A DNA stretch of 64,000 nt, taken from Oscillospiraceae bacterium. GTDB taxonomy: Bacteria; Bacillota; Clostridia; Oscillospirales; Ruminococcaceae. Under the pieces are notes generated by a model. That model was not told the origin of the DNA, made no database searches, and saw only the letters and a program-made list of their open reading frames with translations. The position numbers were made by a program, and so were the translations under genes. Positions 1 to 64,000 of the stretch are shown in pieces (the stretch's first letter is position 1; each line of letters opens with the position of its first letter). The stretch spans positions 46,745 to 110,744 of the forward strand of contig JAFRTG010000035.1 of NCBI GenBank assembly GCA_017427265.1, read 5' to 3'.

Positions 1-977
1 AGGGAACGGTCACGCTCTACGAACGGGACGGTGCTTATCAGGTCAATGTGACGGACATGCAGCCGGACGGCGTCGGCGCACAGGCGCTTGCACTGCAGCA
101 GCGCCGTGAGAAGCTCTCAAAGCTCGGCTATTTTGCACCGGAGCGGAAACGTCCGGTTCCGCCCTTCCCGAAAAAAATCGGTATTGTAACATCCCGCAGC
201 GGTGCTGCTCTTCAGGACATGCTGCAGATTCTGCAGCGGCGTTATCCGATCGGATGCGTTTGTATTTATCCCGCTGTTGTTCAGGGAGAACAGGCGCCGC
301 AATCGGTCGCTGACGCCCTCCGTACAGCCGGTAATGACGGCTGTGACCTGATTCTGATGGGACGCGGCGGCGGTTCAAATGAGGATCTGTCTGCATTCCA
401 GTCTGAAGAGGTTGCAACCGCGGTTTTCCTGTCTCCTGTCCCAGTCATCAGTGCAGTCGGTCACGAAACCGATCACTGTATTGCAGATGAAGTTGCAGAT
501 CTGCGCGCACCGACGCCCTCTGCCGCAGCCGAACTGGCGGTTCCGGATTTGACGGAAATGTCTGCGGCTTTACGCGCGCTGCGTGAGCGCCTTGACCGTG
601 CAATGTCACGGATACTGGAATCGTCCGAAAATGCGCTCAATGCAGTACAGAACCGTCTGCAGAAGCAGAGCCCGGTACACAGCATACAAATGAAAACGGA
701 ACAGATCGCTGCCCGCTCAGCGCGTCTGGATCACGCAGTGCAGCAGCTGCTCAGCCAAAAAGAGCAGTCGCTTATGCTGCTGCTGAACCGGATTGAAGCG
801 GTCAGCCCGATCGCAGTGCTGCAGCGCGGTTATGCGCTGGTTTATCAGAATGATACGCTTGTACTGGATGCCGCACAGCTGAAATCCGGTGATACCTTGC
901 AGATTCATTTTGCAAAGGGCTCCGCATTTGCGGCCGTGACGGATATCCCGGAAGGAGAATCAACCCATGAAATTTGA
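1..977 (+). CDS. xseA: Exodeoxyribonuclease VII large subunit, 5' end missing
   Basis: Catalytic large subunit of exonuclease VII, which degrades single-stranded DNA to short oligonucleotides in repair and recombination. The reading frame is open from base 3, so the gene enters from the left edge and lacks its N-terminal OB-fold. What remains starts near the end of the OB-fold, with LSKLGYF and KKIGIVTS, then the conserved GRGGGSNEDL block and the VSAVGHETD motif, followed by a long coiled-coil segment and the C-terminal LQRGYALV stretch. These are hallmark motifs of the family. It overlaps xseB by 11 bases, so the two are translationally coupled. The GTG at 48 is internal and not a start. 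Confidence 0.96.
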   Translation, partial: GTVTLYERDGAYQVNVTDMQPDGVGAQALALQQRREKLSKLGYFAPERKRPVPPFPKKIGIVTSRSGAALQDMLQILQRRYPIGCVCIYPAVVQGEQAPQSVADALRTAGNDGCDLILMGRGGGSNEDLSAFQSEEVATAVFLSPVPVISAVGHETDHCIADEVADLRAPTPSAAAELAVPDLTEMSAALRALRERLDRAMSRILESSENALNAVQNRLQKQSPVHSIQMKTEQIAARSARLDHAVQQLLSQKEQSLMLLLNRIEAVSPIAVLQRGYALVYQNDTLVLDAAQLKSGDTLQIHFAKGSAFAAVTDIPEGESTHEI

Positions 978-1164
978 AGAAGGTATGCTTCAGCTCAGCG
1001 AAATCGCCGCCAGACTGGAAGAAGGCGGTCTGCCGCTTGAAGAAGCTGTAGCCCTCTACGGAAAAGGAGCGAAAATTGCCGATGCCTGCCGCAAGGAACT
1101 CGAACAGGCGAAGCTGACTGTATCTGAATTCGGAAAAAACGCCGGTGAACCGGCAAATATCTAA
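967..1164 (+). CDS. xseB: Exodeoxyribonuclease VII small subunit
   Basis: Small subunit of exonuclease VII, several copies of which bind the coiled coil of XseA. The protein has 65 residues, within the usual 60-85. The family signature is visible as FEEGMLQLSEIAARLEEG followed by PLEEAVALYGKG and a charged helix. The start ATG lies inside the xseA end and is preceded by GGAGAA, so it is coupled to xseA. The small downstream gap of 41 bases to dxs suggests continued cotranscription. Confidence 0.95.
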   Translation: MKFEEGMLQLSEIAARLEEGGLPLEEAVALYGKGAKIADACRKELEQAKLTVSEFGKNAGEPANI

Positions 1165-1205
1165 CACGGAACGGCAGACACAACATCTGCCGAACGGAGA
1201 AGAAA

Positions 1206-3116
1206 ATGAACAGAGAACGTCAAACACAAGCATATCCCCATCTCCTGCTGAATACACTGCAGCTGCCCGAAGGGCTCCGGAAACTGACGCTTGCACAGTG
1301 TAATGTGCTTTGCGCCGAGATCCGAAAGCTGCTGATTGATACTGTCCTGCAGACCGGCGGACATCTTGCATCCAATCTCGGCGTCGTCGAGCTGACGCTT
1401 GCCATTCACCGGAATTTTCATTCCCCGAAAGACAGGCTTGTCTGGGACGTCGGGCACCAGGCTTATGTACACAAAATTCTGACCGGACGCGCTGCCCGTT
1501 TGCCTGAACTCCGGCAGCAGGGCGGACTCGCCGGCTTCCCGAAGCCGTCAGAATCCGTCCATGACACATTTATCACAGGGCACAGCAGCACGGCTGTTTC
1601 TGCTGCTTTCGGTATGGCGGAAGCCATGCGTCTTTCCGGCGACACCGAACATTATGCAGTTGCAATCGTCGGTGACGGTGCAATGACCGGCGGCATGTTC
1701 TATGAAGGACTGAATAACGCCGGAAAAACAAAGTCAAACCTGATTGTCATTCTGAATGACAACAATCAGGCTATCTCCAAAAATGTCGGCGCTATTTCAA
1801 AATATCTCACAAAAATCCGCAGCAGCTCGGATTATGTCAAGGCAAAATGGAAGGTCGAAAGCGTAATCCGCAAGGCGCCGGCAATCGGCGATAAGCTCGC
1901 TGTCACACTGAAAAACACCAAGGACAAAATGCGCCATAATATTGTGCAGTCCACGATTTTCGAGGATCTCGGATTTGTGTATCTCGGACCGGTGGACGGT
2001 CATGATATCGAAGCGCTGGACGAGGCTCTGCAGGTTGCCAAAAGCTACCGCAGGCCTGTCGTTGTGCATGTCAATACAATCAAAGGCAAGGGTTACAAGC
2101 CTGCTGAGGACAATCCCGGCGAATATCACGGCGTCCCCCGCGTTGATCTGACGCATGCGGACATTGACCGCATTGATCTGGATGCAAAGGATCCGGAGCT
2201 CTCCATTGACGAATGCTACTCGACGGTTTTCGGCAAGCATCTTGCTGATCTCGGAAAACAGGATCAGAAAATCTGTGCAGTCACAGCTGCCATGAAATAC
2301 GGTACCGGCCTGCAGTTTTTCTACTCTGCATTTCCGGACAGATTCTATGATGTCGGCATTGCAGAGCAACATGCCGTGACCTTCTGTGCTGCACTTGCCT
2401 CAATGGGGAAAATCCCTGTATTTGCTGTATATTCAACCTTCCTGCAGCGCGGCTTCGACCAGCTTCTGCATGATACCGCGATTGCGGGCTATCATGTTGT
2501 ACTCGGTGTAGACCGCGCCGGTTTTGTCGGCGAGGACGGTGAGACACATCAGGGCATTTTTGATGTCCCGATGCTGTCATCCATTCCCGGCTGCGCAATC
2601 TACTCCCCTGCCAATTATGCAGAACTGATCTACTGCCTTGGAAGGGCGATTTATCAGGAAAAGGGACTGGCAGCAGTTCGGTATCCGCGCGGCAAGGAGA
2701 AAGAGCATTCTGTTCTGAAGCCGAACGGAGACTTTACGCATGAGGCAGGGACGGAAACGCTTGTGGTGACCTACGGAAGATTTTCCGAGTATGCTGCATC
2801 AGCAGTTGAAAAGCTGCATTCATCCGGCATTCCCTGCGGATTTCTGCGGCTGACCAAAATCTTCCCCATTCCGCAGGAAACGCTTGCAATCGCAGAAGGT
2901 TATCAGAACATCTGCTTCTTTGAGGAAAGCAGCAGAACCGGCGGCATCGGTGAAAAACTTGCGGCCAGCCTTATGATTTCAGGCTGGAAAGGCACGTTCC
3001 GATGTCGTGCTGTTGATGGGTTTGTACAGCAGGCATCGGTCAACACATGTCTTGCGGAAAACGGTCTGACCGAAGAGGACGTTCTGCAGGCAGTAAAGGA
3101 GCTCCGCAATGGCTGA
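1206..3116 (+). CDS. dxs: 1-deoxy-D-xylulose-5-phosphate synthase
   Basis: Thiamine-diphosphate enzyme that condenses pyruvate and glyceraldehyde-3-phosphate to DXP, the first step of the MEP isoprenoid pathway, and also supplies thiamine and pyridoxal precursors. It has 636 residues, the usual length. Visible are the N-terminal LASNLGVVELTLAIH block, the ThDP-binding GDGAMTGGM with downstream NDNNQAIS, the central transketolase pyrimidine domain with YDVGIAEQHAVTFCAALA (catalytic Glu), and the C-terminal transketolase domain. The start ATG has GGAG seven bases upstream. The end overlaps tlyA by eight bases. The xseB-dxs-tlyA-nadK order is a known clostridial arrangement. Confidence 0.97.
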   Translation: MNRERQTQAYPHLLLNTLQLPEGLRKLTLAQCNVLCAEIRKLLIDTVLQTGGHLASNLGVVELTLAIHRNFHSPKDRLVWDVGHQAYVHKILTGRAARLPELRQQGGLAGFPKPSESVHDTFITGHSSTAVSAAFGMAEAMRLSGDTEHYAVAIVGDGAMTGGMFYEGLNNAGKTKSNLIVILNDNNQAISKNVGAISKYLTKIRSSSDYVKAKWKVESVIRKAPAIGDKLAVTLKNTKDKMRHNIVQSTIFEDLGFVYLGPVDGHDIEALDEALQVAKSYRRPVVVHVNTIKGKGYKPAEDNPGEYHGVPRVDLTHADIDRIDLDAKDPELSIDECYSTVFGKHLADLGKQDQKICAVTAAMKYGTGLQFFYSAFPDRFYDVGIAEQHAVTFCAALASMGKIPVFAVYSTFLQRGFDQLLHDTAIAGYHVVLGVDRAGFVGEDGETHQGIFDVPMLSSIPGCAIYSPANYAELIYCLGRAIYQEKGLAAVRYPRGKEKEHSVLKPNGDFTHEAGTETLVVTYGRFSEYAASAVEKLHSSGIPCGFLRLTKIFPIPQETLAIAEGYQNICFFEESSRTGGIGEKLAASLMISGWKGTFRCRAVDGFVQQASVNTCLAENGLTEEDVLQAVKELRNG

Positions 3117-3843
3117 GCGGCTCGATACGGCGCTGACTGCACGCGGTCTCTGCAGCAGCCGCAACCGTGCGAAGACGCTGATCTCGGAAGGTCACGTAAC
3201 CGTCAACGGGATCGTCTGCATGAAGGCATCGCAAAAGATTATGCCGGATGATACGCTCTGCGTCACAGAAGCACTGCCCTTTGTCGGACGCGGCGGATAT
3301 AAGCTGCGGTATGCGCTCTCAGAATTTCAGATCAATCCGGAAGGCTTCTCCTGCCTTGACATCGGTGCCTCAACCGGCGGTTTTACGGACTGCCTGCTGC
3401 AAAACGGTGCAGCACATGTGATTGCAGTGGATGTCGGGCACGATCAGATTGCGCCTTCTCTTCGGGAGGATGCGCGTGTGACTGTTCTTGAGGGAACGGA
3501 TATCCGGCAGCTTCCGCCTGAAACAGACGGCCTTCCGGCTGATTTCATCTGCTGTGATGTATCCTTTATCTCACTTCGACAGATTATCCCCTGCCTGACC
3601 GCGCTGCTTCGGAAAGACGGCCAGGCTGTTCTGCTTGTCAAACCGCAGTTTGAGGCCGGCCGGAGTGCATTGAATAAAAACGGCATTGTCCGGGATGAAA
3701 AAATCCGGATGCAGGTTTTACGTGAAATCCGCGACTGCTGTGCACAGCACGGGCTTGTTCCCTGCGGTGAATGCGAATCGCCGATCAAAGGCGGAAGCGG
3801 AAACACGGAATTCCTATTATATATGAAAAGAGTACCGTCATGA
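3109..3843 (+). CDS. tlyA: TlyA-family rRNA 2'-O-methyltransferase
   Basis: Member of the TlyA/FtsJ family; characterised members 2'-O-methylate cytidines in 16S and 23S rRNA, and some also have haemolysin-like activity. The 244-residue protein has an N-terminal S4 RNA-binding domain (about residues 1-60, ending KIMPDDTLCV) and a Rossmann methyltransferase domain with the SAM-binding motif LDIGASTGGFTDCLL and DVSFISL. The ATG lies inside dxs. The stop codon overlaps the nadK start as ATGA. Whether both rRNA sites are modified in this organism cannot be told from sequence. Confidence 0.93.
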   Translation: MAERLDTALTARGLCSSRNRAKTLISEGHVTVNGIVCMKASQKIMPDDTLCVTEALPFVGRGGYKLRYALSEFQINPEGFSCLDIGASTGGFTDCLLQNGAAHVIAVDVGHDQIAPSLREDARVTVLEGTDIRQLPPETDGLPADFICCDVSFISLRQIIPCLTALLRKDGQAVLLVKPQFEAGRSALNKNGIVRDEKIRMQVLREIRDCCAQHGLVPCGECESPIKGGSGNTEFLLYMKRVPS

Positions 3844-4739
3844 TTTGTCTGATTTATCCGAACCTATCCAAGCCCAAGGCTATCGCTACTGCGAAGGAAA
3901 TCTGTGCAAGACTGACCGCGCTTCATGCCGGAATCCGTATGGAGCAGTCCCTCGCAGAGCTTTTCTCTGATATCCCCGAAATTGAATTCTGTCCGCCGGA
4001 AACAATAATGGATCGTGCTGATTTTGTCATTGCAATCGGCGGTGACGGCACCATCCTTCGCTGTGCCGGCCGTATTCTGAAAGATGCTGCCCGGCGCGGT
4101 ACGGAACCGGTCAGGCTGGTCGGCGTCAATACCGGCACACTTGGTTTTCTTGCAGCATTTGAAGCCACAGAGCTGGACATGCTGGATCGGCTGCAAAGCG
4201 GCAATTATTCCATTTCAAACCGTATGATGCTCAAAACAACAATCTGCGGCGGCGAGCACGACGGATTGACGAAGCATGCGATGAACGATATCTATGCATC
4301 CCGCATGAACGGCAGAATCTGTGATTTTGCTGTTTCTGTTGACGGATTCCAGATCGGTGTCTACCGCGCTGACGGCATTATTTTTTCGACACCGACAGGT
4401 TCTTCAGCCTATGCGCTTTCTGCGGGCGGCCCGGTGATGGAGCCCGATCTTTCTTTGATTGAGATGAATCTGGTCTGTCCGCACTCACTGTTTGCAAGAC
4501 CGATGCTGTTCGCTCCGCAGCGCGAAATCCGTGTGACGTACCGCGGCGTCGGTGACGGCGGTCTCAACGTCCACTCGGACGGTACGGAGATTGCTGTACT
4601 GCATAATGCACAATCCTTTACTGTTACGAAATCCGAGCAGTATATGCCGTTTGTGGACTGCAAGGGCTATGCGTTCTATGATGCACTGAACGGAAAACTG
4701 ATGCGGCCGCTCAAAAGCAAGCAGGATCCGGATGTATAA
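3840..4739 (+). CDS. nadK: NAD kinase
   Basis: Phosphorylates NAD to NADP using ATP or polyphosphate in the cytoplasm. I place the start at 3840 (MICLIYPNL), which forms an ATGA overlap with tlyA; the longer frame from 3771 would put about 23 non-conserved residues in front. The resulting 299 residues match the family. The diagnostic GGDGT motif is present (AIGGDGTILR), followed by GVNTGTLGFLA and the TPTGSSAYALSAGGP substrate region. It is part of the tightly packed housekeeping operon and lies 49 bases before argR. Confidence 0.95.
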   Translation: MICLIYPNLSKPKAIATAKEICARLTALHAGIRMEQSLAELFSDIPEIEFCPPETIMDRADFVIAIGGDGTILRCAGRILKDAARRGTEPVRLVGVNTGTLGFLAAFEATELDMLDRLQSGNYSISNRMMLKTTICGGEHDGLTKHAMNDIYASRMNGRICDFAVSVDGFQIGVYRADGIIFSTPTGSSAYALSAGGPVMEPDLSLIEMNLVCPHSLFARPMLFAPQREIRVTYRGVGDGGLNVHSDGTEIAVLHNAQSFTVTKSEQYMPFVDCKGYAFYDALNGKLMRPLKSKQDPDV

Positions 4740-4788
4740 AGAGTTAATTTCCGTCATATTTTCAGGACATTAAATGGAGGGCACGATC

Positions 4789-5229
4789 ATGCTCAACGCA
4801 AGACAGGAAATGATTTTGAAGCTGATTGAATCCAACGATATCAATACGCAGGAAATGCTGCGCGACCTGCTGGAGGAAAACGGCTTCTCCGTCACACAGG
4901 CCACAATCTCAAGAGATATCCGGCTGCTGAAGCTGCGCAAAAAGCGCACAGCGGCCGGAATCAGCTGTTACGTACAGGCGCCTTCCGTACCGCAGGCGCC
5001 GAACGGCTTGCTGAATGACGTTGTTGTCAAAATTGATTATGCGATGAATACTGTTGTTATCAGCTGCCATGCGGGTTCTGCGCAGGCGGCCTGTGCTGTT
5101 CTCGACCGGATGCAGCTTCCGGAGATTGTCGGAACAATCGCCGGTGACGATACGATTTTCATTCTGACGCGCTCGGAGGCAAGCGCAAAGCAGCTGATTC
5201 ATCTGCTTGAAACCCGTATCTGGGGGTAA
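4789..5229 (+). CDS. argR: Arginine repressor
   Basis: ArgR/AhrC-type transcription factor that binds arginine through its C-terminal domain and controls arginine synthesis and catabolism genes. A start at 4774 is possible, but the GGAGGG at 4776-4781 would then lie inside the coding sequence; it sits correctly before the ATG at 4789, giving 146 residues, a typical length. The N-terminal winged helix includes VTQATISRDIRLLKL, and the C-terminal half contains the arginine-binding hexamerisation region with TIAGDDTIFI. It lies directly before recN, an arrangement common in Firmicutes. Confidence 0.94.
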   Translation: MLNARQEMILKLIESNDINTQEMLRDLLEENGFSVTQATISRDIRLLKLRKKRTAAGISCYVQAPSVPQAPNGLLNDVVVKIDYAMNTVVISCHAGSAQAACAVLDRMQLPEIVGTIAGDDTIFILTRSEASAKQLIHLLETRIWG

Positions 5230-5232
5230 AAC

Positions 5233-6906
5233 ATGTTAAAGGAACTCACCATAGAAAATCTCGCTGTCATTGCATCAGCTCAGATTCCGCTTGAAAACGG
5301 CTTTAACGCATTTACCGGTGAAACCGGTGCCGGAAAATCAATTCTGATTCACGGAATTCAGGCTGTGCTCGGTCAGCGTACCAGTAAGGATCTGGTACGG
5401 ACCGGATGCAAAAAGGCTGTAATCACGGCACAGTTTTCTCCGATCTCCGAGGATACAAGAGCAGTGCTCGCAGAATACGGACAGCCTGCTGATGATAACG
5501 AATTGCTCTTGACACGCGAGATCTCGTCTGACGGCGGAAGCATCGGCAAAGTCAACGGAAAATCCGCTCCTGCAGCTTTGCTGCGTGCCCTTGGAGAAAC
5601 GCTTGTCAATATTCACGGACAGCATGACAATCAGATTTTGCTTCGCCCGGAACGGCATCTTGAGGTTCTGGACCGGTTCGGCAATGACCGAACATTGCTG
5701 CAGAGCTATCAGCAGGAGTTCCTTGCCTTGCAGAAAACTGCGCGTACACTCAGTCAGCTGAAAAAAACAGAGCAGGAGAAAATCCAGCGCTTAAAACAGC
5801 TGCAGGAATGTATTGCCGAAATCGGTGAGCTCGATCCGCAGCCGCAGGAGGATCGCCTGCTGGATGAGCAGTTTCATGCTGCATCACGCGCAGAAGAAAC
5901 CGCAGAACTTGCCGGCACGATCTCCAGAATGCTGACTGACGGCGACGAAAATATCTCAGATGCTTTGGCGATTGCCTGTGAACAGCTCGGCAGACTCGCT
6001 TCTGCCGACAGTCAGGCGGAATCTCTGCATGAGCGCTTGAAAGCACTCAATATAGAATTGCGTGACATTGCCGATGAAGTCAACGGATTTACAACCGGGA
6101 TGCTCTCCCCTGCTGAATTCCAGCGGCTTTCCGATCGCCGCAACGCTGTCAATACGCTCGCGCTGCAATATCATACGGATGCGGACGGCCTGCGGCAGAT
6201 CTATGAGGATGCCCTGAAAGAAGTCGAAGCAATTGAGACAGATTCCGACAACCTTCGGCGCCTGACCGATGAACGCAGTGAACGTCTGCACCGTGTTACA
6301 GAGCTGGCTAAACAGCTGACAGTACACCGGCAGAAGCTCGCAGAAGCGTTTTCGCGCCGCGTCGGTGAAGAACTCGCTTATCTGAATATGCCGCGTGTGC
6401 AGCTGTCCGTTTCTCTGACACAGGGAAAGCTGACCCCGAACGGCATGGATCATGCTGAATTTCTGATTTCCGCCAATCCCGGCGAGCCGCCGAAGCCCAT
6501 TGCGCAGATCGCATCCGGCGGCGAGCTTTCCCGCATGATGCTCGCACTGAAATCTGTTCTGGCTGAGCGCGATGCAATCCCCACACTGATTTTCGATGAA
6601 ATCGACACCGGCGTCAGCGGAAAGGCTGCACAAAAAATCGGTCTGAAGCTGCGTGAGCTTGCTGCGCATCATCAGGTAATCTGTGTCACACATCTGGCAC
6701 AGCTTGCGACACAGGCCAATCACCATCTTCTGATTGAAAAACACAGCACAGAAACTGCCACGAACACCGAAGTCACCGTACTTGACCGTGCCGCACGGAT
6801 TGAAGAAATCGCACGGATTATGGGCGGTGACGACCGTTCTGATCTGCTGCTGAAAACTGCTGAAGCTGCACTGGACGCTGCATCCGGCTCCGAGCATGCT
6901 TCATAA
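5233..6906 (+). CDS. recN: DNA repair protein RecN
   Basis: SMC-like ATPase acting early in double-strand break repair. The 557-residue protein begins MLKELTIENLAVI, has a Walker A motif GETGAGKS near residue 30, two coiled-coil arms in the middle, and a C-terminal head with the ABC signature IASGGELSRMMLALK and the Walker B segment TLIFDEIDTGVSG, followed by CVTHLAQLA. The start follows the argR stop by three bases, with GGGG just upstream, so translation is coupled. Length and motif order are normal. Confidence 0.97.
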   Translation: MLKELTIENLAVIASAQIPLENGFNAFTGETGAGKSILIHGIQAVLGQRTSKDLVRTGCKKAVITAQFSPISEDTRAVLAEYGQPADDNELLLTREISSDGGSIGKVNGKSAPAALLRALGETLVNIHGQHDNQILLRPERHLEVLDRFGNDRTLLQSYQQEFLALQKTARTLSQLKKTEQEKIQRLKQLQECIAEIGELDPQPQEDRLLDEQFHAASRAEETAELAGTISRMLTDGDENISDALAIACEQLGRLASADSQAESLHERLKALNIELRDIADEVNGFTTGMLSPAEFQRLSDRRNAVNTLALQYHTDADGLRQIYEDALKEVEAIETDSDNLRRLTDERSERLHRVTELAKQLTVHRQKLAEAFSRRVGEELAYLNMPRVQLSVSLTQGKLTPNGMDHAEFLISANPGEPPKPIAQIASGGELSRMMLALKSVLAERDAIPTLIFDEIDTGVSGKAAQKIGLKLRELAAHHQVICVTHLAQLATQANHHLLIEKHSTETATNTEVTVLDRAARIEEIARIMGGDDRSDLLLKTAEAALDAASGSEHAS

Positions 6907-6920
6907 AAAGGAGTGACGCA

Positions 6921-8081
6921 ATGGAACCGGAATACGAAGCAGCCATTTCCGGCAAAAAAAGAAGCAAACGACGATCTGAACGGCAGATTCGTTTTTCCGG
7001 CATTGACATCGTCAAGAATCTTGCGCTGCTGCTTGTGATCTGTATACACACGTTTCTCCACACGGGGTTCTACGGTACGCCGATCACAATGCAGTTCGGT
7101 GCTCCGCAGATTTTTCTGAGATGGATCGCATTCAACTGCGTTCCGCTGTTTATGATTACAACCGGCTTCCTGATGTGTCACAAGACGCTTTCGGCCGGGT
7201 ACTATCCGAAGATTATCCGCGTGCTGGTCATCTACGTCGTCATCAGTCTGGGCAATGTCATTTTCAATGTGTTCTATTACCACATGGATTATACCGCATG
7301 GCAGATTATCCGCGGCCTGTTCATGTATACGGACGCACACTACGGCTGGTATGTCGAATATTATTTCACGCTGTTTCTGCTGATTCCTTTTATCAATGCA
7401 GCATTTTTCGGATTGAAAAACAGAAAACAACGGCTGCTGATGGTCATGACTGCGTGCTTTCTGTTTGTGGTTGCGCCGACCTTCTATGTCGGCAATGACG
7501 TTTCAACGCAGATCCGGCCGTTCCCGGCTTTTTTTGTCCGCGGTTATCCGATTGCGTACTATCTGATCGGCGCTTTCGTCCGCGAATATCCGCCTTCACG
7601 GACTCGCCGCACAAAAATGCGTTTTCTGCTTTGGTTCCTGATCGCATGGATTCTGCTTTCCCTGACAACGATCTATCAGAGCATGATGAACAAGGAAAAC
7701 GGTTCCGTCTGGCTTTCCTGGCACTATGACGATTACGGCTCCTGGCCGGCCGTTCTGATGAGTGCAATGTTCTTTCTTTTGCTGTTTGATATCCGCATCC
7801 GAAGCCGGGCAATGACTGCTGTGCTTCAGCGTCTCAGCAATGCAACGTATCCTGCATATCTGATCTCATTTATCTTCGACGCAATATTTTATAAAAAACT
7901 GAATGCAACATATCCGACCGTTGTGACCAGATTTCAGCATGTAATTCCCGTAATTGCAAAGGTTTTTGCCTGCTCAATGCTATCCGGCCTTGTGATTCAG
8001 CTGCTGTATGAATTATGCGAGAAAAAGGCAAAGCAATTTATTCACAATGACCGAATGCGTTCATACAATGCCAGACAATAG
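6921..8081 (+). CDS. Membrane acyltransferase (acyltransferase 3 family)
   Basis: Integral membrane protein of 386 residues belonging to the acyltransferase 3 (OafA/WecH-like) group, which usually O-acetylates cell-surface polysaccharides or lipids. The N-terminal 30 residues are basic (KKRSKRRSERQIRF) and cytoplasmic. Then comes the family start FSGIDIVKNLALLLVICIH, with the conserved His in the first membrane helix, and about ten hydrophobic segments. The ATG has AAGGAGTG eight bases upstream and lies 14 bases after recN, so it may share the operon mRNA, ending at the strong terminator at its stop codon. The acceptor is unknown. Confidence 0.85.
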   Translation: MEPEYEAAISGKKRSKRRSERQIRFSGIDIVKNLALLLVICIHTFLHTGFYGTPITMQFGAPQIFLRWIAFNCVPLFMITTGFLMCHKTLSAGYYPKIIRVLVIYVVISLGNVIFNVFYYHMDYTAWQIIRGLFMYTDAHYGWYVEYYFTLFLLIPFINAAFFGLKNRKQRLLMVMTACFLFVVAPTFYVGNDVSTQIRPFPAFFVRGYPIAYYLIGAFVREYPPSRTRRTKMRFLLWFLIAWILLSLTTIYQSMMNKENGSVWLSWHYDDYGSWPAVLMSAMFFLLLFDIRIRSRAMTAVLQRLSNATYPAYLISFIFDAIFYKKLNATYPTVVTRFQHVIPVIAKVFACSMLSGLVIQLLYELCEKKAKQFIHNDRMRSYNARQ

Positions 8082-8115
8082 CCCGTACAGCAGCTTTGTA
8101 CGGGCTATTGTTATG
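8077..8115 (+). terminator. Intrinsic terminator after the acyltransferase gene
   Basis: Perfect 13-bp inverted repeat (arms 8077-8089 and 8097-8109, loop of seven) overlapping the stop codon, followed by GTTATGT. It probably ends the xseA-to-acyltransferase transcript. The U tract is weak. Confidence 0.75.
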
Positions 8116-8196
8116 TCAAAACGCATAATTACGTGTTCCGTTTGCTGTGCATAATACCAAAAATAAATCGAAAGTAAAAAGAATGATAAAAAACAG

Positions 8197-8225
8197 TTGA
8201 CACTGTACCGCATTCATGCTATGAT
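8197..8225 (+). promoter_or_regulatory. Sigma-A promoter for the 73-residue protein
   Basis: TTGACA at 8197-8202, 17-bp spacer and TATGAT at 8220-8225: nearly perfect. It lies about 73 bases before the small gene at 8298. The rest of the 216-base gap before that gene shows only AT-rich sequence upstream of this promoter. Confidence 0.85.
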
Positions 8226-8297
8226 AAAAATATAGTTGAACTCCATTTTTGAAATTGTGTTGCTGAGATAAACCGAAATGCAGCGGAGGTCATAGAT

Positions 8298-8519
8298 ATG
8301 ACGATTGAGTTAACGCATGAACAAGCCGTTGTTCTTTCAGATCTTCTTTACAGAATCAGTGAGAAGGAAGAATATTACGAGGATATTGCGGAACAGTTTG
8401 TGCTGTGGATCATCGAAGCACAGCTTGATAAAAAGCTCGATGAACCGTTCCGGAAAAACTATATAGAGCTCGTGAAGGAAAGCCGGGATCATGTCAGAAA
8501 TCATTATCCCAACGGGTAA
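8298..8519 (+). CDS. Small acidic protein of unknown function
   Basis: I do not recognise this 73-residue protein. It begins MTIELTHEQAVVLSDLLYR and is predicted by eye to be mostly helical and acidic, with no Cys, no signal peptide and no membrane segment. A good GGAGGT lies eight bases before the ATG, and a near-consensus promoter stands upstream, so it is very probably expressed. The next gene starts 77 bases downstream with no clear terminator between them, so it may be cotranscribed with the dockerin-serpin. A regulatory or adaptor role is possible but unsupported. Confidence 0.8.
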   Translation: MTIELTHEQAVVLSDLLYRISEKEEYYEDIAEQFVLWIIEAQLDKKLDEPFRKNYIELVKESRDHVRNHYPNG

Positions 8520-8596
8520 ATTGCAGGAGCACTTTTCTGAAATGGGAGTAAGCGTAAAACATGCCGAGTTTCTGTCGTGAAAGGGAGGGATTGATT

Positions 8597-10138
8597 ATGA
8601 AACTCAAAAAAACACTCTGCATTCTGGCGGCAGCAAATCTGATTGCAGGAAGCTGCATTGTGCCGTCTGCGGCGGCAGCTGACGAACCGTCTGTCTCACC
8701 GCAGGTAATATACGGTGACGCTGACGAAAGCGGCATTGTGGATGTTTCCGATGCTGTTCTGATTGCAAAATTTGCATCCGCTGATTCCACCGCAAAGATC
8801 ACAGATGCCGGTAAGATCAATGCTGACGTTGATCTGAATGAGGTTGTTGATTCAGATGATCTGACGCAGGTTCTGGAATTCATTGTTCATCTGCGGAAAA
8901 CGCTCGGCGCGCAGACGGTCAATCCGCAGTATCAATCCGTGAACCTGCTTGACGGCATCACGCCGAATACGATCGAAGGCAAAAAGGTTGACGATGCATT
9001 CGTGCTCAGCCAGCTGAATTTCTCATCTGAACTGTTCCGGAACTGCGCGTTTGCAGAGCAGGAAAAGCCGAACCTGCTGATCTCGCCGCTTTCTGTTACG
9101 CAGGCACTCGCTATGACTGCGAACGGCGCCAAGGGCGAAACCAAAAAGCAAATGGAGCAGGTGCTGGGCGGAACGCTGGAAATGAACGCCCTGAACGAAT
9201 ACTACTACGATTACACATCAAATCTTGCTTCTTCTGAAAAGGCGTCCCTTGATCTTGCAAATTCGATCTGGATTCTGGATGATGAATCTGTCATAAAGGT
9301 TCCGCAGGCGTTCCTTCAGACAACAGCAGATTACTATGATTCTGCTGTGTTCCGCGCAGCATTTGACGAAGGTACACTGAACGATATCAATGCATGGATT
9401 TCTGACAATACTCACGGTATGATTCCGCACATGCTTGACCAGATTGATACGGGTAATGTTATGTTCCTCATCAATGCACTCGCATTTGATGCAAAATGGA
9501 GCGAGCCGCTCGAACCGCTCGACCGCAAAGCGAATTTCTATGTCCAGGCGGATATGGTCAAGCCGGTTGATATGATGAAAGGCACAGCCGATGCATATAT
9601 TTCTGATAAATACAGTGCCGGTTTCCTCAAATATTACGAAGGCGGAGACTATGCATTTGCCGCGATCCTTCCGGACGCTGAGCAGGCCGTTACGATTTCC
9701 GATTATATCGGCATGATGTCCGGTGAGTCCCTCAAAGCACTGCTCGACAGCCGCAAGAAAACAGAGGTTCAGGTTTATGTCCCGAAGTTCAGCTATGATT
9801 ATGATATAGTGCTGAATGATACGCTGAGCAGAATGGGAATGGAACTGCCGTTCTTGCCCGCAGCTGATTTCACAGGTCTTGATTCTCTCGGCGGAACGTA
9901 TATTGACTATGTCCTGCATAAAACATTTATCTCAGTGGACGAACTCGGCACAAAAGCCGGTGCGGCAACGGTTGTATCCATGCGAAAGAACAGCATGCCG
10001 CAAACCATCATCCGCCTCGATTGTCCGTTCATCTATATGATTCTGGATATGCACACAAACCTGCCGGTTTTCATGGGCGTTCTGAATGATCCTGCTCCCG
10101 ATATCCAAGCCGGAAAAGTTGCGAATTACGTCAGTTGA
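8597..10138 (+). CDS. Secreted serpin with N-terminal dockerin
   Basis: Serine or cysteine protease inhibitor likely displayed on a cellulosome. The start is set at 8597 because GGGAGG lies eight bases upstream and it opens a signal peptide (MKLKKTLCILAAANLIAGS, cleavage near residue 28). Residues about 39-98 form a type I dockerin with two Ca-binding segments (GDADESGIVDVSDAVLIAKF and NADVDLNEVVDSDDLTQVL). The serpin fold follows to residue 513 and includes NALAFDAKW and the C-terminal FMGVLNDP. The reactive loop hinge GTKAGAATVV is small-residue rich, as in inhibitory serpins; the scissile bond falls near K-N-S. Dockerin-serpins are known from Clostridium thermocellum. It converges on hydF. 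Confidence 0.93.
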   Translation: MKLKKTLCILAAANLIAGSCIVPSAAAADEPSVSPQVIYGDADESGIVDVSDAVLIAKFASADSTAKITDAGKINADVDLNEVVDSDDLTQVLEFIVHLRKTLGAQTVNPQYQSVNLLDGITPNTIEGKKVDDAFVLSQLNFSSELFRNCAFAEQEKPNLLISPLSVTQALAMTANGAKGETKKQMEQVLGGTLEMNALNEYYYDYTSNLASSEKASLDLANSIWILDDESVIKVPQAFLQTTADYYDSAVFRAAFDEGTLNDINAWISDNTHGMIPHMLDQIDTGNVMFLINALAFDAKWSEPLEPLDRKANFYVQADMVKPVDMMKGTADAYISDKYSAGFLKYYEGGDYAFAAILPDAEQAVTISDYIGMMSGESLKALLDSRKKTEVQVYVPKFSYDYDIVLNDTLSRMGMELPFLPAADFTGLDSLGGTYIDYVLHKTFISVDELGTKAGAATVVSMRKNSMPQTIIRLDCPFIYMILDMHTNLPVFMGVLNDPAPDIQAGKVANYVS

Positions 10139-10154
10139 TGCAATGTATCAATAC

Positions 10155-10185
10155 AAAAGCCGGAGAAACTGCTCTCCGGCTTTTT
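10155..10185. terminator. Bidirectional terminator between serpin and hydF
   Basis: Arms AAAAGCCGGAGA (10155-10166) and TCTCCGGCTTTTT (10173-10185) with a six-base loop. A-run on one side and T-run on the other let it serve both converging genes. Confidence 0.9.
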
Positions 10186-10188
10186 GTG

Positions 10189-11382
10189 TTATAATAATGT
10201 ATCTCCCATGAGTGAGCGTTCGAGAATCCCGCTGCATGCGGCCAAAACGGTGCCGTAATTCGTAAACGGAACGCCCTGTGACATAGCCGTGCGCATTCTC
10301 CAAAGCATTTCCCGTTCTGTTCGCATACATCCGCCGCAATGAATGACAAGCGCATACAGCGAAAGATCCTCCGGAAATGTACCGCCGGAGCAATAAGAAA
10401 GGCAGAATTCTTTTCCGGTAAAGCGCTGAATCGCTTTGGGCAGCTTGACAGTACCGATATCATTGCACTGCCTGTGATGCGTGCAGCCCTCTGCAATCAG
10501 AACCGATGCGCCGTCCGGCAGCGCCTGCAATGCCTGCACACCGGCTACGGCGGTTTTCAGAAAGCCTTTATATCGCGCCATCAGAATCGAAAACGAGGTG
10601 AGCGGCACGGTATCCGGAACCGCAGCGGACACAGCAGCAAATGCCTGACTGTCCGTCACGACCATCCGCGGGGGCGTTTTCAGTGATTGCAGCAGTCCCG
10701 GCAGCTGTTCCGGCTGGGTCAGCAGCGGACATGCACCTGCATCCAGAATTTCACGCAAAGTCAGCTGCTGCGGCAAAATCAATCTTCCCTTCGGGGCTGA
10801 CTCATCAATCGGTGTCACAAGCACGACTGCATCCCCTGTTTGAATCAGGTCACGGATCAGAAACCGCTCCGGCGCATCCTGATTTGCCAGCGCGCCAAGT
10901 GCTTCTTTCAGTTCATGAATCCCCTCACCGGTCTGTGCGCTGACATAAAAACTGTTTTTCGGGAGCTGCGCAGGTTGCTCAGCGAGCATATCGGATTTGC
11001 TCAGTGCCACAAGATACGGCGTATGCTCCTGCTCAAACAATGCGATCAGTTCGCGGTCAGTATCCGATAACGAAGCCGAAGCATCCGTCACCAGAACTGC
11101 AATATCCGTGCGGTAAAGCTCCCGCTTGGTCTTTTCAATTCGCTGTGCGCCGAGCTGCGCATCATTGTCATCAAAGCCCGCGGTGTCGGTAATCAGAACC
11201 GGACCGAGCGGAAGAAGCTCCATACTTTTGCTGACAGCATCGGTTGTTGTTCCCGCGACCGGCGACACAATGGATACATCCTGACCGGTCAATGCATTGA
11301 CCAGGCTGGATTTTCCGGCATTGCGCGCACCGAAAAATCCGATATGAATCCGCTCAGAGGCGGGTGTTTGTTCCAGACTCAT
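10189..11382 (-). CDS. hydF: [FeFe]-hydrogenase maturation GTPase HydF
   Basis: Scaffold GTPase that carries the 2Fe precursor made by HydE and HydG and transfers it to the hydrogenase. The 397-residue protein has an N-terminal GTPase domain (P-loop GARNAGKS near residue 20, DTAGFDD switch II, SKSD in the NKXD position), a dimerisation domain, and a C-terminal cluster domain with the diagnostic ligands CTHH (C-x-H) and, about 50 residues later, HCGGC. The GAGTAT upstream of the ATG is a weak ribosome site. hydE, hydG and the hydrogenase are not in this window. The gene implies fermentative hydrogen metabolism. Confidence 0.95.
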   Translation of the reverse strand: MSLEQTPASERIHIGFFGARNAGKSSLVNALTGQDVSIVSPVAGTTTDAVSKSMELLPLGPVLITDTAGFDDNDAQLGAQRIEKTKRELYRTDIAVLVTDASASLSDTDRELIALFEQEHTPYLVALSKSDMLAEQPAQLPKNSFYVSAQTGEGIHELKEALGALANQDAPERFLIRDLIQTGDAVVLVTPIDESAPKGRLILPQQLTLREILDAGACPLLTQPEQLPGLLQSLKTPPRMVVTDSQAFAAVSAAVPDTVPLTSFSILMARYKGFLKTAVAGVQALQALPDGASVLIAEGCTHHRQCNDIGTVKLPKAIQRFTGKEFCLSYCSGGTFPEDLSLYALVIHCGGCMRTEREMLWRMRTAMSQGVPFTNYGTVLAACSGILERSLMGDTLL

Positions 11383-11398
11383 AATATACTCCTGATAA

Positions 11399-11424
11399 AA
11401 CAGGCGGCAAAATTGCCGCCTGTT
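11399..11424 (-). terminator. Hairpin between the cellulase gene and hydF
   Basis: Perfect 12-bp arms AACAGGCGGCAA and TTGCCGCCTGTT with a two-base centre. On the minus strand the stem is followed by TTATCAGG, so the U tract is short. It may terminate or attenuate the cellulase transcript before hydF, whose start lies 17 bases farther on. Confidence 0.6.
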
Positions 11425-11434
11425 TGTGTTGAAT

Positions 11435-13240
11435 TTACTGCGGTGCTTTCAGACCGGTTTCGTCAATCAGTTTTGCAATGTACTTCAGGATGACAGTAAT
11501 ATCATCCGAATCAACGCCCTTCTTGCCGTCGCAGTCTGCATTCACAAGACCGTGATCGGTAATTTGTGCAGAGCTGTCACCGCTGGAGAACTTCGCAACC
11601 AGAACAGCATCGGATACATCAACCGACTTGTCAAGGTTGGCGTCTCCAAGACGGTACCATTCTTCTGAAGGACCTGATGTGCTTGTGGAAACCGTCTGCG
11701 AAACAGTCGTTGTGACGGTTGTTTCACTCGTCGTTTTGACTGTCTCGGAAAGCGTCGTTGCGGTCGTAACGGTCGTTGTGGCGGTCGTAGCAGTTGTCGT
11801 CTTGGTGACCGGCGGATTCGTATGTGTTCCGCTATAGTATTCGCTCAGCGACTGGCCGTTTGCGCCCACCTTATACTTATGGTCAAGGCTGATAAATACG
11901 CCGTTTTCATCCTGCCAGAGTGCCGGCTTGACGAGATTGTATTTATCCATATCCCATGTTGTCATGTCCTCAAGGACAAGTCCGCCGGTATCGCCGGAAT
12001 TCCAGTTATAGCACCAGAATGTGTGATGGATGTGCTTTTCGATCATATAGTCGCGGAGAACCTTCATCCATTCCTGGTTTGCACCGGAACCGTCATGCTC
12101 CTTATCAATGAAGCCGCCCCATTCGCCCATCAGAAGCGGCGCGATGTTCTCCTCACAGATGTATGCCCAGGTATCGAGCCAGTATTCATCCAGCAGAGAC
12201 TGCCGGTCAAAATCATAACCGGAAATGGTATTTCCTTGTCCAACAAGATGGAACCACGACTGCGGGTGAACAAGCGGGCCGTAATCATGCGGCGAATAGA
12301 CGATATGACTTTTCAGCTTTTCGTCCAGCGGGAGTTTTTTGACACCACGGAGATTTCCGCCCCACCATGCGCCGAAAACTTTGCTCGGCTCACCGTAGTG
12401 CGCATAATCGACCGACGGCGTTGTCCAGTCAGCGCCTCTGTCGAAATCCGGATAGCATTCGATACCTTCGACCATAATCAGAAGGTTTGGATTTCCGGAG
12501 AGACAGGCCTCAGCGCCGCGTTCAGCAGCATATTTCCAGTTGTTTTCGTCCTTGCTTTCGTCCCACTTGGCAAATTTGCCCTCTTCGGGCTTGCCGTGCG
12601 GTTCGTTTTTCAGGTCGATCGCAATGATCGTATCGTCATTCTTGTAAGTATCGCAGAACCATTCCAATGCGGTGAGCCAGTCTTTGGTACCGAAATTCTC
12701 ATCGTACCACAGCGGATAAGTATGGCCGCCTGCATTGGTTGTGGCGCAGTGAATGTCAATCATGATCTTAATGCCGCATTCCTTGCACCATTCAACAGCC
12801 TGATTCCATACATCTAAACTGTACTTCGGCGTGCCGCCGGCAACACCCTCGATTGTCAGCTCCGGATTCTCCCATTCACCGACTTTAATGATCGGATCCG
12901 GTTTTTTATTCTTCCATTGGATAAGAATTTCTGTAGACATCGGAACACGGAGCAGATTGAAGCCGTGATCCGCAATATCCTGCAAATCCTTATGCAGATT
13001 GGAATTCCAGACGCCGTCGAATACCTGCGAGCCGACATTGTAGCCGAACCAGTTGACACCGGTCATCCAGACTTCATTGCCGTTCATATCAACGACCTTG
13101 TCGCCCTCCACATGCAGCCAGTCGTCCTGCGTATCGTCCGCAGCAAATGCAGACGTGCCGGGACAGGTTGCTGCGATTCCGTGTGACGCCAGCATGACAG
13201 CCGCAGTCAGAATTGCCGCAAACTTTTTCATCCTTTTCAT
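11435..13240 (-). CDS. Cellulosomal GH5 endoglucanase with C-terminal dockerin
   Basis: Secreted glycoside hydrolase family 5 enzyme, most likely an endo-beta-1,4-glucanase. I choose the ATG at 13240 (AGAGGGG seven bases upstream) over a TTG two codons earlier. The 601 residues comprise a signal peptide to about residue 33, the GH5 barrel (about 40-460) with acid/base Glu in DLKNEPHG (near 213) and nucleophile Glu in LLMGEWGGF (near 373), a Thr-rich linker (about 475-520), and a type I dockerin (about 528-595) with GDANLDKSVDVSDAVLVAKF and NADCDGKKGVDSDDITVIL. The dockerin repeats resemble those of the serpin, suggesting the same cohesin partner. Other GH5 specificities cannot be excluded. 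Confidence 0.93.
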   Translation of the reverse strand: MKRMKKFAAILTAAVMLASHGIAATCPGTSAFAADDTQDDWLHVEGDKVVDMNGNEVWMTGVNWFGYNVGSQVFDGVWNSNLHKDLQDIADHGFNLLRVPMSTEILIQWKNKKPDPIIKVGEWENPELTIEGVAGGTPKYSLDVWNQAVEWCKECGIKIMIDIHCATTNAGGHTYPLWYDENFGTKDWLTALEWFCDTYKNDDTIIAIDLKNEPHGKPEEGKFAKWDESKDENNWKYAAERGAEACLSGNPNLLIMVEGIECYPDFDRGADWTTPSVDYAHYGEPSKVFGAWWGGNLRGVKKLPLDEKLKSHIVYSPHDYGPLVHPQSWFHLVGQGNTISGYDFDRQSLLDEYWLDTWAYICEENIAPLLMGEWGGFIDKEHDGSGANQEWMKVLRDYMIEKHIHHTFWCYNWNSGDTGGLVLEDMTTWDMDKYNLVKPALWQDENGVFISLDHKYKVGANGQSLSEYYSGTHTNPPVTKTTTATTATTTVTTATTLSETVKTTSETTVTTTVSQTVSTSTSGPSEEWYRLGDANLDKSVDVSDAVLVAKFSSGDSSAQITDHGLVNADCDGKKGVDSDDITVILKYIAKLIDETGLKAPQ

Positions 13241-13280
13241 ATGCAAACCCCTCTTTTTGCATGATTTATTGAATCAGTTT

Positions 13281-13964
13281 TCACTGCTGATTCCGTTTTT
13301 CTCTGCAATACAGAATACCTGCCGCCGCAATCAGAATACAGGCAGCTGCCGCGCAGGCCGCGCAGACAAAGGCCTTTTTCCTGACTGCGGAATAATCTGT
13401 CTGTGCAATCAGATACACTGTTTCACATGCTTTGGAAAAGCGTCCCGTATATGCTTCTCCGTACCATTCCGAGAATATGCGCCGGACATCCTCCGGCATG
13501 GACCGGATGATTCCGGATGCCTGAAATGTCACCGCTGGCTTTGTCACGGCACGGAGATCTGCTTTCCGGCCGTCCTTTTCGACCGTTTCCAGCAAAGCTG
13601 CGTGATACTGTTCACACGCCTCAGCCAGACGGTCAAGCTGTTCGTATTCCTCCTGTCGGCCGGTCTCATAAAGCATGAGCTTACCGTCCGGCCGCGAAAA
13701 AACATAGTACCGGGATACAGGATGCGCAGATGCTGAAAATCCGTACACCGTATTCCGCACAGTCTGCTCGGCAATGCATCCGTCTGTATTGTCCAGAACG
13801 CCTTCCGCTAAATATCCCTCACGGAGCATTTGCGGTGTGAGCGCTTGCAGACTGCCGATCTCATTTCGTTGAATCTGCAGAAACGGCCGAAGAGAAGCAG
13901 AAAACAGTACGGCAGCACATGCAGCGGGCAGCGCTGCTGCGGCAATTATGCCGGATTTTTTCAT
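13281..13964 (-). CDS. Membrane-anchored protein of unknown function
   Basis: Not recognised. The start at 13964 is chosen because GAGAGGTG precedes it; the frame extends to 14003 without support. The 227 residues have an N-terminal signal anchor (MKKSGIIAAAALPAACAAV), an extracytoplasmic domain of about 165 residues with FSRPDGKLMLYETGRQEEYEQ, and a C-terminal hydrophobic helix (about residues 193-213) ending in basic residues. That topology places the middle domain outside the cell. It starts 44 bases after atpC with no terminator in between and ends 40 bases before the cellulase start, so it may be cotranscribed with either. Confidence 0.7.
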   Translation of the reverse strand: MKKSGIIAAAALPAACAAVLFSASLRPFLQIQRNEIGSLQALTPQMLREGYLAEGVLDNTDGCIAEQTVRNTVYGFSASAHPVSRYYVFSRPDGKLMLYETGRQEEYEQLDRLAEACEQYHAALLETVEKDGRKADLRAVTKPAVTFQASGIIRSMPEDVRRIFSEWYGEAYTGRFSKACETVYLIAQTDYSAVRKKAFVCAACAAAACILIAAAGILYCREKRNQQ

Positions 13965-14008
13965 GCTGTTCACCTCTCTGTCCGATTCACCTGACAGGAA
14001 CAAACGAG

Positions 14009-15897
<1,889 letters not shown>

Positions 15898-15921
15898 TCA
15901 GATTACAACGCGGAGCCGCAT

Positions 15922-16788
15922 TTACCCCTGCGCATTCGCGCCGGATACGATTTCCGTCAGCTCCTGCGTGATGGACGCCTGCCGCGCGCGGTTGTATTTC
16001 AGCGAGAGATCGTCGATCATCTCCTGCGCATTGTCGGAAGCATTTTCCATTGCCATTCTTCGTGCCGCCTGTTCGGAAGCATAGGTATCGACAATCGTGC
16101 AATAGAGAATACCTGCCAGATACTGCGGTATCAGGGAATCAAACACGGCCTCCGGACTCGGCTCATAGTGCGTAAGGCTCCGGACGCCGGGATTCAGTTC
16201 CATGTTCGGAACCGGAATCACCTGCATCTGACGGGCTTCCTGGGAAAGCGGCGACACCATATTCGTGAAGAAAACGTCAACGAGCGCAAGATGTCCCTGA
16301 TCGAACAAATGCACAATATGCTGCGCCATATGCAGCGCGGTATATGTCGAAATGGTCTCGCCGACGTTGTCAAACGTACCGAGCACGCGCTTGGTTGTTT
16401 TGGCATAGTGTTCAGACGCCTTCTTGCCGACCGTCATGAGAATGACCTCACGCCCCTCCGCTTCCAGCTCGCGGATGCGCTGGTCAGCAAGACGGAACAC
16501 ATTGATATTGAAACCGCCCGCAAGACCGCGGTCGCCGGCAATGACGACAAGCAGTGCAGCGCCCTCCTCCCGGAGCTCCGTATAAGCGGAATGGAACCCA
16601 ACCGCCTCGGAAGCGACCTCGCTCATGGTCTCATAGAGCAGATTGAAGAACGGAACTGCCTGCTCGGCGCGAGCCTTTGCACGCCGGAGCTTGGAGGAAG
16701 AAACGAGCTCCATTGCCTTTGTGATCTGCATGGTGCTTTCCACGCTCTTGATCCGGCGCTTGATTGCCTTCATATTGGAAGCAGCCAA
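15922..16788 (-). CDS. atpG: ATP synthase gamma subunit
   Basis: Rotor shaft of F1. The 288 residues start MAASNMKAIKRRIKSVESTM, followed by the conserved QITKAMELVSSSKLRRA helix, the central GDRGLAGGFN segment, and a C-terminal helix ending in SITQELTEIVSGANA. The 84-base gap to atpD and 15-base gap from atpA have no terminator, so it is within the operon. Confidence 0.97.
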   Translation of the reverse strand: MAASNMKAIKRRIKSVESTMQITKAMELVSSSKLRRAKARAEQAVPFFNLLYETMSEVASEAVGFHSAYTELREEGAALLVVIAGDRGLAGGFNINVFRLADQRIRELEAEGREVILMTVGKKASEHYAKTTKRVLGTFDNVGETISTYTALHMAQHIVHLFDQGHLALVDVFFTNMVSPLSQEARQMQVIPVPNMELNPGVRSLTHYEPSPEAVFDSLIPQYLAGILYCTIVDTYASEQAARRMAMENASDNAQEMIDDLSLKYNRARQASITQELTEIVSGANAQG

Positions 16789-16803
16789 AGTTCACCCCTC
16801 CAA

Positions 16804-18309
16804 TCAGACAAATCGTTTTACAAATTCTGCAATCGCATTTTTCAGTTCAGCCTCGGTATCCGGCGCGAGTTTGCCGGTTTCCTCGATTGCATCAATGATA
16901 TCGCTGTGCGTTTCGTTGATCTCCTGCAAAAGCGCAGTTTCAAATTCAGCAACACGCTTGACCGGAACATCCCGCAGCAGATTGTTCGTAACTGCGTAAA
17001 GAATCACAACCTGATCCGGTGCGGAAAGCGGACTGCTCTTGCCCTGCTTGAGCACCTCCACAACGCGCTCGCCAATGGCAAGCCGTTCCTTCGTATCCTT
17101 GTCCAGATCGGAACCGAACTGTGAGAAGGCCTGCAGTTCACGGTACTGCGAATAGGTCAGCTTCAGTGAACCGGAAACCTTTTTCATCGCAGGAATCTGT
17201 GCTGCAGAGCCGACACGGGAAACCGAAATACCCGGGTTGACAGCCGGACGCACACCGGCATTGAACAGATCCGTTTCAAGGAAGATCTGTCCGTCGGTGA
17301 TGGAGATGACATTCGTCGGAATGTAAGCCGAAACGTCACCGGCCTGCGTTTCAATGATCGGCAGAGCGGTCAGTGAACCGCCGCCGTAATTCTCATTCAG
17401 GCAGCAGGCGCGCTCCAGCAGACGGGAATGCAGATAGAACACGTCGCCGGGATAGGCCTCGCGTCCAGGCGGACGCTTCAGCAGCAGCGAAAGTGTTCTG
17501 TATGCAACCGCGTGCTTGGAAAGATCATCGTAAATAATCAGAACATCCTTGCCCTGATTGGTGAAATACTCACCCATCGTGCAGCCGGAATACGGTGCAA
17601 TGTACTGCAGCGGCGCCAGCTCGGAAGCCGTCGCAGAGACAACAATCGTATAGGCCATAGCCTCAGCCCTGGTCAGCGTCTCTACAACATTTGCAACGGT
17701 CGAACGCTTCTGACCGATTGCAACATAAATGCAGATCACATCTTTGCCCTTTTGATTCATGATCGTATCAAGAGCGATTGTGGTCTTGCCGGTCTGGCGG
17801 TCGCCGATAATCAGCTCACGCTGTCCTCTGCCGATCGGAATCATGGAGTCGATTGCCTTGATACCGGTCTGCAGCGGCTCATGAACAGATTTTCTCGTAA
17901 TGATGCCGGGTGCGATTTTTTCGATCGGCATCGTCTGTTTGGTGAGAACCGGTCCTTTGCCGTCGATCGGTTCGCCGAGCGCATTGACGACACGGCCGAG
18001 CAGCTCCTCACCGACCGGAACGGAAACAATGCGTCCGGTACGCTTTACGGTCGCGCCTTCCTTGATATTGTGATCGGAACCAAGCAGAACCGCACCGACA
18101 AAATCATGCTCCAGATTCAGTGCCATTCCGGAGACGCCGCCTTCAAATTCGAGCAGCTCGCCGGACATACACTGTTCCAGACCGTGCACATTTGCAATGC
18201 CGTCTCCGACAGTGATTACCGTTCCGACATCGGCAAGGTTCAGCTTCGCCTCATAGTTCTTCAGCTGTTCCTTGATGATGCCGGTGATTTCATCTGGTCT
18301 TAAATTCAT
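16804..18309 (-). CDS. atpA: ATP synthase alpha subunit
   Basis: Non-catalytic nucleotide-binding F1 subunit. The frame extends to 18357, but the conserved N-terminus [16 protein letters not shown] at 18309 with GAGGGA upstream is the likely start, giving 501 residues. The P-loop is GDRQTGKT, with [17 protein letters not shown], the ALDTIMNQ helix, [17 protein letters not shown] (Walker B) and the arginine-finger region [16 protein letters not shown] all present. Confidence 0.97.
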
Positions 18310-18379
18310 TATAATCCCTCTGTAGATATATTTCGCTGTGTACAGCCGCAGCCGCACCGTTCAGGCACGGAATCCGCGG

Positions 18380-18910
18380 TTATCCGAGCTTTTCACGCAG
18401 CGCATCCAGCCGGTATTTCAGGCTGTTGTCAATCTGGGTATCGCCGTACTGCACGATGACGCCGCCGAGCACCGAGCGGTCAATCCGCTCCGTAATCCGG
18501 ACGGTTTTCCGCAGCTTGGCTTCCAGCGCACTGCGCAGGCGCTCCTTCTGTCCGGGACTCATTGCAACAGCAGTCGTCACAGTGACCTCTGCCATGTTCT
18601 GATAATCGAGCATCTGCGCATCGAATTCATCGGCAATCTCGCCGAGAAACGGAATGCGTCCGTGGTCGATCAGCAGAAACAGCAGTCTGCACGCAAGACC
18701 TTCTTTTCCGAAGATCTTCTCCGCAATCCCGATCCGTTCGCTGACGGAAACCGTCGGCAGGGAAAGCAGCCTGACAAGCTCCGGATTCAGTGAAAAGAGC
18801 ACTGCCGTCTGCCGCAGATCGGAACGTGTCTGCTGCAGAACCGCATCGCCCTGTTCATTTGCAAGTGAGAACAGCGCATTTGCGTAAACCGCCGAAACCT
18901 CTGAGCTCAC
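18380..18910 (-). CDS. atpH: ATP synthase delta subunit
   Basis: Peripheral-stalk subunit joining F1 to the b subunits. The 176 residues show the family N-terminus (VYANALFSLANEQGD), a helical domain, and the C-terminal signature DRSVLGGVIVQYGDTQIDNSLKYRL. The start overlaps the atpF stop (four bases), showing coupling. Normal length. Confidence 0.95.
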   Translation of the reverse strand: MSSEVSAVYANALFSLANEQGDAVLQQTRSDLRQTAVLFSLNPELVRLLSLPTVSVSERIGIAEKIFGKEGLACRLLFLLIDHGRIPFLGEIADEFDAQMLDYQNMAEVTVTTAVAMSPGQKERLRSALEAKLRKTVRITERIDRSVLGGVIVQYGDTQIDNSLKYRLDALREKLG

Positions 18911-19407
18911 TGCACATCACCCACCGAATCTATAAATTCATCAATCAGTCTTTCATGATCGGCCTGATTGATTTCCCGCTCCATGACCTTCTCTGCAACC
19001 ATCACGGCCAGACCGGAAACCTCAGAGCGCAGCTGGCTTTCCGCACGGTGCTTTTCGCGCTCCAGTTCATCCCGGTTCGCCTGCAGGATTGCAGCAGCCT
19101 CGGATTTCGCGTCCGCAATGATTTCCTCAGAGCGCAGCTGCGCCTTTCTGGTCGCCTTGCGAAGCATTTCAGCGGATTCCTCTTTCGTCTGCTGCAGCTT
19201 CTCGGTATATGCCGTTTCGGCAGCTTCCGCACGTTCGCGGGCATCCTCGGCATCCTTCAGCGATTTGTCAACCGCCTCCTGCCGTTCAGACAGAATCTTC
19301 TGAACAGGCTTGAAAAGAAAATGCTTCAGCGCGAAAAAGAGAATCATCAGGTTAATCCATGAAAACAGGATCGTACCGATATCAATGGATAAAAATCCAA
19401 GTTTCAT
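18907..19407 (-). CDS. atpF: ATP synthase b subunit
   Basis: Peripheral-stalk subunit: one N-terminal membrane helix (about residues 10-30, GTILFSWINLMILFFALKHF) followed by a long charged helix rich in Glu, Lys and Ala that dimerises along F1. At 166 residues it has the usual length. The arrangement b-delta-alpha is canonical. Confidence 0.95.
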   Translation of the reverse strand: MKLGFLSIDIGTILFSWINLMILFFALKHFLFKPVQKILSERQEAVDKSLKDAEDARERAEAAETAYTEKLQQTKEESAEMLRKATRKAQLRSEEIIADAKSEAAAILQANRDELEREKHRAESQLRSEVSGLAVMVAEKVMEREINQADHERLIDEFIDSVGDVQ

Positions 19408-19449
19408 TCAGTATCAGCCTCTCTTACTGTATCTTACTGTGTTCGCTTA

Positions 19450-20514
<1,065 letters not shown>

Positions 20515-20518
<4 letters not shown>

Positions 20519-20943
20519 TTTTGTTTTTTCTCACCTCTTTTTTGGCCGGACTGCCGGCCGGTGCGGGAAAAAAGAGCACCGGTCGTATAAATCAGCCGCG
20601 GATACAGCATCGGAATCACAACCGCAAGCGGAGATATTTCAGTACGGAATACCACCGCTGCACCGAATCCGACTGCAAATATCAGCAGCCTGATTGCGTA
20701 GGATACCTGATAACGCCGCTGGCTTGTCGCGCCGTAGCGCTTTGCATCGTCCTCCACGCGCCGGACACTCTGCCGCAGCAGAAGCAGCGAGCCGAACAGC
20801 CCAGCTGTTCCGATCACAAGCCCGAGTGCAAACCGCAGCGTCACGCCAAGGAACAGGATACTCAGCAAATATGCAGCAATATCAAGGAATACGGCACGTT
20901 TCATGAGCATCGTCAATTCCTGCCGTATCGGATCCGACGACAT
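20515..20943 (-). CDS. atpI: ATP synthase subunit I-like protein
   Basis: Small membrane protein at the head of the ATP synthase operon, where the assembly factor AtpI normally sits. The 142 residues have four hydrophobic segments in two pairs separated by a basic linker (RRVEDDAKRYGATSQRRYQ), matching the AtpI fold, although sequence is weakly conserved. The C-terminus is very basic. GGGGGC upstream of the ATG serves as ribosome site. It overlaps atpB by four bases. The family assignment rests on position and topology. Confidence 0.8.
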
Positions 20944-20974
20944 AGAAACGCCCCCTTCTTCCGGATTCTCTCAC

Positions 20975-21003
20975 AGTATACCATAAATCGCGGAAAAATG
21001 CAA
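20975..21003 (-). promoter_or_regulatory. Proximal promoter of the ATP synthase operon (P2)
   Basis: Read on the minus strand: TTGCAT (21003-20998), 17-bp spacer, TATACT (20980-20975). It lies 32 bases before the atpI start, downstream of the hairpin at 21067-21103, so it can drive the operon even if the upstream transcript stops there. Confidence 0.7.
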
Positions 21004-21066
21004 TGGGCAAACCGAACGAACTATCCAAAAGTCAGACAGAATCCGCCCTGTTCCGGAATCGGGTAT

Positions 21067-21103
21067 ACACAAAAACCGCCCTATCAGCAGAACTGATAAG
21101 GCG
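21067..21103 (-). terminator. Terminator-like hairpin between the two atp promoters
   Basis: On the minus strand: CGCC-TTATCAG type stem of ten pairs with one A/C mismatch, five-base loop, then GTTTTTGTGT. It begins about 15 bases after the expected start of the P1 transcript and no coding frame precedes it, so it either attenuates the operon or ends a short RNA. Confidence 0.75.
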
Positions 21104-21124
21104 CGTCATTGCAATCCTCAAAAA

Positions 21125-21153
21125 ATTATACCATATATGATAGGATTTGTCAA
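21125..21153 (-). promoter_or_regulatory. Distal consensus promoter upstream of atpI (P1)
   Basis: Minus strand TTGACA (21153-21148), 17-bp spacer, TATAAT (21130-21125): perfect consensus. It is back to back with the plus-strand consensus promoter at 21207-21235. Confidence 0.88.
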
Positions 21154-21206
21154 GCATCAAAATGCGGTGTTTCTCTGACCTGATTCCCAGAAATTGCGGT
21201 GCCGGA

Positions 21207-21235
21207 TTGACAAACCTTATGATTTCCGATATAAT
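21207..21235 (+). promoter_or_regulatory. Consensus promoter of the sugar ABC operon
   Basis: TTGACA (21207-21212), 17-bp spacer, TATAAT (21230-21235), about 60 bases before the binding-protein start. No obvious operator palindrome is seen. Confidence 0.88.
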
Positions 21236-21295
21236 AAAAGCTGAGGAAAAAAACGAACACAGGCGGACACAGGGATCTGCCGATAGGAGATGGGT

Positions 21296-22576
21296 ATGCG
21301 AAAACGTGTGGGGGCACTTTCGGCCGCAGCAGCCATTCTGCTTTCTGCTGCCGGATGCAAAAGCACCGGAGACAGCACACAGGAAATCCGTTTTTCATGG
21401 TGGGGCGGTGATTCACGGCATCAGGCAACGCTGGAAGCTGTGGAGGTCTTTTCAGCCGCACATCCTGAGATTACGGTACATACGGAGTACGGCGCATGGA
21501 GCGGATGGGAGGAGGCAGCCGCAACGGCGCTTTATGCAGGAACCGAACCGGACGTCATGCAGGTCAATCAGAACTGGCTCACAGACTACAATTCTGACCG
21601 GATCGGCTTTTTGGATCTGCAGAATTACAGCGATATCATTGACCTGTCGCAATACAGCCAAAATGTGCTCGACATGTGCAGCACGGACGGTCAGCTGCTG
21701 GCCGTGCCGGTCAGCGAAACCGGACGGGTATTTCTCTGGAATGAGACAACCTTCTCCGAAGCGGGCATTTCGGTGCCGGAAAGCTACGCAGATCTCTGCG
21801 AGGCAGGCGCAGTCTTTCGGGAAAAGCTCGGCGAAGATTATTACCCGCTTGCACTCGGATGGTATGACAGAATGCTGTTTCTGGTTTATCTGCTGCAGTG
21901 CAGATACGGCAGAGAATGGGTTACGGATAAAAAGCTGCAATATTCCGAATCTGAGATTGCGGAGGCGCTGTCGCAGATTGAACAGCTCGAAAAGCAGCAT
22001 GTGATTCCGCCGCTGAAACGGATTGCAGGCTCCGGGGCTGACAGCTTTGACAAGGACGAAAACTGGATCAGCGGCCGGTATGCAGGCATCTACGAATGGG
22101 ATTCGGCGTCCGGAAAATTTGTCAATGCGCTTGCGGACGGGCAAACGCTGACTGTCGGCAGTTACTTTACCGATCTCGGCAGCTGCCGCGGCGGTTTTTC
22201 CAAGATTTCGCTGGGGTTTGCAATTTCAAAGCATACGAAATATCCGGAAGCCTGCGCAAAACTGATTGCCTCCATGGTCAGCGAGCCGGACGAAGTGCGG
22301 ATTCTCGGTACAGAGCGGGGCATTCCGCTCAATCATCAGGGTTATGACATTTGCAGCAAGGCAGGGCTTTTGGGGAATATCCCTGCCACAGCCTATCAGC
22401 GGATGACAGAATGGATTACCTTCCGGATTGATCCGGATTTTGAACATGCATCGCTGAAAGGCATCAACGGGGTTTATGAAGATGCATTTACGGGTTTAAG
22501 CTACGGGGAATATACGGTTTCGCAAGCGGCAGAACGGCTTTCAGCCGGAATTCAGGCTGCCCTTGCCGGAGAATGA
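21296..22576 (+). CDS. Sugar ABC transporter substrate-binding lipoprotein
   Basis: Extracellular binding protein of the CUT1 carbohydrate importer type. The ATG at 21296 has AGGAG six bases upstream; the one at 21290 abuts it. The 427 residues begin with a lipoprotein signal ending in LSAAGC (Cys near residue 20), then FSWWGGDSRHQATLEAVEVF, which is typical of oligosaccharide-binding proteins, and a conserved central GIYEWDSASG. It heads a four-gene unit with a GH105 hydrolase and two permeases, so its ligand is probably an unsaturated uronic-acid oligosaccharide from pectin. That ligand is inferred from context. Confidence 0.93.
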   Translation: MRKRVGALSAAAAILLSAAGCKSTGDSTQEIRFSWWGGDSRHQATLEAVEVFSAAHPEITVHTEYGAWSGWEEAAATALYAGTEPDVMQVNQNWLTDYNSDRIGFLDLQNYSDIIDLSQYSQNVLDMCSTDGQLLAVPVSETGRVFLWNETTFSEAGISVPESYADLCEAGAVFREKLGEDYYPLALGWYDRMLFLVYLLQCRYGREWVTDKKLQYSESEIAEALSQIEQLEKQHVIPPLKRIAGSGADSFDKDENWISGRYAGIYEWDSASGKFVNALADGQTLTVGSYFTDLGSCRGGFSKISLGFAISKHTKYPEACAKLIASMVSEPDEVRILGTERGIPLNHQGYDICSKAGLLGNIPATAYQRMTEWITFRIDPDFEHASLKGINGVYEDAFTGLSYGEYTVSQAAERLSAGIQAALAGE

Positions 22577-22579
22577 CCT

Positions 22580-23686
22580 ATGACCGAGCAATTTTTCCTG
22601 GATTATCTGCGCCGGTACCGGCCGTTCAAGCCGTACTGGAACTACGAGGACGGCTGTGTGCTTCTAGGCTGCGAGCGGCTTTACACAGCAACAGGCAGCA
22701 GAATCTACGCAGATTTCATTCTGCAATATCTTTCAGAGCGGATTTCACCCGACGGCAGAATTTCAGATTATCCTGCCGATCTGCACAGCATGGACAGCTT
22801 CAACTGCGGCAAATCGCTCTTTTTTGCATCCGATCAGACCGGCGATCCGCGCTATGAGAAAGCATTCCACTGGCTTGCCGGACAAATCAGATCGCATTCG
22901 CGCACGGAAAGCGGGATGTTCTGGCATAAGGGCATTTATCCGCAGCAGGTCTGGATTGACAGCACGTTTATGGCAGGGCCGTTTTATGCAGAATATGCAG
23001 CACGTACCGGAAATGATGTGATTTTTGACGAGATCTTCCGGTGGATTTGTTATATCCGCAGGAATCTGCGCGATTCTGAAAGCGGGCTGTTTTATCATGC
23101 TGTCGATGAAAGCCGGACACAAATCTGGGCTGATCCCGTGTCGGGTCGCTCCCGTACATTCTGGCTTCGCGGAGAGGGCTGGTTTCTGATGGCGCTTGCA
23201 GATATCGGTTATCTGCTGCCGGATACACAGCAGCAACTGAAAGCGGAAGCTGCCCGGACACTGCAGGATGCCTTAGAGGCACTGCTCCCCTACCGGACAA
23301 AAAGCGGCCTGTTCTGTCAGGTCATCGACCGTCAGGAGCTGCCGGGCAATTATACCGAAACATCCGGCTCGCTGATGATTGCCTATGCGATTCTGCGCGG
23401 AGTATCCGGCCATTTGCTCCCGCAATCGCTGACAGAAACCGGTCTTTCGATTCTGCATACTGTTCGTGAACAAAAGCTCATGCAAACGGAGGAAGGCTTT
23501 GTCCTGAAGGATATCTGCAGTTCAGCAGGACTCGGCGGTCAGACACGGAGAGACGGAACCGCTGCTTATTATCTCTCCGAACCTGTTGTCAGCAACGACC
23601 CCAAGGGGGTCGGTATCCTGATGATGACTGAGGCTGCTGCTGCAGAGGTATCGAAAGAAAACAAACAATCAGGGGGAACCGCATGA
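22580..23686 (+). CDS. GH105 unsaturated rhamnogalacturonyl hydrolase
   Basis: Intracellular hydrolase that removes the 4,5-unsaturated uronic acid left on oligosaccharides by pectate or rhamnogalacturonan lyases. The 368 residues lack a signal peptide and show the alpha/alpha-barrel motifs of the YteR/YesR family: HSMDSFNCGK (Asp near 72), PQQVWIDSTFMAGPF (catalytic Asp near 127), and WADPVSGRSRTFWLRGEGWF. GGAG lies about eight bases before the ATG, and the stop overlaps the next gene as ATGA. Its place inside an importer operon supports cytoplasmic processing of the imported sugar. Confidence 0.9.
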   Translation: MTEQFFLDYLRRYRPFKPYWNYEDGCVLLGCERLYTATGSRIYADFILQYLSERISPDGRISDYPADLHSMDSFNCGKSLFFASDQTGDPRYEKAFHWLAGQIRSHSRTESGMFWHKGIYPQQVWIDSTFMAGPFYAEYAARTGNDVIFDEIFRWICYIRRNLRDSESGLFYHAVDESRTQIWADPVSGRSRTFWLRGEGWFLMALADIGYLLPDTQQQLKAEAARTLQDALEALLPYRTKSGLFCQVIDRQELPGNYTETSGSLMIAYAILRGVSGHLLPQSLTETGLSILHTVREQKLMQTEEGFVLKDICSSAGLGGQTRRDGTAAYYLSEPVVSNDPKGVGILMMTEAAAAEVSKENKQSGGTA

Positions 23687-24588
23687 GACAGTCATCCGAT
23701 TCTGCCGGTTTTCTGAAACGAAACCGGCATATCCTTTATCTGCTCCCGTGGATACTTGGCTTTCTGCTGTTCCGTGCAGGACCGATGCTCTATTCATTCT
23801 TCTGCAGCTTCACAGATTTCCATTTGTTCCGCGGCATCTCCGCATACGGCCTGATGAATTACCGTCGGATCGCATTTGACCCGGAGGCACGCAGGGCATG
23901 CGGACTGACGCTCAAATATGCGCTGATCTGTGTTCCGCTGAAAACCGCGGCGGCTTTATTTGCTGCCGTTTTGCTTTCCGGCCGGCTGCGCGGCATCCGC
24001 GTATTTCGCACGCTGTATTATATACCGGCGATTCTGGGCACATCCGTTGCTGCAGCTGTTCTCTGGAAAGCAATGTTCCGCGACCGCGGTGCGGTGAATC
24101 AGCTGCTGGTTTTTCTGCACCTTCCTGCCGTTTCATGGCTTTCCGACAGTCATGCGGCATTGTGGGTAATCATTCTGCTGCGGGTCTGGGAATTCGGCGC
24201 ACCGATGCTCCTGTTTCTGGCCGCACTGCAGCAAATTCCGCAGGATATCTCCGATGCGGCTGCACTGGACGGTGCGGGAAAGGCCGGACAGTTTTTCCGC
24301 ATCACGCTTCCGTTGATTTCCCCTGTCCTGTACTATAATATCATGCTCGCATTCTGCAATGCGTTTCAGGAGTTCAGTGCGCCGTTTGTCATAACGGCAG
24401 GCGGCCCGCGCGGTGCAACCGGATTTCTTTCTGTTCTGCTTTACCGAAGTGCTTTCACCGCAAATGACATGGGGTATGCATGCGCACTTGCATGGACGCT
24501 TTTCATCTTGTCTGCCGGATTCAGTGCAGGATTTTTCTTTTTCCGGAAGCGCTTTGTATTCGCTGCTGACGAGGGGGGAATCCTATGA
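23683..24588 (+). CDS. Sugar ABC transporter permease (MalF/LplB type)
   Basis: First membrane subunit of the CUT1 importer. The 301 residues have six hydrophobic segments and the permease EAA loop DISDAAALDGAGKAGQFFRI preceding LPLISP, the site where the ATPase docks. The N-terminus RNRHILYLLPWILGFLLFRA is typical. It overlaps the genes on both sides by four bases. No ATPase gene is present in the operon, so a shared MsmX-like ATPase elsewhere is likely. Confidence 0.93.
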   Translation: MRQSSDSAGFLKRNRHILYLLPWILGFLLFRAGPMLYSFFCSFTDFHLFRGISAYGLMNYRRIAFDPEARRACGLTLKYALICVPLKTAAALFAAVLLSGRLRGIRVFRTLYYIPAILGTSVAAAVLWKAMFRDRGAVNQLLVFLHLPAVSWLSDSHAALWVIILLRVWEFGAPMLLFLAALQQIPQDISDAAALDGAGKAGQFFRITLPLISPVLYYNIMLAFCNAFQEFSAPFVITAGGPRGATGFLSVLLYRSAFTANDMGYACALAWTLFILSAGFSAGFFFFRKRFVFAADEGGIL

Positions 24589-25433
24589 AGCCGCTTCGGC
24601 GTTCCGCCCGCAGCATGCTCCTCCGATATCTGATTCTGTCCGCAGGTGCATGTATTCTCGTCTATCCCCTGCTCTGGCTTGTCATTGCGACATTCCGCAG
24701 CAATCAGGATTTTTCATCAGCAGGACTGTTCCCGCAGCATCCGACGGCCGAGGGCTGGAAAAAAGCATTCGATTCTTACGGCGGGCAGATCAATCTGCTG
24801 CGTGCAATCCGGAATACATACTGCATTGCTGTTCCGAAAATGCTGCTCACCCTTCTTTCCGCCACACTGACCGCATACGGCTTTGCGCGGTTTCAGTTCC
24901 GGGGCAAACGCATCCTGCTTGTACTGCTGACAGCCACGGTATTTCTGCCGCAGACTGTGCTTTATGTTCCGCAGTTTTTGCTGTTTCACCGGCTGGGCTG
25001 GATTGATTCTCCGCAGTATCTGCCGCTGCTTGTCCCCGCTGCACTTGCATCTGACACGGTACTGATCGTTGTTTTGATTCAGTTTTTTCACGGAATACCA
25101 AAAACCTATGACGAGGCGGCAAAACTCGACGGCTGCAATTCGTTTCAGACGCTGATCTATATTCTGATTCCGATGCTGCGCCCGGTTCTGATTTCAGCCG
25201 GCATTCTGGTATTGCTGCGGTCAGTCAATGACTATATGGGGCCGCTGCTGTATGTCAAAACGCCTGTCCGCTATCCGGTTTCTGTATTTGTAAAGCTGTC
25301 AATGGATGCGGACAGCGGTTTTGCGTGGAATCGCGTCCTTGCGGTCTGCTGTCTTGCTATGCTGCCGCAGATCGTTTTATATTTTGCTGCACAGCGGTTT
25401 TCCGCACCGGAGTCCGGCAGCCTGCAGCCGTAA
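24585..25433 (+). CDS. Sugar ABC transporter permease (MalG/YtcP type)
   Basis: Second membrane subunit of the importer. The 282 residues have six hydrophobic segments; the EAA loop is PKTYDEAAKLDGCNSFQTLI, and the family segment TLTAYGFARFQFRGK is visible. It ends just before a strong terminator, so the operon is binding protein, GH105, permease, permease. Confidence 0.93.
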   Translation: MKPLRRSARSMLLRYLILSAGACILVYPLLWLVIATFRSNQDFSSAGLFPQHPTAEGWKKAFDSYGGQINLLRAIRNTYCIAVPKMLLTLLSATLTAYGFARFQFRGKRILLVLLTATVFLPQTVLYVPQFLLFHRLGWIDSPQYLPLLVPAALASDTVLIVVLIQFFHGIPKTYDEAAKLDGCNSFQTLIYILIPMLRPVLISAGILVLLRSVNDYMGPLLYVKTPVRYPVSVFVKLSMDADSGFAWNRVLAVCCLAMLPQIVLYFAAQRFSAPESGSLQP

Positions 25434-25438
25434 AAAAG

Positions 25439-25478
25439 AGCCCGAAGGCAGATGACATGCTCTGCCTTCGGGCTTTCG
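25439..25478. terminator. Strong terminator after the sugar ABC operon
   Basis: Perfect 14-bp arms (25439-25452 and 25461-25474), loop of eight, then TTCGTTTT. It sits between converging genes; an A-run on the left makes it usable from the other side too. Confidence 0.9.
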
Positions 25479-25506
25479 TTTTCCGGACGATACAAAACCG
25501 CCGGTT

Positions 25507-28386
25507 TTATTTTACATGTATGATCTCATCCCACGTCGGGTCGAGATGAATGAAGCGATACGTGTAATAGCAAAGAATATATCTTGCATCACGCTGATCG
25601 GCTTTGCCGCTGTTGTTTACATCTGCGATTACCTTTTGCAAATCGTTGAAAACCGTTTCCTCAGACTGAATGAAGTTATAAACATAATAACGAAGTGCAA
25701 GATTTGCGTCTCTCAGGCTGATCTTCTGATCCATATCGCAGTCGCCGCGCAGATACACGGTGATTCCGGTTTTCACCTCGTTTTCCTTAAAGTAAGCTGC
25801 AATCTCCGAATCCTTTCCGGTATAGGTGAATCTGACGGAACCGCTTCCGTATTTTTCTGATGCGGCCGCAGCAGATTCCGGCGTTGCATTTGTCCTGCAG
25901 TCTGCCGTGATATCCTTTTCCACGACATCCCCGCCCTCGGAGATAAATGCAGAAGCTGTAAAATCGCCGGCAGCAAATGCTTTTTCGTCACTGAGCCAGA
26001 TATCGCGGTTCGGCTTCACAAATACAGCTGTACACGCTCTTTTATAAACCGGCGCATCCTTCTGGAAAACAACGGAAAGCGTATGATTTTCGCGGACATC
26101 CGCAATCCGCACCTCATTCGTTGCAGAAACCGACTCTCCGTCCAGCAAAATCGCTGCTGTATGAAAGCCGTTCTCCGGGCGGATCGTAAAGATAGCGGTA
26201 CCGCCCTCCGCGACGCGGAATTCGCCGTCCGGCGAGATGCTGCCGCCCTCATTACAGGAAACCGTGATTGCATAGCTGGTCAGAACCGGAATTTTCTTGG
26301 TGCGGATCGCGCCGCATTTCGTACAGACAGAACGCTCCTCCCCCTGCTCCGTAATAGTCGCCTCACGGGTGACGCTCCATGCAGTCCAGTCATGTCCGGT
26401 AGCAGGAATCGAATCCGTTTCAACCTCACCGCAGTTTGAACAGGTACGGATCATAGTTCCGTCCTCCGTGCAGGTCGGTTTCTTGTCGGTTTTCCATTCA
26501 CCGAAATGGTGACCGGTCGCCGGGATTGTCTGATACTTTGCCTCGTGACAGCGTTCGCATTCGGAAATCATTCTGCCTTCTTTGGTACAGGTTGCGGGAG
26601 AATCAGTTTTCCATTCACCGAAGCTGTGACCAAGAGCCGGAATCTCGCTGTATTCCTTTTCGCCGCAGTTAGAACAGGTACGACTCAGTCTGCCGTTTTC
26701 GGTACAGGATGCCGGGACGTCGGTTTTCCACTCTCCGAAGTGATGTCCGGTTGCAGGGATTGATACCTGACGGACCTGATCTTCAAAAGCAGTGTTCTCA
26801 AATCGTGCAACATACTCCGCAGTACCGGCATTCACACAACCTGCTTCCGTTTTCACAACATAAATTGTTTTGACGGAAACCGTCTCGACTTCACCGCTGA
26901 CAGAATCCTTGCGTGAGGCGGTGCAGGACAGATTATCCGCAGACCACGTATACTCCGGCTTACTCCATTGGGAATTCAACGCAGGAATTTCAACGGAAAC
27001 TGTCTGTGTGCGGAACGGTGATTCGTCAAACACAGCCGTAAACCGCCCCTCGCCCGGAGTACCGACCTTGGCCGATGTCACGACTTCATAAGACGAAAGC
27101 ACTGTTTTCTGCCGGATGTCACCGCAGCGAGAACAGCTGATTTCGCCGGTGCAGCTTTCATGGGAATCAGACCATTTGTAAACAGGCTCAGACCAGCTGT
27201 GGCCGGTTGCTGCAATTTCCTTTTCCTCAGTCGTGCCGCACTTCGGACAAGTTCTGCGGCTGACGCCGGATTCCGTACAAGCCGGATTTTTAACTGTACT
27301 CCAGTCGGTCCAGCTATGGCCGGTTGCTGCAATTTCCTTTTCCTCAGTCTTGCCGCACTTCGGACATGTTCTGCGGCTGACGCCGGATTCCGTACAAGTC
27401 GGATCTTTTGCTGTGCTCCAGTCGCTCCAGCTGTGGCCAAAAGCCGCGATTTTCTCGGTTTCCGTCTCACCGCATCCGCTGCAGGTGCGAACCCGTTTGC
27501 CGTCTGTTTCACAGGTAGCAGGCGGATCTTCCTTCCATTCCGACCAGACATGCGTATGCTCCTTGTTGGAACGGAACGTCAGACCGGATGACTGTGCATA
27601 CGTCTGAGCTGCTCCGCCGGGGCTGCCGATCAGAACGGTCTTTCCGGGGGAATCGTCATAGCTTCCGACGATTTTTCCGTTGCTGACGGAGACATATTTA
27701 TAGTATTTTCCGATTGCGCCGTTTTCAATCGTCGTAACGGAATCCGGAATCTCAATCTCATGGAAACAGCACATGCCGAAAGCATTGCTCTTGAGTTCCT
27801 TCACGGATTTGCCGAGTGTGACAGTTTTGATATTCGTTCCGTAGAAAGCGCTTGCACCGATTGTAGTCACCTGATCCGGAATCACAATCTCAGTCAGTCC
27901 GACAGCGCCGTTAAACGCGCTGTTGCCGATCGTTACCAGTGAAGAAGGAAGTTCGATTGCCTTCAAAGATGTGCAGTACGAAAATGCATTGGCCGGAAGC
28001 GTACTCAGATTTTTTGGCAAACTGACGCTTTCCAGCTTCGCACAGTTATTTGCAAAATAGGCATTGAGCGTTGTGACGCTGTCTGCGAGCTTGACAGACT
28101 TCAGTTCACTGTAACCGCTGAATGCATTTACCGGAATCGTGGTAATACCGTTTTCAACCACAACGGATTGAATCTTCGCCTTATAAGGGCTCCAAACAGC
28201 TCTCGTCACAGTCCCCTGGCCGCTGATTGTCAGCGTACCGTTTTCCAGACTCCATTTCGCAGACTCGCCGCAGTTTCCGCTTTCTGCATAGACCTGAAAC
28301 AAGCCCGGCTGAAATACAGACAAAGCCACACTGACCGCCAGCAAGCAGCCGGCAGCCCGTTTTCTGATTGTTTTCCAGAATTTCAT
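25507..28386 (-). CDS. Secreted BspA-like leucine-rich protein with Cys-pair repeats and dockerin-like tail
   Basis: Large surface or secreted protein of 959 residues, start supported by GAGGGAG before the ATG. A signal peptide (to about residue 34) is followed by BspA-type leucine-rich repeats (about 35-255, with units such as LTEIVIPDQVTTIGASAFYG), then at least seven copies of an approximately 38-residue repeat (about 270-710) with the pattern W-x-x-W, C-T-x-x-G, C-x-x-C-G and I-x-A-x-GH. Next is a bacterial repeat segment (YAITVSCNEGGSISPDGEF) and a C-terminal dockerin-like pair (GDCDMDQKISLRDANLALRY and ADVNNSGKADQRDARYILCY). Such proteins are thought to bind surfaces or substrates; function here is unknown. 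Confidence 0.88.
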   Translation of the reverse strand: MKFWKTIRKRAAGCLLAVSVALSVFQPGLFQVYAESGNCGESAKWSLENGTLTISGQGTVTRAVWSPYKAKIQSVVVENGITTIPVNAFSGYSELKSVKLADSVTTLNAYFANNCAKLESVSLPKNLSTLPANAFSYCTSLKAIELPSSLVTIGNSAFNGAVGLTEIVIPDQVTTIGASAFYGTNIKTVTLGKSVKELKSNAFGMCCFHEIEIPDSVTTIENGAIGKYYKYVSVSNGKIVGSYDDSPGKTVLIGSPGGAAQTYAQSSGLTFRSNKEHTHVWSEWKEDPPATCETDGKRVRTCSGCGETETEKIAAFGHSWSDWSTAKDPTCTESGVSRRTCPKCGKTEEKEIAATGHSWTDWSTVKNPACTESGVSRRTCPKCGTTEEKEIAATGHSWSEPVYKWSDSHESCTGEISCSRCGDIRQKTVLSSYEVVTSAKVGTPGEGRFTAVFDESPFRTQTVSVEIPALNSQWSKPEYTWSADNLSCTASRKDSVSGEVETVSVKTIYVVKTEAGCVNAGTAEYVARFENTAFEDQVRQVSIPATGHHFGEWKTDVPASCTENGRLSRTCSNCGEKEYSEIPALGHSFGEWKTDSPATCTKEGRMISECERCHEAKYQTIPATGHHFGEWKTDKKPTCTEDGTMIRTCSNCGEVETDSIPATGHDWTAWSVTREATITEQGEERSVCTKCGAIRTKKIPVLTSYAITVSCNEGGSISPDGEFRVAEGGTAIFTIRPENGFHTAAILLDGESVSATNEVRIADVRENHTLSVVFQKDAPVYKRACTAVFVKPNRDIWLSDEKAFAAGDFTASAFISEGGDVVEKDITADCRTNATPESAAAASEKYGSGSVRFTYTGKDSEIAAYFKENEVKTGITVYLRGDCDMDQKISLRDANLALRYYVYNFIQSEETVFNDLQKVIADVNNSGKADQRDARYILCYYTYRFIHLDPTWDEIIHVK

Positions 28387-28432
28387 AAATAACTCCCTCT
28401 CGTTACGTTCGCAGTGTACCTGCGTTATAGTT

Positions 28433-28461
28433 ATTATACCATTTCACAGGTAATTTGTCAA
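28433..28461 (-). promoter_or_regulatory. Consensus promoter of the BspA-like gene
   Basis: Minus strand TTGACA (28461-28456), 17-bp spacer, TATAAT (28438-28433), 47 bases before the start codon. Confidence 0.88.
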
Positions 28462-28605
28462 TGTATTATTTATATTTTGTACACAATGACCATTCGCAAT
28501 AAAAAAGCAAACATTCAAGCCGCAGTTTCAAACCCGCATCACTCCGGATATTTCGCTCTGAATAATTATGTTTCGGATTCATTCATCTTTTTCCTTTTGC
28601 TGCCC

Positions 28606-28634
28606 TTGTAATTTCGTTCCCGATATGTTATAAT
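28606..28634 (+). promoter_or_regulatory. Promoter of the CoA-dehydratase activator gene
   Basis: TTGTAA (28606-28611), 17-bp spacer, TATAAT (28629-28634). It leaves a leader of about 100 bases before the ATG at 28739. The gap 28387-28732 otherwise holds AT-rich sequence and the divergent promoter. Confidence 0.75.
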
Positions 28635-28738
28635 AAGAAGGTGTAACAGAATCGGAATACCTGTGTTCAAGCAATACAGGTGTTTCTTGCTGTATAGCAA
28701 AGGATTCTGAATTTGGATACAGAAAGTTACGGTTGTGT

Positions 28739-31666
28739 ATGAAGAGACTCGGACTGGATATCGGTTCCACGACTATCAAATGTGTTGTTCTGGGCGAACA
28801 GAATGAAATCCTCTTTTCCTCCTATGAGCGGCACCTTTCCAAAATTGCTGAAATGACGGCTGTGTATCTCCGCAGAATTGCGGAACAGACCGGCGAACAG
28901 CAAATGCTTGTTACGATCTCCGGCTCGGCCGGCATGGGACTTGCTGAGGCACTCGGCGTTCCGTTTGCGCAGGAAGTGTATTCCACGCGCATGGCGGTCA
29001 CGCGGCTGAATCCGGAAACGGATGTTGTCATTGAGCTCGGCGGCGAGGATGCGAAAATTCTGTTCCTGACCGGCGGGTTTGAAGCACGTATGAACGGCAG
29101 CTGTGCCGGCGGAACCGGCGCCTTCATCGACCAGATGGCAACACTGATCGGTGTAACGCCGGACGAGCTGAACCGGCTTGCAGAACAGGCAGACAAGATC
29201 TATACGATCGCATCGCGCTGCGGTGTCTTTGCAAAATCGGATATCCAGCCGCTTCTGAATCAGGGTGCAGGCTTTCCGAATATTGCAGCCAGCATTCTCA
29301 AGGCCGTGGTCAATCAGACCGTCGGCGGGCTCGCGCAGGGACGGGAAATCGCCGGAAATATCCTCTATCTCGGCGGTCCGCTCACCTATCTTGATATGCT
29401 GCGAAAGAGCTTTGACGAAACACTCAAGCTGCAGGGAATCTGCCCGGAACACGCGCTCTATTATGTCGCCTACGGCGCGGCGCTGCAGTGCGGTACAGAA
29501 TGCTTTTCTCTCACGGAGCTTGCCGGCCGCGCAGAAGCCTATACTGCCTCCGGCAGCTATATGACCGCACAGCCGCTGTTTGCTTCTCAGGAAGATTACG
29601 ATGCTTTCTGTACACGCCACAAAAATAATTCCTCGCACATCCGCTATATTGACGCGCCGCAGGGAGACATGTACCTCGGCATTGACGCAGGCTCCACAAC
29701 GATTAAGGCTGCGGTCACCGATATCGACGGCAATATTCTTGATACCATTTATCAGTCAAACAAGGGCAATCCGGTGCCGGTCATCCGGGATTATCTGACC
29801 GCTTTATACGAAAAATATCCGGGCATCCGGTTCGCCGGTTCGGCAGTGACAGGCTACGGCGAGGATATCATCCGGGAAGCATTTGGCATTGACTTCGGCA
29901 TCGTCGAAACCATTGCGCATTATACCGCTGCAAAAAAGTTTAAGCCCGACGTCGATTTTATCATAGATATCGGCGGACAGGATATCAAATGCTTCCGCAT
30001 TCACAACCACGCGATTGACAATATATTTCTGAATGAAGCGTGTTCTTCGGGCTGCGGTTCCTTCCTGCAGACTTTTGCCGAAGCCATGCACTACAGCATT
30101 GCAGATTTTGCAAAGCTCGGTCTGTTTGCAGATCAGCCGGTCGATCTCGGCTCCCGCTGCACGGTATTCATGAACAGTTCTGTCAAGCAGGCGCAGAAGG
30201 ACGGCGCCTCTGTCGAGAATATCTCCGCAGGTCTTTCGATGAGCGTCGTCAAAAATGCACTGTATAAAGTTATCCGCTGCGCGAATGCATCAGAGCTCGG
30301 CCGGAATATTGTAGTGCAGGGCGGCACTTTCCTGAACGATGCCGTGCTGCGTGCATTTGAAATGGAGCTGAAACAGGAAGTCGTCCGCCCGGAGATTTCC
30401 GGCATCATGGGCGCTTACGGCGCCGCGCTCTATGCAAAGCAGAAGGCGTCCGGCAAAAGCCGCATCCTGAATGCAGAGCAGCTGCGCAGCTTTACGCATA
30501 CCGTCCGCACAGTTACCTGCAAGGGCTGCAATAACCGCTGTCAGCTTACAGTCAATTCGTTCGGCGGCGATCATTCCTACATCGCCGGAAACCGCTGTGA
30601 GAAGCCGCTCCGCCTGAAATCCTCTCCGGTGGCATATAACCTCTATGAAGAGAAAAGGAATCTGCTGAAAAAATACCGGCAGAACCGCAGAGAGGACGGC
30701 AAGCCGACCGTCGGCATTCCGCTTGCCCTCAACATTTACGAGCTGCTGCCGTTCTGGCACACACTGTTTGAGCATCTCGGCTTCAATGTTCTTGTATCGC
30801 CTGACTCGACACGAAAGCTGTATCTTTCCGGGCAGCATACGATTCCTTCCGATACGATCTGCTTCCCGGCCAAGCTGCTGCACGGACATATGGAGGCGCT
30901 GCTTTCAGAAAAGCCCGATCTGATCTTCTATCCGTGCATGAGCTACAATGTTGACGAAAAAGCCGGTGACAACCACTATAACTGTCCGGTTGTCGCATAT
31001 TATCCCGAAGTCGCCAACATCAACATCAAGGCACTGAAGGATATTCCGTATCTGCACGATTTTGTCGGTATCCATAATAAAAAGACATTTCCCTCAAAGT
31101 TCCGGGAACTGCTCCGGAAATACGGCTATCAGCAGTTTACGCTGAAGCAGATCCGTTCTGCAGCGGAATGCGCTTACCGCGAATACGATCTTTATATGAA
31201 TGCGGTGCGGAAGAAAGCGGAAGAATTCCTTGAGGCTGCAAAGCAGAACAATCTGCCCGTCATTGTTCTGGCCGGCAGACCGTATCACATTGATCCGGAG
31301 GTCAATCACGCGCTGGATAAGCTGATCTGCGGACTCGGCGCCGTCGTAATCACAGAGGACAGCATCGCCTGCCGCGTGGATCCGTTCCGCACGACCGTTC
31401 TGAACCAGTGGACCTATCATGCAAGACTGTATCTTGCAGCACGCTTTGTTGCCGAATCTCTGCCGGAGGAGCATATCAATCTGGTGCAGTTTGTATCATT
31501 CGGCTGCGGCGTCGATGCCGTGACCACCGACGAGGTGCGCTCAATTCTTGAAAAATCCGGCAAAATTTATACGCAGCTGAAAATTGATGAGGTTACCAAT
31601 GCCGGTGCTGCAAAAATCCGCCTGCGCAGCCTTTTTGCGGCCGCAGGACTTGATGATCTGAAATAA
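28739..31666 (+). CDS. 2-hydroxyacyl-CoA dehydratase activator-like protein (tandem BcrAD/BadFG domains)
   Basis: Iron-sulfur ATPase related to the activators (HgdC/FldI) that inject an electron into 2-hydroxyacyl-CoA dehydratases. The 975-residue protein (ATG at 28739; the TTG two codons earlier is less likely) carries two ASKHA ATPase modules: LGLDIGSTTIKCVV near residue 3 with NGSCAGGTGAFIDQM, and LGIDAGSTTIKAAV near 310 with NEACSSGCGSFLQTF. The second half carries a Cys-rich CKGCNNRCQLTVNSF segment and a DUF2229-like domain. In many clostridia this is fused to the dehydratase-like domain found here in the next gene. The substrate is unknown; cofactor assembly rather than amino-acid fermentation is also possible. 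Confidence 0.88.
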   Translation: MKRLGLDIGSTTIKCVVLGEQNEILFSSYERHLSKIAEMTAVYLRRIAEQTGEQQMLVTISGSAGMGLAEALGVPFAQEVYSTRMAVTRLNPETDVVIELGGEDAKILFLTGGFEARMNGSCAGGTGAFIDQMATLIGVTPDELNRLAEQADKIYTIASRCGVFAKSDIQPLLNQGAGFPNIAASILKAVVNQTVGGLAQGREIAGNILYLGGPLTYLDMLRKSFDETLKLQGICPEHALYYVAYGAALQCGTECFSLTELAGRAEAYTASGSYMTAQPLFASQEDYDAFCTRHKNNSSHIRYIDAPQGDMYLGIDAGSTTIKAAVTDIDGNILDTIYQSNKGNPVPVIRDYLTALYEKYPGIRFAGSAVTGYGEDIIREAFGIDFGIVETIAHYTAAKKFKPDVDFIIDIGGQDIKCFRIHNHAIDNIFLNEACSSGCGSFLQTFAEAMHYSIADFAKLGLFADQPVDLGSRCTVFMNSSVKQAQKDGASVENISAGLSMSVVKNALYKVIRCANASELGRNIVVQGGTFLNDAVLRAFEMELKQEVVRPEISGIMGAYGAALYAKQKASGKSRILNAEQLRSFTHTVRTVTCKGCNNRCQLTVNSFGGDHSYIAGNRCEKPLRLKSSPVAYNLYEEKRNLLKKYRQNRREDGKPTVGIPLALNIYELLPFWHTLFEHLGFNVLVSPDSTRKLYLSGQHTIPSDTICFPAKLLHGHMEALLSEKPDLIFYPCMSYNVDEKAGDNHYNCPVVAYYPEVANINIKALKDIPYLHDFVGIHNKKTFPSKFRELLRKYGYQQFTLKQIRSAAECAYREYDLYMNAVRKKAEEFLEAAKQNNLPVIVLAGRPYHIDPEVNHALDKLICGLGAVVITEDSIACRVDPFRTTVLNQWTYHARLYLAARFVAESLPEEHINLVQFVSFGCGVDAVTTDEVRSILEKSGKIYTQLKIDEVTNAGAAKIRLRSLFAAAGLDDLK

Positions 31667-31679
31667 AGGGGAATAGACT

Positions 31680-32954
31680 TTGGCCACCAATGAACTCTAT
31701 CCGGAATTTACGCCGGAGATGAAAAAAACGCATACCATTCTGATTCCGAATGCACTGCCGGTTCATTTCAGCCTGATGGGCTCGGTGTTCCGTGATGCCG
31801 GCTATAAGGTTGCATTTCTGGATTACTCCGGGCAGAAGGTGATCGACACCGGTCTGAAATACGTGCACAATGATGCGTGTTATCCGGCGATCGTGGTAAT
31901 CGGTCAGCTGATCTATGCGATCGAATCCGGCGACTTTGACCCCAAAACGACCGCACTGATGCTCTATCAGACCGGCGGAGGCTGCCGCGCCTCCAACTAT
32001 GTGCATATGCTGCGGAAGGCGCTGAAAAAAGCCGGTCTGGAATATGTGCCTGTTGTTTCGGTCAACTTCGGCGGAATCGAAAAAAACAGCGGATTTGATA
32101 TCTCTCCGCTGATGTTCCTGAAAGGTCTGATCACATGGCTTTACGGTGATTTCGTCATGCTGCTGCGCAATCAGATCGTTCCTTATGAGAACAACAAGGG
32201 TGATGCTGCAGCTGTTATGGAAAAATGGCGCCGCATTCTCACAGATCAGATCCGTGAAAACAAGGGACTGACCATGCACAGCATCCGAAGCAATTTCCGT
32301 GCAATCGCCAAGGATTTTTCCGATATTCCGATTACCAAAACCGTCAAGCCGCGTGTCGGCATTGTCGGGGAGCTGTATGTCAAATATGCTGATTTCGGAA
32401 ACGATCATCTGCCGGATTTTCTGGTTGAGCAGGGCGCAGAGGTTATGGTACCGGGCATTCTCGGATTTGCCATGTACAGCCTGAATATCGGCCGTGAAAA
32501 TCACCGGCTTTACGGTGACCGTAAGGGTGTCACATTCAGCAGAGTGGCTGTCTGGTATGTTGAACGGCTCGAAAAAACCATGCTGACTGTGCTGAAGGAG
32601 TATCCGCAGTTTGAAAAGCCGGTTCCGTTCCCGAAGCTGAAAATGCTCGGCGAGCAGACCATCAGCAGCGGTGTCTGCATGGGTGAGGGATGGCTGCTGA
32701 CTGCCGAAATGGCTGAACTGATCGAGAAAGGATACAGCAATATCGTCTGCGTCCAGCCGTTCGGATGCCTGCCGAATCATATCGTCGGAAAGGGCATGAT
32801 CCGCGGAATGAATGAAAAGTACAAGGATGCAAATATCTGCGCCATCGACTATGACCCCGGAGCCACGCGGGTCAATCAGCAGAACCGCATCAAGCTGATG
32901 CTCTCTCTCGCCAAGGAGAAACTGGATCTCCCGCAGAATGCAGGAACCGCCTGA
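31680..32954 (+). CDS. 2-hydroxyacyl-CoA dehydratase-like protein
   Basis: Companion of the preceding activator and similar to the HgdB-type subunit domain that ends the fused clostridial proteins. The 424-residue protein starts with TTG (AAAGGGG eight bases upstream); no in-frame ATG lies near. Recognisable parts are HNDACYPAIVVIGQLIYA, YQTGGGCRASNYVHML and VQPFGCLPNHIVGKG, each with a Cys that could hold an iron-sulfur cluster. The 13-base spacing means the two are cotranscribed. The call rests on these motifs and on the neighbour; the reaction is not known. Confidence 0.85.
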   Translation: MATNELYPEFTPEMKKTHTILIPNALPVHFSLMGSVFRDAGYKVAFLDYSGQKVIDTGLKYVHNDACYPAIVVIGQLIYAIESGDFDPKTTALMLYQTGGGCRASNYVHMLRKALKKAGLEYVPVVSVNFGGIEKNSGFDISPLMFLKGLITWLYGDFVMLLRNQIVPYENNKGDAAAVMEKWRRILTDQIRENKGLTMHSIRSNFRAIAKDFSDIPITKTVKPRVGIVGELYVKYADFGNDHLPDFLVEQGAEVMVPGILGFAMYSLNIGRENHRLYGDRKGVTFSRVAVWYVERLEKTMLTVLKEYPQFEKPVPFPKLKMLGEQTISSGVCMGEGWLLTAEMAELIEKGYSNIVCVQPFGCLPNHIVGKGMIRGMNEKYKDANICAIDYDPGATRVNQQNRIKLMLSLAKEKLDLPQNAGTA

Positions 32955-32968
32955 GCTTCACATACAGC

Positions 32969-33005
32969 AAAACCGTCCTTCCGGCAGAACAGAAGGACGG
33001 TTTTT
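32969..33005. terminator. Terminator between dehydratase-like gene and membrane protein
   Basis: Arms AAAACCGTCCTT (32969-32980) and AAGGACGGTTTTT (32993-33005), loop of twelve. Usable by both converging genes. Confidence 0.9.
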
Positions 33006-33018
33006 CCATATTCAACAA

Positions 33019-33486
33019 TCAGATGACCTTGCGGAAATATGCCGCTGCAAGCACAAGCAGCGAGACAAGCATCACCGAAAACACCGTTCCGAACAGAATC
33101 GTAATCAGGCTGTGCCGGTCATAAGCCGAATTGCGTTTTTCGGAGCGTAAAATCAGCAGCATATATTCCCTGTCCGTATGATAAATCCGTTTGCGGCCGT
33201 AGGATTCCGCCGGAAATATACAGTGATATTCCGTTCCGCCGACATCATATACCGCATGGTCAAAGCGGGCAGTATCGTCAATCCGCAAAAATCTTCCCTT
33301 GACGCGCCTGCGGAACAGCAGCGAAATATCCGTCACGAAAAAGAACACTGCAATCAGGATAATTGCAAGCACAACCAGCGAAATCAGGATCAGCACCGCA
33401 CCGGTCAGGATCGTCTGTACAGAAACACCGAAAAACAGCAGCAGCGCGATAATAATGACAATCGAAAGAACTATTTCAACTACCAT
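33019..33486 (-). CDS. Small membrane protein of unknown function
   Basis: Not recognised. The 155-residue protein has two adjacent hydrophobic helices at the N-terminus (about residues 3-55, rich in Ile, Leu and Val), a basic juxtamembrane stretch (LFRRRVKGRF), a soluble middle of about 60 residues with RIDDTARFDHAVYDVGGTEY, and a third hydrophobic helix near the C-terminus. GGGAGG precedes the ATG. It lies 11 bases after the histidine phosphatase on the same strand, so they form a two-gene unit. Confidence 0.75.
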   Translation of the reverse strand: MVVEIVLSIVIIIALLLFFGVSVQTILTGAVLILISLVVLAIILIAVFFFVTDISLLFRRRVKGRFLRIDDTARFDHAVYDVGGTEYHCIFPAESYGRKRIYHTDREYMLLILRSEKRNSAYDRHSLITILFGTVFSVMLVSLLVLAAAYFRKVI

Positions 33487-33497
33487 GACAGCCTCCC

Positions 33498-34133
33498 TCA
33501 GAAGGTTTCAGATTCCTCCGGCAGGAACGGAATGACGCCGAGAATCTCAAATGCCTGTGCCTGCTGCCACATCTGCGGATTGATCTGAATCTCAAAGCCT
33601 TCGCCCGGCGCAGTCTGAATCTGCTTCGGGTCGAGCTTCGGCAGACCGAAGCAGGTCAGGATATTGGAGATGACCCCCGCGTGCGTGACAAGTGCGGCGT
33701 GCTGCAGATCCTCCTGCATCATCTCCAGCAGGATTTTATAGAGCCCCTGATATGTCCGGACAGAAAGCTCTGCCACGCTCTCTCCTTCCGGCGGCTTGAC
33801 GTCCATGCCGCCCTTCAGCCATGTCCGGTAGTCTTCGTTTTGCAGCAGCTCCGATGCGGTTTTGCCCTCGAACTGTCCGAAATGCAGCTCGCGGAAATCC
33901 TCTGCGATCTTCATCTCTTTATGCGGAAACAGAATCTCCGCCGTTTCAGTACAGCGCTGCAGCGGACTGCTGTATACCAGCTCAACTTTCGGATAGACAA
34001 AACGGTCGAGTTTATCATAAAGCTCATTGCGGCCGCGGTCATTGAGCGGATAATCGGTCGTTCCGATGTACTGTCCGCGGTCGTTGGCATCGGTTCTGCC
34101 GTGCCGAATCAACGAAATATGATAATTTTTCAT
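33498..34133 (-). CDS. Histidine phosphatase family protein
   Basis: Member of the phosphoglycerate mutase/histidine phosphatase superfamily, which uses a phospho-histidine intermediate. The 211 residues start MKNYHISLIRHGRTDAN, with the catalytic RHG motif, then YIGTTDYPLNDRGR, YSSPLQRCTETAEI and the second His in ALVTHAGVISNIL. The ATG at 34133 is preferred because GGAAG sits eight bases upstream; the TTG at 34139 would be too close. Similar proteins are annotated as alpha-ribazole phosphatases, but there are no cobalamin genes nearby, so the substrate is left open. Confidence 0.9.
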   Translation of the reverse strand: MKNYHISLIRHGRTDANDRGQYIGTTDYPLNDRGRNELYDKLDRFVYPKVELVYSSPLQRCTETAEILFPHKEMKIAEDFRELHFGQFEGKTASELLQNEDYRTWLKGGMDVKPPEGESVAELSVRTYQGLYKILLEMMQEDLQHAALVTHAGVISNILTCFGLPKLDPKQIQTAPGEGFEIQINPQMWQQAQAFEILGVIPFLPEESETF

Positions 34134-34172
34134 AAACAATGCTTCCTTTCAGGATTGGATTCTGTCAGACTG

Positions 34173-34205
34173 TGGGTTTTCAACAAAAATGAGAACCCAT
34201 TTTTG
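34173..34205 (+). terminator. Terminator-like hairpin ahead of the XRE gene
   Basis: Arms 34173-34182 and 34190-34199 (one G-T pair), seven-base loop, then TTTTTG. It points along + although no + gene lies immediately upstream, so it may block antisense transcription or be part of another leader. Confidence 0.5.
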
Positions 34206-34229
34206 TAACATATTTTTTTCGGATAGGTC

Positions 34230-34258
34230 TTTACAAATTATACTACATGTTATATAAT
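34230..34258 (+). promoter_or_regulatory. Promoter of the XRE regulator
   Basis: TTTACA (34230-34235), 17-bp spacer, TATAAT (34253-34258), about 65 bases before the start codon. Confidence 0.8.
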
Positions 34259-34322
34259 TGAAGAGTATCAAAATGCTTGAAAATGCACAGTCTACTTTAG
34301 AATGGAAGGGAGTCCGTAAGTC

Positions 34323-35036
34323 ATGAATGATGATTTTCCGCGCATCATTACCCTGCAGCGCAAGGAGCGTAAGATCAGCCAGAAAAAAGCTGCAACAGAC
34401 CTCGGTATCTCACAGGCGCTTCTCTCACACTACGAGAAGGGCATCCGTGAATGCGGTCTGGATTTTCTGGTAAGAATCGCCGATTACTATAATGTATCCT
34501 GCGATTATCTGCTTGGAAGAACCCCCGAACCGGGCGGCAAGACGCTGACGCTTGAAGAAATCCCGGATGATGACGGCAACAACGAGATGCCGTCCAACGA
34601 AGCAATCCGCTTCTATCGCAAAATCATCAACAATTCGATCAGCCTGCTGTTTTCGTTCTCGCAGCGCGCGAACTCCGTCACACTGATCCGCGAGGTCTCG
34701 TCGTATCTGATGCTTTCGGTCTATAAGCTGTTCCGCATCATTTACAATGCATGTCCGCACAATGACCAAAAGCTGTTCCGTGTACCGAAGGTTGTTGCAA
34801 ACGACAGCGCAAACGCAATCATTTCGCTGAACGAATCGAATATCAAGGCTGCTTCGAGCGGCATTGCGCTCGGCACGAACGACTCGGTCGAGGACGCGGA
34901 AACGCTGTATGTCACCACGGCGACGCTTTCCAAGGATTTCTCGGAATATGCATCGTCTCTGCTGAATCTCATTCAGATCAGCGAGGACAGCATCGCAAGA
35001 ACACGCGATACGCTGCAGACACAGCACAGACCGTAA
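34323..35036 (+). CDS. XRE-family transcriptional regulator
   Basis: DNA-binding protein of 237 residues. The N-terminal 70 residues are a helix-turn-helix of the XRE type (ERKISQKKAATDLGISQALL, SHYEKGIRECGLDFLVRIAD, NVSCDYLLGRTP). The remaining 165 residues are mostly helical with no domain I recognise and may sense a ligand or mediate oligomerisation. GGGAG precedes the ATG. It has its own promoter and lies 154 bases before rnfC, which it might control; that link is positional only. Confidence 0.88.
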   Translation: MNDDFPRIITLQRKERKISQKKAATDLGISQALLSHYEKGIRECGLDFLVRIADYYNVSCDYLLGRTPEPGGKTLTLEEIPDDDGNNEMPSNEAIRFYRKIINNSISLLFSFSQRANSVTLIREVSSYLMLSVYKLFRIIYNACPHNDQKLFRVPKVVANDSANAIISLNESNIKAASSGIALGTNDSVEDAETLYVTTATLSKDFSEYASSLLNLIQISEDSIARTRDTLQTQHRP

Positions 35037-35110
35037 TACCATTATACCATATTATGCAGCAAAACACAATGGTACAGGCTGAAAAAATTACATGAGAAGA
35101 TTCAAAGGAT

Positions 35111-35153
35111 CAGACAGCTGCGGACAAGCAGCTGTTCCCTTTCCCTCTGTCTG
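35111..35153 (+). other. Possible leader structure before rnfC
   Basis: CAGACAG (35111-35117) pairs with CTGTCTG (35147-35153), enclosing GCTGC (35117-35121) and GCAGC (35128-35132). A stem-loop 38 bases before the rnfC start with no U tract, so not a terminator. Its role is unknown. Confidence 0.3.
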
Positions 35154-35190
35154 TGCTTTGCTGCGGCACAAAAGAAAGGTTTGAGATAAC

Positions 35191-36471
35191 ATGAAGCGTT
35201 TGAACGGCGTTCGTCTGCCGCACACAAAACGCATAGAAGAAAAGCCGCTTACGCCGTTCCCACTGCCTGCGCTTGTCCGGATCCCGATGCTGATGCATAC
35301 CGGGTCGCCGTGCAAGCCGACAGTCAGCGCCGGAGACAGCGTAGCGGTCGGACAGTGCATCGGCGCAGCTGAAAAGCCGGACAGCGTTCCGGTTCATGCA
35401 AGCGTATCCGGCACTGTAACTGCAATCTCCGAATACCGCACAGTATCCGAAGAAAACGTGCCCTGTATTGAGATTCGTCCGGACGGGAAACAGACTGTTT
35501 CCGGTGATTGTGTTCCGCCGGAAATCAATACAAAAGAGGATCTGATCCGTGCCGCAAAGGAATCCGGCTGTGTCGGACTCAGCGGCGCCGGAGATCTGAC
35601 GTTCCGGAAGCTGGAAGATGCCGGAAAACCCGATCTGCTGATTCTGAACGGCGCAGAATGCGAACATTATCTTGCTGTTGACGGCCGTCTGATGACCGAA
35701 TCGCCCTCAGATATCATCAACGGCGCCTTGATGCTGATGAAGCTGCTGAAAATCAAGGAAACCAGAATCGGAATCCGCAGTGACCGCCCTGTTGCAGTCA
35801 AACGCATGGCAGAAGCCTGCGAAGGACAGAAGGGCATCAGAATAATTCCGCTTCCCGCTGTATATCCGCAGGGCGCGGAAAAAGTGCTCGTGTTCCATAC
35901 ATGCGGCAGAGTCATACCGGAAAAGCAGACGGCGGCCGATATCGGCGTGCTGGTTCTGAATGTTGCGACATGCGCGTTTTTGTACCGTTACAGTCAAACA
36001 GGAATCCCGCTCGTCGAACGCGCTGTCACTGTTGCAGGAACTGCTGTCCGCAAACCGTGCAATCTCCTTGTTCCGGTTGGAACGCCTGTCCGCGATCTGC
36101 TGGAATATACGGCATGTGACGAGGATATCATCGGAGATCTGCTCTGTGGCAGTACGATGATGGGCGAGAAAATCAAACTGGAAGATGCAGTCATTATCCG
36201 GCAGCAGAACGGTCTCACGGCTATGCGTCGCCGGAAGCTCGTTCAGCGCGCATCGGACTGCATCCGCTGCGGCAGCTGTATGCGGGCCTGCCCGATGAAT
36301 CTGATGCCGATGGAGCTCAACCGCGCTTTTTACAGACAGGATATCCGCGCACTGCAAACCGGAAAACTCCGTCTTTGCATGAACTGCGGCTGCTGCAGCT
36401 ATGTCTGCCCGGCCAAGCGGCCTGTTGCAGATATTAACCAGCAGGCAAAAAAAATCCTGCCTGCTGACTGA
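35191..36471 (+). CDS. rnfC: Rnf electron transport complex subunit C
   Basis: Peripheral subunit of the ferredoxin:NAD oxidoreductase that couples electron transfer to sodium or proton export. The 426 residues begin with the family barrel-sandwich region (PLTPFPLPALVRIPM, GDSVAVGQCIG), continue with the NADH/FMN-binding domain (KESGCVGLSGAG, LILNGAECEHYL), and end with two 4Fe-4S motifs, CIRCGSCMRACP and CMNCGCCSYVCP. The AAAGG is rather far (11 bases) from the ATG. It is followed after 11 bases by rnfD. Subunits G, E, A and B are not in this window. Confidence 0.94.
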   Translation: MKRLNGVRLPHTKRIEEKPLTPFPLPALVRIPMLMHTGSPCKPTVSAGDSVAVGQCIGAAEKPDSVPVHASVSGTVTAISEYRTVSEENVPCIEIRPDGKQTVSGDCVPPEINTKEDLIRAAKESGCVGLSGAGDLTFRKLEDAGKPDLLILNGAECEHYLAVDGRLMTESPSDIINGALMLMKLLKIKETRIGIRSDRPVAVKRMAEACEGQKGIRIIPLPAVYPQGAEKVLVFHTCGRVIPEKQTAADIGVLVLNVATCAFLYRYSQTGIPLVERAVTVAGTAVRKPCNLLVPVGTPVRDLLEYTACDEDIIGDLLCGSTMMGEKIKLEDAVIIRQQNGLTAMRRRKLVQRASDCIRCGSCMRACPMNLMPMELNRAFYRQDIRALQTGKLRLCMNCGCCSYVCPAKRPVADINQQAKKILPAD

Positions 36472-36482
36472 AAGGAGACTGC

Positions 36483-37442
36483 ATGAAGAAAAGGAAAATA
36501 CCCAGTGCATCTCCTTATATCAGGAGCAACGCAAATACATCCAAAATCATGCTGTATGTCCTGCTGGCACTGGTCCCTTCCGCACTGGCGGGCGTCCTGA
36601 ACTTCGGATTCAGCGCACTGCTTTTGCTTGGAACAACAACCGGTACAGCCATTGCAGCAGAAATTATTTTCAGAACAGTGACCGGAAAGCGGCAGACCGT
36701 ACAGGATCTCAGCGCGGCTGTCACCGGCCTGCTGATCGGCATGACGCTTCCGCCGGATATTCCGCTCTGGAAGGCAGGTGTCGGCAGCGTATTTGCAATC
36801 GTAATCGTCAAGCAGCTGTTCGGCGGCATCGGTCAGAATTTTGCAAATCCCGCTGCGACCGCAAAAATCTTTCTGCTCGTCCTCTTCATGAATGACATGA
36901 CGAAATGGCGGCTCCCGCAGACCGCGCAGACAGTGGATCTGACGCCGCTGACCGGCGCACATGCATCCTATTTTGACATGCTGCTCGGCAATACAGCCGG
37001 CTGTGTCGGCGAAACCTGCGCAATCGGTCTGATACTCGGCGCACTGTTTCTCTACCTGACCGGTACGGCCTCGCCGTTCGCTCCGATCGGATGCCTCGGC
37101 AGCTTTGCCGTTCTGACGCTTGCTGGCGGATACGACCTGCCTGCGCAGCTGCTTTCGGGCGGACTGATGCTCGGTGCATGCTTCATGACAACGGATTATA
37201 CGACCGCACCGCTGACGCATCCGGGACAGCTTCTGTTCGGCATCGGCGTCGGCGTGCTGACCTTCCTGATCCGGCATTACGGCGGATTTGCAGAGGGAAT
37301 TCCGTTTGCAATCGTCATGATGAACCTGCTGACACCATGGCTTGACCGGTTGACAAAGCCGAGGCCGTTCGGTGCGGAAACAGAGGAAAAGCCCGTGCGT
37401 GAGAAACCGAAAAGGAAGTTTCTATCGCACAAAGCCTCTTGA
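36483..37442 (+). CDS. rnfD: Rnf electron transport complex subunit D
   Basis: Integral membrane flavoprotein of the Rnf complex. The 319 residues have about ten hydrophobic segments; the motif DLTPLTGAHASYFDMLLGN includes the TPL region where the covalent FMN threonine lies in homologues, and TAGCVGETCAIGLILGA and the C-terminal ATDY-like ACFMTTDYTTAPL follow. AAAGGAG stands before the ATG. The C-terminal 35 residues are charged. Its operon appears to stop here: the next gene has its own operator and promoter. Confidence 0.93.
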   Translation: MKKRKIPSASPYIRSNANTSKIMLYVLLALVPSALAGVLNFGFSALLLLGTTTGTAIAAEIIFRTVTGKRQTVQDLSAAVTGLLIGMTLPPDIPLWKAGVGSVFAIVIVKQLFGGIGQNFANPAATAKIFLLVLFMNDMTKWRLPQTAQTVDLTPLTGAHASYFDMLLGNTAGCVGETCAIGLILGALFLYLTGTASPFAPIGCLGSFAVLTLAGGYDLPAQLLSGGLMLGACFMTTDYTTAPLTHPGQLLFGIGVGVLTFLIRHYGGFAEGIPFAIVMMNLLTPWLDRLTKPRPFGAETEEKPVREKPKRKFLSHKAS

Positions 37443-37468
37443 GATATTACAATCCGGTTACAAATCCT

Positions 37469-37507
37469 CTAATTTGCAAATTAGCACTTGACTAATTTGC
37501 AAATTAG
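37469..37507. promoter_or_regulatory. Double 16-bp palindromic operator
   Basis: Two identical perfect palindromes CTAATTTGCAAATTAG at 37469-37484 and 37492-37507, 23 bp centre to centre (about two helix turns). The second overlaps the -35 box and spacer of the promoter below, so binding would block RNA polymerase. Confidence 0.88.
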
Positions 37508-37516
37508 TGCTATAAT
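37488..37516 (+). promoter_or_regulatory. Operator-overlapped promoter
   Basis: TTGACT (37488-37493), 17-bp spacer, TATAAT (37511-37516), 44 bases before the start at 37560. Confidence 0.85.
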
Positions 37517-37559
37517 CATATCATAAACAACCCGCCATTCAAACCAACGGAGGTTTATG

Positions 37560-38159
37560 ATGAAAACAATCATGTTCAATCTGCCGGATGCTCTGGCCGA
37601 TAAATTTGAGCTTGCACTGCAGCTGACCGGCGACAACCGCGATGCAGTTGCAGAAGAATTTGTCCGCAGCTATCTCGGACGCGCACTGCAGTCTGCTGCC
37701 AATGAGTTCCGTGCACCGGAAACACAGCCGCAGATTCCGCCCCGTCAGCCGCAGCCGGGTCCCGGTACGGTACCGCCCCCGCCTCCCCCGCTCCGCGGCA
37801 CGCCGAATCATCAGCGTACAACGCAGCGCAGCGAGCGCTTCAGCGAATGGGGCAAGGCCAATACACGTATTCCGCGCTGGGCGAGAAATCCGCAGCAGAA
37901 CAACCACAAGATTCTGCGCGCTTTCTTTGAGCTGAAGCAGGAGCTCGGCAATGTCACTATTGACGCACTGCGCCGCAGATGCTCTGACCCGAACGGTCAC
38001 CCGAATACCTATGTGCCGCATTTTGACAACAATTTCACGCAGATGAAATTTGACAACGGTAATTCTCACGGAAAGGTGTTCGAGGAGCACGACGGTTATA
38101 TCACCATCTGGGATCGCATCAGCGATACGCTCCAGAGATACCGTGACTTTTTTGAGTAA
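37560..38159 (+). CDS. Protein with RHH-like N-terminus and proline-rich linker
   Basis: Not recognised as a family. Of two adjacent ATGs the second (37560) has the better distance to GGAGG. The 199 residues have three parts: an N-terminal 40 residues (MKTIMFNLPDALADKFELAL, then GDNRDAVAEEFVRSYL) that look like a ribbon-helix-helix DNA-binding motif, a Pro-rich linker (about 58-85, with PPPPPP), and a C-terminal 110-residue domain rich in Asn, Arg and aromatics (SERFSEWGKANTRIPRWARN, YVPHFDNNFTQMKFDNG, DGYITIWDRI). The double-palindrome operator directly upstream suggests autoregulation, but who binds it is unproven. Confidence 0.82.
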   Translation: MKTIMFNLPDALADKFELALQLTGDNRDAVAEEFVRSYLGRALQSAANEFRAPETQPQIPPRQPQPGPGTVPPPPPPLRGTPNHQRTTQRSERFSEWGKANTRIPRWARNPQQNNHKILRAFFELKQELGNVTIDALRRRCSDPNGHPNTYVPHFDNNFTQMKFDNGNSHGKVFEEHDGYITIWDRISDTLQRYRDFFE

Positions 38160-38167
38160 ATGACACA

Positions 38168-38200
38168 GGAAGCGGAGAGCACCTCTCCGCTTCCTTGTGC
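38168..38200 (+). terminator. Probable terminator after the RHH-like gene
   Basis: Perfect 12-bp arms 38168-38179 and 38183-38194 with a three-base loop, then TTGTGCTGTTT. Strong stem, weak U tract; the next gene may receive some read-through. Confidence 0.65.
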
Positions 38201-38222
38201 TGTTTCAGAAAGGATGCCCCGC

Positions 38223-39086
38223 ATGAAACATGCTATTTCCCTTTTGCTTTTCAGCTGTGTGCTGCTTTCCTTCTGTTCATGCCGTTCTGCGAAAAACAAC
38301 GCAGAATCCGTGGAACCGTCGCAGGAATCCGGTATCAGCTCAATGGATGCTTCTGATGAAGCATCTGAAACCGCCGAACCGGATGAACCGGACAACAAAG
38401 CGCCGCAGCCGGAATCTCTCCCTGCGCAGACCGATCCTGCGGCGGAACAGCCGACTGAAACGCTGTTTCCGCTTCCTGCAAGCAACATGCCGGCTTATCA
38501 CGGCGAAGGCGGCGAGGACTTCGCAGAAACGCCGCTGCCCGAATATTTTGCCTACCGCATCTATGAAAACGGCTTTTCGGCACGGCTGGCCGGCGGTAAT
38601 TATCAATCCGTGCAGCTGCCTGCAGAATGTCCGCCGCTTCTTTCCGGTGCAGAACAGGAATATTCGCTGTTTGATTCCGATTTTGACGGTGACTATGATC
38701 TCTCAATCCGTATAAAAGCAGATTACGGTCAGCTTGCTTATGCGGTCTTTTTCTGGAACGGCGAGACGAAAAAATATGATGAAGCGCCGACTGTTCTTTA
38801 CAATCCCCGCTATGACGCAGAAAACAAGACCGTGATTTCTCTGCAGCAGGCCGATGACAAAAACGTGTATCTGGCAATCTATCTCGGCAGTCCGCAGAGT
38901 CCGTTTGAATGGTGCCATGCTGAATACAGCACACTGACGCTGTACGGTCCGGCTCTCTACGAGCAGTCAAATCTGCCGAAAACCCAGTACGATTCAGAGG
39001 ATGCGCTGACCGATGCGCTGATGGAAATCTATCAGCACTATATTCCGTCGGTTCGTCAGGAACTGCTCAATCCAACACCGAACTGA
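38223..39086 (+). CDS. Lipoprotein of unknown function
   Basis: The ATG at 38223 follows AAAGG and opens a lipoprotein signal (MKHAISLLLFSCVLLSFCSC); the 21 codons upstream in frame overlap the terminator and are rejected. The 287 residues continue with a Glu/Pro/Ser-rich spacer (about 25-85) and a beta-rich domain containing EYSLFDSDFDGDYDLSIRI, a Ca-binding-like acidic loop, and YAVFFWNGETKKYDEAP. It is probably anchored outside the membrane. It lies 17 bases before another lipoprotein gene, with which it is likely expressed. Confidence 0.8.
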   Translation: MKHAISLLLFSCVLLSFCSCRSAKNNAESVEPSQESGISSMDASDEASETAEPDEPDNKAPQPESLPAQTDPAAEQPTETLFPLPASNMPAYHGEGGEDFAETPLPEYFAYRIYENGFSARLAGGNYQSVQLPAECPPLLSGAEQEYSLFDSDFDGDYDLSIRIKADYGQLAYAVFFWNGETKKYDEAPTVLYNPRYDAENKTVISLQQADDKNVYLAIYLGSPQSPFEWCHAEYSTLTLYGPALYEQSNLPKTQYDSEDALTDALMEIYQHYIPSVRQELLNPTPN

Positions 39087-39103
39087 GAAAGGTTGTGTTT
39101 GAT

Positions 39104-40090
39104 ATGAAAAACAAAAAACTGCTGCTGATTGCAGCTGCCGGAATGCTTCTGCTCACCGGGTGCAAGGACGCTTCATCTGCCGCTCCGGAATCTGTACCGG
39201 AGCAGTCGGCTGCCGAAACACCCGAAACAGAGCCGGTTTCCTCTGAACCGGAAGAAAAAGTCATGGTAACGCTCGGCGATTCGATCTCGTTCGGCTACGG
39301 CATGGACGATTATGACAATGAGCGCTATTCCGGCATCGTCTGCAATACGCTGACTGAACGGGACGGCATCAAATGGCATGACTATAATTATGCGATCTCC
39401 GGAGACGACAGCAGCGATCTGGTATTCCGTCTGGAACGAGGCCGTGCCGTCAAGCTGCCGTCGGCTGACCGCATTATCATGTATATCGGCGCAAATAATC
39501 TGCTCGGTGTCTACTCTGACTATATGACGGAGCTGACGGATAAATACGAGATTGAGGACTATACGGAGATTACGGACTCGCAGCTTGAGCAGATTCAGGC
39601 TGACATACAGGAAGCCATGCAGGATCAGGACAAATTCCGTGCCGAGCTGCAGCAGCGGCTTGATACCAATATTGAAAAGCTCAGCAGCGACCTGGAACAA
39701 ATATACACCATGATCCGCGAAAAGAACCCTGATGCGGAGTTCTATGTGCTGAACATCTACAATCCGTATGTCGGCGTGGAGCAGTCGGAGCTTTATCCTT
39801 CTGAGGAAAACTTCGGCGACTTTGCGCAGAGCCAGATCGACAGAGCCAATACGGTCATTGCGGACTTTGTAGCTGCGCACAGCGACCTGATTCCGGTTGA
39901 CATTGCTGCAGCATTTGCAAAAGCGGATCCTGCGCCGATTATCGGCAAAACCGAAATCGAAATTCCGGAGGATGTCTCCGCTGATATCTCCGAAGTCGCA
40001 GGTCAGAACTACATCGACCCGCACCCGAATAAAGAAGGTCAAAAGCTGATTGCAGAAACGGTTCTGGCTGAAATGGAGAAGCATTCATGA
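39104..40090 (+). CDS. SGNH/GDSL-family lipoprotein hydrolase
   Basis: Probable extracellular esterase or lipase-like hydrolase. The ATG at 39104 is chosen; an in-frame GTG at 39095 sits too close to AAAGG. The 328 residues have a lipoprotein signal (LLLTGC), an acidic spacer, then the SGNH blocks: MVTLGDSISFGYGMDD (Ser), a Gly in AISGDDSSDL, YIGANNLLG (Asn), and the Asp-His pair in DPHPNKEGQKLI. The middle contains an insertion of about 60 residues rich in Glu and Gln that may form a coiled coil. The stop overlaps the next gene as ATGA. Confidence 0.9.
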   Translation: MKNKKLLLIAAAGMLLLTGCKDASSAAPESVPEQSAAETPETEPVSSEPEEKVMVTLGDSISFGYGMDDYDNERYSGIVCNTLTERDGIKWHDYNYAISGDDSSDLVFRLERGRAVKLPSADRIIMYIGANNLLGVYSDYMTELTDKYEIEDYTEITDSQLEQIQADIQEAMQDQDKFRAELQQRLDTNIEKLSSDLEQIYTMIREKNPDAEFYVLNIYNPYVGVEQSELYPSEENFGDFAQSQIDRANTVIADFVAAHSDLIPVDIAAAFAKADPAPIIGKTEIEIPEDVSADISEVAGQNYIDPHPNKEGQKLIAETVLAEMEKHS

Positions 40091-41004
40091 AGCACCCCTA
40101 CCGGACAATGAACCAGATGATGCATGAGCGCTACGGAAAGAAAATCCGCAAAATCTGCATCGACGGCGGCTTCACCTGTCCGAACCGCGACGGAACCTGC
40201 GGATACGGCGGGTGTACGTTCTGCGGAGAACGCGGCGCCGGAGAACAGCTTGACCCGACCAAAACCATACGGGAGCAAGCGGAAGCCGTTCTCTCAAACG
40301 CACCGGCAGATTCCGCATGGATTCTCTACTTTCAGAATTTTACCAACACCTACGCACCGGCTGATGTCCTGAAAGCACGCTATGATGCAGCGCTGATCGA
40401 CGAACGCATCAAGGTGCTGGATATCGGAACAAGGCCTGACTGCATCACAGAGGAAATTGCGGCACTCCTCGCGGAATACGCAAAAAAATACGAGGTATGG
40501 GTCGAGCTCGGCCTGCAGACGGCGAACGATCAAACCGCAGACGCAATCAACCGCGGTTATCACCTGCCGTGTTTTCTGGAAGCAGTCAGACTTTTGAAGC
40601 GTTACGGCCTGCAAATCATCGTACACATGATTATCGGGCTGCCGGGTGAAACGCGCGAGGATGTTCTGCGCACGGTTCAGGTCATCAACAGCGTGCACGC
40701 AGACGGCATCAAAATCCACAGCCTGTTCGTCATGAAAAACACAGTACTCGCAGAGCAGTATCTCAGCGGTGCGTTTCAGCCGATTACGATGCAGACCTAT
40801 ATTGACCGGGCAATCGACGCGGTCACGCATCTTGACCCGGCGATTACCGTGCACCGCATGACGGGCAACTGTCTGCGCGATCAGCTGCTCGGTCCGGACT
40901 GGATCATGCAGCGTGATCTGATTCTGACAACGATCGACCGGCGGATGGCCGCAGACGGCCTGCAGCAGGGCAGCTTGTTTGATCCGGCCGGATGTTCCAT
41001 GTGA
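40087..41004 (+). CDS. Radical SAM protein, YhcC/TIGR01212 type
   Basis: Member of the radical SAM superfamily, with the family N-terminus YRTMNQMMHERYGKKIRKIC and a cluster-binding arrangement CPNRDGTCGYGGCTFC. Further conserved parts are VELGLQTANDQTADAINRGY and VHMIIGLPGETREDV. The length, 305 residues, is typical of the YhcC group, whose reaction is not firmly established. It overlaps the SGNH hydrolase gene by four bases, so both are translated from one message even though no functional link is known. Confidence 0.9.
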   Translation: MKHPYRTMNQMMHERYGKKIRKICIDGGFTCPNRDGTCGYGGCTFCGERGAGEQLDPTKTIREQAEAVLSNAPADSAWILYFQNFTNTYAPADVLKARYDAALIDERIKVLDIGTRPDCITEEIAALLAEYAKKYEVWVELGLQTANDQTADAINRGYHLPCFLEAVRLLKRYGLQIIVHMIIGLPGETREDVLRTVQVINSVHADGIKIHSLFVMKNTVLAEQYLSGAFQPITMQTYIDRAIDAVTHLDPAITVHRMTGNCLRDQLLGPDWIMQRDLILTTIDRRMAADGLQQGSLFDPAGCSM

Positions 41005-41055
41005 AACAGCGTATTTACGCGAAAAACAGATTTTATTACAGAAAGAAGGCATAAA

Positions 41056-41709
41056 ATGGACAGCTCCCGTTTCCGCGGCATCATTTTTGATCTGGACGGT
41101 ACGCTTCTGGATACGCTGACCGACCTGAAAAACAGTCTGAATGCTGCACTTCGCCTACACGGTCTGCCGGAGCGCACCACGGAGGAGGTCCGCAGATTCG
41201 TCGGAAACGGCATTGCAGTTCTGGTAGAGCGCGCCGTTGAAAACGGCCGAAGCAATCCGGAATATGAAACAGTTTTGACTGACATCCGGCGAATCTATGC
41301 TGAAAAAAGCCGTGAAACAACGGCTCCTTATGCCGGCATCCCGGAGCTGCTTGAAGCGCTTTCAGCCAAAGGCTATTTGCTTGCAGTTGTGTCCAATAAG
41401 CCGGACGCACAGGTCAAATCTCTCTGCAAAGCGTTTTTCGGCGGCTGTATTCATACTGCGATCGGGCAGAAGGAAGGCGTTCCGCTGAAACCGGCGCCGG
41501 ATCCAGTCTATGCAGCCGCTGAGGCGCTCGGCCTGCCGCTTTCCGCATGTGTCTATGTCGGAGATTCCGAGGTCGATGTCCAGACGGCGCGGAATGCTGC
41601 CGTTCCCTGCATCAGTGTTTTATGGGGATTCCGGGATAAGGATATTCTTTTAGCCAACGGAGCGAGCACTTTTGCACATACCCCTGCAGAAATGATGCAA
41701 ATGTTTTGA
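41056..41709 (+). CDS. HAD-family phosphatase (phosphoglycolate phosphatase-like)
   Basis: Haloacid dehalogenase-like hydrolase of 217 residues. Motif I is IIFDLDGTLLDTL with the nucleophilic Asp, a helical cap domain follows (LNAALRLHGLPERTTEEV, FVGNGIAVLV), motif II is AVVSNKPD, motif III includes KPAPDPVY and motif IV VYVGDSEVDVQTA. These match Gph/PpaX-type phosphatases. AGAAAGAAGG lies upstream of the ATG. The exact substrate cannot be read from the sequence. Confidence 0.92.
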   Translation: MDSSRFRGIIFDLDGTLLDTLTDLKNSLNAALRLHGLPERTTEEVRRFVGNGIAVLVERAVENGRSNPEYETVLTDIRRIYAEKSRETTAPYAGIPELLEALSAKGYLLAVVSNKPDAQVKSLCKAFFGGCIHTAIGQKEGVPLKPAPDPVYAAAEALGLPLSACVYVGDSEVDVQTARNAAVPCISVLWGFRDKDILLANGASTFAHTPAEMMQMF

Positions 41710-41730
41710 TGCTTTTTGTGTATACGGATG

Positions 41731-41769
41731 AAATCAGCCGCTGAGTCATTGACTTTCAGCGGCTGATTT
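41731..41769 (+). terminator. Hairpin after the HAD gene, containing a promoter
   Basis: Perfect 14-bp arms (41731-41744 and 41756-41769), loop of eleven. The right arm ends in TTT only, then GG. The next promoter lies inside it. Confidence 0.7.
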
Positions 41770-41777
41770 GGTATAAT
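41749..41777 (+). promoter_or_regulatory. Promoter embedded in the hairpin
   Basis: TTGACT (41749-41754) is in the hairpin loop, the 17-bp spacer is its right arm, and TATAAT (41772-41777) follows at once. It would drive the large sensor-like gene at 41841. Confidence 0.8.
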
Positions 41778-41840
41778 AAAAGATATTTAGCAGATTTTCA
41801 CATGTTTACGGGGAATTTTGAGGAAATGGAGGAAGCGTAG

Positions 41841-44800
41841 ATGTGGAATCATGAAACAGACCGAATGTTTCTTGAATTGCGTGATGACGCTGTTCTGATT
41901 TTCGGCCGGACAAACTTAGAGCTGCTGTATCTGAACCCGGCAGCACAGAATTTTTTTCCGGATGCTGATACTGCATCCGCGTTTTCTGATATTTTTCCGC
42001 AGGAGGAAGTTGCAAACCTGCTGAACCGTGCACGCACCAGCAGCCAGATTGCTCCGCTGAATCTGGAAGAACAGCCCTGGTTTGAGGGCGTAGCTGTCGT
42101 TCATGCGGTCACGATCGAATGGGAATCTCAACCGGCGGTTGTCATCACAATCGACCGCCGTCCCTACGGCCCGCCGCCGCAGGCTCTGACCCTGATGAAA
42201 GCGGTTCTGCATTCAGCATATTTCACATCCATCCGTATTGACCGGCATACGCTCTCTGCTTCTGTCATCAGTGATAAAAACGAGCTGATGAACACACAGG
42301 CGCATTTCGCCTCTTTCCTAAATTATATTGAAAAATACGCGGGCGCCGTTATTCACCCGGAGGATCGTGAGGCATTTCTGCACTCCTTCTCTGCGGATCA
42401 TATCCGGCACTTTGCGGAAGCGGAAGCCACGCCGGCCTGCACAGTGCGCCGCCTCTCTGATGAAGAATACCGATGGGCAAGCTATTCGCTTGCAGCTGCA
42501 TCGGATGATATTATTCTTCTGCTCGGAAAAGACAGCAATGACATGCACCTGCAGGCTGAGGAGCTGGAAACTGTCTCTCAGCGCAATGACTATATTGTCA
42601 CAAGCGTATCCGATATTTTCCGGCTGATGCTGCATATTGATCTTGTCACCGGCGAAACGATGATCTGCTCTGCTTCACCGGATCTCGCACAGATCTTTTC
42701 TCTGGATGCCATCTACCCGTATCAGGGCGTTTATGAAAAGCTGCTTGCAATGGTGCATCCGGATGAAAGGGACGAACTTCAGGCAGGGCTCTCTCTGAAT
42801 GCACTCTGCCGTCCCGATGCGGAACGGGATAACCGCATCTCGTTCACATACCGGCGAATCGACCCGGACGGCGACCCGAATGTAACTGCAAAGTGGACGC
42901 GCTCTGTTCTGACCTTCACTGCCTTTGATGAAAATCAGAAGCCGACTGAGGCTGTTTACGCTGTACAGGATATTGATGCGCAGAAACGGCAGGAAATTGA
43001 ATCCAAGCGCCGGCAGGAATCTCTGACCGCACAGTTTTATACCGTCATTCGGAACCGTTATGTCTGGTTTGTCGATAATGATTACGGTACGCAGATTTCC
43101 CGCTGCTACCGGATCGCCAATCATACGGTCATGCCGCCGTTTGACTGTCCGTTCGGACAATTCTTTGAAAAGCTGATTATGCCGAACTGCCACCCGGAGG
43201 ATTATAAGCGCGTTGCAATGGCGCTTCTCCCGGCAGCAGCAGAGGAAAGCTATAAGCGCGGAAAGCGCCAGATCACGATTGATTACCGCCATAAGGCAGA
43301 GGGCGAATGGCGCTTTGTCCGTGCAGAAATGTATCTGGATGCTGACGCACAGGGCGTTCTGCATACCATGATTTATGTTTCGGATGTTGACGACGAGGTC
43401 AAAAGCCAGATCAATATTACCCAGTCCGAGCATGAACAGCTGATTCTGCGCCGCAAGATCGACAGAATGATTCAGGCATCGTTCCTGCGAATCGGAGAGG
43501 CCGATCTTGATACGGACACAATCAGACACTATAAGCCGACCGACAACGATCTGGTCGCTGTCCGTGAGACAAACGTATTCAGCGAATACTGTGCACGCTT
43601 TGGCGAACAGAATATTTATCCGGAGCAGCGTGATCTTTTCCGGCAGTTGTTCTCCTTCGATCAGATCATGCGTGCAGCCAGAGAACACAAGCGCGAAATC
43701 AAGCATCTGTTCCTGGTTGATCCGGACGGAACGCAGAAATACATCTGGTGCAAGATCGCCGTTCGGTTTTTCCGGAATGAAAACGGAAAGAGCTATGTCA
43801 TGACCTGCATCGAGGACATGAACGAGGAGATTCAGAAGCGTGACGCCAATCTCCACGCACTCTATACTGCAAAGGAACAACTGCAGGAAAACATCCGTGA
43901 AATCGACCGCCGCCGGATCCTGCGTGCACATGTCTTTATGAATCTGGCCAGCAGCTTCCAGCTTGCACTGAACGGCCTTTACGGCAGAATTGACCAGATG
44001 GAACACGATCTGCCGGAAAACGAACGCAGCCACGATGATTTCAGCCATATTTACCAGCTCTTCGACCAGCTTTCCGCGATGGCGGAAACAGCAAAGGATA
44101 TGATGCTGATTGAAAACAATCAGCTGCCGCTTCTGAATCAGCCGACCGAGCTGCTGCATTTGCTGCGAAAAATCCGGCAGACATCCGGAAAAATCATAGA
44201 TGAAAAACAGATCCGGATGATTACCTATCTGACGCATGTCACGGAAGAAACAGTCCTTTGTGATCCGGACCGGCTGCTGTTCCTAGTGGACAATCTGTTT
44301 ATCAATGTCATCCGTTCCCTGCCGGATCATTCGACCGTCACACTGCATCTCGCGCAGTCCCCGATCCCCGGCCTGACTAACAAAGCAATCTATGAGTTTT
44401 CGCTCGTCACACAGGGAGACAGCATCTCGCAGGACATTCAAAGCGGATTCCTTTCTCCGATCCCGCAGAGTGATCCGCTCCGCACAGCAGCATCCGGAAT
44501 TCCGCTGAAGCCTTCGGATTTTGAGCAGCATAATCTCTATTTCAGCAAGCGGCTGATCGCTCTGATGAAGGGCACTCTTGATTTTGTTCGTTTGCCTGAT
44601 AATGCGACTGCTGTCATTCTGCGGCTTCCGCTGACCTTTGTCCCCAAGCAGATCATCTTTCCGCTGCGCTACACGTTCGGCCGCCGCGCGCTGGTCTGGG
44701 ATTCCCAGCAGCCTGCTGCGATTGCAACGATGGAAATGCTGCGCGAATCCGGTATGCAGAGCGACTGGGTGGCGGATTACGGCAATCTCAAAGCACATCT

Positions 44801-45050
44801 GGAGCTGGCTCAAATACAGGCAGAGCCGTATGATCTTGTTGTACTGCGCCAGTCAGACCTGAATTCGCTTCCTGCAGGATGTCTGGATGAAATTCTGTCA
44901 TTTACGGAGAACCGGCCGGTTTTCATCTTCACTGACGCGGAGCCGAATACCCGTATCACGATTGAGCAGTATCCGACTGTACGATGTCTCCGAGCACCTG
45001 TTTTCCGCTCAGTATTTGCAGCAGCACTGCGCAAGGTATTTGCCCAGTAA
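41841..45050 (+). CDS. Degenerate hybrid histidine-kinase-like protein with PAS domains
   Basis: Large soluble protein of 1069 residues; GGAGG supports the ATG. Several PAS-like modules occupy about residues 1-690 (for example LIFGRTNLELLYLNPAAQNFF). A kinase-like core follows: the segment FMNLASSFQLALNGLYG aligns with the H-box of histidine kinases but has Ser-Ser where Ser-His is expected, and the ATPase domain keeps an N-box-like DPDRLLFLVDNLFINVI. The last 120 residues look like a receiver domain, yet the Asp position reads YDLVVLRQSD. There are no membrane helices. I infer a pseudokinase signalling scaffold or a diverged sensor; its partners are unknown. Confidence 0.75.
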   Translation: MWNHETDRMFLELRDDAVLIFGRTNLELLYLNPAAQNFFPDADTASAFSDIFPQEEVANLLNRARTSSQIAPLNLEEQPWFEGVAVVHAVTIEWESQPAVVITIDRRPYGPPPQALTLMKAVLHSAYFTSIRIDRHTLSASVISDKNELMNTQAHFASFLNYIEKYAGAVIHPEDREAFLHSFSADHIRHFAEAEATPACTVRRLSDEEYRWASYSLAAASDDIILLLGKDSNDMHLQAEELETVSQRNDYIVTSVSDIFRLMLHIDLVTGETMICSASPDLAQIFSLDAIYPYQGVYEKLLAMVHPDERDELQAGLSLNALCRPDAERDNRISFTYRRIDPDGDPNVTAKWTRSVLTFTAFDENQKPTEAVYAVQDIDAQKRQEIESKRRQESLTAQFYTVIRNRYVWFVDNDYGTQISRCYRIANHTVMPPFDCPFGQFFEKLIMPNCHPEDYKRVAMALLPAAAEESYKRGKRQITIDYRHKAEGEWRFVRAEMYLDADAQGVLHTMIYVSDVDDEVKSQINITQSEHEQLILRRKIDRMIQASFLRIGEADLDTDTIRHYKPTDNDLVAVRETNVFSEYCARFGEQNIYPEQRDLFRQLFSFDQIMRAAREHKREIKHLFLVDPDGTQKYIWCKIAVRFFRNENGKSYVMTCIEDMNEEIQKRDANLHALYTAKEQLQENIREIDRRRILRAHVFMNLASSFQLALNGLYGRIDQMEHDLPENERSHDDFSHIYQLFDQLSAMAETAKDMMLIENNQLPLLNQPTELLHLLRKIRQTSGKIIDEKQIRMITYLTHVTEETVLCDPDRLLFLVDNLFINVIRSLPDHSTVTLHLAQSPIPGLTNKAIYEFSLVTQGDSISQDIQSGFLSPIPQSDPLRTAASGIPLKPSDFEQHNLYFSKRLIALMKGTLDFVRLPDNATAVILRLPLTFVPKQIIFPLRYTFGRRALVWDSQQPAAIATMEMLRESGMQSDWVADYGNLKAHLELAQIQAEPYDLVVLRQSDLNSLPAGCLDEILSFTENRPVFIFTDAEPNTRITIEQYPTVRCLRAPVFRSVFAAALRKVFAQ

Positions 45051-45082
45051 ACGATATCCGGATTTCCTGTCATCCGATCAGA

Positions 45083-45123
45083 AAACCCGCCTGACTGTAC
45101 ATCAAATACAGTCAGGCGGGTTT
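45083..45123. terminator. Strong bidirectional terminator
   Basis: Perfect 17-bp arms (45083-45099 and 45107-45123), seven-base loop, with AAA and TTT at the ends. It separates the converging sensor-like and P-type-ATPase-like genes. Confidence 0.9.
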
Positions 45124-45139
45124 GTCATATTCACTTGCA

Positions 45140-47809
45140 TCAGGTATCCTTCATGCGAACAGAAAGAACCGTAACAATCGTACAGATCAGATGATACATC
45201 AGCAGCACGCCGCCGCTGACATCCTTATAGGCACGAATGAAGATAAACAGAACCGCAAACAGAAGTCCGAGACAGGCTGTGACGGTCTGCACCAGCATAC
45301 CGATCGCTGCAGCAGAACGAATGCGCTTGGCACCGACGATCGTCTGCACGAATCCGGCAAGACGGCCGGCACAAAGCATCGAAGGGCTGCCTTTTTTTAG
45401 CGGCGCAGTCTCCTCAGCAAAATCCTTTTCGAGACGCGCAGGAATAATCTTCAATCGCTCTTCACGGACACCGAACATCTTGGCGATACGGCGCTGCGAC
45501 AGAATCGCATCGTTGCTGCGAATAATCAGGAACAGATTTTCCCGTTCGAGCTCCCTGATCCATTTCTTCACGGATTTGTTCGTTTCCAGCCGAATGATAT
45601 ACAGTGCAGACACGCTGCCGGCCACCGAGAGGTACAGTGCCTCCGCACCGGGCGGCGTCAGTCCCTTGACCTTGGAAGAAACCGGAATGCCCTCCACGCT
45701 GTGCTCGATCATCATGTCGCGCGTGCCAAGCAGCACACGCTTGTTTCCGATCCAGCCGCTGATGCCTTTGCCCTCGTCATACGCATAATTTTCAACAGGC
45801 AGAAGCATGTTGTCCTCAGCAAGAATTGCGCCGGAGAACAGATCCTTCAGGATACTGCCGGCATGCTGGGTCAGGCTTGCTGCATATTGAAGCGCCTGAT
45901 CTATGTGGCCTTCGCCGACAACGTGGATGGATTCGAGCTTGGTCGCATTGCGCGGGAACAGCGTCACGGCATCAACCATGATTGTATTGACATCAAAGAA
46001 ATCGTCCACACTCTGATAGCCGAGAAGCAGACCCGAATTCCGGACATAATCCTTCGTTCCGGCTGCCATCGGGAGATTCGAGATCAGCGTAATCGCCGTA
46101 CATGCACATGCAGAAAAACACAGTGCGAACACCGACATGCCATAACAGACGGCACTTTCAACCTGCGGCGCGCGGATAAACGAAATGAGCACGGAAAATA
46201 CCAGTGCAAACAGCAAAATCAGCGGAACTGCAGTCCTGCAGAACTTATCCGCAATGTCAGTCGAAAATGTGTATTTCAGGAAATCCTCCGGTTCTTCAAT
46301 CGGCTGCATCGCAGCAAGAATCGGAAAGTCGCCGGTCGTTCCGCGTGTCAGATTCTCTGAACGGCGCTCATCTTCAACATAGTGGATACCGTATTTCGGA
46401 TTTCCGTCGGTCAGCCGCTCATAATTGCGCAGTGCTCTGGTCGCAATCAGTTTCTTGCCGACCGCGTTCAGCAGCAGGGAGAGCAAGCCGACGGAGATAT
46501 AAACCGAAACGGTTCCGCTTTTCAGCATACTCTGGCTCGGCAGCATCAGGAAAGCAGCAAGCTCAGCCGATATGATTGACATCGCTGCGAGGGAATCGCA
46601 GTCCGCCCGGAACTGAATCAGCTTGAGATAACCGTTTTTCAGCAGACTTCCGCAGAGCAGCAGACCTGCAAATCCGAACAGCAGCTGAATCGTCAGAAAA
46701 CTGAACGGAGATGCCTGACTTGAAAGAAAAGCAGGAATCCGGAGATTCGGAACCCAGTCCAGAAGTGTCACAATCGAGCTGAAAAACGTAAGGATTCCAA
46801 GCAGCACCACACGAATCGTCTGGCTCGTGTTCAGCTCAAGCAGGTCATTGCGGACGGATTTGATCTGATCGTTCTCCGTAACGGGCTTTGCTTCCAGCGG
46901 AAGATCCGTCCGTTTGCGCCGTTCATTCTGATACCGCACATCAATATTGATCTTGTCGCGCGCATCTTCCCGGTCAGAGGACAGAATGATCTGTGTATGC
47001 TCCGCCTGCTTCAGATAGCGAATCGGCTTGGGCTTTTCAAGCGGATGCTGCTTCAGTGTTTCCGGAATCCGTTCAAGAACCTCCTGCGAAACCTTATGCT
47101 CTTTTCGCTTGCGCAGCTTGGACGCAGGCAATGTCTGCGGTGTTGAAACAGGCGTCACCCGCTGATACGGCTGCCCGTCCGAAGACTGACGCTTCCGCAG
47201 CTCCTTGGCTCGTGTGGAATCGCTCATGCGGCGGATTTTCGGGTGGTAGCTGCCGTTATCCTCCTGATCGGTGACAAGAACCGCATGGTCATATGCCTGC
47301 GATGTTGCAGGTGTTCCGCGGCCGCCGCGCGTTTCCGCCTCCACATTTGCGATCGAGTTCATAAAAGAAACCTGCGGCTTTTTGATATCTGCAGGTGTCA
47401 CTGTCCGAACCGGCTCCGCGCTGCGCAGTGAACTGTCTGCTTTTTTCGGCGCTTCGGTTCCGGATTCGATCAGATTGCCGTCGCGGTCTGTTTTTACCTT
47501 GATCCGCGCAGGCACAACGATTTTTGCACTGTTTTTTTCTGCGGCCTTTTTATCATCCTTCGGATCCGGTGCAGCCTGCTCTGCTGCGCCCTCCGGTTTG
47601 CATTCCGTATTATCTCCCGGCGCAGCATCCGGCGTTTTCGAGTCTGTTTGCAGCGGCTCCGATCCGGAAGCAACCTGCTTCTGAGCATCCGTACCGGCTG
47701 ACTCCGCAGCATCAGCCGCAGGATTCTTTTCAGCGGCACTTTGCTCAGTCTGCAAAGCCGGCAGCTGATCGTTTGGCTGCTTTTTCTTTTTATGACGTTT
47801 GGACGACAT
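45140..47809 (-). CDS. Degenerate P-type-ATPase-like membrane protein
   Basis: An 889-residue protein. The first 300 residues are hydrophilic and highly charged (MSSKRHKKKKQPNDQLPAL). The rest resembles the membrane and nucleotide-binding parts of heavy-metal P-type ATPases: paired helices from about 325, a segment VNTIMVDAVTLFPRN at the phosphorylation site, and GISGWIGNKRVLLGTRDMM like the N-domain of copper ATPases. However DKTGT reads DAVTL, TGDN reads RSND (LFLIIRSNDAIL), GDGxND is absent, and no TGE actuator motif is seen. It is therefore probably not an active pump. GGGATG-type sequence precedes the ATG. Function is unknown; a membrane scaffold or sensor is possible. Confidence 0.75.
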   Translation of the reverse strand: MSSKRHKKKKQPNDQLPALQTEQSAAEKNPAADAAESAGTDAQKQVASGSEPLQTDSKTPDAAPGDNTECKPEGAAEQAAPDPKDDKKAAEKNSAKIVVPARIKVKTDRDGNLIESGTEAPKKADSSLRSAEPVRTVTPADIKKPQVSFMNSIANVEAETRGGRGTPATSQAYDHAVLVTDQEDNGSYHPKIRRMSDSTRAKELRKRQSSDGQPYQRVTPVSTPQTLPASKLRKRKEHKVSQEVLERIPETLKQHPLEKPKPIRYLKQAEHTQIILSSDREDARDKINIDVRYQNERRKRTDLPLEAKPVTENDQIKSVRNDLLELNTSQTIRVVLLGILTFFSSIVTLLDWVPNLRIPAFLSSQASPFSFLTIQLLFGFAGLLLCGSLLKNGYLKLIQFRADCDSLAAMSIISAELAAFLMLPSQSMLKSGTVSVYISVGLLSLLLNAVGKKLIATRALRNYERLTDGNPKYGIHYVEDERRSENLTRGTTGDFPILAAMQPIEEPEDFLKYTFSTDIADKFCRTAVPLILLFALVFSVLISFIRAPQVESAVCYGMSVFALCFSACACTAITLISNLPMAAGTKDYVRNSGLLLGYQSVDDFFDVNTIMVDAVTLFPRNATKLESIHVVGEGHIDQALQYAASLTQHAGSILKDLFSGAILAEDNMLLPVENYAYDEGKGISGWIGNKRVLLGTRDMMIEHSVEGIPVSSKVKGLTPPGAEALYLSVAGSVSALYIIRLETNKSVKKWIRELERENLFLIIRSNDAILSQRRIAKMFGVREERLKIIPARLEKDFAEETAPLKKGSPSMLCAGRLAGFVQTIVGAKRIRSAAAIGMLVQTVTACLGLLFAVLFIFIRAYKDVSGGVLLMYHLICTIVTVLSVRMKDT

Positions 47810-47837
47810 TCTTCATGCATCCCTTTCTGTAATCTTC

Positions 47838-48599
47838 TTACGGTTGTTTTGCACCGCGCTGTCTGACCGCTTCATACATCAGAATACCGGCTGCGACAGA
47901 CGCATTCAGGGAATTCACCTTACCGAACATCGGCAGTGAAATGATGGCATCGCACTGCTGACGTACAGGCGCACTTAACCCGAAGCCCTCAGAGCCGATG
48001 ACAATGCCGATCGCACCGTTCAAATCCGTGCGCGACGCAGTTTCCCCGTCCATATCTGCGCCGTAAAACCATATGCCCTGCTTCTTGAGGGCAATCATTT
48101 CTGTTGCAAGATTGCCGACCCTTGCAACCGGAATCCAGCTTGCAGCGCCGGCTGATGTCTTGAACACGGTCTGTGTCAGCGAAGCGCTCCGGCGTTTGGG
48201 CAGAATAATCCCGTCTGCACCGGCTGCCTCTGCAGTCCGGATAATTGCACCGAGATTGTGCGGATCCTCAATGCCGTCACAGAGAATCAGGAACGGCGCA
48301 GTCCCCTTCTCTTTGCTGACGGCAAGGATATCGGAAACCGAAGCATATCCGGTACATGCGCCCTCTGCGCAGACACCCTGATGGTTTCCGTTGTTGGTCA
48401 GCTGGTCAAGTTTACGGCTGTCGGTCTGTTTCACCACAATCCCGCGCTTTCTGGCCTCTGCGCAGATCGCACCGAGACTGCCGCTCATAGATGTCACAAG
48501 AATATGATTCAGAGGTGTATCAGCTTTCAATGCTTCCAGAACAGCATTTCTGCCGAAAATCAGTTCCTCATGCTCTGTTGTATCTGATTGATATTTCAT
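47838..48599 (-). CDS. rlmB: TrmH/RlmB-type 23S rRNA 2'-O-methyltransferase
   Basis: SPOUT-class methyltransferase; RlmB methylates G2251 of 23S rRNA. The ATG at 48599 has AGGGGA upstream and opens the conserved part (EELIFGRNAVLEALKA); the 30 codons before it overlap the promoter. The 253 residues have an N-terminal RNA substrate-binding domain and the knotted domain with CDGIEDPHNLGAIIRTAEAAGAD, IGIVIGSEGFGLS and SLPMFGKVNSLNASVAAGI. Assignment to RlmB rather than another TrmH member is likely but not certain. Confidence 0.9.
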   Translation of the reverse strand: MKYQSDTTEHEELIFGRNAVLEALKADTPLNHILVTSMSGSLGAICAEARKRGIVVKQTDSRKLDQLTNNGNHQGVCAEGACTGYASVSDILAVSKEKGTAPFLILCDGIEDPHNLGAIIRTAEAAGADGIILPKRRSASLTQTVFKTSAGAASWIPVARVGNLATEMIALKKQGIWFYGADMDGETASRTDLNGAIGIVIGSEGFGLSAPVRQQCDAIISLPMFGKVNSLNASVAAGILMYEAVRQRGAKQP

Positions 48600-48630
48600 A
48601 ATAATCCCCTTTTTTTCGATTGTCCTCTTT

Positions 48631-48659
48631 ATTATAGCATATTTCCTGTAAAATAACAA
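48631..48659 (-). promoter_or_regulatory. Promoter of rlmB
   Basis: Minus strand TTGTTA (48659-48654), 17-bp spacer, TATAAT (48636-48631), 31 bases before the start. Confidence 0.8.
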
Positions 48660-48727
48660 GAAGAAACAGCATAGTTTTTTCCAGCACACATTTGGTAAAT
48701 ATACACATATGGGAATTATGAATCCGC

Positions 48728-49876
48728 TTATCGCTTTCGATAATTCACAAAAACTGTCAGCTGCGTGTTTGATAATATAATATGATCTATGATATTCTGT
48801 AAACGAAACAAATCAACGGATACGCCGTCCGCCGTCAAGGCTTCTTCAATCTGTTCCAGTATCACGCGCAAGTCAGCAGAGACGCAGACACAGCCGTTTC
48901 CGCGTCTGCGACCGCCGCATAACAGTCTGTCGCCCGAAACAGTCATCCGGCTTCCGCAATGTCCGCAGAACACGCTCCCGGAAAGCCAGTGTGGCCTTGT
49001 GTGCCTATGCTGCCGCCGATTCAGAATTAACTGCACCGCGTTATAATCATCCTGAGAAACAATCGCTGGAATTTTCAGTTCGATCCATTCAGAGTGCGGT
49101 AAATGAAGTCTCCTGCTGTTTTTATAGCTGAATCGCTGCGTCCGGTGCAGATACATATTACCAACATATGCTGAATTGCGCAGAATACGCTGAACAGATG
49201 CAGTTGACCAGTGTCCCTTCCGGCCGCACGGCTGCGGAATCCCCAGCTGCTCCATGTAGTCTGACACCGCCTGAAGTCTGGCGGTGCGCTGATATTCAGC
49301 GAAAATCATGCGAATATGCTCTGCTTTTTCAGGCTCAATCACAATCCTTCCGCTGCATTTTATATATCCGTAGGGAAGACGCGCTAACGTACATATTCCG
49401 GCTTTTTGCCGCGCATAAACCGCAGCACGGACTTTACGGGAAATATCGCGTGCATACCAGTCGTCCATCATAGCGCGAATTGGCGAAAAATCATTCATAG
49501 CAGATTCAGTGCCCGTATCGACGCCGTCGCATACAGCAATCAACCGTACCCGGTGCATCGGAAACCATGATTCAAGAAGCTCACCGGTGTGCAGATAGTC
49601 TCTGCTCAGCCGCGATAGATCCTTGACAAGCACAGTGTGAATTTTGTCCTCCTCAATCGCCCTGAGCAGGGCCTGCAATCCGCTGCGGTTCCGGACTGTT
49701 CCGGAGATTCCGTCGTCAGCATACTCCGCGCATATTTCAATTCCGTTTTCCGCCGCATATTGTTGCAGAAACATGCGCTGGCTCGATATGCTTTCAGATT
49801 CGCTGCGACATTTTCCGTCATCCTTTGACAAACGCAGATAAACAGCAGCAGGGTTCGCATAATCCAACGCATTCAC
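48728..49876 (-). CDS. Serine recombinase with zinc-ribbon
   Basis: Site-specific recombinase of the resolvase/large serine integrase type. The 382 residues have the catalytic N-domain (VYLRLSKDD with the nucleophilic Ser, VLVKDLSRLSRDYLHTG), the recombinase domain (LPYGYIKCSGRIVIEPEKAE, WSTASVQRILRNSAYVGNM) and a zinc ribbon (SGSVFCGHCGSRM with a later CGG), but only a short C-terminal tail, so it is smaller than typical 450-550 residue integrases. The start is unclear: GTG at 49876 lies two bases from GGAGG, and TTG at 49867 eleven. It points away from the tRNA. No element of its own is evident, so it may be a remnant. Confidence 0.88.
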   Translation of the reverse strand: MNALDYANPAAVYLRLSKDDGKCRSESESISSQRMFLQQYAAENGIEICAEYADDGISGTVRNRSGLQALLRAIEEDKIHTVLVKDLSRLSRDYLHTGELLESWFPMHRVRLIAVCDGVDTGTESAMNDFSPIRAMMDDWYARDISRKVRAAVYARQKAGICTLARLPYGYIKCSGRIVIEPEKAEHIRMIFAEYQRTARLQAVSDYMEQLGIPQPCGRKGHWSTASVQRILRNSAYVGNMYLHRTQRFSYKNSRRLHLPHSEWIELKIPAIVSQDDYNAVQLILNRRQHRHTRPHWLSGSVFCGHCGSRMTVSGDRLLCGGRRRGNGCVCVSADLRVILEQIEEALTADGVSVDLFRLQNIIDHIILSNTQLTVFVNYRKR

Positions 49877-49949
49877 CGCCTCCTAAAGTCCAATAGAAAT
49901 TGATATTGTATACGACTTTTGTGCAACACGACGATTTTCACGCAACTTC

Positions 49950-49978
49950 TTGACATTTGACTTGATATATGATACAAT
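49950..49978 (+). promoter_or_regulatory. Promoter of the tRNA-fMet gene
   Basis: TTGACA (49950-49955), 17-bp spacer, TACAAT (49973-49978), ending 13 bases before the mature tRNA. Confidence 0.88.
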
Positions 49979-49991
49979 ATATTTGTCAGGA

Positions 49992-50068
<77 letters not shown>

Positions 50069-50076
50069 ATCAAAAG

Positions 50077-50108
50077 CCTCGTAGATACGTAATTCTACGA
50101 GGTTTTTT
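50077..50108 (+). terminator. Terminator of tRNA-fMet
   Basis: Arms CCTCGTAGA (50077-50085) and TCTACGAGG (50094-50102), loop of eight, then TTTTTT. Confidence 0.92.
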
Positions 50109-50136
50109 CTTTGCCTAAATAACTCATAGCAACTGA

Positions 50137-50158
50137 TTTGACCCCAATTTGACCCCAA
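50137..50158 (+). repeat. Tandem 11-bp repeat near the tRNA
   Basis: TTTGACCCCAA occurs twice back to back (50137-50147 and 50148-50158), 69 bases after the tRNA. Its place suggests integrase arm-type binding sites or debris of an attachment region; that is inference. Confidence 0.6.
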
Positions 50159-50160
50159 CC

Positions 50161-50200
50161 GGAGCAGCTAATCATTGAAATTGAGCTGCTCCCTTTTCTT
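50161..50200 (+). terminator. Second terminator-like hairpin past the tRNA
   Basis: GGAGCAGCT (50161-50169) pairs with AGCTGCTCC (50184-50192), followed by CTTTTCTTTT. No gene precedes it. The stretch 50201-50470 holds nothing I can recognise. Confidence 0.6.
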
Positions 50201-50475
50201 TTATAGTATATTTCTATTCTGTAGTAGATATGCTACTATTATATCTTTACTCACTTTTCGCTGTTCCTAAAGTGTCAAGCATCAAGGAAGGAATAAGCAA
50301 AGCAGCATACAGACAGGTTATCTATAATTGGATTGTTGGGATGCTGATAACAGCAGCACTTCGAATACAGGCAATTAATCCAATATAATAAAAGCCTTCA
50401 TGACTGTTACGGTTCCTGTTTAGAACTCTCTGAGGCAAATCTCATACCTGTCTCGGAACGATTATAGGTAAAACC

Positions 50476-50514
50476 AAGAAAGCCCAATTTCATTGTGAGA
50501 TTGGGCTTTCTTTT
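50476..50514. terminator. Terminator before the resolvase remnant
   Basis: Perfect 13-bp arms AAGAAAGCCCAAT (50476-50488) and ATTGGGCTTTCTT (50500-50512), loop of eleven, then TT. Usable on either strand. Confidence 0.7.
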
Positions 50515-50650
50515 CGGTGATACATGGAAAGTGAAGAACATCACAGGCAGAGACTTTATGCGGAGAATGGGCTTGTCGGCTAATACTTTTTATCGCCGTG
50601 TCAGGGAGTATGAAGCCACTCACGGCATTGCCAAGCCGACCTCTGCTTGA
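50496..50650 (+). pseudogene. Remnant of a serine resolvase C-terminus
   Basis: Open frame without a start, overlapping the preceding terminator. It encodes NITGRDFMRRMGLSANTFYR followed by RVREYEATHG and a stop at 50648. That is the helix-turn-helix that ends small serine resolvases (the segment MRRLGLKKTTFYRR in others). The catalytic domain is missing, so this is a fragment left by an earlier mobile element. Confidence 0.6.
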
Positions 50651-50741
50651 AAGCACTTTCAGGCGAACGGAAATGCCCTTCAAAGCCGTCCGAGCTTGCG
50701 GAGCGGAAAACTTTACCGTCCGAAAAGAAAAAACCTATATT

Positions 50742-51182
50742 TTATTCCTCCGGCTGAACAGAAGCATATTCCATTGCCTGACGCATCTTCTTTTCAAACA
50801 TTTCTGAAGGTATCAGGGCGATGCCTTCTTTATCATCGGTCAGAACGATCAGTCGCTGACCGCCTGTCAATCCGAAATTTTCCCTGACTTCTTTCGGGAT
50901 AACAAGCTGTCCGCGCTCGTTTATCACTACAGAACCGTAAATGTTTTTGCCTTTCTGCGGCGGCGGAAGAACTTTTTTTCCGTCAAGAGTCGTTGTTTTC
51001 ACAAGACTGTCTATGGTCACACCGTAGACCTCGGCAAGGCGCATACACTTTTCTATATCGGGAACTGTAGCGCCATTCTCCCATTTTGCATGAGCCTGCC
51101 GTGATATGCCGATCTTCTCGGCTATCTCCTCCTGTGAAAAGCCATGGATATTGCGAAGCATGATAAGGTTTTCTTTCAGCAT
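50742..51182 (-). CDS. XRE-AbrB fusion transcriptional regulator
   Basis: A 146-residue DNA-binding protein joining two motifs. Residues 1-60 form an XRE helix-turn-helix (GFSQEEIAEKIGISRQAHAK, WENGATVPDIEKCMRLAEVY). Residues about 80-128 form a SpoVT/AbrB swapped-hairpin domain (NIYGSVVINERGQLVIPKEV, RENFGLTGGQRLIVL). Such fusions occur in Firmicutes, often beside the gene they control. The gap to the upstream hydrolase is nine bases, with GGGAG before the ATG, so they are cotranscribed. The inverted repeat at 52320-52354 is a candidate target. Confidence 0.9.
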   Translation of the reverse strand: MLKENLIMLRNIHGFSQEEIAEKIGISRQAHAKWENGATVPDIEKCMRLAEVYGVTIDSLVKTTTLDGKKVLPPPQKGKNIYGSVVINERGQLVIPKEVRENFGLTGGQRLIVLTDDKEGIALIPSEMFEKKMRQAMEYASVQPEE

Positions 51183-51191
51183 GATACTCCC

Positions 51192-52253
51192 TCATTCCAG
51201 TAATGAATCGACAGCTTTGATGTAATCGTCCTTGTGTGACGTATGGATAACATGATCGCTGTCGCTTGTTTCGATAAGGCGGCAATTGTCTCCGATATAC
51301 GATACCGCACGTTCAGCCTGTTCACGGGAAGCCGCACAGAGATATGTTCCGTCCTCAGCGGAATTTTCCTTTGCGTGGATATAAACGCAGGGCACATCAA
51401 TATCGGAAAGTATCTGCTCATGTGTAAGCCCGTGATTCCATGTAAGGTCATAAAAGCGCTCTCCGTATGCAAAGTCATACTCCTGTGCAAATTGGAACAC
51501 ATACCATATCGAGGACGGCAGAAAACCTATCTTCACAGGCTCATCGGGGTGCTTTTCGTGATAGCTCTGCGCATAGTCCGCAATACTAGGCATGGCGTCT
51601 TTCATAAACAGCTGACCCCAATAGCAGTGACGAAGATAATATGCTTCCCAGCACTCGGTTATATCCGAATTATTGTAATCATGGAGATTTTTGTAGGTGT
51701 CAAGGTATGCAAAGCTCTGCTCCCAGCCTTCACCCTCTGTTGAAAAAACAGGAGGATCTTCAAGCACTGCGCCTGCGATATTCTCTCCGCCGTATGCCGC
51801 AATGTATGCGGCAGTCAGCGCACCGTTGGAATGACCTGCAACAACAGTCGGCTCACCGATCAATTCATTGATGAATGTGATAAGGTCATCGCCGTTCACA
51901 TCAATATAGTAAAGACTCTCATCGTGAGATGAACCGCCGTGTCCGTAAACATCGACCGCATAAATATGCCAGTTCTTGCAGAGCTCAGGCATTACAAGCG
52001 CATAATCCTCCCATACGCTCATTTGCCCGTGGATAAGAAGAAGTGCGGGCTTGTCGTTTTTGACTTCGCCGTAATTGATGACATTACCGTTTTGCAGGGC
52101 AAACTGCTTTTCCTCAGCCCCGACCTTATCAAGTGCTTTTTGGTATTTGTCGTACCAGTGAAGATTATGATGACAATAACCCAAAAAAGCGACTAACAAA
52201 ACAACTATCAGCGAAACGATAACTATCGCCGTGATCTTCAGTATCTTTTTCAT
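51192..52253 (-). CDS. Membrane-anchored alpha/beta hydrolase
   Basis: A 353-residue hydrolase with an N-terminal membrane anchor (KILKITAIVIVSLIVVLLVA) and an outside alpha/beta-hydrolase fold. Visible are the oxyanion region LLLIHGQMSVWEDY, VDVYGHGGSS, the nucleophile elbow VVAGHSNGALTAAY (Ser), and the C-terminal His in SDSDHVIHTSHKDDY; an Asp in SDIDVPCVYIHAKEN may complete the triad. Substrate unknown. It lies in an operon with the XRE-AbrB regulator, which may control it. Confidence 0.88.
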   Translation of the reverse strand: MKKILKITAIVIVSLIVVLLVAFLGYCHHNLHWYDKYQKALDKVGAEEKQFALQNGNVINYGEVKNDKPALLLIHGQMSVWEDYALVMPELCKNWHIYAVDVYGHGGSSHDESLYYIDVNGDDLITFINELIGEPTVVAGHSNGALTAAYIAAYGGENIAGAVLEDPPVFSTEGEGWEQSFAYLDTYKNLHDYNNSDITECWEAYYLRHCYWGQLFMKDAMPSIADYAQSYHEKHPDEPVKIGFLPSSIWYVFQFAQEYDFAYGERFYDLTWNHGLTHEQILSDIDVPCVYIHAKENSAEDGTYLCAASREQAERAVSYIGDNCRLIETSDSDHVIHTSHKDDYIKAVDSLLE

Positions 52254-52284
52254 AGTGATTCTCCTCTATCTGATGTCTATGAAA

Positions 52285-52313
52285 ATTATAACACGGCATT
52301 TGCAAAACGTCCA
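52285..52313 (-). promoter_or_regulatory. Promoter of the hydrolase-regulator operon
   Basis: Minus strand TGGACG (52313-52308), 17-bp spacer, TATAAT (52290-52285), 32 bases before the ATG. Confidence 0.7.
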
Positions 52314-52319
52314 CCAATC

Positions 52320-52354
52320 AAACTTGTCAAAAAAATATGTTTTATGACAAGTTT
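52320..52354. promoter_or_regulatory. Inverted repeat upstream of the hydrolase promoter
   Basis: AAACTTGTCA (52320-52329) and TGACAAGTTT (52345-52354), perfect 10-bp arms with a 15-base centre, just upstream of the -35 box. Candidate operator for the XRE-AbrB protein. Confidence 0.6.
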
Positions 52355-52394
52355 AGTTGCATTATCATTATATCCTATCTGCAAGGGAATGTCA

Positions 52395-52454
52395 ATAACA
52401 GACAAAGCCCTGAAAAATGCTTGTGCAAGCATATCTCAGGGCTTTGTCTGTTAT
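52395..52454. terminator. Long hairpin between integrase and hydrolase genes
   Basis: Perfect 19-bp outer arms (52395-52413 and 52436-52454) and an inner 7-bp hairpin (52417-52423 with 52426-52432). No T-run follows, so it could be an insertion remnant rather than a terminator. The rest of 52455-52610 shows nothing else. Confidence 0.55.
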
Positions 52455-52610
52455 TCAGTTCCAATAGGGTATATGCTATATTAAGAGGTATCTAACTACA
52501 AGGGGTCAAATTCTATGATAAGGCAATCTTATGAGTTATCTTTTGAGTTCTTTCTAAATGAAAACGAAAAAACATAGAGCAGGGAGACAATAACGTCCCC
52601 CTGCTTCATT

Positions 52611-54008
52611 TTATAGTTGTATCAGAAAATACATCTCATTGGGCTGCAACACAAGTGAATCAGAAGGCGTAGCGGGAGGCAGCATCATGCCGTCAAATTT
52701 CTCAATGATCCTCTCTTTGATCTCTGCTATCCCCTGCATGACATCCTGCGCCAAAACTGATATACCATTAAAGTCAACCGCGTTCAGCAAGTACCCATTG
52801 CTAACGGCTGAAACTACCACAGGGTAAGGACAGGTATTCTGAACTGCAAACATATCGTCCATCAGAGCCATCCCCTCACGACGCTGCGTATCCAGCACAT
52901 GGGTATACGTATCAAGAGTGAATGATGTCGAAGCATGGCCGAGTAAAGCCGAAATAGTTTTGGCATCCATTCCGCGTTCCATAGCCCTTGTTGCAAAAGT
53001 ATGTCTTGTTGCGTGAAAAGTGAAGTGCCCAATTCCGGCAGCAGCCAGCATATTATTGTAGTAGTCTTTCAGTGTGCGTGGTTCCATAAATCCGCCCAAT
53101 TGATTTGTTAAAACAAACCCCGACGCTTCGTACTGTCCTGCATAGTTGGTCGAATCCTGCGCCTGTAAGCTTCGCCATTGGTAGAATTCCTTAACAACTT
53201 GCTGAATCAAGGGAATCATCCGAATAGAGTTCTTGCTTTTAGGTGTCTGGATCACTATCTCTGTCGAATTGCCGATACCGTCATAATCAACCTTTGACAA
53301 TCGCTGTAATGTCCTTCTGACATAAAGGCACCTATTGTTCAGATCAACATCTTCCCAGCGAAGTCCTGTGATTTCAGCAATTCGCATACCTGTTGCAAGG
53401 GCTAGTCTGACAAAGAAACCATAGCGATGCTGATACGAAACGGATACTAACCTGTTTTGCTGTTCAATGGTCATGACTTCAATACAAGGCTTATCTGCCC
53501 TTGGCAGCACAACACCCTCGCATGGATTGAACGCTATATAATGCTCTATTACCGCCTGATGCATCGCCTTATGTAGAAATCGGTTAATATTCATGATGGT
53601 TTTGGGCGATAATTCTTCTTCCTCTATCTTATAATTGTAGAAATCCTGAAGGAGTCTGGTTGTTAAGTCCTTGAGTTTCAGGTTCGGAAAAGCTGGCGCA
53701 AAATGCTTATCAATATAGCTTCTATACCCAATGAAGGTAGATTGCTTCAGTTTGTTCTTTTGGTATACATTGAGAAACAAGTTCAGCCATTCCAATAAAG
53801 TCGTAGAGGTTGGATCAACGACTTCTTTACAATGAATCTCGTATTCAAGTTTCCGCAGTTTTTCGATGACCTCCGCTTGTGTCTTTCCATAAACCGATAT
53901 ACGCTTTTTATCTCCTGAGCGGAAATCATATCCCGCTGTTGCTCGGCCTTCCCAGCGACCGTCACTGCGTTTCCGATAGGAGCCTTCGTTATTTGCTCTT
54001 TTAGCCAT
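52611..54008 (-). CDS. Tyrosine integrase
   Basis: Phage-type site-specific recombinase that likely integrates the element. The ATG at 54008 is eight bases from GGAGG; the one at 54014 is only two away. The 465 residues comprise an AP2-like arm-binding domain (SYRKRSDGRWEGRATAGYD), a SAM-like core-binding domain (LNLFLNVYQKNKLKQSTFIG), and the catalytic domain with Arg in ATGMRIAEITGLRWEDV, His-x-x-Arg in HATRHTFATRAMERG, His in LLGHASTSFT and the nucleophile Tyr in DTYTHVL. The C-terminal 90 residues after the Tyr are an unusual tail with no recognised motif. Confidence 0.94.
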   Translation of the reverse strand: MAKRANNEGSYRKRSDGRWEGRATAGYDFRSGDKKRISVYGKTQAEVIEKLRKLEYEIHCKEVVDPTSTTLLEWLNLFLNVYQKNKLKQSTFIGYRSYIDKHFAPAFPNLKLKDLTTRLLQDFYNYKIEEEELSPKTIMNINRFLHKAMHQAVIEHYIAFNPCEGVVLPRADKPCIEVMTIEQQNRLVSVSYQHRYGFFVRLALATGMRIAEITGLRWEDVDLNNRCLYVRRTLQRLSKVDYDGIGNSTEIVIQTPKSKNSIRMIPLIQQVVKEFYQWRSLQAQDSTNYAGQYEASGFVLTNQLGGFMEPRTLKDYYNNMLAAAGIGHFTFHATRHTFATRAMERGMDAKTISALLGHASTSFTLDTYTHVLDTQRREGMALMDDMFAVQNTCPYPVVVSAVSNGYLLNAVDFNGISVLAQDVMQGIAEIKERIIEKFDGMMLPPATPSDSLVLQPNEMYFLIQL

Positions 54009-54059
54009 TTGCATGACCTCCTCATTATATTTTTATATAATAGTTCATATTGTGTTATT

Positions 54060-54665
54060 TTAAAACGAATCATGCAGGAATCTATAATACGCCGACCGGG
54101 AAATCTTTAAGATCTTTATAGCCTGAGCGACCGTCAACTCTTTGGATTCAACCCTTTCCGCTATACTATCAAAATTTACGGGCTTTATAAGCGCAGGACG
54201 TCCGAGCTGAACCTTCCTTTTCCTTGCAGCTTCTATGCCTTCCCTTTGACGACTGCGAATCTTGTTACGCTCATTTTCTGCAATACTACCCAAGACTTCG
54301 ATTAGAATAGCATTGATCATATCCATGACCCACATCTGTTCATCGGGAAAGTCTGTGAGGGTGGTCGGAATATCCAGTATCTTGATACGCACACCGATAG
54401 ATTTGAAGTATTCCAACTCTGCTTTGATGTCACTCTTATTTCGGCTCAGGCGGTCAAGCTCTTTGATGACAAGCGTATCGCCTGCACGGAGAATCTGCCG
54501 CTTCAAATACTGATACCCCTCACGTTCAATATCCTTTCCTGAGCATTTGTCTACGATGATAATGTTTTCCGAAGGCACCCCGTATTTCGTCAAAGCTTCA
54601 ATCTGCCGGTCCTCATTCTGTTCACGACTGGATACTCTGGCATAACCATAAGTTCGATTCTCCAT
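54060..54665 (-). CDS. Small serine resolvase/invertase
   Basis: A 201-residue recombinase; the ATG at 54665 follows AAAGGAG and gives the conserved start ENRTYGYARVSSREQNEDRQ with the catalytic Ser. LVIKELDRLSRNKSDI, the C-terminal dimerisation helix (ENERNKIRSRQREGIEAARK) and a helix-turn-helix (TVAQAIKILKISRSAYYRFL) complete the fold. It may resolve or invert element DNA. It lies 51 bases before the integrase on the same strand. Confidence 0.93.
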   Translation of the reverse strand: MENRTYGYARVSSREQNEDRQIEALTKYGVPSENIIIVDKCSGKDIEREGYQYLKRQILRAGDTLVIKELDRLSRNKSDIKAELEYFKSIGVRIKILDIPTTLTDFPDEQMWVMDMINAILIEVLGSIAENERNKIRSRQREGIEAARKRKVQLGRPALIKPVNFDSIAERVESKELTVAQAIKILKISRSAYYRFLHDSF

Positions 54666-54757
54666 AATCGGCTCCTTTCTGTTCCAAAAAGTCCTTGCAT
54701 TTTTGGAATGCTTCAAAAGTCAAATCGGGACTTTTAGACACACTTTTTCGATAAAAA

Positions 54758-54797
54758 ATGAACCGTCCCAAAAGGTATACTTTTTGAGACGGTTCAT
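54758..54797 (-). terminator. Terminator of the amidoligase-GATase operon
   Basis: ATGAACCGTC (54758-54767) pairs with GACGGTTCAT (54788-54797); inner CAAAA/TTTTG pairs extend the stem with one mismatch. On the minus strand the stem is followed by TTTTTTATCG, so it ends the leftward GATase transcript. Confidence 0.85.
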
Positions 54798-54814
54798 GAT
54801 TGATGTTTCGGATG

Positions 54815-55771
54815 TTAAAATCCCTCGCAGAATACTTCCTCAAATGACTTCGGATTCATGATGAATTCCTCAATCTCGGACAAACTGTAGCCCATCTCAT
54901 AGAGATTCATCACTTCATCCTCATCCACGCCGAAATACCCGCAAAGTTCGATCAGGGCAGCGTAGCTGTTATCAAATTCGGTATTATCGTCCGTGAGGGT
55001 ACCCCATCCGTACAAACCGGACGGGAAGAAACGGAAGCTATGCCAGTCATCTTCTTTAGGTGTGAATTTTCCGCACTGAACATTTCCGCTGCGGTCAATG
55101 CGCAGAATATCCCCTTCCTTCGTTTCAATCTCCACATGACGAAACTTATGCAGGTGTACAGTCTTCAGCGCCTTATTCATGATCTCCTTTGTCGAAGCGT
55201 AAACATAAAGCTGAAGCTCAGGGAAGTGAACAAGATACAGCGGATTACAGCCCTTTACCAGCCAAACCGTGTTATAAACATCGAGCAGTGCAAAGGTATA
55301 GCTGCCCCGAAGTTCTTCCGCAACGGTCTTGAGCGAATCAAACGAGATCCTCTTATGCTCTTCCAGAAGCTGAACCGCAATATAGCTGTCGGTTTCAATG
55401 TTCGGCTCAGGCAGATTATGCTGCCTGCGAAGCTCGGCATCGTTATAAATCACGCCGTTATGAGTCAAAGCAAAGGGTGTACCAGCGATGCCCTGAAACG
55501 GATGATTATTATAGTTTTGGAGCTCGCTGCCCTGCGTCGTCATACGATTGTGGCAGATGACCGCTTCAGTGTTCATCGGGAAATAGAATTTCAGCTTCCG
55601 AGCTGGCTTCGGCTTCTTATAGATCACGATCTCACCTTTATTGACATAGCTGATACCTGTTGCATCTGTGCCGCGGCATTCTGCGGCGATCGTCAGAGCC
55701 TTCACCAGATGCAGCAAAACAGCATGCGGCACTTTATGTCCGTAGTTCAAAAATCCTGTAACAGCACACAT
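54815..55771 (-). CDS. Class II glutamine amidotransferase, stand-alone
   Basis: Ntn-type glutaminase of 318 residues that would release ammonia from glutamine. Cys2, exposed after Met removal (MCAVTGFLNYG), is the nucleophile; further family blocks are ECRGTDATGISYVNKG, ICHNRMTTQGS, FALTHNGVIYND and ETDSYIAVQLL. No synthase or isomerase domain follows; the last 80 residues are acidic and may bind the partner. The adjacent amidoligase gene ends two bases before its ATG, so they are coupled. Amidoligase/GATase pairs were described by comparative genomics (Iyer and colleagues) as enzymes that make unusual amide bonds; no product is known here. Confidence 0.9.
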   Translation of the reverse strand: MCAVTGFLNYGHKVPHAVLLHLVKALTIAAECRGTDATGISYVNKGEIVIYKKPKPARKLKFYFPMNTEAVICHNRMTTQGSELQNYNNHPFQGIAGTPFALTHNGVIYNDAELRRQHNLPEPNIETDSYIAVQLLEEHKRISFDSLKTVAEELRGSYTFALLDVYNTVWLVKGCNPLYLVHFPELQLYVYASTKEIMNKALKTVHLHKFRHVEIETKEGDILRIDRSGNVQCGKFTPKEDDWHSFRFFPSGLYGWGTLTDDNTEFDNSYAALIELCGYFGVDEDEVMNLYEMGYSLSEIEEFIMNPKSFEEVFCEGF

Positions 55772-55773
55772 AA

Positions 55774-56865
55774 TTAAACCTCATCCTCGACATTGACTTC
55801 TTCATTGATGTAGATTCGACGTTCCTTGAGATACTGGAGCAGCTCAGGTTCGGTCACTCCCGCTACGAAATCTGACCATGACTGTGATGAGATTTCATCC
55901 TCGGTCATGGTCAATGCAGTTTCAATAATACGATTCACAAACTGCAAGGTCGCATACAGGGTATTGACCTTCAAGGTACCGCGAAATAGTCGGAATTCTA
56001 TCGTAGCATAATTGCAAAGATTGACGGCAGCATAGCGTCCTGTGTTACCTTTTTTCGCCTTGTCCAGAATCTCCTTACCTGTCTTTTCCATGCCGTACCG
56101 TGCCGCCCACCGGTTCATATTATGCTGGCTGCGCCGTGAGAAGATGAAAAGCTCATTCCAGTGGAGTTCCACGAAAAACAGGATCCGCTCAATGACTTTT
56201 TCCTGCTCCTCATAATTCTCTCCGAGCGCATTGCGGTTCACATGCACATGAAGTCCGCAGGTCGATGTCATGTGAGACTTGTACCCAAGATTCACTGCCT
56301 TTCGCAGCACATCTTCCCAGTACATATTGTGCATATGATAATCCAGCGTCATCGGGTGCGTGACGATCTCAAAGCCGTCATCAAGGCTGCCATCGCTTTT
56401 GCAATAGATGTGTTCGCAGCGCATATTGGTTTCACCCTTGATTCTGCCTGCTGCTTCACTGTCTTTTCCGCCGCAGTCGATTTCAAGCTCCACGCCAAAG
56501 AACCGGTCGCCGTCACCATAGAAGATCGGGTCAGGCTTATACCCGTACTCCTCAATCTCGACATCCAGACGGTCGTAACAATGTTCGCAGTACGGATAGT
56601 CGTTATACCACAAAACTTCACCGTCATTCAGGATGCGCCCGCAGCTCTCACAGCGGCGATAGTGGTCATCAAAGCAGCAGGAGCAAAGTGTCGTGTGATC
56701 ATCACAAATTGAGTCGTTCGCCCAGATCACTTCACCGCAGTGATCACAGGTTGTGGTATGCTCATCATAGCAGGTCTGACACAGATGCTCGCCGTCGATT
56801 TCATAGTCTTCGTCATCATCGAGCTCATGATGACAGAGAAAACAGTATCTTCTTTCGTCTTCCAT
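55774..56865 (-). CDS. Amidoligase with N-terminal zinc fingers
   Basis: A 363-residue protein joining two parts. Residues 1-100 carry Cys pairs in treble-clef or LIM-like order (CFLCHHELDDDE, CQTCYDEHTTTCDHCGEVIW, CSCCFDDHYRRCESCGRIL, CEHCYD). Residues about 118-363 are an amidoligase domain of the glutamine-synthetase-like COOH-NH2 ligase fold, with FFGVELEID (metal-binding Glu), DGSLDDGFEIVTHPMT, CGLHVHVNR and TIEFRLFRGTL. It would join an amine or ammonia to a carboxylate, using ATP. The fused fingers suggest protein or nucleic-acid contact. The stop is followed after two bases by the GATase start. Substrate unknown. Confidence 0.88.
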   Translation of the reverse strand: MEDERRYCFLCHHELDDDEDYEIDGEHLCQTCYDEHTTTCDHCGEVIWANDSICDDHTTLCSCCFDDHYRRCESCGRILNDGEVLWYNDYPYCEHCYDRLDVEIEEYGYKPDPIFYGDGDRFFGVELEIDCGGKDSEAAGRIKGETNMRCEHIYCKSDGSLDDGFEIVTHPMTLDYHMHNMYWEDVLRKAVNLGYKSHMTSTCGLHVHVNRNALGENYEEQEKVIERILFFVELHWNELFIFSRRSQHNMNRWAARYGMEKTGKEILDKAKKGNTGRYAAVNLCNYATIEFRLFRGTLKVNTLYATLQFVNRIIETALTMTEDEISSQSWSDFVAGVTEPELLQYLKERRIYINEEVNVEDEV

Positions 56866-56889
56866 AGAAATACCTCCTGAAACAAAAAT

Positions 56890-56917
56890 AGCCTCCGCCG
56901 TTCAATCGGCGGAGGCT
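56890..56917 (-). terminator. Terminator after the DUF960 gene
   Basis: Perfect 11-bp arms AGCCTCCGCCG and CGGCGGAGGCT, six-base loop; on the minus strand followed by ATTTTTG. It lies between DUF960 and the amidoligase start, so some read-through may feed the amidoligase. Confidence 0.8.
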
Positions 56918-56923
56918 TTGTCG

Positions 56924-57208
56924 TTAATATTCGGATGCCAGCAGCATAGTACTGTGTTCTTCGCTGTCGATGACATACAGCTTCTCGGTAACGGGATTCT
57001 CGCTAGGAAACAGGTAGACCTTCTTGTATGCAGGTTCTTCTGACTCGTGGATGATCTGCTGCATACCGCCGAATGATGACAGCCTGAAAACTTGCAAATA
57101 GTCGGCTTCATCCGGAAGTCGATCGATGCAGTTCCAGATGAAGGTCTGCACCATAAGGGGAATCTCTGTCTGCACTCCGATTGTCAAATAGCGCGGATTT
57201 TTAAACAA
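56924..57208 (-). CDS. DUF960 family protein
   Basis: Matches the DUF960 family of small Firmicute proteins of unknown function: FKNPRYLTIGVQTEIPLMVQ, FIWNCIDRLPDEADYLQVF, EEPAYKKVYLF and the C-terminal HSTMLLASEY. I place the start at the TTG at 57208, six bases after GGAGGTGAG; this gives the family N-terminus (M/L-FKNPRY) and 94 residues. The ATG at 57229 would put that ribosome site inside the gene. It has its own promoter and leader, and shares a 19-bp leader motif with the small gene at 60466. Confidence 0.87.
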   Translation of the reverse strand: MFKNPRYLTIGVQTEIPLMVQTFIWNCIDRLPDEADYLQVFRLSSFGGMQQIIHESEEPAYKKVYLFPSENPVTEKLYVIDSEEHSTMLLASEY

Positions 57209-57287
57209 TGATCTCACCTCCAAGTTCATTTGTTATGTTCCCTATGATCCGCCTTTCGGCGGTTGACCCTATGCGGGTACCATGATC

Positions 57288-57306
57288 GTATCATCAGATC
57301 CTGACA
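57288..57306. repeat. 19-bp motif, copy 1 (leader of DUF960)
   Basis: GTATCATCAGATCCTGACA; 17 of 19 bases match copy 2 at 60705-60723. On the minus strand it starts about ten bases after the predicted transcription start of the DUF960 gene. Confidence 0.7.
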
Positions 57307-57323
57307 CGGAGTCATATCAATAA

Positions 57324-57352
57324 TATATAATTCATTTATTGGTGATTGACAA
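57324..57352 (-). promoter_or_regulatory. Promoter of the DUF960 gene
   Basis: Minus strand TTGTCA (57352-57347), 17-bp spacer, TATATA (57329-57324). The leader of about 110 bases also holds a small CCGCC-TTT-CGGCGG hairpin (near 57250-57262). Confidence 0.65.
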
Positions 57353-57426
57353 ATTCGGAATAGTTTGATTGTCATTCGCATCATACAAATGCTATGAGTC
57401 TGAAGTGCATTTTAGCCAATTTCCGC

Positions 57427-57455
57427 TTGACACAGAAGGCGTTTTATGCTAAAAT
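57427..57455 (+). promoter_or_regulatory. Promoter of the HerA/FtsK-like gene
   Basis: TTGACA (57427-57432), 17-bp spacer, TAAAAT (57450-57455), about 117 bases before the ATG. Confidence 0.8.
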
Positions 57456-57571
57456 AGCAATAGGATGAATAGTAAAACCGACGCTGATAAAGACAAATTG
57501 CAAAACAGTCATATGAATGATCAATGGGATACTGTTTTATCAACAGCTTGTTGTAAAGGAGGAGAATACGA

Positions 57572-60322
57572 ATGGATGACAGTCATTCGAACAATCATTC
57601 TGAAATAAAATCTGACCAGCAGCCCAATTTAATGGAACAGTTTACCGGAATTAAGAAAGGATTGATATTAGAAACCCAAGAGTACAAGGAGAAGAATTCA
57701 CTTCCTTCATTTCCGCAACAACCTCAGTCTTTTGTGCAACCAGAAATTATGAATCCCCCTCAGCAGATTATAACGGCACAAGGCGAAATAGAGAATACAG
57801 ATCAATTCTTCTTCTGGGAAAATGCCAATTCAATCATGGTTGCGATTGAAAAGACAACTCAGGTCGGTAAGGTAAACAGTCAAAACGTTTCTCAACACCA
57901 GTATCATTCCAAAGTCAAAGATAAAGTCTATACTCTGACATACTTTCGCATATGTTGTATTACAAAGTGTGTATATGAAGGATTGGAAAACGATCAGACT
58001 ACATTTAAAATAGAGTGCGTATATTGGGATAAAGCTAAAGCCTCAATGGAACCTCTTGAAATAGAATTTAACGAAGAATTACTGACAAATCATCAGCTTG
58101 TCCAGCATATCAAAAAAGCGTTCGGCAGTAAGCATGTACCATTTCCGGCTATCAACAGGGGGATTGACACAAATGAACTGCTGGTAGAGTATATTTTGCG
58201 GGAATATAGTAAAGACCCAAAAGAAGAACGAATTGATTGTTATTCTCTTAATTTGAAAGATACAGATGGTTTGAGTGACCCTGAAAGAAAATTGATTGTT
58301 CAAAATTTTTATCAGATATATCGTTTCTTAAACATGCAGTCCAAGCTACTGCTTACATGGGGATTTGGAACATTGTGTCTTGAGGATTTACTGGCTCTTC
58401 CCCTCAATATCATACCGGTTTTGAACAAAGTTATCATCATTTATGGCTGTCACGATACTGAACAGCAGGAATCAGCAGCCGCATGGGCAAGTGTGTCATC
58501 GGACATTATAGATATCAAACGTTTATCTGAGATCAAAGTGACATCGAAACAGGATGAACTCAAAACGATGTTCTTTCACTCTCGGGATCAGGTTGTATTC
58601 TTTGAAGATGATGACCTCAATGACTATTCTAGAAAACAAAATCGTATGAAGATTCATCGAATTTCTGAACATGTTTGTAACGGGCTCTTCAGAGAAAATA
58701 AGGAAACAATTGATTGCGCCACTGTAATCTTCACCCGCAGAAAACTTATTGAATTCAAGGATATTGCAAAGGAATGTATTTTTATCAATGCTGCTGGTTT
58801 GTCCCCAGCCGATTGGAAATGCCAGGATATTATAGCAGATTTTATCAGTCTGCTATATGATAATATCGGCTATTATTTCGAGCATCAGAAAAACGACTTA
58901 ATTTCACATCTCTTACGCACGACCTATTCCCGGGATACAAATCAAATTGAAATAGTGTATGAGATTTACACCTATCTTGTAAATGCGATGTTTGAGACTT
59001 ATGGCATAGCAGAAAGCAGTGAAAGCAAGCAATCAGCCAGTCAAACTCAAACCGTAAAAAGCACAAGTAGGATTACAGCTTTTCTAATTCAAAGCCATCT
59101 GTTGCTTAAAGAGAAGACAATTTGTGATCGGTTTGTCAGGCAGATAAACCAATTCATTCAAGCAGAAAGAGTAACTGTTCGGCTGTATGACAGAAACCTT
59201 TCTGTATCAGATCAGGCTTTGCTTTATGAGCATCAGGGTGAACCGCTGTTACTGTTTTCAAACAGCTATTTTGATGAGCTGTTCGCCTCATCTGTTGTGG
59301 AAAACAAAAATTTGATTCGGATATTAAATGAGGGCGGTCATCTTTTTATCAACTATCTGGACAAGCAATGCTTCAGGATGCCTATAGACGAACGGAAACT
59401 CTACACGGCTGTAAAGCTGTCTGCGCTGGAGGAAGAGACGGTCAGTAGGCTTCCCGAACTACATCCCGTTATTGTGCCGGATATGAATGACGGCATTGCC
59501 CGAATTAATATAGGTAGCGATAAATATGGAAGGCAGATCTACTGGCCTATCGGAAAGCTAGAGAATCGTTCAGTACTGGTACAGGGAAATACACGAACAG
59601 GTAAGACATATTTCGTGACCACAAGGCTGCTGACAGGGTTGCATGAATTAGGATATCGTATCATTGTATTTGACAGCGAAGCATCCAGTTACAACCGGTA
59701 CGAGCTCAGTAAATGCAAATATGATGAGGCGTTCATTGCAGAGCATTTTTGTCATGGTCAAGCCGAGACTGCGGAAGAGATCATGAAGGAGTTCGTGAGT
59801 TCTCTTGATAAGATTTATATTGTAAACAATCAAATCGATGACAATGAGAAGATTAAATTATGTAAGCTGCTGTTTGATTATCAAAAGAGGATATTCGCCG
59901 AAAACGAAAAAGATACTCCTCCCCTGTTTATAGTATTTGAGGAAGCAGGCGATAATTCTAAATCACAGGATATCCCCGTCTATGATACCGACTCTGTGAA
60001 ACGGCTTTATAATCAGGGTAGTAAGTTACGTCTAAGTGTCATCACAATTCTGCAAATGTTTATCGGAAAGGGATCGCGAAATTTCCAAAGAATGGTTGCG
60101 CAGAGCGGACTGAAAGTAGCTTTCAAGTGCAGCACGGATCATATCAAATATTTTATCGAAACTATTCCGCCTAAGTTTAGGGAGTACGCAAAGAATAGAT
60201 TGCCTATGCTTGATGTAGGCGAAGCGTTCATCTCTGGCGACTTTGAAGATTCAGACGGTACACTCCATGCACATTGTTTTCTTGTAAATTCAAAAGCAGC
60301 GTCACCGCTTTTGAAAAAATAA
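57572..60322 (+). CDS. HerA/FtsK-like ATPase with degenerate N-terminal ATPase-like region
   Basis: A 916-residue protein; AAAGGAGGAG precedes the ATG. The C-terminal third is a RecA-fold DNA-pump-type ATPase: Walker A QGNTRTGKTYF (about residue 671), Walker B LFIVFEEAGDN (about 786), and later LRLSVITILQMFIG, as in HerA/VirB4 proteins. The middle (about 290-440) may be a second, inactive ATPase: IIIYGCHDTEQQESAAAWAS lacks a P-loop, while VVFFEDDDLNDY and CATVIFTRRKL resemble Walker B and sensor strands, DUF927-like. The first 90 residues are Gln-, Pro- and Asn-rich. A role in DNA transfer or element maintenance is inferred; a defence role is not excluded. AT-rich composition suggests transfer. 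Confidence 0.75.
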   Translation: MDDSHSNNHSEIKSDQQPNLMEQFTGIKKGLILETQEYKEKNSLPSFPQQPQSFVQPEIMNPPQQIITAQGEIENTDQFFFWENANSIMVAIEKTTQVGKVNSQNVSQHQYHSKVKDKVYTLTYFRICCITKCVYEGLENDQTTFKIECVYWDKAKASMEPLEIEFNEELLTNHQLVQHIKKAFGSKHVPFPAINRGIDTNELLVEYILREYSKDPKEERIDCYSLNLKDTDGLSDPERKLIVQNFYQIYRFLNMQSKLLLTWGFGTLCLEDLLALPLNIIPVLNKVIIIYGCHDTEQQESAAAWASVSSDIIDIKRLSEIKVTSKQDELKTMFFHSRDQVVFFEDDDLNDYSRKQNRMKIHRISEHVCNGLFRENKETIDCATVIFTRRKLIEFKDIAKECIFINAAGLSPADWKCQDIIADFISLLYDNIGYYFEHQKNDLISHLLRTTYSRDTNQIEIVYEIYTYLVNAMFETYGIAESSESKQSASQTQTVKSTSRITAFLIQSHLLLKEKTICDRFVRQINQFIQAERVTVRLYDRNLSVSDQALLYEHQGEPLLLFSNSYFDELFASSVVENKNLIRILNEGGHLFINYLDKQCFRMPIDERKLYTAVKLSALEEETVSRLPELHPVIVPDMNDGIARINIGSDKYGRQIYWPIGKLENRSVLVQGNTRTGKTYFVTTRLLTGLHELGYRIIVFDSEASSYNRYELSKCKYDEAFIAEHFCHGQAETAEEIMKEFVSSLDKIYIVNNQIDDNEKIKLCKLLFDYQKRIFAENEKDTPPLFIVFEEAGDNSKSQDIPVYDTDSVKRLYNQGSKLRLSVITILQMFIGKGSRNFQRMVAQSGLKVAFKCSTDHIKYFIETIPPKFREYAKNRLPMLDVGEAFISGDFEDSDGTLHAHCFLVNSKAASPLLKK

Positions 60323-60465
60323 GAGTGGTCATGCAGAAATGCTTGATATTTCGCTGTTCATATTGCTCTGTTTTTAAATCTAGTGACGTACTTATATAAT
60401 AATGAAAAGGTTCTCAATTTTCTTCGCGATTGTTTCTGAGAGTGTATGTAATATCAAAGCTGTTC

Positions 60466-60603
60466 CTAAAAGAGTATGATAGAACATGATACGTAAGCCA
60501 TCGCCTTCCATAATTCGGTATAACGGTTAATAATATAGTGTAGAACAGTACCGCGACATATGCACCGAAGATAATAATTATCATAGTTGGAACAATTCTT
60601 CAT
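60466..60603 (-). CDS. Possible 45-residue Cys-containing peptide
   Basis: Small frame starting MKNCSNYDNYYLRCICRGTV, with three Cys in the first 16 residues and a fourth near the end. Its ATG (60603) has a very strong GGGGAGGG seven bases upstream, the best reason to take it seriously. A leader with the 19-bp motif and a hairpin lies upstream. Not recognised; it could also be non-coding. Confidence 0.4.
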   Translation of the reverse strand: MKNCSNYDNYYLRCICRGTVLHYIINRYTELWKAMAYVSCSIILF

Positions 60604-60628
60604 GCGCTTCCCTCCCCATAGCATATAA

Positions 60629-60661
60629 ATTGCCCCTGCCAAATGGCAGGGGCTTTCGTTC
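60629..60661. terminator. Hairpin in the leader of the small peptide, terminator for + strand
   Basis: GCCCCTGCC (about 60634-60642) pairs with GGCAGGGGC, four-base loop, then TTTCGTT on +. It may end the ATPase transcript about 310 bases after its stop, or act as a leader hairpin on the other strand. Confidence 0.65.
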
Positions 60662-60704
60662 ATTATTTGTATTCAAATCATCATACTTTACTCATCACTG
60701 GATT

Positions 60705-60723
60705 GTATCATCGGATCCTAACA
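60705..60723. repeat. 19-bp motif, copy 2 (leader of the small peptide gene)
   Basis: GTATCATCGGATCCTAACA; matches copy 1 at 57288-57306 in 17 of 19 bases. On the minus strand it is just downstream of a TATACT box (60736-60731). Confidence 0.7.
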
Positions 60724-60737
60724 AGTAAACAGTATAA

Positions 60738-61028
60738 ATAGTATATGATCCAGAGGACTCATATTTTTACGCACTGGAATCGATTCTCACAGCCGGAACT
60801 CTCCAGCTTGAATCCTTATATCAAATAAGAAATGGTGAGAAATGCAATCTTCTGTATATTATATATACAGAAAACTGCAATAATCACCAAGCGAGTTTTT
60901 TTGAGAAGCACTTCCAGTTAGTAGGAATTGCTAAAGGTACTCTCAGATCAACGAAACAATGCTTTCAGTATACTTCGTTGCACAATAGCAATTCGTTCAT
61001 TTCAGTAATCACGACATGTTCAAGATAA
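60738..61028 (+). other. Open frame without a start codon
   Basis: Ninety-six codons open between stops, with no in-frame ATG. The translation includes YALESILTAGTLQLESLYQI and FFEKHFQLVGIAKGTLRSTK, protein-like in composition. It may be a gene fragment or chance in AT-rich DNA. It contains a near-palindrome, TTCTGTATAT (60850-60859) with ATATACAGAA (60863-60872). Nothing else is seen between 60323 and 61057 beyond the features listed. Confidence 0.25.
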
Positions 61029-61057
61029 TGGATACTGGTCAACTTGAGCGTCGTATT

Positions 61058-63475
61058 TCAAACAATCTCTGCCTGATCAATCGGAAATCTTGCAAATACT
61101 AAAACTGTGCAAGGGTATCGCAACAGTCTTGCACGACCAACGGCTTGCTCAAGATTTGATTCGATCATCCACAGCTGTACAGTCCTGAGCTTGTGGTTTG
61201 TAAAGGTATTGAGGTAGAATTCATATCCATTATACTCGATTCTCTTGTATCTCCATGTGTCTTTCTCTGGCTCGACTCCCATTAACATCCCATACAATTT
61301 ATATACGGTCTCATGCGTATTGGGTAAACCGACAACGGCAATATCCTTGCCTTCCAACACATTCAGTCCTTCAATCGCTCCGTAGTGATATTCGGTCTGG
61401 AATATCTCTGTGCAGCATTTAAACGTAATAACGGGCTGAATGTCTATGATTTGTTTGATGTTCGCTATTAACTGAGTGCTTTCTTCGGAACCAGTCAGTT
61501 TTTTTCGGCTATAAGAACTATCTGTGTACTGTAAAACCCTACCCAGATATTTTGCCTGTTTACAGCGGTACGTTGTAATGGTTGTATACGGGAACAGCCA
61601 CTTATACAGATCGGGATTTGCGGTTGCGGACATGATGGTGATATTATTGGTCGGTAACCAGGTGCTTTTGATATAGGTAATATCATCATCGTTTTTGATG
61701 AGAACTCTTGCGTTCAATAGATCCAGTACATTTGTTTGGATACCGTCAATCAATTCCGCCAGATCATCTTCAAGTAGATGAGGACTTGCATTATGATGAT
61801 GTCGCTGATAAGTTGGCCCTGTCAGGATTCTCTTTATTCTGATTTTCGCTGTCTCATCAAAATAGTCCATTTTCATCGCACGCTTTATATCATCAATCTG
61901 TACTGTAACAGTAGGAAATGCGGTGCTTAAGATATCTTCGTCTATTATGACTGTTCTTCCCATCAACAACGGTGAAGTATCCCTTAAATACAAAAAACGC
62001 TGATGCGTCATTAACAAGTGGCCTTCAAAACCATATGCCGCGTCAAGCTTTTCAAGGTATTCTTCGATCTTGAACCGATCTGGATCATCTTTCTCTAACT
62101 TGTTTGCAATGCTGCGGATATGCTGTAAACCGATCCTGCCAGCCCCGATTCGATATATTTTTTCAATTTGGGCTATAAGTTTATCAGATATCTGCGGAAA
62201 CTCTGGAAAACAAAAAATATCCGTTACGCCGAGTGCAAGTGCTTTCTCATATAATTCACTAATAAGCTTATGTGTCGGTGCTGCTATAATAAACTTCTTG
62301 TCTGTGGATTTGAGATAATGCAGATAGGTGTTAGTTTTGCCAAGCCCTGTCTGAGCGATAATAAGCTTTATTCCATAAGTATCCCCTTCTACAGCTTGCC
62401 GGAAATTGTCAGCTAAACTCTCCTCTGCGTCATGAACCGAAACATACTCTTTTTTGTAGATTGGTCGAATTCCGTATTTACCAGCATCAACTGTCAAAAG
62501 CATATTTTTATAGTGCGGACACGACGATTCATGCGGACATTGTTGACAGGACTGTGGATGATAGTTCATGTCGATCAGGGTATTAAGGATCATCTTCCAG
62601 CTGCGCGTATGGTATGCTTCACAATGCGAATTTACAGGAGAATTAATGATCTGTAGAAATTTGTTTTTTCCTTTATCTGCGTTGATCAAATTGGTTGCAA
62701 TAAGAAAGAGCTCTTTATAATAGTAGTACTCTTTCCCTTCAACAAAATCACGATAGAGCTGACAACGTTCTTTCAAAACATTAAAGTCTATATGGCTGGT
62801 TCTTCGTCTGCCATCACTTTCCTGGCAAACTGCGTGAATCGGCACTTTTTTTCGTATTTCAACACCAGCAGAATCATAGAATTTGCGGAGATGAGCAGTA
62901 TAGTGACTTTCTCCATATCGGTCATACATATAACAATTCAGCGCTATCGTCAAGTCATTCATAGTAAACTCTACTGGCTGTTCGGCCAAATACAGAAGCC
63001 CTTTGGTACTGCCGAAAAACATACGAGCTACATCAGAACAGTGGGCGTCACATTCCTCAAAGATCTTCATCAATATAAGCATGATTTCCTTCGCACGAGA
63101 TACATCGGTAATAAATCGGTCTGCGGCAAATACCACACGAAATTTCTCATGCTCTGAAGTCCATGAAAAGCTCCTGTATGCAAACAGAATCGGTATACGA
63201 TACAAATCTGCACGATCCTTGATCTGTACGAAGCTAGCACCTTCATCAATATCTATCGCAAAAATCTGCATTCCTGCGAAATTCTCCGATTTTCTTGAAC
63301 CGTTGAATAATGCAGGAGCAAATGTACAGCCTGACTCCCCTACTTGACGAGCCAGAAAGCTATATGATAGCTTATTGGGTTTCAGCCCCCGCGAAATCAT
63401 TGCGACTTCTTTACCTTCTGGTTTTTTACGATATTTCTCTCCATAAAACGATACCGCGTACTCTTTTTCACTCAT
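61058..63475 (-). CDS. Primase-helicase-like replication protein
   Basis: An 805-residue protein. Near residue 70, FAIDIDEGASF has the D-x-D of archaeo-eukaryotic-type primases (PrimPol), and ARMFFGSTKG near 155 fits the same fold. Residues about 317-331 hold four Cys in CQQCPHESSCPHY plus one nearby, a zinc or iron-sulfur site. The C-terminal half is an SF2 helicase: IIAQTGLGKTNTYL (about 373), TVIIDEDI (about 510), IMSATANPDLY (about 612) and motif VI EQAVGRARLLRY (about 780). Such fusions replicate plasmids and integrative elements. The start codon lies in a strong hairpin. Assignment of the N-terminal part is less sure than the helicase. Confidence 0.8.
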   Translation of the reverse strand: MSEKEYAVSFYGEKYRKKPEGKEVAMISRGLKPNKLSYSFLARQVGESGCTFAPALFNGSRKSENFAGMQIFAIDIDEGASFVQIKDRADLYRIPILFAYRSFSWTSEHEKFRVVFAADRFITDVSRAKEIMLILMKIFEECDAHCSDVARMFFGSTKGLLYLAEQPVEFTMNDLTIALNCYMYDRYGESHYTAHLRKFYDSAGVEIRKKVPIHAVCQESDGRRRTSHIDFNVLKERCQLYRDFVEGKEYYYYKELFLIATNLINADKGKNKFLQIINSPVNSHCEAYHTRSWKMILNTLIDMNYHPQSCQQCPHESSCPHYKNMLLTVDAGKYGIRPIYKKEYVSVHDAEESLADNFRQAVEGDTYGIKLIIAQTGLGKTNTYLHYLKSTDKKFIIAAPTHKLISELYEKALALGVTDIFCFPEFPQISDKLIAQIEKIYRIGAGRIGLQHIRSIANKLEKDDPDRFKIEEYLEKLDAAYGFEGHLLMTHQRFLYLRDTSPLLMGRTVIIDEDILSTAFPTVTVQIDDIKRAMKMDYFDETAKIRIKRILTGPTYQRHHHNASPHLLEDDLAELIDGIQTNVLDLLNARVLIKNDDDITYIKSTWLPTNNITIMSATANPDLYKWLFPYTTITTYRCKQAKYLGRVLQYTDSSYSRKKLTGSEESTQLIANIKQIIDIQPVITFKCCTEIFQTEYHYGAIEGLNVLEGKDIAVVGLPNTHETVYKLYGMLMGVEPEKDTWRYKRIEYNGYEFYLNTFTNHKLRTVQLWMIESNLEQAVGRARLLRYPCTVLVFARFPIDQAEIV

Positions 63476-63512
63476 ATAAATCAGATCCTTTCTATCTGGA
63501 TTTATATGAGTG
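63469..63512 (-). promoter_or_regulatory. Start-codon hairpin with Shine-Dalgarno in the loop
   Basis: Minus-strand RNA folds as 13 perfect pairs (CACTCATATAAAT with ATTTATATGAGTG), one bulged C, then CAGAT with ATCTG, closing a seven-base loop AGAAAGG. The loop is the ribosome site and the ATG (63475-63473) is in the 3' arm, so translation of the replication protein is probably controlled here. As DNA it could also be an operator. Confidence 0.8.
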
Positions 63513-63663
63513 TTAGTTAGTTTGTACCTTTTTATCTTATTTCTTCACTAACCGGATCGGCATAGATGCGAATCGTGTTGTATCATGTTTTTTCTTTCTA
63601 ACGGGTGCCAACTATATCATAAAGATTTTTGTGTGCTTGGCTTTACAAAACACACCGTATAAT

Positions 63664-63836
63664 GAAATAAGCTGACATCAAGTGCAACGACAGAACAAGA
63701 GGGACAGCATATTTATATATGAGTATTAGAGTCACACATAGCCAAACCGGCAGAGATGAAGTCGATAATCGATATGGGCAGCGGGTTTGGCTTAGGAGAT
63801 CAGAGGCACACTGCGATTTGCCCTGATCTCCTTTTC
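63664..63836 (+). ncRNA. Candidate structured RNA
   Basis: A TATAAT (63658-63663; no good -35) is followed by two stems: AGCCAAACC (63740-63748) with GGTTTGGCT (63784-63792), enclosing a TCGATAATCGA palindrome, and AGGAGATCAG (63794-63803) with CTGATCTCCT (63823-63832) followed by TTT, a terminator-like end. No supported coding frame covers it. It may be a regulatory or antisense RNA of the element. Confidence 0.4.
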
Positions 63837-64000
63837 CTGTGTGTCCAGCCCATATCATCTCTCTCCTCAACAAGTCCCCAAATTTCAAGAGATCTCTATT
63901 AGACCGTGTGATATCCCGAGCCCTGGAAGAATTGAACAAAGCGCAAAAGCATCGCCGCAAGGCGGTCGATGTTCATTGCAATGATGCTGAGAACGATCGA
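63827..64000 (+). CDS. Possible start of a gene running off the right edge
   Basis: Frame open from 63827 to the end, with no ATG (a GTG at 63839 has no ribosome site). The last part reads SLLDRVISRALEELNKAQKH and then basic and acidic residues, which look protein-like. Too little is present to identify it. Confidence 0.25.

Follow-up and report, generated by a model that had tools for sequence, protein, structure and literature searches.

A Zinc-Fingered Amidoligase Paired with a Class II Glutaminase on Mobile Elements: A Predicted Two-Chain, Glutamine-Fed Amidating Enzyme

In a 64,000-nucleotide stretch of an Oscillospiraceae contig from a gut bacterium (JAFRTG010000035.1; hereafter, the window), a ligase of the Amidoligase_2 family with three acidic zinc fingers is encoded beside a class II glutamine amidotransferase, and the same two genes recur side by side on mobile elements of other genomes and in phages. 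The pair is most likely a glutamine-fed, carboxylate-amidating enzyme with a protein or peptide as its putative target. We also think it probable that the pair, docking by the acidic fingers, and attenuation at an upstream hairpin belong together, i.e., as one predicted two-chain, glutamine-fed amidating enzyme. The two downstream genes would thus encode a single enzyme in two chains: the glutaminase would free ammonia from glutamine by means of its N-terminal cysteine (Cys2 of the gene), and the amidoligase, with its predicted GS/GCS fold, would activate a carboxylate with ATP and join the ammonia to it, yielding a carboxamide. The three-finger array would be a docking part for the glutaminase, for a substrate that is a protein or peptide, or for both, rather than for nucleic acid. 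In the closest relatives, the module usually opens with DUF960, and the hairpin behind it would pass just part of the transcripts into the enzyme genes; because it lets only partial transcription through, we propose that the enzyme is kept scarce.

Results

The features of the module are listed in Table 1. The sequence-only reading had placed it at 54815..57208; all three minus-strand frames are present, but the DUF960 frame reaches 57229, and 57208 is either an inner start or a rounding. Only 2 bases separate the amidoligase stop from the start of the glutaminase gene, and no amidoligase-glutaminase fusion was found among the proteins collected. At Rfam gathering scores, the sole match within the window was one tRNA.

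Table 1. Coordinates of the module and its neighbors in the window
Feature	Position	Strand	Remarks
Tyrosine integrase (context)	52611..54014	minus	Pfam
Small serine resolvase (context, downstream)	54060..54716	minus	Pfam; relatives adjoining the pair in Ruminococcus elements
Strong terminator-like hairpin 3' of glutaminase gene	54758..54797	minus	16 pairs; -22.5 kcal/mol, z -6.4
Class II glutamine amidotransferase gene	54815..55771	minus	318 aa; Cys2 = expected nucleophile
Glutaminase residues 230-318	54818..55084	minus	low-confidence linker and acidic helical tail (model)
Amidoligase_2 gene	55774..56865	minus	363 aa; core ~ residues 104-354; GS/GCS fold by prediction
Three-finger region, amidoligase residues 1-103	56557..56865	minus	acidic; Cys4 x3
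Terminator-like hairpin, DUF960/amidoligase gap	56890..56917	minus	11 pairs, 9 G-C, then ATTTTTG
DUF960 gene	56924..57229	minus	101 aa; first gene of module; Pfam DUF960
Probable HerA/coupling-type ATPase (context)	57572..60322	plus	916 aa; divergent from module; weak matches only
DEAD-type helicase/primase-like protein (context)	61058..63475	minus	805 aa; matches below Pfam cut-offs

Class II glutaminases are recognized by a cysteine directly after the initial methionine and by the Arg, Asn-Gly, and Asp of the glutamine site. The predicted glutaminase of the window carries all of these, and Cys2, R76, N105, G106, and D128 were invariant in 46/46 rows of the alignment. Pfam GATase_6 matched at 46 bits (E 6.7e-12; cut-off, 27 bits), and the structural matches of the model (pLDDT 89.6) were GlmS/PurF glutaminase domains. 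As had been noted from the sequence, no synthase accompanies it: no match to a synthase domain was obtained 3' of the glutaminase domain in the window gene. A UBA-like tail was considered and set aside, as the Pfam matches found in the tails of some glutaminase homologues were all sub-threshold.

The ligase core matched Pfam Amidoligase_2 (PF12224) with 28.4 bits (E 1.9e-6), above the curated cut-off of 22 bits. Across 73 amidoligase sequences, E126, E128, D158, S160, H206, H208, E290, and R292 were invariant; by comparison with GlmS/PurF and GCS, we take the invariant residues of both proteins to be catalytic. These residues were kept in smaller (26 amidoligases, 27 glutaminases) and larger (73 and 46) alignments, all composed of full-length or nearly full-length copies, with broken copies, of which some exist, excluded. 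The finger cysteines of the amidoligase are kept as well. Foldseek matched the amidoligase model (pLDDT 92.6) to GmaS, YbdK, type III GS, and Dop/PafA, with low TM scores against GS/GCS enzymes (0.27-0.38 by query length). The predicted fold of the model resembles GS/GCS, and its acidic and His residues that are conserved are putative metal/ATP ligands.

Preceding the core are three Cys4 fingers (C8/11/29/32, C40/43/61/64, and C72/75/93/96 in the window protein). LIM domains consist of two fingers with a two-residue spacer; in the window amidoligase, seven residues lie between successive fingers, so it lacks the LIM spacing. Since the LIM match (PF00412) falls under its cut-off (19.8 vs. 22.9 bits), the label "LIM" is not warranted, but "LIM-like", the wording of the sequence-only reading, is fair. 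Zinc fingers often bind nucleic acids, and that reading had allowed for fingers carrying the ligase to a protein or nucleic acid. However, the net charge of the finger region ranged from -13 to -29 in 103/103 paired homologues (mean, -20.3), and LIM pairs, which these fingers best match in structure, mostly bind proteins. Because the fingers are so strongly acidic, nucleic acid is disfavored as the target, and we consider it highly improbable that the ligase modifies nucleic acid bound by them. Among phage finger arrays (n = 52 with at least 6 CxxC), the number of CxxC motifs ranged from 6 to 14 and the most positive net charge was +6. A further tally, in which finger number likewise varied among phages, covered only rows with a core motif.

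Positions conserved at 90% or more made up 17% of the fingers vs. 36% of the core, and the residues between the cysteines vary. The possibility that the fingers are fast-evolving target selectors was rejected. Median dN/dS was about 0.05-0.09 in all four parts, indicating purifying selection with dS near saturation (65 pairs from 46/80 sequences; 36 to 65 pairs usable per part), and since the value for the fingers was as low as that for the core, there was no sign of diversifying selection in them.

In a sample of 295 genomes of the same order, the amidoligase was present in 22 and the glutaminase branch in 21 of those same 22. A glutaminase adjoined 34/37 amidoligase places and an amidoligase adjoined 34/35 glutaminase places, and the glutaminase was adjacent and on the same strand in 76/80 of the closest loci of other genomes and in 63/79 viral loci. 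These counts support the coupling of glutaminase and ligase read from the window. By genome, the association gave p = 3e-31 for the pair and p = 5e-10 for DUF960 with the amidoligase, both values being too small because genomes of one order share kinship. Divergence of the core was correlated with that of the glutaminase (partial r 0.48), and co-divergence of the fingers with the glutaminase tail, beyond that of the core, was small (partial r 0.12). Since the pairing recurs and, in full-length or nearly full-length homologues, the catalytic residues are intact, neither outcome named beforehand as telling against the system, i.e., absence of co-occurrence or loss of those residues, occurred.

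The presence of fingers and that of the glutaminase were weakly associated when scored over 36 clusters at 50% identity (both, 24; fingers only, 2; glutaminase only, 6; neither, 4; p 0.04), a count that dropped proteins <200 aa or without the core motif and in which 1/37 clusters had no usable locus. Because six clusters had a glutaminase but no counted fingers and two had fingers but no detected glutaminase, the fingers would not serve in general to dock the glutaminase. The six glutaminase-only clusters are mostly from phages. Some of them seem affected by the simple motif rule used to set the start of the core.

Pfam DUF960 (PF06124) matched the first gene at 88 bits (E 6.1e-25; cut-off, 25 bits). 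In the order sample, 17/26 DUF960 places were near the pair and 9/26 away from it, and DUF960 was near 17/37 amidoligase places. The survey of three-gene co-occurrence that the sequence-only reading had proposed hence found a near-constant pair and a frequent third gene; DUF960, which that reading thought might belong, is likely a partner but not an obligatory one. The hairpin that follows it in the window (-25.8 kcal/mol, z -6.9) has counterparts in relatives, as a terminator-like hairpin parts DUF960 from the pair in 47/50 modules, with 31 distinct arm pairs, compared to 20/500 shuffles and 9/49 at a control junction. The hairpin is kept as a structure while its sequence varies. It may attenuate transcription, stop it completely, or cover the ribosome site. 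Were the three genes unrelated cargo, adjacent by chance, DUF960 places away from the pair would be expected, as would neighbors of the pair that differ from element to element, which they do. Nevertheless, the retention of the pair at most loci, the recurrence of the hairpin, and the co-divergence of core and glutaminase argue against chance, making that explanation exceedingly improbable for the three genes and nearly excluded for the pair.

The mobile-element setting suggested by the sequence-only reading was borne out by an integrase, a resolvase, a weakly matched HerA/coupling-type ATPase, and a sub-cut-off DEAD-type helicase. The resolvase is, among the best matches listed, ~66-72% identical to resolvases adjoining the same pair in Ruminococcus elements, and homologues of the helicase lie near the pair in three loci (L115, L124, and L040). 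Carriers of the pair include relaxase-bearing elements, SCC-like islands that encode homologues of CcrB and Cch1, and phages, and each of 11 Ruminococcus genomes searched had 1 to 8 matches, fragments included. Six plasmid records carry the ligase core at the protein level; no plasmid match at the DNA level was found to window positions 54000-58000. Neither a relaxase nor NikA was found in the window, whose end is also the contig end.

A NikA-like gene was present in 35/80 loci, accompanied by a relaxase gene in 32 of these, and was upstream of the operon and pointing away from it every time. This orientation makes it attractive to regard the module as an entry (leading-region) anti-defense operon, among the first DNA to reach the recipient at conjugation. 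However, the MOBP nic consensus is CCTG^Y, and a nic-like motif, T[TA][GA]CAGG, occurred in 25/35 gaps vs. a mean of 2.7 in shuffles when the first 700 bases per gap were scanned, coding parts included (23 when two loci, L067 and L072, with the motif inside the DUF960 reading frame were set aside). The mirrored motif occurred in 1/35 gaps (shuffles, 2.6); on the opposite strand, ATCCTGY occurred in 0/35 (shuffles, 1.9). The polarity of this motif would place the operon last in transfer; in these relatives' loci, the operon does not lie 3' of the predicted nic-like motif on the nicked strand, as that of a leading region would. Given the opposite polarity, a leading-region role is disfavored. 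Moreover, the ligase, glutaminase, and DUF960 each matched no PADLOC anti-phage defense family at E 0.01, and although leading regions are described as rich in anti-defense genes, amidoligase, DUF960, and DUF3846 are absent from the main text of that source (PMC11541004). We therefore judge such a role very unlikely.

Genes for SLH-domain surface proteins, one with an M23 peptidase domain and one with a phosphoesterase, lie close to the pair, no more than a few genes away, in 5/22 order-sample loci, which would suit a cell-wall target. The pair could then amidate peptidoglycan precursors, as MurT-GatD and AsnB/LtsA do, and so change the wall, e.g., to exclude phages or other elements; since these precursors are cytosolic, no export would be needed. 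However, these SLH proteins are not uniform in make-up, strand, or distance, they may belong to the host flanks, and among the 14 neighbor clusters found in at least 8 of the 80 genome loci, the set that was annotated, none is a known cell-wall gene (one has no Pfam match). In addition, a small precursor does not require an acidic three-finger array, and MurT-GatD joins a class I glutaminase to a Mur ligase fold, both different from the components of this pair. Although published work on phage amidoligase modules has guessed at peptidoglycan (PMC10580990; PMC11945000; PMC11318856), we consider it an unlikely target here.

Production of a small metabolite that is an amide, or of a compound of the gamma-glutamyl type, is in keeping with the closest solved folds, which include GmaS, YbdK, and glutathione synthetases, and with a second module in the same genome, where an amidoligase accompanies a gamma-glutamyl cyclotransferase (GGCT). 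Yet no biosynthetic partner was seen among the annotated recurrent neighbors of the finger branch, and finger number varies among phages, which suggests macromolecular docking; a small product is thus quite unlikely. The GGCT module, found in a prophage (contig C32 of the source genome, L001; viral loci L232-L311), shares the Amidoligase_2 family with the window pair and has the cyclotransferase in 75/76 loci with a placeable amidoligase (80 fetched). In contrast to the finger branch, its 77 proteins all have fewer than 4 CxxC ahead of the core, and no GATase was detected within 5 kb of any of them.

In 11/80 genome loci, ligase and glutaminase are separated by a DUF4314 gene, and such a gene lies 5' of the amidoligase in 57/60 GGCT-type loci for which 1.8 kb or more of upstream sequence was available. 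DUF4314 was rejected as a module-specific part and is instead a wider mobile-element domain, because its use as bait gave amidoligase-profile matches in just 5/30 loci (2 long and 3 mainly over the last ~70 profile positions). Compared by profile, the C-terminal extension found in long phage amidoligases showed no significant similarity to it.

Discussion

The reading we prefer remains that of a two-chain, glutamine-fed enzyme that probably amidates a protein or peptide. A more specific version of it, in which a host protein is picked out by the fingers, one of its carboxylates is amidated by the ligase so that a function of the host or of a rival element is switched, and the hairpin limits the enzyme, is possible, and we offer it tentatively. 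Tagging of a macromolecule and a conflict or host-takeover role, as raised by the sequence-only reading, are likewise candidate readings. If the preferred reading is true, this is a compact branch in which two genes suffice and other enzymes are unneeded. Because the branch is compact, strictly paired, and carried by several kinds of mobile element, what such pairs amidate is testable with two or three genes in a laboratory strain.

Amidoligase-GATase pairs were predicted by Iyer et al. (2009; as cited in PMC10580990 and PMC11318856) and are named in the literature cited here without a proven product. The window pair, an adjacent and co-directional ligase and GATase, is of this type. Since phage records also hold such adjacent genes and Iyer et al. 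(2009) are cited as having discussed them, calling the module an undescribed system, as the sequence-only reading did, was too strong. A zinc-fingered, DUF960-led, mobile-element branch was not found in the literature searched, by its listings, and three aspects look new, namely the presence of zinc fingers, the distribution of this version over mobile elements, and the DUF960-ligase hairpin. In Mycobacterium phage Marvin (gp105-gp106), Methylophilales phage MEP402 (gp06-gp07), and podovirus ctgrD200, the two genes are likewise adjacent and on the same strand; their ligases are 26-31% identical to that of the window, and in ctgrD200 and Marvin, cysteine clusters precede the ligase core, as in the window. 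However, the finger arrays of these three phages differ, their glutaminases were missed by BLAST with the window glutaminase and required a dedicated profile, and BLAST found no DUF960 in the fetched loci. The LUZ24-like phage module (amidoligase, GATase, ATP-grasp, and COOH-NH2_lig) likewise combines Amidoligase_2 with a class II GATase within a single early region (PMC3890496) but has more ligases than the window module. For a related module with GGCT, peptidoglycan modification has been proposed (PMC11945000).

In staphylococcal SCC, DUF960 and DUF1643 adjoin ccr (PMC12540322). The likeness extends to Ruminococcus, where proteins homologous to CcrB and Cch1 are encoded beside the pair. They score far below the SCCmec equivalog cut-offs (193 vs. 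900 bits for CcrB and 122 vs. 700 bits for Cch1, one representative each) and are thus homologues rather than members, whereas the element in the window carries a tyrosine integrase instead. In GatCAB, GlmS, PurF, and asparagine synthetase B, a glutaminase is combined with an amide- or amine-forming partner. The glutaminase domain of the window is of the same type as that of GlmS/PurF, but the place of the expected synthase is taken by a separate, fingered protein with a predicted GS/GCS fold.

Gene layout and family assignment

The module comprises genes for DUF960 (101 aa), an amidoligase with three Cys4 fingers before its core (363 aa) and a class II glutaminase (318 aa), with 58 bases between the first two and 2 bases between the last two. 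A Pfam search of the window confirmed all three family assignments, the LIM match of the amidoligase falling under the Pfam cut-off. The ligase is a member of phrog_16683, a phage family of unknown function (PHROGs, E 5e-106). In NCBIfam, the glutaminase matched GlmS, PurF and asparagine synthase in part, far under their cut-offs, and no synthase part was matched, which upholds the sequence-only reading of a glutaminase lacking a synthase domain. The module is followed 3' by a small resolvase and then a tyrosine integrase; upstream, in opposite orientation, lies a probable HerA/coupling-type ATPase. The window also encodes a BspA-type leucine-rich repeat protein and a large serine recombinase; the gene of the latter adjoins a tRNA-Met gene and may mark where a second mobile element ends.

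Coordinates of features in the window
Feature	Position	Strand	Source
Module DUF960-amidoligase-class II glutaminase	54815-57229	minus	open reading frames
Large serine recombinase gene adjoining tRNA-Met gene	48728-50068		
BspA-type leucine-rich repeat protein	25507-28386		

Pairing of ligase and glutaminase

We searched 295 genomes of the same order, accepting ligase matches at E up to 1e-10 and matches of the glutaminase branch at E up to 1e-20. The ligase was present in 22 genomes and the glutaminase branch in 21, all 21 being common to both, and the glutaminase adjoined 34 of 37 ligase places. Two of the three unpaired ligases begin at a contig edge and the third, copy G138, has only a short glutaminase piece alongside; the single glutaminase place without a ligase (1/35) is likewise a contig edge. 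The proposed coupling of the two genes was therefore borne out across genomes (21/22) and places (34/37). From a genome-contig profile scan we took the best 80 loci and so sampled the nearest relatives, whose records are titled Ruminococcus, Oscillospiraceae or Clostridia/Clostridiales. Of these 80, 76 were adjacent pairs, 2 were contig edges and 2 had no glutaminase (L099 and L113, the latter retaining a 27-residue remnant). The best 79 viral loci comprised 63 adjacent pairs, 5 with the glutaminase elsewhere in the locus, 9 without it and 2 edges. The finger branch is rare across the phylum (3/398 genomes of a phylum-wide sample, 2 of the 3 from the order), and 11 genomes reached via the best 80 loci carried 1 to 8 matches each, fragments included.

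A second copy in the window's genome (contig C23) has a ligase 73% identical to that of the window and a glutaminase only 49-50% identical, so the two genes of any one module need not share a history. A third, unlike amidoligase of this genome (contig C32) is accompanied by gamma-glutamyl cyclotransferase (GGCT) and DUF4314. DUF4314 lay upstream of GGCT-type amidoligases in 57/60 loci with room for it (L232-L311 and C32), and it separated ligase from glutaminase in 11 of the best 80 finger-type genome-contig loci; a literature search by name found no paper on it. The amidoligase core is kept without counted fingers or detected glutaminase, in the stretch examined, in a Clostridioides difficile phage (L005), in L182, and in L188, L189, L197 and L198, whose ligases are 77-100% identical to that of L005.

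DUF960 and the intergenic hairpin

DUF960 occurred in 14/295 order genomes, 10 of which also carry the ligase; 17/26 DUF960 places had a ligase no more than 2.5 kb away, and 17/37 ligase places had DUF960. Of the best 80 genome-contig loci, 73 contained it at some position. The gene arrangement could be assigned for 79 loci, among which DUF960 stood immediately upstream in 54 and downstream in 14. A gene of DUF3846 type, its family verified on a single member, stood upstream in 6 order-sample loci and downstream in 1. Given these frequencies and this substitute, DUF960 is a usual, replaceable companion of the pair; its suggested membership of the system is supported as that of a likely, though optional, partner.

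In the window, the gap between DUF960 and ligase holds a G-C-rich hairpin of 11 pairs, after which comes ATTTTTG. We surveyed 50 modules, that of the window among them, in which DUF960 comes directly before the ligase; related loci count repeatedly in this set. In 47/50 modules a 40-base segment reached a folding energy of -14 kcal/mol or lower, versus 20/500 shuffles and 9/49 ligase-glutaminase junctions; when the rule was relaxed to -10 kcal/mol with four T nearby, 40/49 loci passed. Since arms were picked as the best stem per region and pair by construction, the weight rests on their diversity (31 different sequences) and on the comparison with shuffles. Within the 90 bases inspected per module (116 bases in the window's case), GGAGG occurred in 48/50 modules. 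We read the hairpin as a putative leaky terminator that would keep enzyme levels low relative to DUF960.

Predicted folds and function

The ligase model (pLDDT 92.6) matched GS/GCS enzymes (GmaS, type III GS, YbdK, glutathione synthetases) and Dop/PafA with low TM scores, and its fingers matched the LIM pairs of LMO2 and PINCH-1; phage amidoligases are among its best BFVD matches, as is one protein named LIM domain protein. The glutaminase model (pLDDT 89.6) matched GFAT, GlmS and PurF, and an acidic helical tail follows the domain. Purifying selection acts on all four parts, with median dN/dS of 0.05-0.09. The 12 finger cysteines were invariant in an alignment of 26 same-order sequences, and their conservation was 99% or more across 103 paired modules; in a wider set including phages, 8 of 12 were at least 90% conserved and 4 invariant. 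Net charge of the finger region averaged -20.3 (range -29 to -13) over 103/103 paired modules, with -23 in the window; phage arrays with at least six CxxC (n=52) averaged -19.6, reaching up to +6. Several long phage amidoligases (L165, L168, L167, L177, L179) have extra C-terminal stretches that look like small beta-barrel repeats, with a single Tudor-like Pfam match under cut-off.

Class II glutaminases release ammonia, and GS/GCS enzymes form amides via an acyl phosphate; by analogy with this chemistry the pair is expected to turn a carboxylate into an amide. The finger array suggests a protein as partner. A rival reading remains, in which the pair alters the cell wall and acts in superinfection exclusion, as suggested for phage modules in PMC10580990, PMC11945000 and PMC11318856. 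Genes for SLH-domain surface proteins, which differ from one another, lie near the pair in 5/22 order-sample loci (L047, L051, L054, L056, L058). Among the papers listed, judged by title and abstract opening and with subscription literature mostly beyond reach, none dealt with amidoligase-GATase modules that carry zinc fingers and lie on mobile elements.

Carriers

Divergent NikA-like genes lay upstream in 35 of the best 80 genome-contig loci (PF21983 on one member), with a small relaxase-domain gene, also upstream and divergent, in 32 of these (PF03432 on one member) and a small resolvase after the pair in 23 of the 35. A DUF1848 gene occurred in 13/80 loci (e.g., L106, 8364-9320), 11 of them with a NikA-like gene, where it sits between that gene and the module. 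NikA-DUF960 gaps (e.g., L075, L125, L136) contain TTGCAGG, a nic-like motif (CCTG^CAA when read on the opposite strand), which at some loci adjoins a short inverted repeat; this is likely the oriT of a family of elements with a small relaxase. The idea of the module as a leading-region anti-defence operon, entering the recipient first in conjugation, was tested with this nic-like motif and is improbable, as the motif has the wrong polarity.

Islands with a CcrB-like recombinase, Cch1-like helicase, DUF960 and DUF1643 occur far from staphylococci, in Ruminococcus and relatives (L078, L080, L082, L093, L098 and others). The 14/79 loci with DUF960 downstream carry a large serine recombinase in 13, the representative being closest to CcrB, DUF1643 in 12 and a Cch1-like helicase in 9. 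In staphylococcal SCC, DUF960 neighbours DUF1643 and the gene for a uracil-DNA glycosylase inhibitor (PMC12540322); compared with these elements, the downstream-DUF960 loci have an SCC-like layout.
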